IMG/VR virus record: IMGVR_UViG_3300029267_001888
Coordinates: 1 to 37,185 of that record
DNA from: a virus
Strand: one strand, 5' to 3'
DNA: 37,185 nt
In this document: positions 1 to 37,185 of the stretch, piece by piece
How positions within the stretch are numbered: position 1 is the stretch's first letter
Layout of the letters: the number at the start of each line of letters is the position of its first letter
Notes under the pieces: generated by a model
Database searches by the model: none
Seen by the model: the letters and a program-made list of their open reading frames with translations, nothing else
What the model was told of the DNA's origin: nothing
Translations under genes and position numbers: made by a program

Positions 1-144
1 TATACTATGTCGGCAAACATGGCAATGATGCTAATGATGGCCTTTCTATAGGAAATGCAGTTCTTACTTTTGGACAAGCATTAACATTAGCAACAGCTGC
101 AACTCCTGGCGCTGCAAATAGATTTGCAATAGTTTGTTTTGATG
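1..144. repeat. Terminal direct repeat, left copy
   Basis: Bases 1-144 are identical to 37042-37185. The repeat lies inside the coding frame of the large tail fibre, and that frame continues perfectly across the join. This fits a circular or circularly permuted genome whose linear contig overlaps itself, with a unique length of 37,041 bp. A physical terminal repeat ending in mid-gene would be unusual, so an assembly overlap is the simpler reading. Confidence 0.95.
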
Positions 145-1367
145 ATGGAATTTATACAGAGAATATTACATGCGTTCAATACGTTGATATTAATGCACCT
201 AATGCTAAGCTTGTAGGAGCTATTATGGGCGTAGATGATACACATGTAAAATTTAGAGAACAAGATGTTGCAACTGGAACAGTTGGGATTAATAAAACAA
301 CTGGAACAGGTTATTTTTTCTGTGAAATAGAGAATCAAAATTTAGCTGGAAATGCTATCGGCCTTCTGACAACTTCAGGATTTACTAACTTTATTTGGAA
401 AAGAATGTTTGTTGTTAATGGAGTCGGTATTGGCGATCTCTCAACTGCTATATCACACTTACATGTTAAAGGAGGAGATATCTATATAAGTGGTACAGGA
501 GTTGGTATAGGAAGAGCCAATGCTGGATCTATTGTAGGAAGAATAGATCATATCTTAGATACAGGTGTAGGTAGTGGAACAGGTGTAGCATGCATAGCAG
601 GAACGATTGATCTTCAGATATCACGAATAGATTCAGTAGCAACTGGAATTACTTCAACTGGTGGTATTACAAATATTCAAATAAATGAATTATCTGGAAC
701 CGCAGCTTATAATGTTGGTGCAGCAGCAGAACTAAATCTTATTGTTAATGAAATGACAGGAACTGAAACTAATGCTGGTACTTTATCATTAATAAGAGGA
801 GATGGCACTTCTCGAATGAACAATATTATTTCTACAAGTTTAACCGATACTTCAAGAACACAACACGCAGTGAGTATATATGGAGCTAGTGGAGTATTAT
901 CAGAAGTAGGCCCCTTAACTGATGGTCAATTAGTAATAGGTTCAACTGGAGTAGCTCCTGTTGCAGCAACTTTAACAGCTGGAACAGGCGTCTCTATCAC
1001 TAATGCAGCAGGAGCAATCACAATCAACTCTACAGGTGGCGGAGTAACATGGACAAATATTTCAGCTAATCAAGCACTAGCAGTAAACAATGGTGTGAAC
1101 TGTACAGGTGGAGCAGCTCTTAGTTTATCTTTGCCAGCAACATCTGCAGTAGGAGATATAATAGAAATAGCTCTAGATGGGTCTACATCATGGACAATTA
1201 CCCAAGCAGCTAACCAACAAATAAGACTAGGATCTAGCCAGTCTACACTTGGAGCAGGGGGAAGTATAGCTTCTACAGCTCAAGGAGATTGGGTTAGATT
1301 AGTTTGTAAAACAGCTAACTTACTTTGGACAACGATTGGTGTTATAGGGAATATAACGGTAACTTAA
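3..1367 (+). CDS. Giant tail fibre/tailspike, C-terminal part (continues from 34722-37041)
   Basis: Last 454 codons of a fibre gene that begins at 34722 and crosses the window end; together they make about 1,228 residues. The frame is open from base 3, so the ATG at 225 is internal, not the start. This part opens with the third of three beta-helix-type modules (YYVGKHGNDANDG...), passes a GPLTDGQLVIG linker that also occurs earlier in the protein near residue 372, and ends in a roughly 110-residue compact domain (VTWTNIS... to ...GNITVT). A divergent copy of that domain ends the next gene, so it is probably a trimerisation or tip domain. Gly/Thr/Ala-rich composition and tandem beta-helix modules indicate a receptor-binding fibre or spike; no enzymatic site is identifiable. 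The next gene starts 10 bases downstream after GGAG. Confidence 0.85.
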   Translation, partial: YYVGKHGNDANDGLSIGNAVLTFGQALTLATAATPGAANRFAIVCFDDGIYTENITCVQYVDINAPNAKLVGAIMGVDDTHVKFREQDVATGTVGINKTTGTGYFFCEIENQNLAGNAIGLLTTSGFTNFIWKRMFVVNGVGIGDLSTAISHLHVKGGDIYISGTGVGIGRANAGSIVGRIDHILDTGVGSGTGVACIAGTIDLQISRIDSVATGITSTGGITNIQINELSGTAAYNVGAAAELNLIVNEMTGTETNAGTLSLIRGDGTSRMNNIISTSLTDTSRTQHAVSIYGASGVLSEVGPLTDGQLVIGSTGVAPVAATLTAGTGVSITNAAGAITINSTGGGVTWTNISANQALAVNNGVNCTGGAALSLSLPATSAVGDIIEIALDGSTSWTITQAANQQIRLGSSQSTLGAGGSIASTAQGDWVRLVCKTANLLWTTIGVIGNITVT

Positions 1368-1377
1368 GGAGTAAATA

Positions 1378-2100
1378 ATGGAAATAGCAGGAGTGCCCTA
1401 TCAAAATCCTTTGAGTTATACAGGGCCAAATATGAACTTGATACCTATAAAGGTATTCAAAAGAGAACCTACTACCACTGATGTAAAATATAGAATTGGA
1501 TCCTTTGCAATTATAGGTAAAGATCCGCTATCTGGAACAGAGGGTGATCTTTGGTACCTTTCGGATTTTAATACTTCTGGTCAAGCAGTATGGTTACAAC
1601 TGCTTACTGGAGCAGGCTCACCAGGAGTGGATAGTTTAACTACAGATGACGGAGCACCAGCTGTTGAACCAGATGGCGTAGGAAATATAAATATTGTAGG
1701 CGGAACAGGGGTAACAGTAACAGGAAATGGGCCAGGAGATACAGTTACAATAGCGGCAAGTGGAATAGCATTAACCTGGAGTGTTATAACTACGGCTACT
1801 CAAACAATTGCGGTAAAAAATGGTTATTTTGCTAATAGGGGAGCAGGATCAGTAACTTTTACACTGCCCGCAGCAGCAGCGGTTGGTGATACTTTCATTG
1901 TAAATGCTAAGAATGCTACTGGATTTATTATAAAACAAAATGCGCTTCAAAATATCCAGTTTGGTAATCAGATTACAACTTCTGGAATTGGTGGACAATT
2001 AGAATCTACAGCGGTAGGAGACTCAATAGAAATAGTATGTTCGGTCGCAAATACAGATTTTAACGTAGTTAGTAGCATAGGAAACATAATAGTTACTTAA
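1378..2100 (+). CDS. Tail fibre-associated protein
   Basis: 240 residues, ATG preceded by AAGGAG. The N-terminal third (KVFKREPTTTDVKYRIG, then GQAVWLQL) matches in layout the N-terminus of the protein at 32010 (KVYSRAPTTADTNYSIG, GGIWVLQG), and the middle carries the fibre motif GNINIVGGTGVTVTGNGPG. The last 105 or so residues are a divergent copy of the C-terminal domain of the giant fibre just upstream (LPAAAAVGDTFIV versus LPATSAVGDIIEI; both end in IGNI-VT). It is probably a shorter fibre or fibre cap assembled with the giant fibre. No catalytic motif is visible. Confidence 0.6.
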   Translation: MEIAGVPYQNPLSYTGPNMNLIPIKVFKREPTTTDVKYRIGSFAIIGKDPLSGTEGDLWYLSDFNTSGQAVWLQLLTGAGSPGVDSLTTDDGAPAVEPDGVGNINIVGGTGVTVTGNGPGDTVTIAASGIALTWSVITTATQTIAVKNGYFANRGAGSVTFTLPAAAAVGDTFIVNAKNATGFIIKQNALQNIQFGNQITTSGIGGQLESTAVGDSIEIVCSVANTDFNVVSSIGNIIVT

Positions 2101-2111
2101 GGAGACAAAAA

Positions 2112-2867
2112 ATGGCAACAAACAATGCGACAAATAAAACAGCTGATACTTTCACTGCTACAACATCTTTAGCCACTACTTTTGATACAAATGTAACGGC
2201 TGCTGGTGTAACAATGGCAGGCACAACTATTGCAGCAGACGGAACAGATGCTAATATTTCAATAACAATGACACCAAAAGGTACAGGAACAGTTAATCCA
2301 GCAGCCTTAAGTGTTAATAGCGCTTATACTTTTCCTACAACTGATGGAAGCGCGAACGAAGTATTGACAACAGATGGGGCTGGGGGCGTTACTTGGGAAT
2401 CAAATTCAGATATTGGAACACTAGTACAAACAGTTTATACACAACAAACATCGGTTGTAACAGTTAATTCTAGTTGGGCTTTAGACAATTCTATTCCACA
2501 AAATACAGAAGGAGTCGAAATAACGACTGTAACAATTACACCAACATCTGCTACAAATCTTTTGTTGATAAAAGCTCATGCATTTGGTCAAGTTACTACT
2601 GGAACAAATTCTGCTTTAGCGTTTTTTCAAGACTCTACAGCGAATGCTTTAGCAGCTACAGCCAATCCTTATGCGTCGAATACTTCATGGACAGCAAGTG
2701 GAACTTTAATGTATGCAATGATAAGTGGGACAACTTCTGCTACAACATTTAAATTAAGAGGGTCGGCTGGGGTAGGAACTTGGTATGTTAACGGAGATTC
2801 ATCAGCCACTAGGTTATATGGTGGTGTTGCACTAGCTTATATTGAAGTTTTAGAAATTGAAGTTTAG
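2112..2867 (+). CDS. Tail fibre-like structural protein
   Basis: 251 residues, Thr/Ser/Ala-rich, start preceded by AAGGAG. The N-terminal half has the phage-fibre pattern of simple beta repeats (AADGTDANISITMTPKGTG, then TDGSANEVLTTDGAGGVTW). The C-terminal half (about residue 100 onward) is a compact beta-rich domain. It is the third gene in a run of fibre genes and is followed 8 bases later by a tail assembly chaperone-like gene, which supports a tail-tip role. Distal tail or accessory fibre is inferred from composition and context. Confidence 0.55.
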   Translation: MATNNATNKTADTFTATTSLATTFDTNVTAAGVTMAGTTIAADGTDANISITMTPKGTGTVNPAALSVNSAYTFPTTDGSANEVLTTDGAGGVTWESNSDIGTLVQTVYTQQTSVVTVNSSWALDNSIPQNTEGVEITTVTITPTSATNLLLIKAHAFGQVTTGTNSALAFFQDSTANALAATANPYASNTSWTASGTLMYAMISGTTSATTFKLRGSAGVGTWYVNGDSSATRLYGGVALAYIEVLEIEV

Positions 2868-2875
2868 GAGATATT

Positions 2876-3250
2876 ATGGCATTAAAATATTATATGAAAC
2901 CAGATAGCAATACTCCTCCGGCGTACGTTTATGTTGTTGGGGATGACTCAGACAGCTTATGGGATGCTGATAAATGTATTGAAGTAGATCCACAGCCTTC
3001 TTGTGCTCACATATATAATATACAAGCAAAAGAATGGCAAATAGATGAAATAAGATTTATGTGTAATCTTAGACACTTGCGAGATAATGAATTAAGACGA
3101 ACTGATAAATATGTATTGCCGGATTATCCAATATCTGCCGAAGATTTGGTAGTTGCTAAACAATACAGACAAGATTTAAGGGATTGTCCAGATGAAGCAG
3201 TATTAGCTGATAGAGTTTTACCAGATTGTCCTGCAGTTTGTAACTCATAG
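2876..3250 (+). CDS. Phage tail assembly chaperone-like protein
   Basis: 124 residues, preceded by AGGAG. The central and C-terminal part (LRDNELRRTDKYVLPDYP, then VAKQYRQDLRDCP) matches the signature of the phage tail assembly chaperone family (Phage_tail_APC): arginines, R-TD, LPD-P, then YRQ-LRD-P. This family sits directly downstream of tail fibre genes in many phages, as here, and is thought to help fibres fold or attach. The N-terminal 50 residues are less typical. Family call good; function by family. Confidence 0.7.
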   Translation: MALKYYMKPDSNTPPAYVYVVGDDSDSLWDADKCIEVDPQPSCAHIYNIQAKEWQIDEIRFMCNLRHLRDNELRRTDKYVLPDYPISAEDLVVAKQYRQDLRDCPDEAVLADRVLPDCPAVCNS

Positions 3251-3257
3251 GTAATAT

Positions 3258-3371
3258 ATGAAAGAAGTGTTTAAAGAAATTTTAAGCGAGATTTCAGAAA
3301 GATCAAGATATATCATTTTTTTCGGAATAGGATTAATAGTTGGGATTATTCCATACTTATTACATAAATAA
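3258..3371 (+). CDS. Small single-span membrane protein (possible holin)
   Basis: 37 residues (MKEVFKEILSEIS... to ...YLLHK). A short charged amphipathic N-terminus is followed by one hydrophobic stretch of about 18 residues (IIFFGIGLIVGIIPYLL) and a basic tail. It starts 7 bases after the tail chaperone stop and ends just before a terminator, so it is the last gene of the fibre operon, a common place for lysis or membrane proteins. Holin is a guess from size and position; no endolysin is adjacent. Confidence 0.5.
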   Translation: MKEVFKEILSEISERSRYIIFFGIGLIVGIIPYLLHK

Positions 3372-3374
3372 GAA

Positions 3375-3396
3375 AAGCAGCCGATTAAGGCTGCTT
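3375..3396. terminator. Bidirectional terminator between convergent operons
   Basis: Perfect 8-bp stem AAGCAGCC / GGCTGCTT with a 6-base loop, between the end of the fibre operon (3371) and the end of the leftward recombination operon (3408). On the minus strand the stem is followed by TTCTTATTT, a better T-rich tail than on the plus strand, so it probably serves both operons but suits the leftward one best. Confidence 0.8.
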
Positions 3397-3407
3397 AATT
3401 TAAGAAA

Positions 3408-4286
3408 CTATATCGTTCTCTTTAGAGACCATTTAATTATTGGATCTCCTCTGAATTCACCCAAATCCCTATTTAAAAGCTCAGGAATCGACTTATAGTC
3501 TATTAGACCAGGTAGGGTACTGCGAACGTAACGAAAGCCCTTAGAACAGGCGCTTCTGTTGCTTGAGAGCGATTTTAATTCTTCTTCTAATGCCTTCTCT
3601 TCTTCACACAAAATCTTCTTTTGTTGCTTAATTTCATATATTCTTTCCGCTATTTTAAGCCACTCTATTCCTTGTTCTATATAATCATCTTCAGTTAATG
3701 GAGGTTCTATTAAGCTTTCTACACAATCCCAGAAGTCTTCAAGCTTCTTTTCCATCCTACTAATATATTCATCATCTCTCTTGACTTTGACTATTACCCC
3801 CTCTCCTTTATGAAAAGAAAAATAGTCAACATAAGGAAGCTCTGTTACCATGATTTGCATTTGTACTTGAGGATAATACTTATCTGGTACCCTTCCTCTT
3901 TTAGATAGAGTATGATCTTCTTCGTTACAATTTTTTATCTCCACTGACCTATCTTCTGTGATGTTGAGTCCATCTAAAGAAGCTAATAAGTGGGGATATT
4001 TTTTATTTTTAACGCAAACTGGATCAACTAAATCTCTTATCATTTCTTGATAAACAAGTCTAGCTGGTTCTTCCATGCTTTTGCCGTATCTTGTAGCAGC
4101 ATTATTACAGCTCAGATCAGCTAAACCAAGCTTCTCTTGCCATAAAAGATAAGGAGTTTTAATCCTACCATCTGGAAGCTTCCATTTAGCAGTGCCCATT
4201 ATAATTGGTGCATCCGAGGCTCCTACATGATTTTTTCTTATCTCTAGCCATTCCTTAGTGCCCTGTTCTATTTTTAGTTTTTCCAT
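3408..4286 (-). CDS. YqaJ/lambda-exo family 5'-3' exonuclease
   Basis: 292 residues. Resects one strand of linear dsDNA so that the RecT-type partner encoded just upstream can anneal the exposed ssDNA. Motifs fit the YqaJ viral recombinase fold: GASD near residue 24, RYGKSMEEPAR near 66-76, the acidic LLASLDG near 102-108 and the PD-(D/E)XK E-x-K pair in SVEIKNC near 115-121, then YYPQVQMQIMV. The C-terminus is charged and coiled (KQQKKILCEEEKALEEEL). The start abuts the RecT stop, so they are translationally coupled. It lies in the leftward operon fed by the promoter at 5420-5449. Confidence 0.88.
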   Translation of the reverse strand: MEKLKIEQGTKEWLEIRKNHVGASDAPIIMGTAKWKLPDGRIKTPYLLWQEKLGLADLSCNNAATRYGKSMEEPARLVYQEMIRDLVDPVCVKNKKYPHLLASLDGLNITEDRSVEIKNCNEEDHTLSKRGRVPDKYYPQVQMQIMVTELPYVDYFSFHKGEGVIVKVKRDDEYISRMEKKLEDFWDCVESLIEPPLTEDDYIEQGIEWLKIAERIYEIKQQKKILCEEEKALEEELKSLSSNRSACSKGFRYVRSTLPGLIDYKSIPELLNRDLGEFRGDPIIKWSLKRTI

Positions 4287-5062
4287 TACATTATCCTCTC
4301 ATGAATCTCTTCTACCTTTGAGATAGCTCTTTTTAATACCTTTTCATACATTTCTTTGGGCATATCAGCAAAATCATCAATATCTTTTTTCTGAAGAAAA
4401 GCTTCTATCTCTTCTCTATATTCAGGTATTTCATTAAATAACGCGATAAGTTCGTCTACTTCATCTTCACTTCTTTTGTCTGCTATTTCAACGGCAGTGC
4501 TTTGATGGGGCATCTCTTCTTTAAGACTAGGATCCAAACTCAGCTCACCTTCTACATAACAATTTCCGATAATATCCGGAAATAATTGCCTAGCTAATCT
4601 TGACAAAGCTCTAGCAAATAACATATCCCTAGTATAAGTTGCCCATGGGCCGCTGTCTTTATAAATCCCAGCTTTCTTAGCCTCTACAACAGAAAAGCTT
4701 TCAGTCCACATATCGTTGTTGTCTGCTCTTCTGCCATGCAATATACATATTTCATCATTTGATTTCTTATCACGCGTCACAGAGTGTTTCTTTGATCTAA
4801 TTAAGGCATTCATCATACGAGCAGACATCTCTACCTTACCTCGAACAAAATAAAGACCTCCGCCTAACGCTTGTCTAGGATCAATTCCTAAAGACTTAGC
4901 AGTTTCAACTATAGCAAAAATGCCTTCTTGCCCCATCTTTGAATAATGGGGAGTCTTTATTAGTAAATTGCATATCTCCTGTGTGTTGTTTAGTTCTGTC
5001 AAGTAGCTGTCTTTTTTAACCATAACTTCTTTTTTATCTTCATTAATAATCTTCATCATCAT
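4286..5062 (-). CDS. RecT-family ssDNA annealing protein
   Basis: 258 residues. Binds ssDNA and anneals complementary strands during phage recombination, working with the YqaJ exonuclease downstream. RecT features: the N-terminal region with SLGIDPRQALGGGLYFVRGKVEMSA, then SARMMNALIRSKKH, a mid-protein WTESFSVVEAKKAGI, and the family-typical WATYTRDMLFARALSRLARQLFPDI. The C-terminal 70 residues are acidic and probably variable. The start overlaps the upstream stop as ATGA. The pairing with YqaJ is the standard two-gene recombination module. Confidence 0.85.
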   Translation of the reverse strand: MMMKIINEDKKEVMVKKDSYLTELNNTQEICNLLIKTPHYSKMGQEGIFAIVETAKSLGIDPRQALGGGLYFVRGKVEMSARMMNALIRSKKHSVTRDKKSNDEICILHGRRADNNDMWTESFSVVEAKKAGIYKDSGPWATYTRDMLFARALSRLARQLFPDIIGNCYVEGELSLDPSLKEEMPHQSTAVEIADKRSEDEVDELIALFNEIPEYREEIEAFLQKKDIDDFADMPKEMYEKVLKRAISKVEEIHERIM

Positions 5063-5364
5063 ATTCCTATTTTTGGTAAATTAATTGTTTTAGTAATAAA
5101 CTGTACTCTTAAACCGTACGCTTCATCATCTTTTGTAGTTAACTTAGGTTCTTTTCTTGGTAATTTTATATCGAATACATTAGCAAGCTCTTCAAGGGCG
5201 TCTTCTAATGCAATGACGTCGCCAGTATTATAGACCTGATTGATTACCTCTTTGAGGAATTCTTCAGCAGCATCATATTTCTTAAGTTCATCAACGTGTA
5301 CCCAGTCTTCCATTGGATCAAAGTCGCAATATGGATCTAAGGGTGGTTCATACATATTCATCAT
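5059..5364 (-). CDS. Small acidic protein, first gene of the recombination operon
   Basis: 101 residues, acidic N-terminus (EPPLDPYCDFDPMEDW), helical middle. Not recognised. The AAGGA ribosome site 5 bases before ATG 5364 supports the start, and its stop overlaps the RecT start (ATGA), so it belongs to the Exo/RecT operon. A role in recombination or as an early accessory factor is inferred from position only. Confidence 0.7.
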   Translation of the reverse strand: MMNMYEPPLDPYCDFDPMEDWVHVDELKKYDAAEEFLKEVINQVYNTGDVIALEDALEELANVFDIKLPRKEPKLTTKDDEAYGLRVQFITKTINLPKIGI

Positions 5365-5398
5365 AAGTATCCTTAGTTAAATAAATGTTTACAATTAC

Positions 5399-5427
5399 TT
5401 GCAAAATTTATATGACTTCATAATAAT
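5399..5427 (+). promoter_or_regulatory. Candidate rightward promoter for the HTH/replication region
   Basis: TTGCAA (5399-5404), 17-base spacer, AATAAT (5422-5427), about 50 bases before the HTH gene at 5476. It overlaps the leftward promoter, so the two could be switched together by a regulator. Confidence 0.5.
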
Positions 5428-5449
5428 GGAATATAAATAAACAAGTCAA
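5420..5449 (-). promoter_or_regulatory. Sigma70-type promoter for the leftward RecT/Exo operon
   Basis: On the minus strand TTGACT (5449-5444), an 18-base spacer and TATTAT (5425-5420). It points at the start of the 5059-5364 gene about 55 bases away. It overlaps the rightward promoter candidate, forming a divergent early control region. Confidence 0.65.
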
Positions 5450-5475
5450 CAAAAAAAAATAACAAAGGATACAAA

Positions 5476-5685
5476 ATGACACAAAAAGAATCAAAAGACA
5501 CACAGATATCATACATGACAATAAGGCAATTCTCTAATAAATATAGGTTTAAGGGTTATGCGGCTCTCAGAGTTTATATATATAATCACCCTGAATTCAG
5601 AGATAAATGCGTTAGAAGATTTGGAAGAACTTTATTAATAGATGAAAAAAAAGCACTAGATTTTATAGACAAAAGCCTTGTATGA
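5476..5685 (+). CDS. Small winged-HTH (excisionase-like) DNA-binding protein
   Basis: 69 residues. The layout TIRQFSNKYRF-x-GYAALRVYIYNHPEFR, then RRFGRTLLIDEKKALDFID, is that of small phage/excisionase-type HTH proteins: recognition segment, wing with R-R-G-R, then a closing helix. The N-terminal half of the alpha-CTD fusion protein at 28295-28687 has the same plan. It is the first rightward gene from the divergent promoter region and is therefore a candidate early regulator. Preceded by AAAGGA. Confidence 0.65.
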   Translation: MTQKESKDTQISYMTIRQFSNKYRFKGYAALRVYIYNHPEFRDKCVRRFGRTLLIDEKKALDFIDKSLV

Positions 5686-5787
5686 TTCAAGTAATTAAAA
5701 AAAAAACATATACTTAATTAAAGAAAAGTTTTAAAAAAGAATTTGGATACGTGGATTTCCCGTTTCCAGGATACGCAACACCAGCGA

Positions 5788-5804
5788 AGTTATCCGAGAT
5801 AACT
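5788..5804. promoter_or_regulatory. Palindromic operator-like site
   Basis: Perfect 7-bp inverted repeat AGTTATC / GATAACT around CGA. A second, single copy of the half site (AGTTATCCG) lies about 97 bases downstream. This is typical of a dimeric repressor site. The HTH protein at 5476 or the XRE protein at 11372 could bind it, but neither is shown to. Confidence 0.5.
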
Positions 5805-5852
5805 CATAAAGAATATAGAAAATGATGTGGAAAAGATTAAGATAAAAAAAAT

Positions 5853-5880
5853 GGGAGAAAAGGAACCACTCCTTTCTCCC
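5853..5880 (+). ncRNA. GAACCAC leader RNA element, copy 1 (hairpin)
   Basis: Stem GGGAGAAA-(A)-GG pairs with CCTTTCTCCC, ten base pairs with one bulged A; GGAACCAC spans the top of the stem and the loop. It is followed by CCGTGAAG at 5891-5898, similar to the CGTGAGG found after other copies. Lies in the leader of the replication initiator. Confidence 0.55.
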
Positions 5881-5936
5881 AACGAGTTATCCGTGAAGAT
5901 AAATAACATTAACCCCCCTCTTAAAGAAGGATCAAT

Positions 5937-5975
5937 ATGTTAAATAAATTAAAACCATCAAGAATAAGGAATTAA
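5937..5975 (+). CDS. 12-residue leader peptide ahead of the replication initiator
   Basis: MLNKLKPSRIRN with a GAAGGA ribosome site 5-6 bases upstream; its stop lies 3 bases before the initiator ATG at 5979. It could couple or limit translation of the initiator. It is very short, so this is tentative. Confidence 0.3.
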   Translation: MLNKLKPSRIRN

Positions 5976-5978
5976 TCT

Positions 5979-7010
5979 ATGTTGAATAATCATAATAGCA
6001 CATCATTATTAAATCAAGAAAAAGATGAAAACAATTTTCAAATAGAGGACGGAAGCTCTTTACATAAGTATAGAACAGAGACTCCAAATATTGTTTATGA
6101 TTTGGATTTAGATCCGTACGAAGGATGGCTTTACTCTCATCTAAAAAGAATAGCAGGCGATCAAGGTGCCTGTTTTGCTTCAAATAAAACATTAGCAATC
6201 AAATCTAAAATATCAGAAAGAAAAGTAAAAGACTGTAAAAATTCATTGTCTCAAAAAGGTCTTATCAAGATCACAGAACGAAAAAAAGCAAACGGATCAC
6301 CTGATACTACTTTAATACAAATTATTGATCTGTGGCCCCAGAACTTCGTCCATTTTCAAAAAAAGTTTAGTAGGGCATGTGGTGCCCGAGGGGTAGGGCA
6401 TGTGGTGCCTGAGGGTAGGGCATGTGGTGCCCGTAAAGAAGAACCTATTGAAGAAGAACATTATTATAAGAAACATATGTCCGAGGTCGAAACCTCTCTC
6501 GCATCTGATGATGCTCACTTTTGTGCTAATTATTTATATGAAAAGTTAAAAGAAAGAAGGCCTAGTAGAAAACCCCCTAACTTAAAACATTGGATTAGAG
6601 ATTTTGATTCAATAATCAGAATCGATGAAATTTCCAAGGATAAGATTCTAGAGGCAATTGATTTTGTTATGAAGTCAGGTAGTCCATTCAATGTTCAGTC
6701 ACCGGTATCGCTAAGAACCAAATACGAAAACATAGCGGATCATATAGCGCTAGCAAAGAAAAGATCTGAAAAAGACTCTAGAGTACCTGAGGCAATTGAA
6801 GTGATAAATAGATATCTTTTAGGCATCACCGCAGGTAATTTATGCAATGAGCTGAGCTTTAAAATTGGAGATAACGGCAGTATATACCATACGATTGAGA
6901 AGAAATTTTATCCTAGATCATATGAAAAGTTTATGGAAGCTCTACAGGAGAAAAAGATACCACAAACACTGCTTGATAAGATAAATCGTAAAATTAATAA
7001 CATCAATTAA
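5979..7010 (+). CDS. Replication initiator (winged-HTH, DnaD/O-like)
   Basis: 343 residues. Residues of about 35-110 form a winged HTH of the kind found at the N-terminus of phage replication initiators (DPYEGWLYSHLKRIAGDQGACFASNKTLA, KISERKVKDCKNSLSQKGLIKI). A linker region near residues 131-152 is encoded by three DNA repeats, as in lambda O-type genes where the origin lies inside the initiator gene. The C-terminal half is helical and basic, and probably recruits host helicase machinery. No polymerase or helicase is encoded nearby, so the host replisome is the likely partner. Preceded by AAGGA at about 8 bases. Family placement is by architecture only. Confidence 0.65.
   Translation: MLNNHNSTSLLNQEKDENNFQIEDGSSLHKYRTETPNIVYDLDLDPYEGWLYSHLKRIAGDQGACFASNKTLAIKSKISERKVKDCKNSLSQKGLIKITERKKANGSPDTTLIQIIDLWPQNFVHFQKKFSRACGARGVGHVVPEGRACGARKEEPIEEEHYYKKHMSEVETSLASDDAHFCANYLYEKLKERRPSRKPPNLKHWIRDFDSIIRIDEISKDKILEAIDFVMKSGSPFNVQSPVSLRTKYENIADHIALAKKRSEKDSRVPEAIEVINRYLLGITAGNLCNELSFKIGDNGSIYHTIEKKFYPRSYEKFMEALQEKKIPQTLLDKINRKINNIN
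6371..6431. repeat. Three iteron-like direct repeats inside the initiator gene (candidate origin)
   Basis: TAGGGCATGTGGTGCC occurs exactly at 6371-6386, 6394-6409 and 6416-6431. Each unit contains the inverted arms GGCA/TGCC. The starts are 23 and 22 bases apart, so copies are read in different frames (RACGAR, VGHVV, RACGAR), yet the DNA is identical. This indicates selection on DNA rather than protein, as expected for initiator-binding iterons of a lambda-like origin. Confidence 0.6.
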
Positions 7011-7015
7011 ATTTA

Positions 7016-7044
7016 TTGAAATAATGTTTAATATACACTATTAC
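7016..7044 (+). promoter_or_regulatory. Sigma70-type promoter upstream of the nuclease operon
   Basis: TTGAAA (7016-7021), 17-base spacer, TATTAC (7039-7044). The predicted start near 7050 would place a GAACCAC motif (7062-7068) near the 5' end of the transcript, just before ATG 7072. Confidence 0.55.
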
Positions 7045-7071
7045 TGGAAATAGCTACTAGGGAACCACAAC

Positions 7072-7887
7072 ATGAAGGCAACCACACAAGACTTAATAAA
7101 AAACTACAGTAACTTGCAAAGCGTTTGGAAGGTTGCTGAAAAATTCTCTATGTGTGGGCAATCTGTTCACGAAAGACTCAAAAAAGCAGGAATTCAATTA
7201 CAAAACCAGAAAATATCTGAAGAAGAAAGGAGAAAGATAAGGGAAATTTACGAAAAAGGGTTTAAACGGGGCGATAGCGCGCTAAAAGATTTATCCAATG
7301 AAATATGTCGAACAATCCCTTTAATTGCCCGTACGGCTAAGGAAATGGGCTTAACGAACGCATCAAGAGGTGTGACGGATAAAAGTAAAGAGAATGCCTC
7401 CAAAAGATTAAGAGATTGGTTGGCAAGAGTATCGCAAGAAGAGAAGAATAAAAACAGACAACAAACTATTACAACAAAGAGAGCCAATGGTAACGATAAC
7501 CAACATAGAGGAAACTGGAAAGCAGAATGGAGAACTATTGGCGGAAAAAAGAAGTTCTTTAGGTCTAGATGGGAAGCTAATTACGCTAGATATTTAGAAT
7601 TTTTAAAAATTAACAATCACATTAAAGACTGGCTTCATGAACCTGAAACATTTTGGTTTGAGAAAATTAAACGTGGAACTAGAAGTTATTTGCCAGACTT
7701 TAAGGTTTTAAATTTAGACGGTTCTCATGAGTGGAGAGAAGTCAAAGGATGGATGGATAACAGATCAAAAACTAAACTCAAGAGATTCGCAAAGTATTAT
7801 CCGAAAGAAAAGATGACTGTTATAGATAAAAAATGGTTTTCTAGTAACTCAAGTAAAATGAGGATTATATGTCCACATTGGGAGTAA
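7072..7887 (+). CDS. HTH plus PD-(D/E)XK nuclease-like protein
   Basis: 271 residues. The N-terminal part (about 1-110) resembles HTH segments used by phage endonucleases (NLQSVWKVAEKFSMCGQSVHERL). The C-terminal half has FRSRWEANYARYLEFL, the acidic LPDFKVLNLDG and WREVKGWMD, giving a D...E-x-K centre (PD and EVK) as in T7 endonuclease I/Vsr-like phage nucleases, then SKTKLKRFAKYYP. The likely job is cleaving branched or foreign DNA during replication or packaging; a free-standing homing nuclease is an alternative. The leader carries GAACCAC between the promoter and the start. Confidence 0.7.
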   Translation: MKATTQDLIKNYSNLQSVWKVAEKFSMCGQSVHERLKKAGIQLQNQKISEEERRKIREIYEKGFKRGDSALKDLSNEICRTIPLIARTAKEMGLTNASRGVTDKSKENASKRLRDWLARVSQEEKNKNRQQTITTKRANGNDNQHRGNWKAEWRTIGGKKKFFRSRWEANYARYLEFLKINNHIKDWLHEPETFWFEKIKRGTRSYLPDFKVLNLDGSHEWREVKGWMDNRSKTKLKRFAKYYPKEKMTVIDKKWFSSNSSKMRIICPHWE

Positions 7888-7889
7888 GT

Positions 7890-8084
7890 ATGATTAACGA
7901 ACATGCTTTGACTTATAAAGAAAAATTATGTGTAGAGGATTTAAATTATATAATAAAGAAAGCAAATAGGTTGGGATTATTAGATAGACAGTTAATTAGA
8001 GTTTATCAAGAAGAAGATCAGGATGGTAACCACATTTACTTTTCTGTAGAAGGTCTCAAAGAAAAGCACAGTAAGGAGTTTTAG
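7890..8084 (+). CDS. Small hypothetical protein
   Basis: 64 residues (MINEHALTYKEKLCVEDL...). The start at 7890 is chosen because GGGAG lies just upstream and the preceding gene stops at 7887; an upstream in-frame ATG at 7869 would overlap it. Helical then beta-rich (DGNHIYFSVEGL). Its stop overlaps the next GTG start by one base. Not recognised. Confidence 0.65.
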   Translation: MINEHALTYKEKLCVEDLNYIIKKANRLGLLDRQLIRVYQEEDQDGNHIYFSVEGLKEKHSKEF

Positions 8085-8443
8085 TGAATAATTTAATGAC
8101 ATGTACGACATGTAAAGCGTTAGTTCAACTTAATGCAACAGGTATTTGTTTAGGCTGTCAAGGTGGGTTTAATCCATTTAACGATGAAGATAAATATGTA
8201 CCAGTTGAAACTCAGTTGCAAAGCAAGGAAGAAGAAATAACTAGGCTAAAAGCTAGAGAAAAGGAGTTAGAAGATGCCATTCAAAAGCAAAGCACAAAGG
8301 AAATTCATGTACAGCCAGAAGCCAGAACTTGCCAAAGAGTTCGAAGAAGCAACACCAAAGGGAAAGAAACTCCCCCAAAAATTAAAGAAGAAAAAACAAA
8401 AGAGGGGATAAATGAAAGTAAAATGGATACCAGTAGAGGATAG
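8084..8443 (+). CDS. Zinc-ribbon and coiled-coil protein with long out-of-frame overlap
   Basis: 119 residues from GTG 8084, supported by AAGGAG 5 bases upstream. CTTC and CLGC at residues 7-10 and 22-25 form a four-cysteine zinc ribbon. A coiled coil follows (SKEEEITRLKAREKELEDAIQ). The last 56 or so residues overlap two other genes in different frames (8274-8411 and 8412 onward) and look like low-complexity shadow sequence. The original protein may have ended near residue 64, so the C-terminal tail is doubtful. Confidence 0.6.
   Translation: MNNLMTCTTCKALVQLNATGICLGCQGGFNPFNDEDKYVPVETQLQSKEEEITRLKAREKELEDAIQKQSTKEIHVQPEARTCQRVRRSNTKGKETPPKIKEEKTKEGINESKMDTSRG
8274..8411 (+). CDS. Small basic phage protein (MPFKSKAQRKFM type)
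   Basis: 45 residues. The N-terminus MPFKSKAQRKFMY, followed by KPELAKEFEEATPKGKKLP, matches a widespread small phage protein family that I recognise as MPFKS-AQR--MY---P--AK-W----PKGKKLP. It is nested out of frame within the 3' part of the zinc-ribbon ORF, and its stop touches the next ATG at 8412. Function unknown; the recognisable conserved pattern makes this the real gene in the overlap. Confidence 0.75.
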   Translation: MPFKSKAQRKFMYSQKPELAKEFEEATPKGKKLPQKLKKKKQKRG

Positions 8444-8648
8444 TTTACCTGGAATAAAAGGTAATATTTCCAAGCCAGTTTTATTGTATGATGCAGGAGT
8501 AGGAGAGTTTATTGGAAATTTGATATTTACAGAAAGAAAGATGTGTTGGGAAATACAATTAAACAAAACTGTAATGGAAATGGATAATTTAAAAGTAACA
8601 CATTGGTCTTATTTACCTAAGCCACCTAAAATAAAAAAAAAGAAGTAA
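8412..8648 (+). CDS. DUF551-family protein
   Basis: 78 residues. The N-terminal WIPVEDSLPGIKG and C-terminal VTHWSYLPKPP are the two hallmarks of DUF551, a small phage/prophage family of unknown function. Begins directly after the stop of the preceding gene, with GGGG upstream. A second DUF551 protein is encoded on the other strand at 30187-30441. Confidence 0.75.
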   Translation: MKVKWIPVEDSLPGIKGNISKPVLLYDAGVGEFIGNLIFTERKMCWEIQLNKTVMEMDNLKVTHWSYLPKPPKIKKKK

Positions 8649-8653
8649 TATAT

Positions 8654-8824
8654 ATGAAAAATAATAATAAAAAGAACTGCAACTCTTATGGAACAGTTTT
8701 AAACAATGCATGGCAAAAAGATATAGGTATCTTAAGAGACGAAATAATTAAAGTTTGTAAGCCATCTAAAATTAGCAAGATTAAAAGATTTTTAAATAAA
8801 TTAATTGGAAGATTAAAGAAATGA
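8654..8824 (+). CDS. Small basic hypothetical protein
   Basis: 56 residues, Asn/Lys-rich N-terminus and basic C-terminal helix (KISKIKRFLNKLIGRLKK). Lies tightly between DUF551 and the next gene, whose ATG overlaps its stop (ATGA). Weak ribosome site. Not recognised; a nucleic-acid- or membrane-interacting amphipathic helix is possible. Confidence 0.5.
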   Translation: MKNNNKKNCNSYGTVLNNAWQKDIGILRDEIIKVCKPSKISKIKRFLNKLIGRLKK

Positions 8825-9129
8825 TAGAATGTATTAGTTATACCCCTCTTAATAAAAGCACGTGTTTAGGAATAGCAACATTAAGAGTGTCTAAATGGGG
8901 AGTTACATTATCAGGAATTACTCTTCATCAAAAAGATGATCAAAGGTGGGTTAATTTTCCAGCTAGGGTTATTGAAGAAGGGGGAAAAGTTAAATATTAC
9001 CCATATATAAGTTTTGATAAGAAAGAACATAAAACAAAGTTTATTGAGTTAGTAAAAAATGCTATAGATGATTATCGAACTAAAATATCAGACGATAATT
9101 ATTCTATGGAAGAAGATATACCATTTTAA
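8821..9129 (+). CDS. Small protein with an SSB-type C-terminal tip
   Basis: 102 residues. The beta-rich core (LGIATLRVSKWGVTLSGITL, WVNFPARVIEEGGKVKYYPYISF) resembles small phage proteins akin to SpoVG-like nucleic-acid-binding folds. The C-terminus MEEDIPF is the acidic D-I-P-F tip by which bacterial SSB proteins dock RecO, PriA, exonuclease I and others. It may be an ssDNA-binding protein or an SSB mimic for phage replication/recombination. The core is not a recognisable OB fold by eye, so the function is inferred from the tip and the replication neighbourhood. Confidence 0.55.
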   Translation: MIECISYTPLNKSTCLGIATLRVSKWGVTLSGITLHQKDDQRWVNFPARVIEEGGKVKYYPYISFDKKEHKTKFIELVKNAIDDYRTKISDDNYSMEEDIPF

Positions 9130-9145
9130 TTTAAAGGAGAAACAT

Positions 9146-9406
9146 ATGCAGTTTATATTAAAAGTTTACTACACGAATGATAAGCAATTAGATTTAATTT
9201 TAAATAACAAAGATGAATTAGACGGTTTTTTAAATGCGATGGCTAATAATACAGCTTATTTCGATAAGAGTAAAAATTCAGGCGTTGGTATACCTCTTTA
9301 TCAAGTAAAATACTACAACTTCTTTGAATATACAGAAGAGATGAGAAAGGCATCTGAAAAAAGAGTCCAAGAACAACAAGAAAAGGAAATAGAGGAAGAT
9401 AAGTAG
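9146..9406 (+). CDS. Small hypothetical protein
   Basis: 86 residues from ATG 9146, chosen because AAAGGAG lies 6-7 bases upstream; an in-frame upstream start would overlap the previous gene. Mixed alpha/beta (MQFILKVYYTNDKQLDLIL) with a charged C-terminal helix (EMRKASEKRVQEQQEKEIEEDK). Not recognised. Confidence 0.6.
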   Translation: MQFILKVYYTNDKQLDLILNNKDELDGFLNAMANNTAYFDKSKNSGVGIPLYQVKYYNFFEYTEEMRKASEKRVQEQQEKEIEEDK

Positions 9407-9455
9407 GATTATACTTATTTAGCCTGGGAGAAATCCCGTGAACCACAGGATAAAT

Positions 9456-9980
9456 ATGGAAACTATTGATTGGAAATATGAAAAAAGGAGCATTGCTGCC
9501 CTTTATGAAAATGAACACAACCCTCGACGGCTCTCTAAAAAAAGAGCAGAAGAGCTCAAGGAATCACTTAGAGATTTCGGATTATGTCAACCTATTGTCA
9601 TGCAGACAGATGGCAAGATCATCGGAGGCCACCAACGCCTTAAAACGTTACGAGATCTCGGTGTTGACGAAACTACTGTTGCGATTCCTTCCAGAACACT
9701 TTCAGAAAAAGAATTCCAGAAATTAACCATTGGTTTAAACAAAATTAGCGGGGATTTCGATTATGATGTCCTCGCTAATTGCTGGGAACCCGAAGTTTTA
9801 ATCGATTCTGGATTCACAGAAGAAGAGCTTCATACAGATATAATACCAAAAGAAAAGCCTAAAAAGTTCTCTATCAATCTTAAATTTGATAATGAGGATG
9901 ATTTAAGACATATAGAGAAAGAGCTTCAACCAGTTATTGATCTATTTCCTGCCGCAACAATGAAAGTGAGGTGTAAATGA
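9456..9980 (+). CDS. ParB/Srx-fold nuclease-like protein
   Basis: 174 residues. The N-terminal ParB-type domain shows ENEHNPRRLSKKRAEELKESLRDFGLCQPIVM, GKIIGGHQRLKTLRDLG and LTIGLNKISGDFDYD. In ParB proteins GGHQR-type motifs bind CTP/ATP or form a nuclease site. Phage copies next to the small terminase are common and may mark DNA or aid packaging. ATG 9456 with AGGA 5 bases upstream is preferred; a GTG at 9438 in the same frame would add NHRIN. The leader has a GGGA/TCCC hairpin then GTGAACCAC. Confidence 0.75.
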   Translation: METIDWKYEKRSIAALYENEHNPRRLSKKRAEELKESLRDFGLCQPIVMQTDGKIIGGHQRLKTLRDLGVDETTVAIPSRTLSEKEFQKLTIGLNKISGDFDYDVLANCWEPEVLIDSGFTEEELHTDIIPKEKPKKFSINLKFDNEDDLRHIEKELQPVIDLFPAATMKVRCK

Positions 9981-10438
9981 TGGTGAAAGGAAAGCCTAGA
10001 GGAAGAAAAGGAGGCAGAAAGAAAGTTAACATCGATTGGGATATGTTAGATAAATATTTGGTATCCGGAGCAAATGGTCCACAGGTTGCAGCCGTTGCAG
10101 GCGTTCATCGAGATACACTTTATGCTCGATGTTTGACAGATAATGGAATAGATTTTACCAGTTACTCACAGGAAAGGAGGCAAAAAGGGAACTCGAATCT
10201 TCTAGGAAAGCAGTATCAAGTAGCTATGGGTGGTAATACTACAATGCTTATATGGCTTGGTAAGCAACGCCTAGGACAATCAGAACAACCCAAAGATAAG
10301 CAAGAATTTAATGGATCATTAGCAGGACTTTTAGATGTTATGCATCTTATCAATAATGCAGATGATTTTACTGCATTAGTTGATTTAGCTAGAAAAAGTA
10401 GGGAAAAGGAGAGGAGTAATGTCAAAGAAGAGAGATAA
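9977..10438 (+). CDS. terS: Terminase small subunit-like protein
   Basis: 153 residues. Basic N-terminus (KPRGRKGGRKK), an HTH (VSGANGPQVAAVAGVHRDTLYARC), SYSQERRQKGNSNLLGKQYQVAM and the sequence TTMLIWLGKQRLGQ, which is typical of small terminases that recognise phage DNA and load the large subunit. The start overlaps the ParB-like stop (ATGA), and the large terminase lies about 1.4 kb downstream. Acts in the motor that packages DNA into the prohead. Confidence 0.78.
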   Translation: MMVKGKPRGRKGGRKKVNIDWDMLDKYLVSGANGPQVAAVAGVHRDTLYARCLTDNGIDFTSYSQERRQKGNSNLLGKQYQVAMGGNTTMLIWLGKQRLGQSEQPKDKQEFNGSLAGLLDVMHLINNADDFTALVDLARKSREKERSNVKEER

Positions 10439-10880
10439 ATTAACTATTAAAGAGATCGCTATATCAGAAGAGATACAATCTAAGTTAGCTCCAATAATAA
10501 CCGAGTATCTTGATAATAAGGGAGCGATAATGGACGCCTTAAACTGGATATTAATGGTAATAACTAACGACGAGAACAATGATTTAGAAATATATCAGAC
10601 CACATGGAAAAGAGAGATAGATAAAAAGATCGATATAGATGAGGACACAATGACGATTAACGATCTTGATTATTACATGATTCCGGAAACTGAATTTGAA
10701 GAATATCTATTAGATGGATATGTATGCCAGCCCTGCGCCACTAAAATGGGCGCTGTAGCATTACCCGATATATGTACATGGCATACATCAAAATGTGATT
10801 TCTGCGGAGAAGTAACGAGTTTATGCCATACCTCTGATTGGAAGTGGTGCCGCTTTCCGAAGCCTCACCAAGAATTTTAG
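10419..10880 (+). CDS. Hypothetical protein with Cys-pair zinc-binding region
   Basis: 153 residues, acidic. The N-terminal half is helical (IKEIAISEEIQSKLAPII); the C-terminal half has CQPC and CDFC pairs around residues 102-127 with a further CH, suggesting a zinc site. Overlaps the small terminase by 20 bases in another frame. Not recognised. Located between the terminase small subunit and the tRNA gene. Confidence 0.65.
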   Translation: MSKKRDKLTIKEIAISEEIQSKLAPIITEYLDNKGAIMDALNWILMVITNDENNDLEIYQTTWKREIDKKIDIDEDTMTINDLDYYMIPETEFEEYLLDGYVCQPCATKMGAVALPDICTWHTSKCDFCGEVTSLCHTSDWKWCRFPKPHQEF

Positions 10881-10896
10881 CTAGAAGATAAAATAC

Positions 10897-10969
10897 GCTG
10901 GCATAGCTCAATTGGTAGAGCGCCCGACTTGTAATCGGATGGTTGAGAGTTCAAGTCTTTCTGCCAGCA
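10897..10969 (+). tRNA. tRNA-Thr (anticodon TGT)
   Basis: All arms fold: acceptor GCTGGCA/TGCCAGC (7 bp), D-stem GCTC/GAGC, anticodon loop CTTGTAA giving TGT on a CCGA/TCGG stem, T-stem GAGAG/CTTTC with loop TTCAAGT, discriminator A. The CCA end is not encoded. It reads ACA, a codon used very often in the Thr-rich fibre genes of this phage. Confidence 0.95.
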
Positions 10970-10991
10970 AACAAATTAATGTAGGATAATT

Positions 10992-11375
10992 ATGACAGTA
11001 GAATTAAAGAAATCAGCTAAGAAAGTAGATAAAAGAAAATCTAAAAGACTTACTAAAAAACAGATGGAAAAAATAGTAAGAGAAGAGTTTAGAAAATCAT
11101 ATAACAAACTAAAGACTATGGAGAAAAAGTTTGACGTCATGATAAGAAAGCATGATGCCAAGATGCACCATTTCGACAAGATGAAAGGAGTAGTGAGGGC
11201 ACAAATGAATATTTACGCTAGTAAAATGGATAGCATAGAAGACACCTTCTTTACTTTGTATCATAATATCAAAAAGAATCAATTTCTATATGCAAATGAA
11301 CCTGAAAAATGGTGGAAGGATTATTTAGATTTAAAAAGGCATTATCAAATTAATAACAAGAAGGAGGTTATATGA
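10992..11375 (+). CDS. Lysine-rich helical hypothetical protein
   Basis: 127 residues, strongly basic N-terminus (ELKKSAKKVDKRKSKRLTKKQ) followed by long predicted helices (EKKFDVMIRKHDAKMHHFDKM). Probably nucleic-acid-associated or coiled coil. AGGA upstream of the start; its stop overlaps the next gene (ATGA). Not recognised. Confidence 0.65.
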   Translation: MTVELKKSAKKVDKRKSKRLTKKQMEKIVREEFRKSYNKLKTMEKKFDVMIRKHDAKMHHFDKMKGVVRAQMNIYASKMDSIEDTFFTLYHNIKKNQFLYANEPEKWWKDYLDLKRHYQINNKKEVI

Positions 11376-11710
11376 GCTGTTTTATTAATAGATGTATCGA
11401 CTCTTTGGTTAATAAGCGGATAGCAGTAATGAAAGCTCAATCAAAGCCCAGGATTAAGACAAGCAGTTCTACTATGTGGGAAGCGGTTGGTGAATATATA
11501 AAGATAAAGAGAAAAAGCAAAAAGATATTACAGAAAGACATGGCAAAAGAATTAGAAATATCTTCTTCTCATCTATCTAACATAGAAACCGGAAAAATAC
11601 CATTATCGTTTGAGATTGCGTGCCGTATCGATGATTTTTTAAAAACTAACACTAGGATTATCTGGAAACTGCCTAATCTTGACAGAGATAAAGGACATGA
11701 AACTTATTAA
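11372..11710 (+). CDS. XRE-family HTH regulator
   Basis: 112 residues. The Cro/CI-type HTH spans about residues 37-92: YIKIKRKSKKILQKDMAKELEISSSHLSNIETGKIPLSFE. This is the classic helix-turn-helix core with S-S-H-L-S-N-I-E-G. The start overlaps the previous stop (ATGA) and AGGAGG lies upstream. A phage repressor, Cro-like or late switch protein; its position just before the terminase rather than a lysogeny region suggests timing control instead of immunity, which is inference. Confidence 0.8.
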   Translation: MSCFINRCIDSLVNKRIAVMKAQSKPRIKTSSSTMWEAVGEYIKIKRKSKKILQKDMAKELEISSSHLSNIETGKIPLSFEIACRIDDFLKTNTRIIWKLPNLDRDKGHETY

Positions 11711-11846
11711 GATAGTTTGGAATTGCATATTAATTATAACTATATTTGCAGTATTTAAAAGCAATGAGGCCTTAAAAAGTACCGCTATCTTATGTTTTTC
11801 AAAAATTAAAGATTTAATTGTTTATTTATTAAACCAGTTGGATTGA
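11697..11846 (+). CDS. Small membrane protein before the large terminase
   Basis: 49 residues with a hydrophobic N-terminal segment (LIKIVWNCILIITIFAVF) and a second hydrophobic C-terminal part (LIVYLLN). AAGGA lies just upstream, it overlaps the XRE gene end, and its TGA overlaps the terminase ATG (ATGA-type coupling at 11844-11848). Possibly a membrane effector; not recognised. Confidence 0.5.
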   Translation: MKLIKIVWNCILIITIFAVFKSNEALKSTAILCFSKIKDLIVYLLNQLD

Positions 11847-13105
11847 TGGAATTAACAAACTTAAGTGATAAGCAGATAAAATCTTATCGGGAATCGGATG
11901 CTCGTATTAATATCTTTGAAGGTCCTGTACGAGCCGGTAAGTCATTTATAGGGCTTCTTAGATGGTTAGACTTCTGTAAAAATGGGCCAAAAGGTCCTTT
12001 AATTATTTGTGGAAGAACAGATAAGACTATTAAAAGAAATATCATCTCTCCTTTGCAAGATATGGTTGGATCGGCCGTGCAGTATTCAATAGGAAAGGGA
12101 GAGGTTAATTTATATAATAGAACTATGTATGTGGTAGGGGCTAACGACGATCGGGCAGAAGCGAAGATACGTGGCTCTGAGTTTGCAGGAGCCTTAATTG
12201 ACGAGGCTTCTCTGCTTCCTGAGAACTTCTTTAAGATGCTTTTATCCAGACTATCTATTCCTGATTCTAAACTATTTTGTTCTACTAATCCGGATTCGCC
12301 TTATCACTGGCTTAAAACCGATTTTATAGATAGGCAACATGAATTAGATCTAAAGGTATTCTCTTACAATATACGGGATAATCCAACTTTAAATGAAAAA
12401 TATATATCCGATTTATCTGCTGAATATCAGGGACTCTGGTACAAGAGATATATTTCTGGTGAGTGGGTACAGGCTGATGGGGCAGTATATGACTTTTTTG
12501 ATGAAGAAACTCATATTATTCAGATGCCATATTCTTCAGCCAATTATTATATTGTTGGAATAGATTATGGAACTACAAATCCCTGCGCTTTTACTTTAAT
12601 TGGATATAACCCTAGTAGCTATCCAAATATGTGGCTTGAAAAAGAATACTACTTCGACTCTAAAAAAGAGTTAAGACAAAAGTCAGACTATGATTATGCG
12701 ATAGATATGATAGAGTTCATTAGAGGATACAATGTTAAGAAGATTTATATAGACCCCTCAGCTGCTTCATTTAAGCAAGAGTTACGTAGAAATGGACTAT
12801 ATAACGTTGTAGATGCTGCGAATGACGTAGTTCCAGGGATACGATTTGTATCTCAGTTGCTTTCTAATGGAACATTAAAGATATGCTCTAATTGCACGGA
12901 AACAATAAAGGAATTTAGTAACTATTTGTGGGATTCTAAAGCTTCGGATAGGGGAGAAGATAAGCCGCTCAAGAAATTCGATCATGCGATGGATAGCTTG
13001 CGTTATAGTCTCTTTACGCATTTCTTTCATAAAAATCTAAGGCCTGAATTTACAGAAGATGATGCGGACAAATTAGAACAGATGTATTCGAAGCGTTTCA
13101 ATTGA
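11846..13105 (+). CDS. terL: Terminase large subunit (PBSX/Terminase_3 type)
   Basis: 419 residues; ATPase and nuclease of the DNA packaging motor. Walker A GPVRAGKS at residues 26-33, Walker B GALIDEAS near 113-120, coupling region CSTNPDSPYHWLK, then the RNase H-like nuclease with IVGIDYGTTNPCAF, IYIDPSA and the late acidic FDHAMDSLRYSL. ATG 11846 is chosen because it overlaps the upstream TGA; an in-frame TTG sits one codon earlier. A length of about 420 is normal for this family. The last bases contain the promoter for the following lipoprotein. Confidence 0.95.
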   Translation: MELTNLSDKQIKSYRESDARINIFEGPVRAGKSFIGLLRWLDFCKNGPKGPLIICGRTDKTIKRNIISPLQDMVGSAVQYSIGKGEVNLYNRTMYVVGANDDRAEAKIRGSEFAGALIDEASLLPENFFKMLLSRLSIPDSKLFCSTNPDSPYHWLKTDFIDRQHELDLKVFSYNIRDNPTLNEKYISDLSAEYQGLWYKRYISGEWVQADGAVYDFFDEETHIIQMPYSSANYYIVGIDYGTTNPCAFTLIGYNPSSYPNMWLEKEYYFDSKKELRQKSDYDYAIDMIEFIRGYNVKKIYIDPSAASFKQELRRNGLYNVVDAANDVVPGIRFVSQLLSNGTLKICSNCTETIKEFSNYLWDSKASDRGEDKPLKKFDHAMDSLRYSLFTHFFHKNLRPEFTEDDADKLEQMYSKRFN

Positions 13106-13130
13106 AAATAATTAAATTTTTAGTTATAAT
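13102..13130 (+). promoter_or_regulatory. Near-consensus sigma70 promoter for the lipoprotein gene
   Basis: TTGAAA (13102-13107), exactly 17 bases, perfect TATAAT (13125-13130). It overlaps the terL stop codon and lies about 25 bases before ATG 13155, giving the lipoprotein its own strong host-type promoter inside the late packaging operon. Confidence 0.75.
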
Positions 13131-13154
13131 AAGTTAAAGAAGCAGGAGTATATT

Positions 13155-13364
13155 ATGGTCAAATATTATAGTTCATTATTAATGTTAATAATATTTCATG
13201 GATGTGCTCAAGTATACGATTGGCAAACTAAATATCCCGACAATTTCGCCGAAGAAGCTATCGAAAATTTGATTAAAAACAAAACAGGAAAAGAAGTTGA
13301 TCTAACTCCTATTACTGGGGAAGAAAGACAAACATTTGACCAGGAAAAGAAAGATAGCGAATGA
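13155..13364 (+). CDS. Small lipoprotein (candidate superinfection exclusion)
   Basis: 69 residues. Short basic N-terminus, hydrophobic stretch and lipobox-like FHGC (residues 14-17) define a type II lipoprotein signal; the mature part is about 53 acidic, soluble residues. Preceded by AGGAG and by its own consensus promoter, unlike its late-operon neighbours. Phage lipoproteins expressed this way (T5 Llp type) block receptor proteins against superinfection; that role is inferred from architecture and expression only. Confidence 0.7.
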   Translation: MVKYYSSLLMLIIFHGCAQVYDWQTKYPDNFAEEAIENLIKNKTGKEVDLTPITGEERQTFDQEKKDSE

Positions 13365-13394
13365 TTTAAGCATTCTACCCCTTTAAATTAAAAG

Positions 13395-13438
13395 ACTCTG
13401 AACCACCCTCTTACGAGGTAGAGTTGTTACACGTGAGG
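13395..13438 (+). ncRNA. GAACCAC leader RNA element, copy 4 (portal gene)
   Basis: Outer stem ACTCT (13395-13399)/AGAGT (13420-13424), unpaired GAACCAC (13400-13406), inner hairpin CCTC-TTAC-GAGG (13407-13418), a four-base linker, then ACACGTGAGG (13429-13438) six bases before the portal ATG. Same plan as the copies at 19856 and 31964 but with different stem sequences. Confidence 0.6.
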
Positions 13439-13444
13439 ACTTAA

Positions 13445-15511
13445 ATGGCAAAAAGCATAGATAATGCTATTGTTCGTGAATACGACGAATATTACAATGA
13501 CGCTTACTTAGCATGGAATCCCTTTTACCCACTTGCAGACAGAGACTTAAGGTTTTACTTGGGGGAGCAATGGGACGAGCAAGAAAGGCAAAAGCTTTTT
13601 GAAGAAGGCAGAAATGCTTATTCATTTAATTTAATACGAAAGAACATAAATCTTCTCACGGGATATCAACGAAAACACAGGCTAAGCTCTATAGTCTCTC
13701 CTACAGAAAGCTCTGATCAAGAGGCCGCAGACCAACTGTCTCAATTACTTCTTTATGCTTTAAATCATGGAGAAGGGTACAAGTTCATTTCTGAATCCTT
13801 CGGTGGTGCATTAAAGACAGGTTTTAATTTACTTAACATCTGGATGGATTATAGAGATGATCCTATAAATGGAGATATTAGATTTGGTAGAGAGCCATAT
13901 AACGGGTTTATTGTTGATCCATACTTCACTCAACTAGACTTCTCTGACTGTTCTTACGTTATAAAGAGAAAATATTTATCTCCCGCTCAAGCGGCATCCT
14001 TATTACCAGGTCAGGAAAAGGATGTTTATTCATTAGCAACTCAGGGCTGGTCCAGAGACGATAAATTTACCTGGTTACCATATCAGACACAACCTAACGG
14101 TCAACCTTTTATTGCCTATAATGAGTTTTATAAGCAGGGATGGGAGGATGTAGACGTAATCGTAGACAATGAAACCGGTGAATTCACCGAATGGGAGGGC
14201 GACAAGGACGGTCTTAATCTTTTCTTAAAGAACTATCCCCAATTAGAGGTTATAAAACGCCCTAAAAAGTATGTTGATTGTCATATCATATTAAATGATC
14301 ACTATGTAAGGACCGAAAGAAACCAATATGGCTTAAATGAATACCCATTTGTGCCTTTTGTAGGCATTTTTGAACCAGAATCTGAGCACTGGGGACTCAA
14401 AGTACAGTCCCTTACCAGATGCCAGATAGATCCGCAGAGAGAAGCAAATAGAAGACGCTCCCAGATGATAGATATTCTGGATTCAAGCATTAATTCTGGA
14501 TGGATGGCCAAAAAATCATCTGTTATTAATCCAAGATCCCTATTTCAGACATCGCAAGGGAAGGTTATTTGGAAGGAAGAGGATACCCAGCCGGGTGATA
14601 TAGAAAAGATACAACCTTCTCAGATACCGCAAGGAATGTTTGAGCTCCAAAAGCAGTTTGACCAGGACATCATGACTATAGCAGGCGTTAACGATGCCGC
14701 ATTTGGAATGACAGAGAATGCTCAAGAGTCGGGTATTATGATGATGCTTAGACAGGGCGCCTCGATCATAAATCTACAAGATCTCTTCGATAATCTTAGA
14801 TATGCGCAAAAATTGATCTCTAAAAAAGCTTTGAAGATGATCCAGACATGGAAGCCCGAGAAGGTTGAAAGGATTATCAATCAAAAACCATCACAGCAAT
14901 TCTATAACAGCGACTTTATTAAATATGACATTTCCATACAGGAAGGAGTTTTAACGGATGATCAGAGGCAGATATATTTTAGACAGTTGGTTGAACTGCA
15001 GCAATTAGGAGTTCCAGTAACAGGTGAGATGCTTGCAGATGCAGCACCACTACAAGGCAAGACTGAATATAACAAACAGATTAAAGAGACAGAGAAAAAG
15101 CAAGCTGAGCAGATGCAGCAACAGACACAGACACAGCAGCAGATACTGAACTCTCAGCTAGAATTAAATAAATCAAATTCAATCAAAAATATAGCAGCTG
15201 CTAAAGAAGACTTCACTAGAGCTTCCGCTAACATGGGACTCTTAGACGAACGCACCTCGGAGTCGATACAAAATCGTTCTCAAGCTTCGTTAGATAGAGC
15301 TAAAACAATGAAAGAATTGGAAGAGATGGACGATAACAGAATATTGAGATTAATGCAAATCGTTCAAACGATGGACGCTATGAATAAGGTAAAAGAGGAT
15401 CAGAATAAAATAGAGGATGTGTCTATTGCAGCGGGATCTGAAAAGATGAACGCAGCCTTTCCTCAACAACAAGCTACAATGGAGCCAGCAGCAGCTCCAA
15501 GTGGAATTTAA
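13445..15511 (+). CDS. Portal protein (P22-like)
   Basis: 688 residues, close to the P22 portal length. The N-terminal part has the family pattern LAWNPFYPLADRDLRFYLG, EGRNAYSFNLIRKNINLLTGYQRKHR and QLLLYAL; the middle has REPYNGFIVDPYF and the late region IAGVNDAAFGM with GIMMMLRQGA. The C-terminal 170 residues are helical and Gln-rich (EQMQQQTQTQQQ), the barrel/crown region. Forms the dodecameric ring at the head vertex through which DNA enters. Its long leader carries a GAACCAC element and CGTGAGG ribosome site. Confidence 0.88.
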   Translation: MAKSIDNAIVREYDEYYNDAYLAWNPFYPLADRDLRFYLGEQWDEQERQKLFEEGRNAYSFNLIRKNINLLTGYQRKHRLSSIVSPTESSDQEAADQLSQLLLYALNHGEGYKFISESFGGALKTGFNLLNIWMDYRDDPINGDIRFGREPYNGFIVDPYFTQLDFSDCSYVIKRKYLSPAQAASLLPGQEKDVYSLATQGWSRDDKFTWLPYQTQPNGQPFIAYNEFYKQGWEDVDVIVDNETGEFTEWEGDKDGLNLFLKNYPQLEVIKRPKKYVDCHIILNDHYVRTERNQYGLNEYPFVPFVGIFEPESEHWGLKVQSLTRCQIDPQREANRRRSQMIDILDSSINSGWMAKKSSVINPRSLFQTSQGKVIWKEEDTQPGDIEKIQPSQIPQGMFELQKQFDQDIMTIAGVNDAAFGMTENAQESGIMMMLRQGASIINLQDLFDNLRYAQKLISKKALKMIQTWKPEKVERIINQKPSQQFYNSDFIKYDISIQEGVLTDDQRQIYFRQLVELQQLGVPVTGEMLADAAPLQGKTEYNKQIKETEKKQAEQMQQQTQTQQQILNSQLELNKSNSIKNIAAAKEDFTRASANMGLLDERTSESIQNRSQASLDRAKTMKELEEMDDNRILRLMQIVQTMDAMNKVKEDQNKIEDVSIAAGSEKMNAAFPQQQATMEPAAAPSGI

Positions 15512-15532
15512 CAATAAACCTCGGAGGTTTAA

Positions 15533-15742
15533 ATGGATTATATGGACAAGATGCAAAAAAAGATGGGATCTAAGCCAAATTACGGCAAAGGATTCGATCT
15601 TAAAGACAATACACAAGCAAGTCCTGTAAAAGACATTAATACAATGTCACAAAAATATGATATGGGACGATGCAAATATTATACTGACGGCACCAAGGGC
15701 TACCCAGCTCAAGCTGTTCAGGGTGATAAATACGGATATTAA
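15533..15742 (+). CDS. Small hypothetical virion-region protein
   Basis: 69 residues, basic and Gly/Tyr-rich C-terminus (GRCKYYTDGTKGYPAQAVQGDKYGY). Strong CGGAGG ribosome site. Sits between portal and scaffold; a small head accessory protein is possible but not recognised. Confidence 0.65.
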   Translation: MDYMDKMQKKMGSKPNYGKGFDLKDNTQASPVKDINTMSQKYDMGRCKYYTDGTKGYPAQAVQGDKYGY

Positions 15743-15754
15743 GGAGACAAACTT

Positions 15755-16126
15755 ATGGTTCAGGAGACTGGAGAAACCCGCAACGCAATTATTGAAGACG
15801 ATAATAAAGAAATACAAGCAATTGTAGCTGCTAATAAGGACAAACTTGATCTTTATTGGATTGTTGTATTTGCAAAACCGTCCAAAGTTGCCGTAGATGG
15901 GAAACCCACCTTGATAAAACATATAAAGGCTTACACAACTAAACCGCCGCCACAAGTAGGGATGATTGTAGGAGAAGTTGACAACCATTTAGGAACTATT
16001 AAATGGGATATCAATATGCCTCAAAAACCCTTCGATTTTGACGCGCTGCAGTTAGTAGGAGCTAAGTCCTGTGATGAAGTAGTCGTAGAAACTACAACTC
16101 TACCAGGGGCTTATATAACAAAATAG
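15755..16126 (+). CDS. Hypothetical head-region protein
   Basis: 123 residues, beta-rich (LYWIVVFAKPSKVAVDGKPTL, YTTKPPPQVGMIVGEVDNHLG). AAGGAG upstream. Position between portal and scaffold is typical of small structural or chaperone genes. Not recognised. Confidence 0.65.
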   Translation: MVQETGETRNAIIEDDNKEIQAIVAANKDKLDLYWIVVFAKPSKVAVDGKPTLIKHIKAYTTKPPPQVGMIVGEVDNHLGTIKWDINMPQKPFDFDALQLVGAKSCDEVVVETTTLPGAYITK

Positions 16127-16150
16127 TGCCGCCGACGCTGGCTAACCACC

Positions 16151-16171
16151 CTGAGAACCACCAGGAGTCAG
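16151..16171 (+). ncRNA. GAACCAC leader RNA element, copy 5 (scaffold gene)
   Basis: CTGA/TCAG closes a short hairpin (16151-16154 with 16168-16171) holding GAACCAC (16155-16161) in its loop; another AACCACC lies just upstream at 16144-16150. Further down, TACGTGATG at 16197 echoes the CGTGAGG motif. The stem is only 4 bp, so this copy is weaker. Confidence 0.4.
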
Positions 16172-16198
16172 AACGGGCGATAAATTTAGGAGCTATAC

Positions 16199-16882
16199 GT
16201 GATGATAGAAGAAAATAACGTTTCGGGCGATCAAAACTTGGAAGCCGCCGTTCCACCATCTATTGAAACTAATCAAGTTCAACCAGAGCAGGCAGAAGGT
16301 AATGAAGCTCAACAAGAGCAGAATGTACCGCTTTCAGCACTGCAATCTGAACGAGCGAAAAGACAGCAGATGGAAGATGAACTTCGAATGATAAAGGACC
16401 ATTTAGCCCTTTCTCAGGTGAATCAATCGCAACCTACTCAAAAACAAAAAGATGATTTTGAAGGACTAGATGATGGAGATGTGATGACGGTAGGAGAGTT
16501 TAAAAAACTAACCTCTGGCATGGCAAATAAATTCAACATGACGATTGAAGAGCTGAAGATGGCTCAAAAAAATCCTGACTATCAAGAAGTAATCACAAAA
16601 TATTTACCCGATGTATTGAAAAAAAACCCAGGGTTAAAACAAACCCTGCAAAAAACTCAGGATTATGAACTTGCGTATTACTTGGCTAAAAATTCGGACG
16701 AATTTCGAGGTGAGAATAAAAGAAGTAAGAGATCAGCTGATGCACAACGCATAGTTGAGAACTCGCAGAAGGCGGGTAATTTATCGAGCATGGGCTCTAC
16801 TTCTCCTATCTCTCAAGCCAAAAGATATAAAGACATGAGTGATTCTGATTTTATGCAGGAAGTTAGACGTAACCTTGGATAA
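16199..16882 (+). CDS. Head scaffolding protein
   Basis: 227 residues, acidic and helical, Gln-rich N-terminal half (NQVQPEQAEGNEAQQEQN), central coiled coil (LQSERAKRQQMEDELRMIKDHL), C-terminal basic helix (AKRYKDMSDSDFMQEVRRNLG). Composition and position immediately before the major capsid gene are those of a scaffold. GTG 16199 (6 bases after AGGAG) or ATG 16202 may be the start. Confidence 0.75.
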   Translation: MMIEENNVSGDQNLEAAVPPSIETNQVQPEQAEGNEAQQEQNVPLSALQSERAKRQQMEDELRMIKDHLALSQVNQSQPTQKQKDDFEGLDDGDVMTVGEFKKLTSGMANKFNMTIEELKMAQKNPDYQEVITKYLPDVLKKNPGLKQTLQKTQDYELAYYLAKNSDEFRGENKRSKRSADAQRIVENSQKAGNLSSMGSTSPISQAKRYKDMSDSDFMQEVRRNLG

Positions 16883-16901
16883 ATAAACTTAGGAGTTTCA
16901 T

Positions 16902-19237
16902 ATGACTATGACCACAACAGCAGTGCTACCTCCAGCAGTTCGGGAATACTATGATCGCTTATTGTTGATAACAGCGTATCCAACGCTTATTCATACAAAA
17001 TTCGCTTAACCTGAACATTGTAGAATGTTAAAATGGGCGAAGTAAAATGATTTCGAATTCGGGGAAACTCCGCAAAGGACAATCCCGAGCCAAGCCGCAA
17101 AGGAAGGTGTAACGACTATGTTTAGTAATAAACTAGAATTTAAAGGAGCAGTAATTGGAATGTTATTAGGCGATGCCTGTATTCCCAAAGTACAACGTGG
17201 ACTAAACGCATCTTTGAGAATTGGGCATAGCATAAAGCAGAAAGATTATCTAATGCATAAAAAGAAAATCTTATCAATGCTTACAGAATGTAGGGTGTAT
17301 GAGCCAAACATTATTGTAAAAGATAAAGAGTATCAAACTATAACATTAGATACAAGAACACATCCATTTTATACTAAGCTTCGAGAGCATTTTTACCATG
17401 ATGGAAGAAAGACTATAGATGAGCATGTCTTAAAGTGTCTTACTCCTCATGGACTGGCTTTATGGTACCAAGATGATGGATGTTTAACAAATCATGAAGA
17501 TTTTTTAACACCATTTCTTTGTACGCATGGATTTAACAAAGTTGAAGTTGAAATGTTAGCAAGAATGCTACAGAAAAAATTTGGCCTTCAATGGAAATTA
17601 AGAAAAGATAAGCAATATTATGCTCTTAGACTTAGAAGAATGGATAGACAGCCTTTCTTTGATTTAATAGCTCCATATATTCATGAAAGCATGAAGTATA
17701 AAATGAGGTCAGATGGTAAAGAATCCATTTTTAAAGACCATATTATACTCAAGTGTAAACAATGTAATAATGATTTCGAAGTGCCTTATAAGTCTCGAAA
17801 TCGCAAATATTGTTCATGTCTATGTTATCATAATTCTAGAAGTGAAAAACGAGAGAAATCACAGAGTTAGACTCTGAACATATAGTCTCCTCTGTATAGC
17901 AATATGCAGTACCTATAGAAATATAGAGTAATAAGATCTAGCAGAGACGTATTCTTCCCGAAAAAAATGGAGATACCATTGTATTTAGAAGATACTCAAA
18001 ACTTGACACAGTACCTATTCCTTTAGTGGATGGACGTACTCCTCCTGGAGCACCTCTTTCAGCTACTGATATCAAGGCTAGAGTAACTTTTTATGGTAAT
18101 TTCGTAACAATAACAAACCAAGTTCAGCTAACAGTTGAGGACAGGGTTAACATACGGGCCCTGTATAAATTTCCATTAATTGACATGGACACCTACGTTA
18201 CACAGGAAGCTGCGTAATATGGCAACATGGGCGAAGGTTATTTAAAGACCACGCTAAACGACTAAACATGGAAACCCGAAAGGGATGCGATAGTCTGAAC
18301 TCTTCTGTAAAGGAAGAGAGAGAAATCCGAAGAGTTTTCTCCGCCATAGAAATATGGTCAGTAGGCATAGCTAAGCCGAAAGTAACAGATTGCTTAAACG
18401 AGAGTGCAAGATTGCTTTCTCAGAATTTAGCTCAAACTATGGACGAAGTTACAAGAGATGTACTAGCGAGTACAAGTTCAGTTCTACAATGTTCTAACGG
18501 CATTAATGGTAATACACCAACAGAACTGACAAAGGCTGATATTGACGCAGCAGTTAAGACATTACTTGGAAATGATGCTGAGATGATCAGTGAGGTTGTA
18601 ACTGGCGTTAATGCGTTTGCGACAAGCCCGGTTCGACCGGCATTCTGGGGATTCTTGGATACAGATCTTTTAGATGATCTAGAGGCTGTAGCTAACTTTG
18701 TCAACTCTAGTAACTATGCTTCACAGCAGACAGTGCTAGATGCGGAATGGGGTTCTACAGGGAACGTAAGATGGCTTTATACTAGCGTTGGAAGCGTTTC
18801 TAGCGCAACACCAGCAGTATACAACAACATTATTGTTGGTAAAGAAGCTTATGCTGTAGTTCATCTTAAGTCTGAAACTGGTGATTTCTATGTAGAGCCA
18901 CTAGGATCAGGAGGATCAGCAGATCCGCTACATCAAAGAGGATCAGTGGGTAAAATGTCAGCTCACTTTAAACTAAACCTGATTGACTTGGAAGCCTACG
19001 GCGAAAGCTATGGTGACAGGGGCGAACCCAATTGGGACGCTGAACGACTAAGTGGTTTAGCTGCGTAAAGCAGAAGCGATAGTCTGGACTTGCTTGTAAA
19101 GAGCAAGAGGAGAGATCGAAGAATCTTTCCCGCCTCAATTGGGGTCATAAAAGTAACAGAAATAGTGGCAACATCCATTTGTAGCAAGAATACTAAATGA
19201 TGCATTTATGCTTAATTTAATGGCAACACATAGCTAA
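16902..19237 (+). CDS. Major capsid protein (N4-gp56 family), split by three group I introns
   Basis: Exons 16902-17006, 17942-18147, 18393-18951 and 19166-19237 join into 942 bases, 313 residues. The fused protein shows the N4-gp56 capsid pattern in order: LPPAVREYYDRLLL, TKFA|QRRILPEKNGDTIVFRRY, TVPIPLVDGRTPPG, FYGNFVTITNQVQLTVEDRV|LNESARLL, AQTMDEVTRDVLAS, GKEAYAVV, LHQRGSVG|WQHPFVARILNDAFM. Bars mark the junctions, all in strongly conserved places. Without splicing, translation stops at once after residue 35, because intron 1 begins with TAA in frame. Each 5' exon end is U, pairs with an internal guide, and each intron ends in G. AGGAG precedes ATG 16902. Independent ORFs at 18026-18217 and 18268-19068 are exon plus intron read-through, not genes. 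Joins were deduced by reading, not by RNA data. Confidence 0.9.
17007..17941 (+). ncRNA. Group I intron 1 in the major capsid gene
   Basis: 935 bases. P1: exon TTCGCT (17001-17006) pairs with the internal guide GGCGAA (17036-17041), ending in the required U-G pair. The conserved core is clear: GGGGAAACTCC, AATCCCGAGCCAAGCC (about 17061-17096), then ACGACTAT (17112-17119) whose GACTAT pairs with ATAGTC (17882-17887) as P7. The last intron base is G. The homing endonuclease occupies the region between the two P7 strands (P8 side). The first three bases are an in-frame TAA. Confidence 0.9.
17118..17870 (+). CDS. LAGLIDADG homing endonuclease (intron-encoded)
   Basis: 250 residues. Two LAGLIDADG-type helices: IGMLLGDACI near residues 13-22 and LALWYQDDGCL near 112-122, each ending in the metal-binding acid. 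This spacing fits a two-motif monomer such as the LAGLIDADG_2 group. The C-terminus carries a four-cysteine finger (CKQCNNDFEV..., then YCSCLCY), probably for DNA recognition. It should cut intronless copies of the capsid gene near the exon 1/2 junction to spread intron 1. The ATG lies within the intron's P7 strand, so translation and RNA folding compete. AAGGAAGG lies 10-15 bases upstream. Confidence 0.88.
   Translation: MFSNKLEFKGAVIGMLLGDACIPKVQRGLNASLRIGHSIKQKDYLMHKKKILSMLTECRVYEPNIIVKDKEYQTITLDTRTHPFYTKLREHFYHDGRKTIDEHVLKCLTPHGLALWYQDDGCLTNHEDFLTPFLCTHGFNKVEVEMLARMLQKKFGLQWKLRKDKQYYALRLRRMDRQPFFDLIAPYIHESMKYKMRSDGKESIFKDHIILKCKQCNNDFEVPYKSRNRKYCSCLCYHNSRSEKREKSQS
18148..18392 (+). ncRNA. 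Group I intron 2 in the major capsid gene
   Basis: 245 bases, no endonuclease. P1: exon ACAGGGT (18141-18147) pairs with GCCCTGT (18158-18164), with the terminal U-G wobble. Core: AACGACTA with GACTA at 18260-18264 pairing TAGTC at 18291-18295 (P7), followed by TGAAC. It splits a codon after its second base (GT|C, Val), and the last intron base is G. Joining gives the family sequence EDRV-LNE; no other G-ended acceptor nearby keeps the frame. Confidence 0.87.
18952..19165 (+). ncRNA. Group I intron 3 in the major capsid gene
   Basis: 214 bases, no endonuclease. P1: exon AGTGGGT (18945-18951) pairs with GCTCACT (18961-18967). Immediately upstream, TGTCA (18956-18960) pairs with exon 4 TGGCA (19166-19170) as P10, which fixes the 3' site. 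Core: GAACGACTA with GACTA at 19046-19050 and TAGTC at 19080-19084 (P7). The last base is G. Core sequence is close to intron 2, suggesting common origin. Confidence 0.88.
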
Positions 19238-19249
19238 TAGGAGGAAAAC

Positions 19250-19843
19250 ATGTCACAGATGAGAGTAATCGGATGGACAAATCCTGCAGCTGCGGTTGTT
19301 AGGAACCAATCCATAGGCTTTACAGTAAGCCAAATTACTGTAACTAACGTAACAGATGGAGCTCAGTATTATTGGGATTCATCAATGGCTGCTGCATCTT
19401 ATTTAACAGTAGATACAGGAGCGGTTACGCTTACTAATGGTTTTACACCACTAGCACAATCAACAGCAGTTGGAGCTACTATCAGTGGCTTCACAAATGC
19501 TAATCCGGGGGTTTTGACTGTTAATGATACAGGAGTTTTTGGATTTGCAGCTGGTGATACAGTAAAGGTATCTGAACTTGCAGACGACGGAACAGCTACA
19601 AGCTTAAATGGATCGTTTACTGTTGCTTCTATTACCGCTACTACCATCACTTTGGTAGAAGATACTACTGCATATAGCGTGTATGTATCTGGTGGTAAAG
19701 TTGTAAGAGTATCTGATACAAATGGAACAGCAATACCAATAGAAAACCAAGCTATCCGAGGAGTTACTTTAGGAACAGGCGTTGTTGGCGGAAACAATGA
19801 CGTTATGACTGCAGTAATCCACGGAGAGAACGTAGTAGTGTAG
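19250..19843 (+). CDS. Capsid-associated/decoration-like protein with FCCH-type domain
   Basis: 197 residues, beta-rich, AGGAGG upstream. The middle (ISGFTNANPGVLTVNDTGVFGFAAGDTVKVSEL, ...LNGSFTVASITATTITL, YSVYVSGGKVV) is a copy of the small beta domain seen in many phage proteins and often labelled ubiquitin-activating E1 FCCH-like. Further copies occur in the proteins at 21724 and 34129. Directly after the capsid gene, the usual place for decoration or head-fibre proteins. Role by position. Confidence 0.6.
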   Translation: MSQMRVIGWTNPAAAVVRNQSIGFTVSQITVTNVTDGAQYYWDSSMAAASYLTVDTGAVTLTNGFTPLAQSTAVGATISGFTNANPGVLTVNDTGVFGFAAGDTVKVSELADDGTATSLNGSFTVASITATTITLVEDTTAYSVYVSGGKVVRVSDTNGTAIPIENQAIRGVTLGTGVVGGNNDVMTAVIHGENVVV

Positions 19844-19855
19844 TTTAATAGCTAC

Positions 19856-19911
19856 AAAAAGGAACCACAAGGGCTGGAGACTTAGTTTCTCCTCCCTTTT
19901 TTAACGTGAGG
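19856..19911 (+). ncRNA. GAACCAC leader RNA element, copy 6, overlapping a terminator hairpin
   Basis: Outer stem AAAAAGG (19856-19862)/CCTTTTT (19895-19901), unpaired AACCAC (completing GAACCAC from 19862), inner hairpin GGAGA (19876-19880)/TCTCC (19888-19892), then AACGTGAGG (19903-19911) five bases before ATG 19917. An alternative pairing AAGGG/CCCTT with the same inner hairpin and trailing T run resembles a Rho-independent terminator, so the element may work as an attenuator between capsid and downstream genes. Confidence 0.6.
19869..19902 (+). terminator. Terminator-like hairpin downstream of the capsid operon
   Basis: AAGGG-CT-GGAGA, loop CTTAGTT, TCTCC-T-CCCTT followed by further T residues. 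It overlaps the GAACCAC leader element, and the next gene starts only 15 bases later, so partial termination is more likely than complete. Confidence 0.5.
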
Positions 19912-19916
19912 TAGAT

Positions 19917-20276
19917 ATGAATCAAGAAAAACATCAAAAGATTAAGTTAGATGAGCTTCAAAAGTTACCTATTATTGGTAGGCAGCCCGAGAGTGAAAAG
20001 GAAGAGAACTTCCTTCGCGAAATCTGCGAATTTGAGTTTATGAATATAGAAGAACCAGGACTTTGTCATAGATTTCCTTATGGAAATGCTAAAAAAAACC
20101 ACAATTTTACGCTAATGCACGGAGGAAAGTACAAACTTCCTAGATTTATAGCTGGGTGGATAGAGTCAAGGACAACTCCACTTTGGGACTGGCGTCCTAA
20201 TAGTGAAGGAGGACTGAGCAAAAAACTGATCGGTCAAAACCCAAGATTTCAAATGAGACAGACATTCGGAGGATAA
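19917..20276 (+). CDS. Hypothetical protein between capsid and adaptor genes
   Basis: 119 residues; acidic helical N-terminus, then a Cys/His/Trp-containing region (FEFMNIEEPGLCHRFPYGNAKKNHNFTLMHGGKYKLPRFIAGWIESR). Leader has a GAACCAC element and CGTGAGG ribosome site. Its stop is immediately followed by the adaptor ATG. Not recognised; head completion or connector accessory by position. Confidence 0.65.
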   Translation: MNQEKHQKIKLDELQKLPIIGRQPESEKEENFLREICEFEFMNIEEPGLCHRFPYGNAKKNHNFTLMHGGKYKLPRFIAGWIESRTTPLWDWRPNSEGGLSKKLIGQNPRFQMRQTFGG

Positions 20277-21170
20277 ATGGCTACGTGGACCAAAGCAGAT
20301 ATAATTCAAAAAATAAGACAGGTAACTGGAAGATTTAGCGAAGAAGATATGTCTAACGTTGAAATCAGCGATAGATTGAATAAATACTATCAATTACGAT
20401 TTCCAGCTGAAGTTAAGCTTGAGCAAAAACATACCTATTACGAGCTTAAAACAAGCGTAAATCAGGCTACATACGACGCCCCGGATGAGACATATACTAA
20501 CTTCGAACCACCGGCTACGGTTAATAATTTATCCATGCTATGGTACCAAGATTCAGCCAAATTTGAGAACGAAAATCCACTACAGTACAATTTCACAGAT
20601 CCATGGACGGGTGATGGAGCGACTGTTACTTTCACTACAACAGCACAAAGCTTTCCGATATACCCGTCTACTTTAACAATTACTGATAATACTGAGACGT
20701 TCGAGGATACTACAACTACCTGGACAGAGTCAGATGTAACAATAATTGGGTCGCTAGGAGGATCGGCGACTATTAATTATAGCACTGGTGCAGTGTCAGT
20801 AACATTCAACACGGCTCCGGATAACGGACAATTAATTTACCTAAACTATGTCCAATTTAAGGCTAACAGGCCCGAATCGATATTATACTTTAATAATCAA
20901 TTCGAACTCTTTCCCGTACCTGACCAACTGTATATAATCAAAATGAGGGCATATCAAGTTGTAACAGCTCTTACAAATTCTACTGATACTCCAGAACTGA
21001 ATGAATGGGGGCCTTGTTTAGCCTATGGAACAAGTTTAGGTATCTTTGCAGATTACGGTGAAAATGACGCATATGCTGAGACTACGGCACTGCATAAAGA
21101 GCAGATTTCGTTAATTTTAACAAGAACAGAACAAGATTTATTAAATACCAGGGCTATGCCCAATTTTTAA
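20277..21170 (+). CDS. Head-tail adaptor-like protein
   Basis: 297 residues. The N-terminus (TKADIIQKIRQVTGRFSEEDMSNVEISDRLNKYYQLRFP) and C-terminal helix (GPCLAYGTSLGIFADYGENDAY, RTEQDLLNTRAMPNF) match proteins that follow the capsid in podoviruses and form the connector ring below the portal. A beta-rich insertion lies at about residues 105-185 (DGATVTFTTTAQSFPIYPSTLTI...). Placement by pattern and gene order. Confidence 0.65.
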   Translation: MATWTKADIIQKIRQVTGRFSEEDMSNVEISDRLNKYYQLRFPAEVKLEQKHTYYELKTSVNQATYDAPDETYTNFEPPATVNNLSMLWYQDSAKFENENPLQYNFTDPWTGDGATVTFTTTAQSFPIYPSTLTITDNTETFEDTTTTWTESDVTIIGSLGGSATINYSTGAVSVTFNTAPDNGQLIYLNYVQFKANRPESILYFNNQFELFPVPDQLYIIKMRAYQVVTALTNSTDTPELNEWGPCLAYGTSLGIFADYGENDAYAETTALHKEQISLILTRTEQDLLNTRAMPNF

Positions 21171-21177
21171 GGAGTAA

Positions 21178-21714
21178 ATGATGTGTGCTTGGGATAAGAG
21201 TAAACCAACTAATTCTGAGAAGATAAGAGAATTAGGTGAGGTTATAAGACCAAACTGGGATGCAATTGAATCTGCTGATTCTACATTTAAACCTGAGGCT
21301 TTGAATTTAGCTGATAGAACGCCACTGGGGGTAGCGAATGATCCGACTGTACTGGCAAGTACGGTAATAACTTATTCAAAACAGGACGGAGCAGGAGCGC
21401 CACAATTATATGCAATTGATCCTTCATCGAATGTAATCCAGTTAACTGCTGGAGCACCAACGGCTGCTGCTTCAGGCTCGTCTAATCTTCCTGGAGGAGT
21501 TATTATAAAGTGGGGATCCGGAGCAGCAACTAGTGTAGCTGGTGGAGCTACTATAAATTTTGCATCGGCTTTCCCGAATAATTGTTGGCATGTAGTGGTA
21601 ACTCCATTTGATCCCAATGCAAATTATGCAAGTGTAGTAAGCAAGAATGTAAATAGTTTTAATGTCAGATCAAACAATGCGGTAACAGTAAGTTATATAG
21701 CAATAGGCAACTAA
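21178..21714 (+). CDS. Tail protein with gp53-like fibre C-terminal domain
   Basis: 178 residues; ATG 21178 or 21181 after AAGGAG. N-terminal helical part (KPTNSEKIRELGEVIRPNWDAIESAD) is of the kind that anchors proteins to the virion. The C-terminal domain (GGVIIKWGSGAATSVAGGATINFASAFPNNCWHVVVTPFD... VSYIAIGN) is the common phage fibre-tip fold with an F---F-----V--T pattern. Probably a short fibre or decoration linked to the tail. Confidence 0.65.
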   Translation: MMCAWDKSKPTNSEKIRELGEVIRPNWDAIESADSTFKPEALNLADRTPLGVANDPTVLASTVITYSKQDGAGAPQLYAIDPSSNVIQLTAGAPTAAASGSSNLPGGVIIKWGSGAATSVAGGATINFASAFPNNCWHVVVTPFDPNANYASVVSKNVNSFNVRSNNAVTVSYIAIGN

Positions 21715-21723
21715 GAGGATATA

Positions 21724-23883
21724 ATGGCAAATTCGATGCTAATCACACCCTTTAAAACTGGATTGGATACAGACCAGGAGCCATGGATAGCACCGGTTGA
21801 CTCTTTTAGTACACTTGATAATATCCATATTAAACACGGTTATTTACAAAAAAGAGAAGGCTATACCAAGTTTGCCGATCTACAACCGATGGGTGCTACG
21901 GTTGTTATATCAGATGTGACACAGGCGAATCCCGGCGTTGTAACCACAGGGGCCCATGGATACGCTACAGGAGATAAAGTTTATATAGCTTCTGTAGGCG
22001 GAATGACTGAAATTAACAATAAAATATTTACTATCACTGTTTTATCTCCAACAACATTTTCAATAGGAATAGACACTAGTGGCCTAAGCGCTTATACAGC
22101 TGGTGGAACATCGGCAAAAACGGATGTTACTACAGATAGAGTAATGGGAATTACAAGATACATTGACGGCAGCGGAGCTAAAGTAACATTAGCATTCAAT
22201 GCTAATAGAGCATATAGATACAGTACGGTTACAAATACTTTTAGCCAGTTAGATGTAGCAAATATATTCAGCTCAGGTATTAATGATTTTGTATGGTCTG
22301 CTAATTGGCAATCAGACGGGAATGATAATAGATTATATTTTACTAACGGAAAGGCTGGTACTCCATCTGGAGCAGCTACAGTAGATGGAATTAGATATTT
22401 TGATGACGTCACTCCTACTGTTACTAATGCATTTAATCCTGTTTTAAGTCCGCCTGCGCCTACAGTTCAACGGATATTAGATGGTGCTAAATTAATTTTC
22501 TCACTTGGTCAGCGATTAGTAGTTCTATATACCTATGAGTATGATGCTGCCACTGCTTCAACTACTGCATATCCTCAGCGAGCACGATGGTGCGCTAAAC
22601 AGAATCCAGGCAACTGGAATGATGTAACTGCAGGTGGAGGAGGATATACAGATGCGGCGACAGGTGATCATATCATATCAGCCCAAGCTATCCAAAATCA
22701 AATCATAGTATTCTTTACTAGCTCTGTCTGGTCTCTAATACCAACAGCTGATCCTAATAGAGCATTCAAATGGCAAAAAATTAATAGTTTTAGAGCTTGC
22801 GAAGGCAAGATGGCTACAGTTGGTTATGATAGGTATGCAACAGCATTAGGAGTCAGAGGAATAACAGCGACAGATGGTGTTGAAACTAGGAGAGTAGACG
22901 AGCGTATAAGTGATTTCACTACAGATGTAATCAATGTAAATCAATTTAAGAAAGTTTTTTGCGAAAGAAGTTATAACGAGAAGAGATGGTGGACGCTATT
23001 TAACAAAAAAGAAAGCGCTACTGATGAAAACGAGGCAGCCCTGATTTATGATGACGATTCTGGAGCCTATTCTACTTATACAATCGATATGAATTGCCTA
23101 GGATATGGTAATTTATCAAGAGATTACGGTCTCGATGATTTTACTATAGCAAATAATTTAAATGAGTCTTTAGATGAATATAGCGATGAAACACTTCTTT
23201 CTTACTTTTTCTTAGATAACCAAGAGGTATTTTTAGGAGGAAATATATATGGATCGATATATGAATTGGAGCGTGGTACGGATGATGATGGATCTTCTAT
23301 TGAATCTACTCTGCTGACAGCCGCCTGGAATCCATACAAAGATCAAAATAAAGAAGCTAGATTCCTGTACGTAGATATCTATTTAGATACTGATGTTAAG
23401 ACGAAGGGAATTATGGAGTTTTATAAAGACACAGAGGTTTCTCCTTATAAAACCCAAGAGATGGACTTTCTTCCTAATTTGAAGTTCATTACAGGTATTA
23501 ACGATGCTAGTCAAACTAATCCCGTAAATGTAGAAGCTCCAAATCACGGCCTAGTTACCGGAAATGAAATATATATCTATGGCGTCGAAGGAATGGAGAA
23601 CATAAATAGTGGGGAAGCAGCAGTAGCTTATATAGCGACTGTAGTTGATTCAAATAACTTTACTTTGGATGGTATAGATGGAACCGGGTTTAATTCTTTC
23701 ACTACTGGTGGCGGAGTGTATAAGAAACTGTTTTATAAGACCAAGACCTGGAAAAGATTTTTTTCTGGGGCGATAGGCTTCCAACATAGAATTAAGTTTA
23801 TATCTAGTGGAACTAAGGCGCCATTTAGAATCCATGGATTACGACCCTCTTTCAAACCTATTGGAAAAAGAGAGGTTAACTGA
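21724..23883 (+). CDS. Packaged-DNA stabilisation/tail hub protein (P22 gp10-like)
   Basis: 719 residues. Opening MLITPFKTGLDTDQEPWIAPVDSFSTLDNIHIKHGYLQKREGYTKF is the typical start of beta-propeller-like tail hub proteins that plug the portal-adaptor tube and hold DNA in. Two FCCH-type inserts are visible: about residues 58-118 (ISDVTQANPGVVTTGAHGYATGDKVYI...YTAGGT) and 580-660 (GINDASQTNPVNVEAPNHGLVTGNEIYI...FTTGGG). Order after the adaptor matches podoviral tail modules. The exact P22 gp10 relation is inferred. Confidence 0.65.
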   Translation: MANSMLITPFKTGLDTDQEPWIAPVDSFSTLDNIHIKHGYLQKREGYTKFADLQPMGATVVISDVTQANPGVVTTGAHGYATGDKVYIASVGGMTEINNKIFTITVLSPTTFSIGIDTSGLSAYTAGGTSAKTDVTTDRVMGITRYIDGSGAKVTLAFNANRAYRYSTVTNTFSQLDVANIFSSGINDFVWSANWQSDGNDNRLYFTNGKAGTPSGAATVDGIRYFDDVTPTVTNAFNPVLSPPAPTVQRILDGAKLIFSLGQRLVVLYTYEYDAATASTTAYPQRARWCAKQNPGNWNDVTAGGGGYTDAATGDHIISAQAIQNQIIVFFTSSVWSLIPTADPNRAFKWQKINSFRACEGKMATVGYDRYATALGVRGITATDGVETRRVDERISDFTTDVINVNQFKKVFCERSYNEKRWWTLFNKKESATDENEAALIYDDDSGAYSTYTIDMNCLGYGNLSRDYGLDDFTIANNLNESLDEYSDETLLSYFFLDNQEVFLGGNIYGSIYELERGTDDDGSSIESTLLTAAWNPYKDQNKEARFLYVDIYLDTDVKTKGIMEFYKDTEVSPYKTQEMDFLPNLKFITGINDASQTNPVNVEAPNHGLVTGNEIYIYGVEGMENINSGEAAVAYIATVVDSNNFTLDGIDGTGFNSFTTGGGVYKKLFYKTKTWKRFFSGAIGFQHRIKFISSGTKAPFRIHGLRPSFKPIGKREVN

Positions 23884-24431
23884 TGAGCTTGCCTACAACA
23901 ATAATACTTCCTTTAAGAGCTGATTATGGAAATGATGAAGATATAGATAGATATCTAAGAGATCTAGTATTTGAATTGCAATCAATGTATGAGAACATGA
24001 CTGATAATATAAATGGATTTATCAGAAACAATGCTGATGTAGACCAATCACAGTGGCAACCAACGCTCAATGGAACAGTACCTGGAACATTTACATATCT
24101 TCTACAAGTAGGGTGGTCAATAAGACAAGGAATATATACTCATGTTTTTTTTGATATTATTTGGAGTGGATCAACAGCGGGCGGTAATCTATATTTAGAA
24201 CTACCATACAAAGTTACTTTTAGTAATGGCCGACCATTTGTCGGTGTTGTTCAACCTTCTGCTATTAGCTTTGGTGCAGGTAATACAAATTTAGTAATAA
24301 ATGCAATACCGAATACATACCGAGGAGAAATATGGACTGTTGGCTCTGGTGCGGCATCAGCTAATTTAGCTGTCCCAGCAGGTGGGCAAATCTCAGGACA
24401 CCTCATGTATATTGGTATCGATGGAGAGTAA
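23883..24431 (+). CDS. Tail protein, C-terminal beta-rich domain
   Basis: 182 residues, start overlapping the hub gene stop (TGATG). N-terminal helix region (DIDRYLRDLVFELQSMYENMTDNINGFI) with a short linker, followed by a beta-sandwich-like domain (SIRQGIYTHVFFDIIWSGSTAGGNLYLELPYKV). This plan, helical anchor plus beta tip, fits tail needle or short fibre proteins. Not matched to a named family. Confidence 0.6.
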   Translation: MSLPTTIILPLRADYGNDEDIDRYLRDLVFELQSMYENMTDNINGFIRNNADVDQSQWQPTLNGTVPGTFTYLLQVGWSIRQGIYTHVFFDIIWSGSTAGGNLYLELPYKVTFSNGRPFVGVVQPSAISFGAGNTNLVINAIPNTYRGEIWTVGSGAASANLAVPAGGQISGHLMYIGIDGE

Positions 24432-24433
24432 AA

Positions 24434-25057
24434 ATGAAAAAAATAGATGAATTGAGATTTGTGCGGGTTTTCACGCCTGACCACCTTCCTCATTATCTTA
24501 TCGAACAAGTTAGAGACAGAGATTATTCTGTAGAAGAGTTTTTCAAGTATCAACAATTAAATTGCATGATTCAAGGAGAAAACGGAATTACATTAAATCC
24601 ATTTAATCATTTGTATGTTTTAGCAGATAAAGAAAATCAAGTAAAAGGAGTTTTATGGTTCGGTGTAGATCCTTTATCTAAAGATATTTTAATTCAAACA
24701 TTTAGCATGGATAAGGAATATTGGGGAAAGGGAGAAGCTGTTAAAAAGCTAGCTGATCACATAAAACAAATTAGAATCAAAGGAAAACTTAACAAAATTT
24801 ACTGGATAACAAACTATCCAAAACACAGCATGAGACATGGATTTAAACCATCAAAGAGTGTTCTGATGGAGTATGATCCAAACAAGGAGGTAAAAAGTGG
24901 GAAAAACAGCAATGATGGGGGGATATCAGCAAGGACCAAGCATGCTGACTCCAGAACAACAAAGTTATCTGAGCAGTGCTATGGGAGGACTGGGACAGAT
25001 GGGACAAGCGATGGATCCGGCTCAGTTCCAGCAGATGTTTCAGAAGTCGTTTGTTGA
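24434..25057 (+). CDS. GNAT-like acetyltransferase within the virion gene cluster
   Basis: 207 residues in the ORF. Residues 1-152 have the layout of small phage GNAT-like proteins: a beta strand HLYVLADKENQVKGVLWFGV, IQTFSMDKEYWGKGEAVKKLADHI in the acetyl-CoA-binding region, and a final KSVLMEYDP. The last 50 or so residues overlap the next gene out of frame, look like read-through, and the natural protein may have ended near residue 152. Such proteins occur beside ejection genes of other podoviruses; the substrate is unknown. Confidence 0.6.
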   Translation: MKKIDELRFVRVFTPDHLPHYLIEQVRDRDYSVEEFFKYQQLNCMIQGENGITLNPFNHLYVLADKENQVKGVLWFGVDPLSKDILIQTFSMDKEYWGKGEAVKKLADHIKQIRIKGKLNKIYWITNYPKHSMRHGFKPSKSVLMEYDPNKEVKSGKNSNDGGISARTKHADSRTTKLSEQCYGRTGTDGTSDGSGSVPADVSEVVC

Positions 25058-25412
25058 TCCAGCTCAGCAAATGATGCAAAGACAGATCATACCTGGTATA
25101 AAAGAATCGTTTGGCGGTGAAGAAATGGGTTCTTCTGCGTTAAATCAAGCATTAGCCCAAAGTGCTACAGATTTAAGTACAGCATTAGGATCTCAATTAA
25201 TGGGTCAGTACGGTAGTCAACAAGAAAGACAAATGAGAGCTCTAGGTGGCTTAGGCTCATTAGCGGGGCAGCAGACTTTTCCATTTCAGCAACAACAAGG
25301 GTTATTAGGTCCTCTGATTGGTCTTGGCGGGACATTAGGTGGAGGAGCCTTAGCTGGTCCTTTAGGGTCCGCATTAGCCGGCGGAATGGGCAATTTATTT
25401 AGGAGAGGATAA
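24897..25412 (+). CDS. Gly/Gln-rich ejection-type virion protein
   Basis: 171 residues from GTG 24897, strongly supported by AAGGAGG 6 bases upstream. Gln-rich helical core (FQQMFQKSFVDPAQQMMQRQIIPGIKESF) and a C-terminal glycine-rich, hydrophobic glycine-zipper segment (LLGPLIGLGGTLGGGALAGPLGSALAGGMG). This composition is typical of P22 gp7-like injection proteins that enter the host membrane. First of three probable ejection proteins. The start overlaps the GNAT ORF by 161 bases. Confidence 0.65.
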   Translation: MGKTAMMGGYQQGPSMLTPEQQSYLSSAMGGLGQMGQAMDPAQFQQMFQKSFVDPAQQMMQRQIIPGIKESFGGEEMGSSALNQALAQSATDLSTALGSQLMGQYGSQQERQMRALGGLGSLAGQQTFPFQQQQGLLGPLIGLGGTLGGGALAGPLGSALAGGMGNLFRRG

Positions 25413-25413
25413 A

Positions 25414-26541
25414 ATGACAATATTACCAGATCCAAGTGGGATAGCTCAAGGCATACAACAGGCAGGAGGTGCTTTGGGAGAAGCTCTTCAGAGTATTAGT
25501 AAGAGACAAAGACTCCAAGAAATACTACAACCTTATCAAACGATGCCTCAACAAGATATAGCCACACAAGCGGCTGTTCAGCCTGGGACTACTTTGGGTG
25601 GTGTATTAGAAGGAACCGAGCAGAATGTTATACCTGTAGCTGACGAATTATTTAATAGAAGGAATGCAGAAATACAGTATAAAAAAAGACAAGCTGCTGC
25701 TTTAGAAGGAGAGGGATATCACCCACAAGCTCAAATGATGATGCAAGAAGCTCATCAGCAAGAATCTCTTTTACAACAAGAGCGTTTGCAAAGTCAAAAA
25801 TTAGGTGAAAAGGTAACAGCTGAAAAAGAGAAGAGAGCTTTTGAAGAAAATAAGCCATATTATGAGAATTTAAGTAAGAAAAGACAGGAATTGCCGACAC
25901 AGCAGGCAACTTTATTAAGTATAAGAGATAACTTAATAGCTTCTGGTGGCAAAATTGATAAAATTCGTAATTTTTTAGCGACATTTGCTCCAGCAGATGC
26001 CCAAGATTTTATAAAAACAGCTTCTGCACAACAATTAGGCAGTTTTGTAAAGGATTTCTTCGTTGCAGATCTGAAAGGAATGCCAGGAGGATCTAGACTT
26101 AATCAATTGATCGAAAAAAACTTACTTTCAGCGCTCCAGTCTCCTGGCAAAACAGAGGAATCTAATCAGAAAATTACTGAATTTCAACAATATAAGCAAG
26201 ATGTAATTGAAAAAGAGTTAGAAATATATGATAAAATGAGGGGTCAATATTTAAAAGCAGGAAAAGAACCTCCTCGTGGCTTACAAGAAATGGTTCACAA
26301 TCAATTAAAGCCCTATGTTATGGATAAACAAAAAGATTTAATCCAAACATATAAAGATATTGATGATGGTAAGTTTAAGTCCGCACAAATGCTCAACATG
26401 CCGTTTGCTAAAGCAGAGATTAGAGAGACTCCTCCAAGACCCGGATTTACTTGGATTATGTCCCCTCAAGGAAAACCTGTACAAGCTCCAAATAACGAAT
26501 TAGATAAATGGTTAAATGCTGGGGGATTATTAATAAAATGA
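25414..26541 (+). CDS. Helical ejection/internal virion protein
   Basis: 375 residues, N-terminal Gln/Gly-rich (GIAQGIQQAGGALGEALQSISKRQRLQEIL), long helical and coiled-coil centre, conserved-looking ending TWIMSPQGKPVQAPNNELDKWL. Overlaps the next start by ATGA. Composition and position suggest an internal head protein injected with the DNA. No enzymatic motif is seen. Confidence 0.6.
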   Translation: MTILPDPSGIAQGIQQAGGALGEALQSISKRQRLQEILQPYQTMPQQDIATQAAVQPGTTLGGVLEGTEQNVIPVADELFNRRNAEIQYKKRQAAALEGEGYHPQAQMMMQEAHQQESLLQQERLQSQKLGEKVTAEKEKRAFEENKPYYENLSKKRQELPTQQATLLSIRDNLIASGGKIDKIRNFLATFAPADAQDFIKTASAQQLGSFVKDFFVADLKGMPGGSRLNQLIEKNLLSALQSPGKTEESNQKITEFQQYKQDVIEKELEIYDKMRGQYLKAGKEPPRGLQEMVHNQLKPYVMDKQKDLIQTYKDIDDGKFKSAQMLNMPFAKAEIRETPPRPGFTWIMSPQGKPVQAPNNELDKWLNAGGLLIK

Positions 26542-28247
26542 GTGCAAATTTAGATTGGTCTTCACTAGAAGGGTTAGAGCCTCGTAAGCCTATAGCCCAA
26601 CCTCAATTACAAAACCAGCAAGCAGATTGGTCCTCTTTAGAGGGGTTGCCAGGATATGAAGCAAGAGCAATTCCTCGGGAGGAAGATGCTCTAAAATCAA
26701 CGGCAAGAGCAGTGGTGCAACCTATAATAGGGGCAGCTGAATTTACTACTCCAGGAATGTTGGCGGGTGCTTGGCAGCTCCTAGGAACTGGAGAAGCTTT
26801 ATCAGAAATGCAAGATTGGGAATATGGCGATAGGGAAGAGGAGTTACGCAAAAAGTTTCCTGCCGCTCCTTGGCCAGAAAAGAAGGTTTTTAATAAGGAG
26901 AAATATTTACAAGCATTATCTGCGGCATCTAAAACAGTGCCTACAGTTTCTAATATAGCGTCTTTTTTAGAAGAGCAAACTAGTTTACCTCTAGAGGCGC
27001 GTACTAAACTACAGAAAAAATTAAGGCTTGCTGGCAGCGCCGTTAAACTAAGACCTGGAGGCTTGGCTGAAAAAGTTGCAGCGGGAACAGCAGCAGCGGG
27101 TATGTCTGAAGGATTACAGGCATTAGGAGTTCCTGAATCAATAGCCGATATAGCTGGATTAGGTGTTTCAACAGGAGTACCTTTGCCTAAAGCAGAAAAA
27201 GTTATAAAACCTTCAGGAATGCCAACTAGATGGTATGAAAGTATTAAAAAGGAAACAAAACTTACTGCTGGGCAATATTCAAAAGTTAAGGAAGCGATAG
27301 AAAGTGATGTAAAAGGATTAACAGATAGTTTGATTAAAACAGAAAGCAAAACAGCCAGGGCAATAGAAGAATTCCCTGATTTTAATGAAAAACTGAATAA
27401 TGCTTTTGACAGGGTCTCTGAATTAGCAGAGGGCATAGAAGAAACTGTTCCTAATATCAAAATTAAAGGTTCATATAGAAGAAAAATAAATTCAAGAGAA
27501 ACTAAAGGTATTTCTCCTGATGAATTTGAACGAATTTATTTAAAAGAGTCAAGAAAGTTGTATAAAACAATACCTGATTATAAAGATGCGTCTGTGAAAG
27601 AATTGGTAGATCAATATAGAAAAAATAATAAAAGTTTTGGAGAATTATATGAACCAGGAAAGTCTAGTGCAGCTAATAGATCAAAAAGAGAGGCTTTATT
27701 AGACTATAATAGAGCAATTGAGGATGTTTTTAATTCAAAATATCCTGATTCTGAATTTAACAAATTATTTAAGTTCACAAATAAAAGATACATGGAAAGA
27801 ATGGATTTAGAATCTATAGATGGCTTTTTTAATAAAGTATTTGCAGATAAAGTTAACTACAAACAAGCGCGTAAGTTTTTTGACAATCCTAGAGTTAAGA
27901 ATTCATTCAAAAGAACTCTTGGAGAAGAAGGATATAAAGATATGGAAAGCATTATGAAAGATTTCATGTCTACAGAGCAATCGATGAAGTTAATTAAGCA
28001 AGCGGATGCCGCTGGGTTTGGTAATATCGTTAAATATGCAAAGAAATGGGCGTTAAGTCCCTTGTGGGCAAAAGGTGCAGCAATAAAAGATTTAGCTGTA
28101 TCAGCTAGAAATGAGTTACTAAGCAAACCAAAATTTAGAATAACATGGAAAAGTGCATTAAATGACTTTAAAGCAGGTAACTTCGCAAAAGCAGAAACAA
28201 AGTTTAAGCAATTAGATGCTATGGAAAGTGCTGTTAAAAATCAGTAA
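26538..28247 (+). CDS. Large ejection-type virion protein
   Basis: 569 residues from ATG 26538, which overlaps the previous TGA; an in-frame ATG at 26508 would extend into the upstream gene. The N-terminus contains two copies of DWSSLEGL (near residues 5 and 32), a short-motif layout found in large phage internal proteins. The hydrophobic/Ala-Gly-rich region at about 55-90 and 180-225 and the long charged helical C-terminal half suit a protein that crosses the envelope during infection. No lysozyme or transglycosylase motif is recognisable. Last gene of the long late operon. Confidence 0.6.
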   Translation: MSANLDWSSLEGLEPRKPIAQPQLQNQQADWSSLEGLPGYEARAIPREEDALKSTARAVVQPIIGAAEFTTPGMLAGAWQLLGTGEALSEMQDWEYGDREEELRKKFPAAPWPEKKVFNKEKYLQALSAASKTVPTVSNIASFLEEQTSLPLEARTKLQKKLRLAGSAVKLRPGGLAEKVAAGTAAAGMSEGLQALGVPESIADIAGLGVSTGVPLPKAEKVIKPSGMPTRWYESIKKETKLTAGQYSKVKEAIESDVKGLTDSLIKTESKTARAIEEFPDFNEKLNNAFDRVSELAEGIEETVPNIKIKGSYRRKINSRETKGISPDEFERIYLKESRKLYKTIPDYKDASVKELVDQYRKNNKSFGELYEPGKSSAANRSKREALLDYNRAIEDVFNSKYPDSEFNKLFKFTNKRYMERMDLESIDGFFNKVFADKVNYKQARKFFDNPRVKNSFKRTLGEEGYKDMESIMKDFMSTEQSMKLIKQADAAGFGNIVKYAKKWALSPLWAKGAAIKDLAVSARNELLSKPKFRITWKSALNDFKAGNFAKAETKFKQLDAMESAVKNQ

Positions 28248-28293
28248 ATATTTTATCGAAAAAGTAATCGAATATTGCTAATAGTATTATCAT
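28234..28293 (-). CDS. Tiny 19-residue ORF at the end of the leftward accessory operon
   Basis: MIILLAIFDYFFDKIFTDF, hydrophobic, with AAGGAGG placed well before its ATG at 28293. It overlaps the 3' end of the convergent late operon. The ribosome site could instead be fortuitous, and the length is very small, so support is weak. Confidence 0.25.
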   Translation of the reverse strand: MIILLAIFDYFFDKIFTDF

Positions 28294-28294
28294 T

Positions 28295-28687
28295 TTAATC
28301 CTCCTTTAAGTGATAGCCATAAGCGACTAGTTTATCTTCTATTTCTTCGATAGACCTTTTCCCCATGTGAGGAATAGCACTTAGTTCATATTTCGAGGTT
28401 TCCAAGAGTTTATTAAGAGAAGTAATATTTGCTACTTTAAATCCATTTATAACTCTAATGGAGAATTCTAAATCTTCTAGTTTAATATTATCATTTATGG
28501 TTTCAAAATGTGAATCAACCCATTGATCGAATAAGTCTTCTCGTATATAGATCCTCCTACCAATCTTTCGAATACTGGTAGCAAGTCCATTTTTATGCCT
28601 ATTAGTAACAAAGGCTCTTAATTGCCCCATGCTAAAGGGATATTTTTCATCATTAACAATATCTTTTATTGATACATATTTTTTCAT
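28295..28687 (-). CDS. HTH DNA-binding protein fused to an RNA polymerase alpha-CTD-like domain
   Basis: 130 residues. Residues 1-60 are a small winged HTH (SIKDIVNDEKYPFSMGQLRAF, RKIGRRIYIREDLFDQWVD), like the protein at 5476. Residues 68-128 match the C-terminal domain of the bacterial RNA polymerase alpha subunit: LEDLEFSIRVINGFK aligns with LDDLELTVRSANCLK, and HMGKRSIEEIEDKL with NLGKKSLTEIKDVL. The E. coli DNA-contact residues R265, N268, G296, S299 and E302 correspond to R78, N81, G109, S112 and E115; K298 is R111. The dimerisation alpha-NTD is absent. The fusion could place an alpha-CTD at chosen promoters to recruit or divert host polymerase. Preceded by AAAGG. Domain match strong by eye, role inferred. 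Confidence 0.8.
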   Translation of the reverse strand: MKKYVSIKDIVNDEKYPFSMGQLRAFVTNRHKNGLATSIRKIGRRIYIREDLFDQWVDSHFETINDNIKLEDLEFSIRVINGFKVANITSLNKLLETSKYELSAIPHMGKRSIEEIEDKLVAYGYHLKED

Positions 28688-28696
28688 ATTTAACCT

Positions 28697-29218
28697 TTAA
28701 AAATAAGTTCCAAAATTAACTGAAAAGGAATGGCTTTTCAAAGCCTCTTTTCTTATCTTTCGTGGATAATCAACTTTATTATTATCACACATTAACTTAA
28801 TAAATCTTAAAAAATTACTCTTTAATTCTACAAAACAATCCCTATTACCAACTTTACATAAAACACCTAATGTCAGACAGGGATTAATTTGAATAGGAGA
28901 AAAATAGTTATTAGAAATGTCTATTCTATATCTTATTCCTGCACCTAGATAAGTATTATTGTTCTTAGGAAAATAAAGATAATTTAATGCAAATGAAACC
29001 GGATAAAATCTATGCAATTCTAAATGTTTATAAGGTGTTTTAAATAATAAACTACAATCAAAACAGTTTTTATTTGAGATTTTTCTATGTCCAAATCCTA
29101 TAGCTGATAATTTACTGTTTAATATTTCAATATTAATATATGAAAGATCTTTTAGGGATTCTGCTTTTAAAATACATGTAGTCGATAAGATCAATATTAA
29201 ACAATATTTAAAATTCAT
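28697..29218 (-). CDS. Secreted beta-rich protein, outer-membrane-like
   Basis: 173 residues. Signal peptide MNFKYCLILILSTTCILKAES with probable cleavage after KAES or nearby. The mature part alternates aromatic/beta strands (AIGFGHRK, FDCSLLFKTP, NNTYLGAGIRYRIDI, SFSVNFGTYF) and ends in an aromatic residue, as outer-membrane barrel proteins do. Cysteines pair loosely (NCFDC). The pattern reminds me of short secreted proteins of environmental Chlamydiota, not verified. Start overlaps the HNH stop (ATGA). Envelope-altering moron is the likely class. Confidence 0.6.
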   Translation of the reverse strand: MNFKYCLILILSTTCILKAESLKDLSYINIEILNSKLSAIGFGHRKISNKNCFDCSLLFKTPYKHLELHRFYPVSFALNYLYFPKNNNTYLGAGIRYRIDISNNYFSPIQINPCLTLGVLCKVGNRDCFVELKSNFLRFIKLMCDNNKVDYPRKIRKEALKSHSFSVNFGTYF

Positions 29219-29463
29219 GTAGCCTCTATTCCAAAGTTAAATGTTAATTGATATGGGCTTGTTTCATAAAGATATTGCATTTTATATATATTGCAAATTC
29301 TTTTATGGGTCATAGCATGACATGAAGAACAAAGAACTTTAAAATTAGAAAGCTCATTGTTATCTCTATTGTGATCGATATGATGAACTAGCAAATCGTG
29401 ATTTTGACCGCATTCTTCACATTTATTATGACATTGTCTATATATTTTAAGGTTTTTATGCAT
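29215..29463 (-). CDS. HNH endonuclease
   Basis: 82 residues. Two zinc-binding Cys pairs (CEEC, CSSC) frame the HNH core LLVHHIDHNRDNNELSNFKVLCSSCHAMTH: the VHHIDHNR segment, then N, then H. This is the small stand-alone HNH type found in phages, acting as a homing or packaging nicking enzyme. It overlaps the recombinase stop by eight bases, so the two are coupled. Confidence 0.85.
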   Translation of the reverse strand: MHKNLKIYRQCHNKCEECGQNHDLLVHHIDHNRDNNELSNFKVLCSSCHAMTHKRICNIYKMQYLYETSPYQLTFNFGIEAT

Positions 29464-30037
29464 TCTTCTTACCTTTTAAGTAATTATATATCGGAGTAGT
29501 CGATTTTACGTTTATAAGGCGTGATATAGCTAATATCGGCATACCCTCTACCATATACCTGTCTATAGCCTCTTTTTGCTCAGGATTCAAGATAAGCGGC
29601 CTTCCTAGCGATCCCCCTCTTTTCTTTATGGCTGCTAGAGCTTCTTTTGTTCTTTCTGATATAATATTACGTTCAAATTCTGCAAAAGACGCTATTATTT
29701 GAAATTGCATTTTTCCAACTGCTGTAGATGTATCTATTTTTTCAGTTAAAGAAACAAAGTTTATTTCATTGTTGATAAAATAATCCATCATTCTTATTAA
29801 ATATTCTAATGATCTTCCGAATCTATCTAATTTGCAAACCACAAAAGTATCTCCTTTTTTTAGATAATTCAATGCTTTGTCTAATTCTGGTCGTGTCTTT
29901 ATTCTAGTTGAAATTTGTTCGGCATAGATATTACGTTCGTCAATTCCATATTTTATAAGAGAGTCAATTTGTTGATCCAAAACTTGAGTATCTGTTGAAA
30001 TCCTAGCATATCCTATTATCATTGATTTTAAACCCAT
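29456..30037 (-). CDS. Small serine recombinase (resolvase/invertase)
   Basis: 193 residues by the longest start; the usual family start MIIGYARIST would begin at 30022. Catalytic Ser in YARISTDTQ, then LKKGDTFVVCKLDRFGRS (the R-x-x-R-x-x-R area), VGKMQFQIIASFAEFERNIISERTKEALA and the C-terminal HTH (AISRLINVKSTTPIYNYL). This is the Tn3 resolvase/DNA invertase size, without the long domain of phage integrases. It could flip or resolve phage DNA; target sites are unknown, with an inverted repeat at its own promoter as a candidate. Confidence 0.88.
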   Translation of the reverse strand: MGLKSMIIGYARISTDTQVLDQQIDSLIKYGIDERNIYAEQISTRIKTRPELDKALNYLKKGDTFVVCKLDRFGRSLEYLIRMMDYFINNEINFVSLTEKIDTSTAVGKMQFQIIASFAEFERNIISERTKEALAAIKKRGGSLGRPLILNPEQKEAIDRYMVEGMPILAISRLINVKSTTPIYNYLKGKKNA

Positions 30038-30053
30038 AAAATTTTAAAGATCG

Positions 30054-30083
30054 ATTATAAAGAAAATCGAGGTTTAAAATCAA
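30054..30083 (-). promoter_or_regulatory. Candidate promoter of the serine recombinase gene
   Basis: On the minus strand TTGATT (30083-30078), 18-base spacer and TATAAT (30059-30054), ahead of the recombinase start. The -35 box lies inside one arm of the inverted repeat at 30078-30106, suggesting autoregulation. Confidence 0.5.
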
Positions 30084-30106
30084 TTTTAAACATCAAAAAA
30101 TTGATT
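30078..30106. repeat. 10-bp inverted repeat at the recombinase promoter
   Basis: AATCAATTTT (30078-30087) and AAAATTGATT (30097-30106) around a 9-base spacer; the total, 29 bases, is close to the size of a serine-recombinase crossover site. It could be an operator or a recombination site. AT-richness lowers confidence. The rest of 30038-30186 shows nothing else obvious. Confidence 0.45.
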
Positions 30107-30186
30107 AAAATTAGTTTTATTTTTTTACCTTCTATGGCCGTTTAAAAGCAAATTTAGCTAAGCCTCTCTTTTTATTAATATATTCA

Positions 30187-30441
30187 TTAATTCTCACATG
30201 AAGAAGGAGGGGTTAGTTTTTTTTGCAATACTTCAGGTAATGGCATCCAATGAGTTATGTTTGTTAACCTTTCACCACTTTCGTAATCGTCTAAAATCCA
30301 ATAAATATTAAAGTCTTCATTAGATTCTTTATCATTAAAAGCAGCCTTATACCATCCTAATTTTATTCGATCTTGATCATCTTTAACTATTATTCTGCTA
30401 TTTAATGCAGGCTTTTTATCCTTAATACTTATCCACTTCAT
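30187..30441 (-). CDS. DUF551-family protein (second copy)
   Basis: 84 residues. N-terminal MKWISIKDKKPALNSRIIV, a central strand region IKLGWYKAAFN with IYWILDDYESGE, and C-terminal NITHWMPLPEVL mark DUF551. Only distantly similar to the copy at 8412, so probably a separate acquisition. Lies in the leftward accessory operon. Function of the family is unknown. Confidence 0.75.
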   Translation of the reverse strand: MKWISIKDKKPALNSRIIVKDDQDRIKLGWYKAAFNDKESNEDFNIYWILDDYESGERLTNITHWMPLPEVLQKKLTPPSSCEN

Positions 30442-30468
30442 AAACTACCCCCCGTGATACACATACTT

Positions 30469-30651
30469 TTATTCTAAAAAGATTCGCATGTAGGATATAT
30501 CAGTTCTAGTGGGGTAAAGCACAGACATAATATATCCTACAAGACCAATAAAAATAATCCCAATCATTATAATGACTAATATCTGCAAGACTATTTGAGT
30601 CCATGTCTTAGAGTATCGATGCATTAAATTAATGAGATTAATTATTACCAT
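30469..30651 (-). CDS. Small membrane protein
   Basis: 60 residues from ATG 30651, whose first base is the last base of the upstream stop (TAATG). One clear membrane span (IVLQILVIIMIGIIFIGLVGYIMSVLY), then a soluble tail (PTRTDISYMRIFLE). No lysis partner nearby; holin or membrane-anchored effector possible. The alternative frame on this strand at 30638-30997 is a shadow. Confidence 0.5.
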   Translation of the reverse strand: MVIINLINLMHRYSKTWTQIVLQILVIIMIGIIFIGLVGYIMSVLYPTRTDISYMRIFLE

Positions 30652-31433
30652 TATGACCACCATCCTGAAAAATCAGCATCACTGAATGAGCCGCCACAAG
30701 GAATGTCAGAATCGCCGAATGAGCCGCCACAAGCATATTCAGAACTTGGTGCAGCGCCTTCACGTTCTGGTTCTGATTTAGGTCCCATTTCTTGTTGCTC
30801 TTGATGAGAATTAGGATTACAATCTTTGGGATTCCAGTCGTCCTTTTGCATCTGGTCGAATGTTTGTTTTGGGTCAAAATGAAAATGAAATAAATGCGAT
30901 ATACCACCATATGGTCCAAATGCAACATGACCTGATATATCAGGCTCTTTATATTCCTCCGAACTTGAAACTCCCTCTGTAAATGTTGATCCATCAATTA
31001 AGCTTTTTTTTCTTTCTTGGTTAGAATATGAATCTCTCCATCTCACATCTACAAAGTCATTATATAAAGATTTTATAGATTCCAGGGATATAGAAACAAA
31101 TACTTCATCCTTACATGCTTTTACCTCTGCAATAATTCTACTGATATCTTTATGAAATTCCGGAATACGATGTTTCCTGAGATTTTTATCAATAGTTAAA
31201 TAAGAATCTCTAATACTAATAATATGAGCCTTTGCATCACAACTTTGTTTATCTAAAATAAAAGGATCTCTCATTGTTAGATTTAATCTCTTATAATCTG
31301 TTTTAATTCCTTTATGTATACCATTAGTTTTAGTAAACTCTTTTACCTTTTTTTTAATATCATAAGATTTAGAATCTAAAAAAAAATAATCTCCCCATGT
31401 AAGTGTATAATCACTCTTTATTGTACTTGTCAT
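30651..31433 (-). CDS. Unknown protein with C-terminal CGGSF repeats
   Basis: 260 residues from ATG 31433 with TGGAG upstream (an in-frame TTG at 31445 adds four residues). N-terminal half is helical and charged with no known motif. The C-terminal tail has HVAFGPYGGISHLFHFHFDP, acidic/Gln-Glu sequence and the tandem segments ACGGSFGDSD and PCGGSFSDAD, ending FSGWWS. The repeated Cys-Gly-Gly-Ser-Phe and terminal aromatic residues suggest an exposed or metal-binding tail. Not recognised. Confidence 0.6.
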   Translation of the reverse strand: MTSTIKSDYTLTWGDYFFLDSKSYDIKKKVKEFTKTNGIHKGIKTDYKRLNLTMRDPFILDKQSCDAKAHIISIRDSYLTIDKNLRKHRIPEFHKDISRIIAEVKACKDEVFVSISLESIKSLYNDFVDVRWRDSYSNQERKKSLIDGSTFTEGVSSSEEYKEPDISGHVAFGPYGGISHLFHFHFDPKQTFDQMQKDDWNPKDCNPNSHQEQQEMGPKSEPEREGAAPSSEYACGGSFGDSDIPCGGSFSDADFSGWWS

Positions 31434-31456
31434 AATATTCTCCAATTAATGTTTTG

Positions 31457-31663
31457 TTACTTTTTTAGAGGCCTAATACCCCACGTTTCCCAAGAATTAT
31501 GAACTTCTATATCTCTTTCATATTCTTGAATTGTTTTATTACCATTAGGTTCATAAGGTTTATTTTCTTCAATCTTACTTTCTTTTGGTTCTTTATTAGA
31601 TGATAAATTACATGAATAGACAAATGCTACAGCTACTAATAAATTTATAATTATATAACCCAT
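31457..31663 (-). CDS. Small lipoprotein
   Basis: 68 residues. Hydrophobic N-terminus MGYIIINLLVAVAFVYSC with a lipobox-like VYSC, then a short polar mature part with a conserved-looking ending WETWGIRPLKK. AAGGAA precedes ATG 31663. Second lipoprotein of this phage, here in the accessory operon beside RHH and the unknown protein; possibly another exclusion or envelope factor. Confidence 0.6.
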   Translation of the reverse strand: MGYIIINLLVAVAFVYSCNLSSNKEPKESKIEENKPYEPNGNKTIQEYERDIEVHNSWETWGIRPLKK

Positions 31664-31689
31664 ATTGTTCCTTTTTTAAATAATATATA

Positions 31690-31866
31690 CTATATTTTTG
31701 CTGTCTTTTCTACATTGATTTCCACAGTGGTATGCTTTAAAATAAACTCTCTTAAAGCTTGTTGTACTATAAAATTCATAGTCTTGCCGTGTTTAGCAGC
31801 CAATATTTTAAGCTCCTGATGCTTACTGGGCTTCATTGCAATAATTAATCTCTTGTCTTTTGTCAT
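31690..31866 (-). CDS. Ribbon-helix-helix DNA-binding protein
   Basis: 58 residues. KRLIIAMKPSKHQELKILAAKHGKTMNFIVQQALREFILK has the strand-helix-helix pattern of Arc/CopG-type repressors (R-I-strand, P-x-x-H-x-x-L-x-x-x-A, G-x-T, then A-x-R-x-F-I). First gene after the promoter at 31889-31917, so a likely autorepressor of the leftward accessory operon. GAGAGGG precedes ATG 31866. Confidence 0.75.
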   Translation of the reverse strand: MTKDKRLIIAMKPSKHQELKILAAKHGKTMNFIVQQALREFILKHTTVEINVEKTAKI

Positions 31867-31888
31867 ACCCTCTCTTCTTTTTGCTATA

Positions 31889-31917
31889 AATATATCATTT
31901 TACAAATAGATTAGCAA
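31889..31917 (-). promoter_or_regulatory. Sigma70-type promoter of the accessory operon
   Basis: Minus strand TTGCTA (31917-31912), 17-base spacer, TATATT (31894-31889), followed 23 bases later by the RHH gene start. Strongly expressed host-type promoter is likely, and the RHH product may bind here. Confidence 0.65.
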
Positions 31918-31963
31918 TTAAAAAATGGAAAAAAATGATTAAAATAGTTATTTTATAGTTAAA

Positions 31964-32004
31964 GCCCAGAACCACATATACAAGGGCATTTCTAACACGT
32001 GAGG
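31964..32004 (+). ncRNA. GAACCAC leader RNA element, copy 7 (fibre gene)
   Basis: GCCC (31964-31967) pairs with GGGC (31984-31987), leaving GAACCAC in the enclosed loop. A seven-base linker then leads to ACACGTGAGG (31995-32004), five bases before ATG 32010. The ACACGTGAGG end is identical to copy 4 before the portal gene. Confidence 0.6.
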
Positions 32005-32009
32005 AACAA

Positions 32010-34064
32010 ATGACTAAAAAAATTTATAAAGCCTATTGTTCGGAATTACCTTTTATAGATGTTCCACCAATAGCAAAAGTATATTCAAGAGCACCAACGA
32101 CTGCCGATACAAATTATTCAATTGGCTTTCCCTGGGTATATAAACCAACAGCAGATACTGCTACTACTTATGCATTTGGCGGAATAAATTCAAGCGGTGG
32201 TGGTATATGGGTTTTACAAGGGCCTGGTGCTTCCGATGTCGATACTATTAATGGTTTGTCTCCAGTAGCTGGAAATATTATAATTGATGGTGGAACGAAT
32301 ATAACAGACTCTAATGCTGGTAATACAGTTACATTAAACTTAGATGCAGCAATTACGCTAGCAACTTCTGTAACTTCGCCATTATATACAGCAGCAGCGG
32401 CAACAGATGTAGCGATAACAGCAGCAGCTGGACAAGATATAGTTCTTAAAGTTGGAGATGCAGCTGGTGCTAATAAACTTAGCCTTCTTGATTCAGCAGA
32501 TGTAGAAGTTTTTGCTGTTGATTCAAATGGTGCATTAACATTTAGTGGTCTTACAGTAGCAGGAGCTTTCACTCAAACAGGCGGCGCTGCAAATATAGGC
32601 ATGGATAATGCTGCTAATGCTGTGAACATTGCTGGAGGAACAGCTGCAAGAGCAGTAACTATTCTATCTGGAGCAGCAGCGCATACTTTAGCAATTGGAT
32701 CAGCTGCCGCTGGAGCTATTTCAATAGATACAGCAGCAGGAATTAGCTTAGATGGAGCTACAGCTTCTAACTTCACAGTAACTGGAGCTTCTGCAGACTT
32801 AACTTTAGCTTCTGTTGGTGGCTCTGTAAATCTTGATGGATCTGAGGCAGCAGCAGACGCTATTAGCATCCAAGCAAGTAATGCAGCTGGTGGTATCGAT
32901 GTAGATTTCGGAACTGGTGGACTAGCGGTTGATGGTGTCGGAGGAGCATATGTACTTACTTCTGATACAGCATCAAATATTAATGTAACTGGAGCTGGAA
33001 TTGATTTAACGTTAGATTCAGCAGCTGGACGAGTTGTTGTAAACGGAGAAGAAGCAGCGGCTAACGCTATTACCCTTCTTTCTGCGGCCGGTGGTCTAGA
33101 TGTAGATGTAGCTCTTCAAATGAACTTAGATTCATCTCAAGCAGCAGCGGATGCTATTGTCATCAATGCTAGTGCTGGTGGTGTTGATATTACTGCAGTA
33201 ACTAATGATCTTGATTTAAAAGCAACTGCAGCATCAGTAGTTATTGATGGTGGTGAAGCAGCAGCGGATGCTGTAACTATCACATCATCTAATGCTGGCG
33301 GAGGTATCGACTGTGATTCTGGAACTGCTGGAACTGCAATTGATTCAACAGGAGCTGTCTCGATAGATGGTGCCGCTGCCTCTAACTTTAGTGTTTCTGG
33401 GGCTGGTATAGATCTTACTCTTGCTAGTGCAGCTGGAAGAGTAGTTGTTAATGGTGAAGAAGCAGCTGATAATGCAATCACTCTGTTAAGCGCAGCTGGT
33501 GGTATTGATGCTGACGCAGCACTACAAATAAATATCGCTTCTTCAGAAGCTACAGCTGATGCTGTTGTAATAAATGCTTCAGCCGGTGGTATGGATATTA
33601 GTTGTGATGGAGCTGCCAATGATGTAGATATCGGATCAACAGCTGGATCTATTAATTTAGTAGGAGCAGAAGCTGCTGGTGACGCAATCGTGCTTAATGC
33701 TTCTGATGCAGCTGGTGGTATTGATTTCTTAGCAGGAACAGGAAAAGTTTCTTGTAATACTAATTTTGTATTAGGCTCGGTAGCCACTCAATTTGAAATG
33801 AATGGGGGAGCAGCTACTGACTTTATTGGAACCGGAACCTTTACAAACGGCCAGGTCACAATAGCTAATACAAACATTGCAGCAAATGATAGAATTTTTA
33901 TTCAAAGATCGGCTATCAATGCTTCAACTGCTTTAGGAGCAATAATCTATACAATCTCTGCTGGAGTAAATTTCGTTGTAGAGTCAAAAGATTTGGCAAC
34001 ACCTGCTAACGATGAGACAGGTGATCAATCTAGCTTTGTTTATTTCATAGTAAGAGAAAACTAG
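32010..34064 (+). CDS. Repetitive beta-structured tail fibre protein
   Basis: 684 residues, about a third Ala/Gly, with Asp-rich short repeats such as EAAADAISIQASNAAGGIDVD. N-terminal 110 residues share the KVYSRAPTTAD fibre cap pattern with the protein at 1378. A longer unit of about 140 residues occurs twice (AGIDLTL-SAAGRVVVNGEEAA-NAITLLSAAGG..., near residues 330 and 468); the DNA of the two copies has diverged far more than the protein. Ends in a compact C-terminal domain (FTNGQVTIANTNIAANDRIFIQRSAINAS). Fibre shaft with beta-solenoid repeats. Confidence 0.75.
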   Translation: MTKKIYKAYCSELPFIDVPPIAKVYSRAPTTADTNYSIGFPWVYKPTADTATTYAFGGINSSGGGIWVLQGPGASDVDTINGLSPVAGNIIIDGGTNITDSNAGNTVTLNLDAAITLATSVTSPLYTAAAATDVAITAAAGQDIVLKVGDAAGANKLSLLDSADVEVFAVDSNGALTFSGLTVAGAFTQTGGAANIGMDNAANAVNIAGGTAARAVTILSGAAAHTLAIGSAAAGAISIDTAAGISLDGATASNFTVTGASADLTLASVGGSVNLDGSEAAADAISIQASNAAGGIDVDFGTGGLAVDGVGGAYVLTSDTASNINVTGAGIDLTLDSAAGRVVVNGEEAAANAITLLSAAGGLDVDVALQMNLDSSQAAADAIVINASAGGVDITAVTNDLDLKATAASVVIDGGEAAADAVTITSSNAGGGIDCDSGTAGTAIDSTGAVSIDGAAASNFSVSGAGIDLTLASAAGRVVVNGEEAADNAITLLSAAGGIDADAALQINIASSEATADAVVINASAGGMDISCDGAANDVDIGSTAGSINLVGAEAAGDAIVLNASDAAGGIDFLAGTGKVSCNTNFVLGSVATQFEMNGGAATDFIGTGTFTNGQVTIANTNIAANDRIFIQRSAINASTALGAIIYTISAGVNFVVESKDLATPANDETGDQSSFVYFIVREN

Positions 34065-34072
34065 AACACAAA

Positions 34073-34108
34073 AAATCTAAGCCATTCAATTATGGGTGGC
34101 TTAGATTT
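34073..34108 (+). terminator. Strong hairpin terminator after the repetitive fibre gene
   Basis: 12-bp perfect stem AAATCTAAGCCA (34073-34084)/TGGCTTAGATTT (34097-34108), 12-base loop. Preceded by an A run and followed by ATGT rather than a long T run, so it may be bidirectional or an mRNA-stabilising hairpin. Confidence 0.65.
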
Positions 34109-34128
34109 ATGTAAACAAAGGAGGTGAT

Positions 34129-34674
34129 ATGTCAAGCGGAATAAATAGACCATTTAAATATGGTGCTAATGATAGAAGAGAATTCATAGTTCAAGATTCT
34201 GAAGTTGCTTTAAGAGCAATTAATGACACAAATGGAAATCCAATATTCTTAGCTAGGGCTAAAGTAGGAATTGCAGCAAGCGACCCTAAATGGCAAATAA
34301 GGAAAATTCAATATGATTCTAATGATGGAACAACAAGTGTTACATGGCCATTAAATGCAGATAATCTAGCTACTGCAGATTTTGAATATATATGGAATTC
34401 AGACACAGATTTAACCATTACTAATATAACCCAAGCAAATCCTGCAGTGGTTACAGTATCAGCTATTGGCAATTTGGTAAACGGTGATAAAATAGTTATA
34501 CAAAATGTTATAGGAATGACAGAAGTTAATTTTGACGGTAGTAATATTTATACTGTCGCAAATATCGCTGGAAGTACATTTGAACTTTTAGGAATAGACT
34601 CTACTACTTATACAGCCTATACCTCGGGTGGGACTGTAACATATGGAGAAGTAGTAAATTATACATATTCGTGA
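34129..34674 (+). CDS. Fibre-region protein with FCCH-type domain
   Basis: 181 residues. Start has a textbook AAAGGAGGTGAT ribosome site. N-terminal part (RPFKYGANDRREFIVQDSEVALRAIN, KWQIRKIQYDSNDGTTSV) looks like a fibre attachment region; residues 105-178 form the repeated domain ITNITQANPAVVTVSAIGNLVNGDKIVIQNVIGMTEVNFDG ... YTAYTSGGTV. Placed directly ahead of the giant fibre, it may connect the fibre to the tail. Confidence 0.65.
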   Translation: MSSGINRPFKYGANDRREFIVQDSEVALRAINDTNGNPIFLARAKVGIAASDPKWQIRKIQYDSNDGTTSVTWPLNADNLATADFEYIWNSDTDLTITNITQANPAVVTVSAIGNLVNGDKIVIQNVIGMTEVNFDGSNIYTVANIAGSTFELLGIDSTTYTAYTSGGTVTYGEVVNYTYS

Positions 34675-34694
34675 AATAGAACATTATGGAAATG

Positions 34695-34724
34695 AAAGGT
34701 TACGGCCTTTAGGAGGTAATTATC
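34695..34724 (+). promoter_or_regulatory. Hairpin, ribosome site and ATC start of the giant fibre
   Basis: AAAGG (34695-34699)/CCTTT (34706-34710) hairpin sits directly before AGGAGG (34711-34716). Five bases later ATC 34722 opens the fibre frame; no ATG, GTG or TTG lies nearby in frame. An in-frame ATG at 34686 is separated from it by a TAG at 34710-34712. This argues for a rare ATC (or ATT 34719) initiation codon. Confidence 0.55.
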
Positions 34725-37185
34725 GGCTACAGATACAATGCAATCACTGGAGAACTAGATTATTATGATTCCGGACAAGCTGGTAATGATGTAACACAAA
34801 TCGATGCTGATACCGGATCCGCTTTACCAGTTTCTGGGATAATAAATTTACTTGGATCGAATAGCGTTGAGACTACAGCATCCGGCAATACAGTCACAGT
34901 AAAGAATTTAGCCGACATCACAAAGTATGTAGTGGATCCTGTGGCCGGAGAAACTGGCTACACTACAATTCAATCTGCTATGGATGCTGCTAATGCTGCT
35001 GGAATAGCAGCTGCTGTATTTGTTAGAGCTGGTACTTACACAGAAGACTTAACTTTCTACGATGGAATTGATGTTTGGGCAGGTATAGGAGTAGCAGATA
35101 CTCAGACATGTAAAATTGTAGGTAAACATACACCACCACTTTCAGGAACTTTAACTGTTAGAAATATATTTTTAGAAAGCGCTACACATATTTTTGATTC
35201 AAATGCTGCAGGAACAACTGAAATAATATTAATTGACTGCGCTTTGGGAGTAACAAATGGTTATACATTTAACTTACCGAATTGGAGTGGTGTTTTAGTT
35301 GGTTTTGATATAGGAGAAGTTACTTCTACTAATGATGGATGGGTAAATAATACCGGCGGTGCTTTTATCTTTATGACAGACGTCACAATAGGAGCTGGAG
35401 CTGGAAATCCAATGATAACATCTGGAGGAATTGAATTATATAATGCGGCAGTTCAATGTCCTGTAAATTTTGGAAATGGCACATCTGGAACCGCAAATGG
35501 AGGAACTTGGTTTAAGAACCCTATTTCATATACTGGAAATGCACAAGTAGATATTCAAAATAGTTATGTAGATGGAGGAGCAAGCTCGGCTATCACATTT
35601 AATTCCTCTAGTGATATAAAAATTTCAAGTTCAGTTCTAAAATCATCTATTAATCCTTGTGTAGCTGGTAGCGGAGCAGGAAATATTACATTTAGCGGAG
35701 TTGATTTTGAAGATAATGCTAATATAGCTCCAACGCTAACTATAGATGGTGGCAAAACTGTTGCTGGAAGTATTAGATTAATAGATAGAACACCTAATGC
35801 AGTAGCTGCCTATGCAACTGGAGGAGAATTATATGAAGTAGGTCCTTTAACTGATGGTCAATTAGTTATAGGAGATACCGGAGCTTTTCCTAAAGCTGCC
35901 AATTTAACATCAACCGGTGGGACTATATCAATAACTAATGGTTCTGGAACTATAAATCTAGAAGCAGGTGCTGGTGTTTCAACAACTTTTACTACTGATT
36001 CTGGTAATGCTACCCCTGCAGCAAATGTTTTAAATATCTTTGGTGGGAATAGCGCAACAACATCGGGTGCTGGCAATACAGTTACTGTAAAAAATCTAGC
36101 TGATATTACTAAATACGTAGTAGATCCAGTCGCTGGTGAGACAGGCTATCAAACTATCCAATCGGCCCTTGATGCAGCTAATGCTGCTGGAGTTGATGCG
36201 GAAATATATGTAAAACCAGGAACTTATACTGAAAATCTAACTTTATATGGTGGGCAAGTAATAAGAGGCGCTACTTTAGAAACAATGATTAGCGGAAATC
36301 ATACACCTCCAGCTTCAGGTTTTTGTACATTAAAAGATTTATATTTAACGGCTGCTGCAGGAGATATATTATCCTCAGCTGCTGCTGGAACTACAATTAT
36401 ATTAATCGAAAATTGTTATAACACAGTAACCAACGGATATATTTGTGATTTACCTAATTGGGCTGGTGGTACAATTGCTATAGTTAATTGCACAGATGCT
36501 TCAACAAATAATGGTGTTATAAACTGTACAGGTGGAGCAAATGCTTTAATAACAAATTCATTTGCTGGCAGAGGAACGGCAAATACATTAACGTTCTCAA
36601 ATGGAAATTTGGATATTATTAGTTCTAGAATGGGATGTCCTGTATCTGTAGCTGGAACTGGAACAACAATAATAAATGAAGGCTCTTCTTTATTAGGAAC
36701 TTTAACTACAGGGGGATCTGTAACTACTTCTATAACTCAGACTAAAATTTCTACAGGAGCAACTCAAGCAATAACCCACGGTTCGACAGGAACTACAACA
36801 CTTGGAGATGTTTCTATTAATTCATCTAATAATCCATGTATTGGAGGCGCAGGAGCTGGTAATTTAGTTATAGGATCAATCACTTATCTAAATGATACAG
36901 ATATTGCAGGCACAATAACTAAATCCTTCACAACTAGATTTGAAACAGGTGAATTGAAATTAGATGATTCAGATAACGGAATACTTGTAGCTACAAATGG
37001 AGTAGTTTCTACAGGTGGAGGAACTTTAGATCAAGAGCAAATATACTATGTCGGCAAACATGGCAATGATGCTAATGATGGCCTTTCTATAGGAAATGCA
37101 GTTCTTACTTTTGGACAAGCATTAACATTAGCAACAGCTGCAACTCCTGGCGCTGCAAATAGATTTGCAATAGTTTGTTTTGATG
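34722..37185 (+). CDS. Giant tail fibre/tailspike, N-terminal part (continues at 3-1367)
   Basis: Open frame from ATC 34722 to the window end, continuing through the circular join to 1367 (about 1,228 residues in total). The first residues IGYRYNAITGELDYYDSGQ match the usual phage fibre N-terminus M-GYRYN-ITG-LD, with isoleucine codon in place of ATG. Two modules of about 395 residues start with NTVTVKNLADITKYVVDPVAG (near residues 55 and 451), each with GTYTE-LT beta-helix turns and LPNW, like pectate-lyase-type helices; a third begins near 772. Likely the receptor-binding trimer. The next fibre gene follows directly after its stop. Confidence 0.8.
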   Translation, partial: MGYRYNAITGELDYYDSGQAGNDVTQIDADTGSALPVSGIINLLGSNSVETTASGNTVTVKNLADITKYVVDPVAGETGYTTIQSAMDAANAAGIAAAVFVRAGTYTEDLTFYDGIDVWAGIGVADTQTCKIVGKHTPPLSGTLTVRNIFLESATHIFDSNAAGTTEIILIDCALGVTNGYTFNLPNWSGVLVGFDIGEVTSTNDGWVNNTGGAFIFMTDVTIGAGAGNPMITSGGIELYNAAVQCPVNFGNGTSGTANGGTWFKNPISYTGNAQVDIQNSYVDGGASSAITFNSSSDIKISSSVLKSSINPCVAGSGAGNITFSGVDFEDNANIAPTLTIDGGKTVAGSIRLIDRTPNAVAAYATGGELYEVGPLTDGQLVIGDTGAFPKAANLTSTGGTISITNGSGTINLEAGAGVSTTFTTDSGNATPAANVLNIFGGNSATTSGAGNTVTVKNLADITKYVVDPVAGETGYQTIQSALDAANAAGVDAEIYVKPGTYTENLTLYGGQVIRGATLETMISGNHTPPASGFCTLKDLYLTAAAGDILSSAAAGTTIILIENCYNTVTNGYICDLPNWAGGTIAIVNCTDASTNNGVINCTGGANALITNSFAGRGTANTLTFSNGNLDIISSRMGCPVSVAGTGTTIINEGSSLLGTLTTGGSVTTSITQTKISTGATQAITHGSTGTTTLGDVSINSSNNPCIGGAGAGNLVIGSITYLNDTDIAGTITKSFTTRFETGELKLDDSDNGILVATNGVVSTGGGTLDQEQIYYVGKHGNDANDGLSIGNAVLTFGQALTLATAATPGAANRFAIVCFD
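37042..37185. repeat. Terminal direct repeat, right copy
   Basis: Exact duplicate of bases 1-144 (see left copy), marking the point where the contig closes on itself within the fibre gene. Confidence 0.95.

Follow-up and report, generated by a model that had tools for sequence, protein, structure and literature searches.

Three group I introns in the capsid gene of a small phage, and a ribozyme family that interrupts the capsid gene across related phages

The major capsid gene of a small tailed, podovirus-like phage very probably contains three self-splicing group I introns, which are removed from the mRNA to restore an N4-gp56 protein of 313 residues and are tolerated as passengers. Two of the three belong to a family of small ribozymes, mostly without open reading frames (ORFs), whose ORF-less members would have invaded the capsid gene of this clade repeatedly, at about 50 positions, with a guide matched to each new site.

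Results

The genome and the interrupted gene

The window, that is, the whole stretch of 37,185 nucleotides analysed here, has an exact 144-nt direct repeat at its two ends (1-144 and 37042-37185), and we therefore take it to be a complete genome of about 37.04 kb. Its gene order is terminase, P22-like portal, capsid; the capsid gene spans 16902-19237 and comprises four exons and three introns.

11843-13105, plus strand, terminase large subunit, uninterrupted (Pfam PF03237, 4.3e-14)
13445-15511, plus strand, P22-like portal protein, uninterrupted (Pfam PF16510, 5.7e-72), the bait for the unbiased count below
16902-17006, plus strand, capsid exon 1, residues 1-35, 97% amino-acid identity to the one-piece gene of contig L003
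17007-17941, plus strand, group I intron 1, 935 nt, containing an endonuclease ORF
17118-17870, plus strand, LAGLIDADG homing endonuclease, I-SceI-like, 250 aa, inside intron 1
17942-18147, plus strand, capsid exon 2, residues 36-103 and the first 2 bases of codon 104
18148-18392, plus strand, group I intron 2, 245 nt, without ORF
18393-18951, plus strand, capsid exon 3, ending at residue 290
18952-19165, plus strand, group I intron 3, 214 nt, without ORF
19166-19237, plus strand, capsid exon 4, residues 291-313 and stop

Elsewhere in the window, a serine recombinase of the DNA-invertase type (29456-30037, minus strand; PHROG 125, 4.3e-57) adjoins a small HNH ORF (29215-29463, minus strand). 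The recombinase may switch tail genes; no inverted repeats of at least 40 nt were found in the window. Diverged direct repeats (72-73%) lie in the late tail-tip or fibre region (855-977 with 35787-35909, and 34884-35065 with 36072-36253), and an ORF at 7072-7887 matches Holliday junction resolvase families (PHROG 190, 3.6e-22). The only cellular matches are to two metagenome bins, labelled Thermotoga and Lokiarchaeota, which are probably stray phage contigs.

The joined exons and their one-piece relatives

Joined, the exons give 942 nt that encode 313 residues and a stop. The product scores 207 bits (3.2e-61) against the NCBIfam model of the N4-gp56 capsid, TIGR04387, for which the cut-off is 60, confirming the protein family and length given in an initial annotation made from the sequence alone. 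It also matches PHROG 1357, major head protein (8.5e-42), and Pfam PF25209 (1.1e-9), and a profile of the one-piece capsid relatives finds the solved capsids 9e99 and 9d7z (1.3e-5 and 7.1e-5). An AlphaFold prediction for a one-piece relative with 18 sequences was useless (pLDDT 32).

Among viral contigs, relatives with up to 96% identity over all 313 residues carry an undivided gene, which reveals the empty sites, and the DNA of the one-piece relatives aligns without gaps over all three exon junctions. Spliced alignment with a profile built without the window returns the same three introns, with all six borders agreeing to the base. The exon borders, guide pairings and protein length had all been read correctly in the initial annotation. 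Differences between the exons and L003 fall mostly at third codon positions (27, 11 and 152 at positions 1, 2 and 3), and we conclude from this that the four exons are selected as one protein.

The stops and frame changes that interrupt the reading frame would fit a broken relic, in which insertions had killed the capsid gene and another coat was in use. We regard this as very improbable: the exons are under strong amino-acid constraint, the introns retain their pairing, and no second capsid match was found in the window, which is a complete genome. The reading that we prefer is that the primary transcript would fold into three ribozymes, whose self-excision with guanosine would join the exons. 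Guanosine-driven self-excision is well established for group I introns; that it takes place here in the cell is what the sequence leads us to expect.

Guide pairing at the splice sites

In all three introns a P1 guide helix of 6-7 bp, with a U.G pair at the splice site, can be formed with the upstream exon (TTCGCT/GGCGAA in intron 1, ACAGGGT/GCCCTGT in intron 2 and AGTGGGT/GCTCACT in intron 3). Each intron is preceded by T and ends in the terminal G that had been noted initially. The P10 pairing with the downstream exon, also proposed then for intron 3, is 5 bp long there and 2 bp in introns 1 and 2.

Across the family, 83% of introns have a P1 score of at least 14 when set against their own exon, compared with 9% when the exon is taken from another site, the border having equal freedom to shift for own and foreign exons. 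P10, which was unused in mapping, reaches at least 3 bp in 58% of cases with the own exon compared with 8% after swapping. The exon ends in GGT in 58 of 136 cases; the exon-end U and the terminal G were imposed during family mapping and are not independent evidence in the family. By predicted pairing, the guide of each intron is thus a far better fit to its own exon than to the exons of other sites.

The ribozyme cores of introns 2 and 3

Introns 2 and 3 are members of a single ribozyme family, about 200-250 nt in size. We aligned 20 members end to end, introns 2 and 3 included, with borders set by one-piece relatives, on a structure written from intron 3 that comprises P3, P4, P5, P6, P7 (a pseudoknot), P8, P9, P9.1 and P9.2. 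In these 20 members, 94.7% of the cells in the core are paired as against 73.4% after shuffling, and 37 of the 51 core pairs show compensatory change on both sides. The covariation score is 0.580, compared with 0.196 for shuffled alignments (0 of 500 shuffles reaching the observed value) and 0.05-0.12 for slid structures.

A covariance model made from the same 20 members, R1, gives 182 bits for intron 2 and 212 bits for intron 3, both of which are among its 20 rows; searched over the window, it matches only these two training rows. The initial annotation had named the general Rfam group I model, RF00028, as a check, and by itself it is weak here: with a cut-off of 50, intron 1 scores 25.8 bits, intron 2 scores 20.7 bits and intron 3 gives no match. 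A score under the cut-off of so general a model is no defining failure for a group I intron; scores this far below it do mean that the stock Rfam model would miss all three introns. Rfam at its gathering cut-off returns only a tRNA over the window. The P7 pairs described initially are present in all three introns, as GACTAT/ATAGTC in intron 1 and as the P7 pseudoknot in introns 2 and 3. Four lines of evidence support three group I introns in the capsid gene, as first annotated: unoccupied sites in relatives, the pairing of the guides, covariation within the core and the selection seen in the exons.

Some small-family introns carry an ORF in the P6 loop (L087 4043-4840, L108, L149 and L154), and these P6-loop ORFs are often unlike endonucleases.

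Intron 1 and its endonuclease

Intron 1 also occurs in contigs L083, L085, L086, L087 and L112, at the same site after residue 35. Besides P1 and P7 it has a P3 helix, TGATTTC/GAAATCA, which covaries, reading TGATTAC/GTAATCA in L083 and L112 (rows read by eye). The P7 and P9 hairpins are present in the alignment fold of the six copies (window plus five relatives).

The product of its ORF matches Pfam PF03161 (LAGLIDADG_2) with 143 bits (9.3e-42; cut-off 25) and chains of I-SceI (1.4e-12). The ORF start overlaps the 5′ strand of P7 and its stop overlaps the 3′ strand of P3 and P8. The ORF is open in six relatives, with 32, 16 and 88 differences at the three codon positions, a third-position bias that shows the endonuclease to be under selection.

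Exon identity near site 35 is raised by 12.5 points in intron-bearing pairs and by 1.0 in intron-less pairs, the pairs not being independent. A rise of this kind fits the prediction of homing with co-conversion. Presence and absence at one site together with flank co-conversion, the mark of a mobile intron, are both found at site 35 (again in pairs that are not independent), and intron 1 is accordingly a mobile homing intron that most likely spreads via its own I-SceI-like endonuclease.

Capsid genes as targets of the small family

A DNA pattern of the small-family core, blind to gene identity, matches 87 stretches in viral contigs, and in most of them it falls within a gene of the N4-gp56 capsid family. 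Searches by capsid similarity give one-piece genes first and hence yield no frequency, so we used the portal gene as bait, fetching loci with the portal genes of the window and of one distant relative. Among these portal-selected loci, 21 of the 51 distinct complete capsid genes are interrupted. The loci (1.25 Mb) contain 48 R1 matches, 42 of them within the mapped capsid gene; two more touch capsid fragments at contig ends, which brings the matches in or at the capsid gene to 44, and the other four are one portal intron seen on four contigs. The initial annotation called three introns in one capsid gene rare for a phage, which holds for published phages; in this clade capsid introns are common, as the portal-selected count shows.

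Over all distinct capsid loci, a set enriched for introns through the way it was collected, 94 of 259 genes are interrupted. Of the interrupted genes, 51 have one intron, 24 have two, 12 have three, six have four and one has five. Once repeats are removed, 155 introns remain. They fall into 59 site/phase classes, and P1 is strong in 52 of these classes (about 50 sites); adjacent classes from distant relatives may represent a single alignment-shifted site, and weak boundaries remain among them. In contig L112 four introns follow residues 19, 35, 66 and 87, and the endonuclease intron of the window is one of them.

Contig L108 was at first read as having nine introns, from nine R1 matches. These matches are in fact separate halves, 5′ or 3′, and belong to about five introns that contain P6-loop ORFs. 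Positions 4-198 and 1027-1203 of L108 are two diverged copies of one capsid exon (residues about 121-185); either the exon was duplicated, or the assembly is chimeric where introns recur. Because of the split matches and the duplicated exon, we exclude L108 as a record of intron number.

Repeated introns can fool assemblers, and L108 may be an example; the interrupted gene of the window could in principle likewise be an artefact, with unrelated sequences fused inside it during metagenome assembly. We hold this to be hardly credible, since intron 1 lies at site 35 in independent samples (L083, L085, L086, L087 and L112) and the borders are exact to the base, obeying P1 and the terminal G and, most clearly at intron 3, P10.

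Among the 80 capsids nearest to that of the window, six are interrupted and 74 are without intron. This bears on the suggestion, made in the initial annotation, that splicing could time head assembly, the capsid protein being delayed until all three splicing events are complete. The introns do lie in a late structural gene, as most of the family does, and introns have been proposed as molecular on-switches by authors working on Bastillevirinae (PMC11878797). We nevertheless think a regulatory device improbable. Close relatives do without introns, the 74 intron-free genes including some whose protein is 96% identical, and intron positions and counts vary among phages with no pattern; the capsid intron of mycobacteriophage LittleE is efficiently spliced late in infection (PMC3706429). 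The introns may benefit the phage, and are in our reading mobile passengers, tolerated because they splice out.

Outside the N4-gp56 capsid, small-family introns are again found in virion genes, with few exceptions. The hosts are the P22-type coat gene (L113, L119, L151 and MW202674), an SU10-like capsid (L140, a weak match), the portal gene (L111, L165 and L329) and the tape measure gene (L120, L124, L138 and L167). In L329 the intron (3752-3969; also in L330-L332) lies near the start of the portal gene and represents one lineage. A single small-family intron is hosted by nrdD (L103), and those of L088 and L163 are unassigned to a target gene.

Movement between sites

A single site can hold introns of different lineages, and kin introns can lie at different sites, a distribution that indicates repeated invasion. 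In a tree of 130 cores, from which the guide columns were excluded, the site label changes 59 times, where the minimum possible is 24 and shuffled labels give a mean of 71 (lowest 66). The labels are therefore not random, and part of the pattern reflects descent or homing at the same site. As read from this tree, the introns appear partly tied to their sites and yet frequently moved.

The intron after residue 15 in L160 nests in a clade of introns after residue 19 (SH-aLRT 99) and has a different guide, and the occupants of site 15 stem from about six places on the tree. Since most inner branches are weakly supported, single moves other than that of L160 need care. The guide found in L024 and L034, GCCCACG, has one mismatch to its own exon, CGTGAGT, whereas the GCCCAC within it could form a complete pairing with GTGGGT at site 290; this combination is what a recent arrival would show.

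Discussion

How small introns without ORFs might travel

Judging from these patterns, the ORF-less introns would move either by reverse splicing or through an endonuclease acting in trans. A plausible account, to which we give somewhat less than an even chance, is that they spread as DNA through endonucleases in trans, free-standing or from neighbouring introns, with no reverse splicing. Homing in which ORF-less introns collaborate with free-standing endonucleases has been described (PMC3984707), some members of the family bear P6-loop ORFs, and the window has an HNH gene (29215-29463) and no known reverse transcriptase; identity near shared sites is also slightly higher among intron-bearing genes. 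Against this, about 50 sites would each need an endonuclease and most introns are without any, the account alone leaves the fit of guide to site unexplained, and the rise in identity near small-intron sites is modest.

It is possible, though less likely than not, that the ORF-less introns move instead as RNA, by reverse splicing into the capsid mRNA at sites that fit the guide and copying back to DNA; that the capsid mRNA is the most abundant late transcript, which belongs to this reading, is equally tentative. Guides that suit their sites at so many positions, together with the clustering of introns in highly expressed structural genes, make us lean to reverse splicing; the modest identity rise around some sites and the lack of a known reverse transcriptase in the window count for spread at the DNA level. 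A 2014 review described the reverse-splicing route as lacking direct evidence (PMC3984707). If the RNA-level reading is true, this would be the first tractable case of such spread of group I introns. In either event, the question of how ORF-less introns reach new sites becomes testable here, given some 50 positions, close relatives in which they are unoccupied, and guides that fit, and the capsid gene of this clade is a natural laboratory for it. Capsid genes of the clade are also prone to be missed or annotated as fragments.

Comparison with known systems

Phage group I introns are already known, among them cases of several per gene and cases in capsid genes. In the literature covered, beyond which lie most subscription papers, we found no earlier description of a capsid hotspot on this scale, and the one account of a multi-intron phage capsid gene concerns a crAss-like phage. 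In that phage, of the Zeta group, the capsid gene is in five fragments and, like that of the window, has multiple introns (PMC7886860). Those are endonuclease-rich introns of large gut phages, unlike the small phage described here, and the account does not include many sites in one small clade, ORF-less introns or re-matching of guides (PMC7886860). LittleE likewise has a group I intron in its capsid gene, with splicing proven by RT-PCR where ours is predicted from sequence; it differs in being a single intron in one phage of another family, with an HNH endonuclease (PMC3706429). A coat-gene intron of the small family itself occurs in MW202674, Podoviridae sp. ctn9Y15 (L369 3692-5207; R1 149 bits), where it sits unmarked in the record, flanked by a pair of CDS that each bear the annotation P22 coat protein; that coat is P22-type and that of the window N4-gp56.

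Three group I introns in one virion gene are similarly described, as cited in PMC11878797, for orf142 of Staphylococcus phage Twort, which is reported to be a tail tube gene with exon skipping, in another phage group. Genes with two to three group I introns are also found in Bastillevirinae (PMC11878797) and Jug phages (PMC12363816). Those of the Jug phages are about 206 nt long on average, and metatranscriptomes show some of their splicing (PMC12363816). In these phages, with genomes of 137-400 kb, the introns lie mainly in DNA polymerase, terminase and nucleotide-metabolism genes (PMC11878797, PMC12363816). Phage introns in general are said to favour genes of DNA and nucleotide metabolism, a preference called mysterious (PMC12350094, PMC11878797); the small family shows the opposite, with almost every member in a virion gene and above all in the capsid gene.

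A further likeness is to the group I introns of nuclear ribosomal DNA, which occupy over 90 sites in one highly expressed locus and whose spread between sites is attributed to reverse splicing (PMC1299323). The hosts there are eukaryotic rRNA genes rather than a phage protein gene (PMC1299323), and, should the small introns indeed spread as RNA, the capsid gene of this clade would be the counterpart of ribosomal DNA for the nuclear introns.
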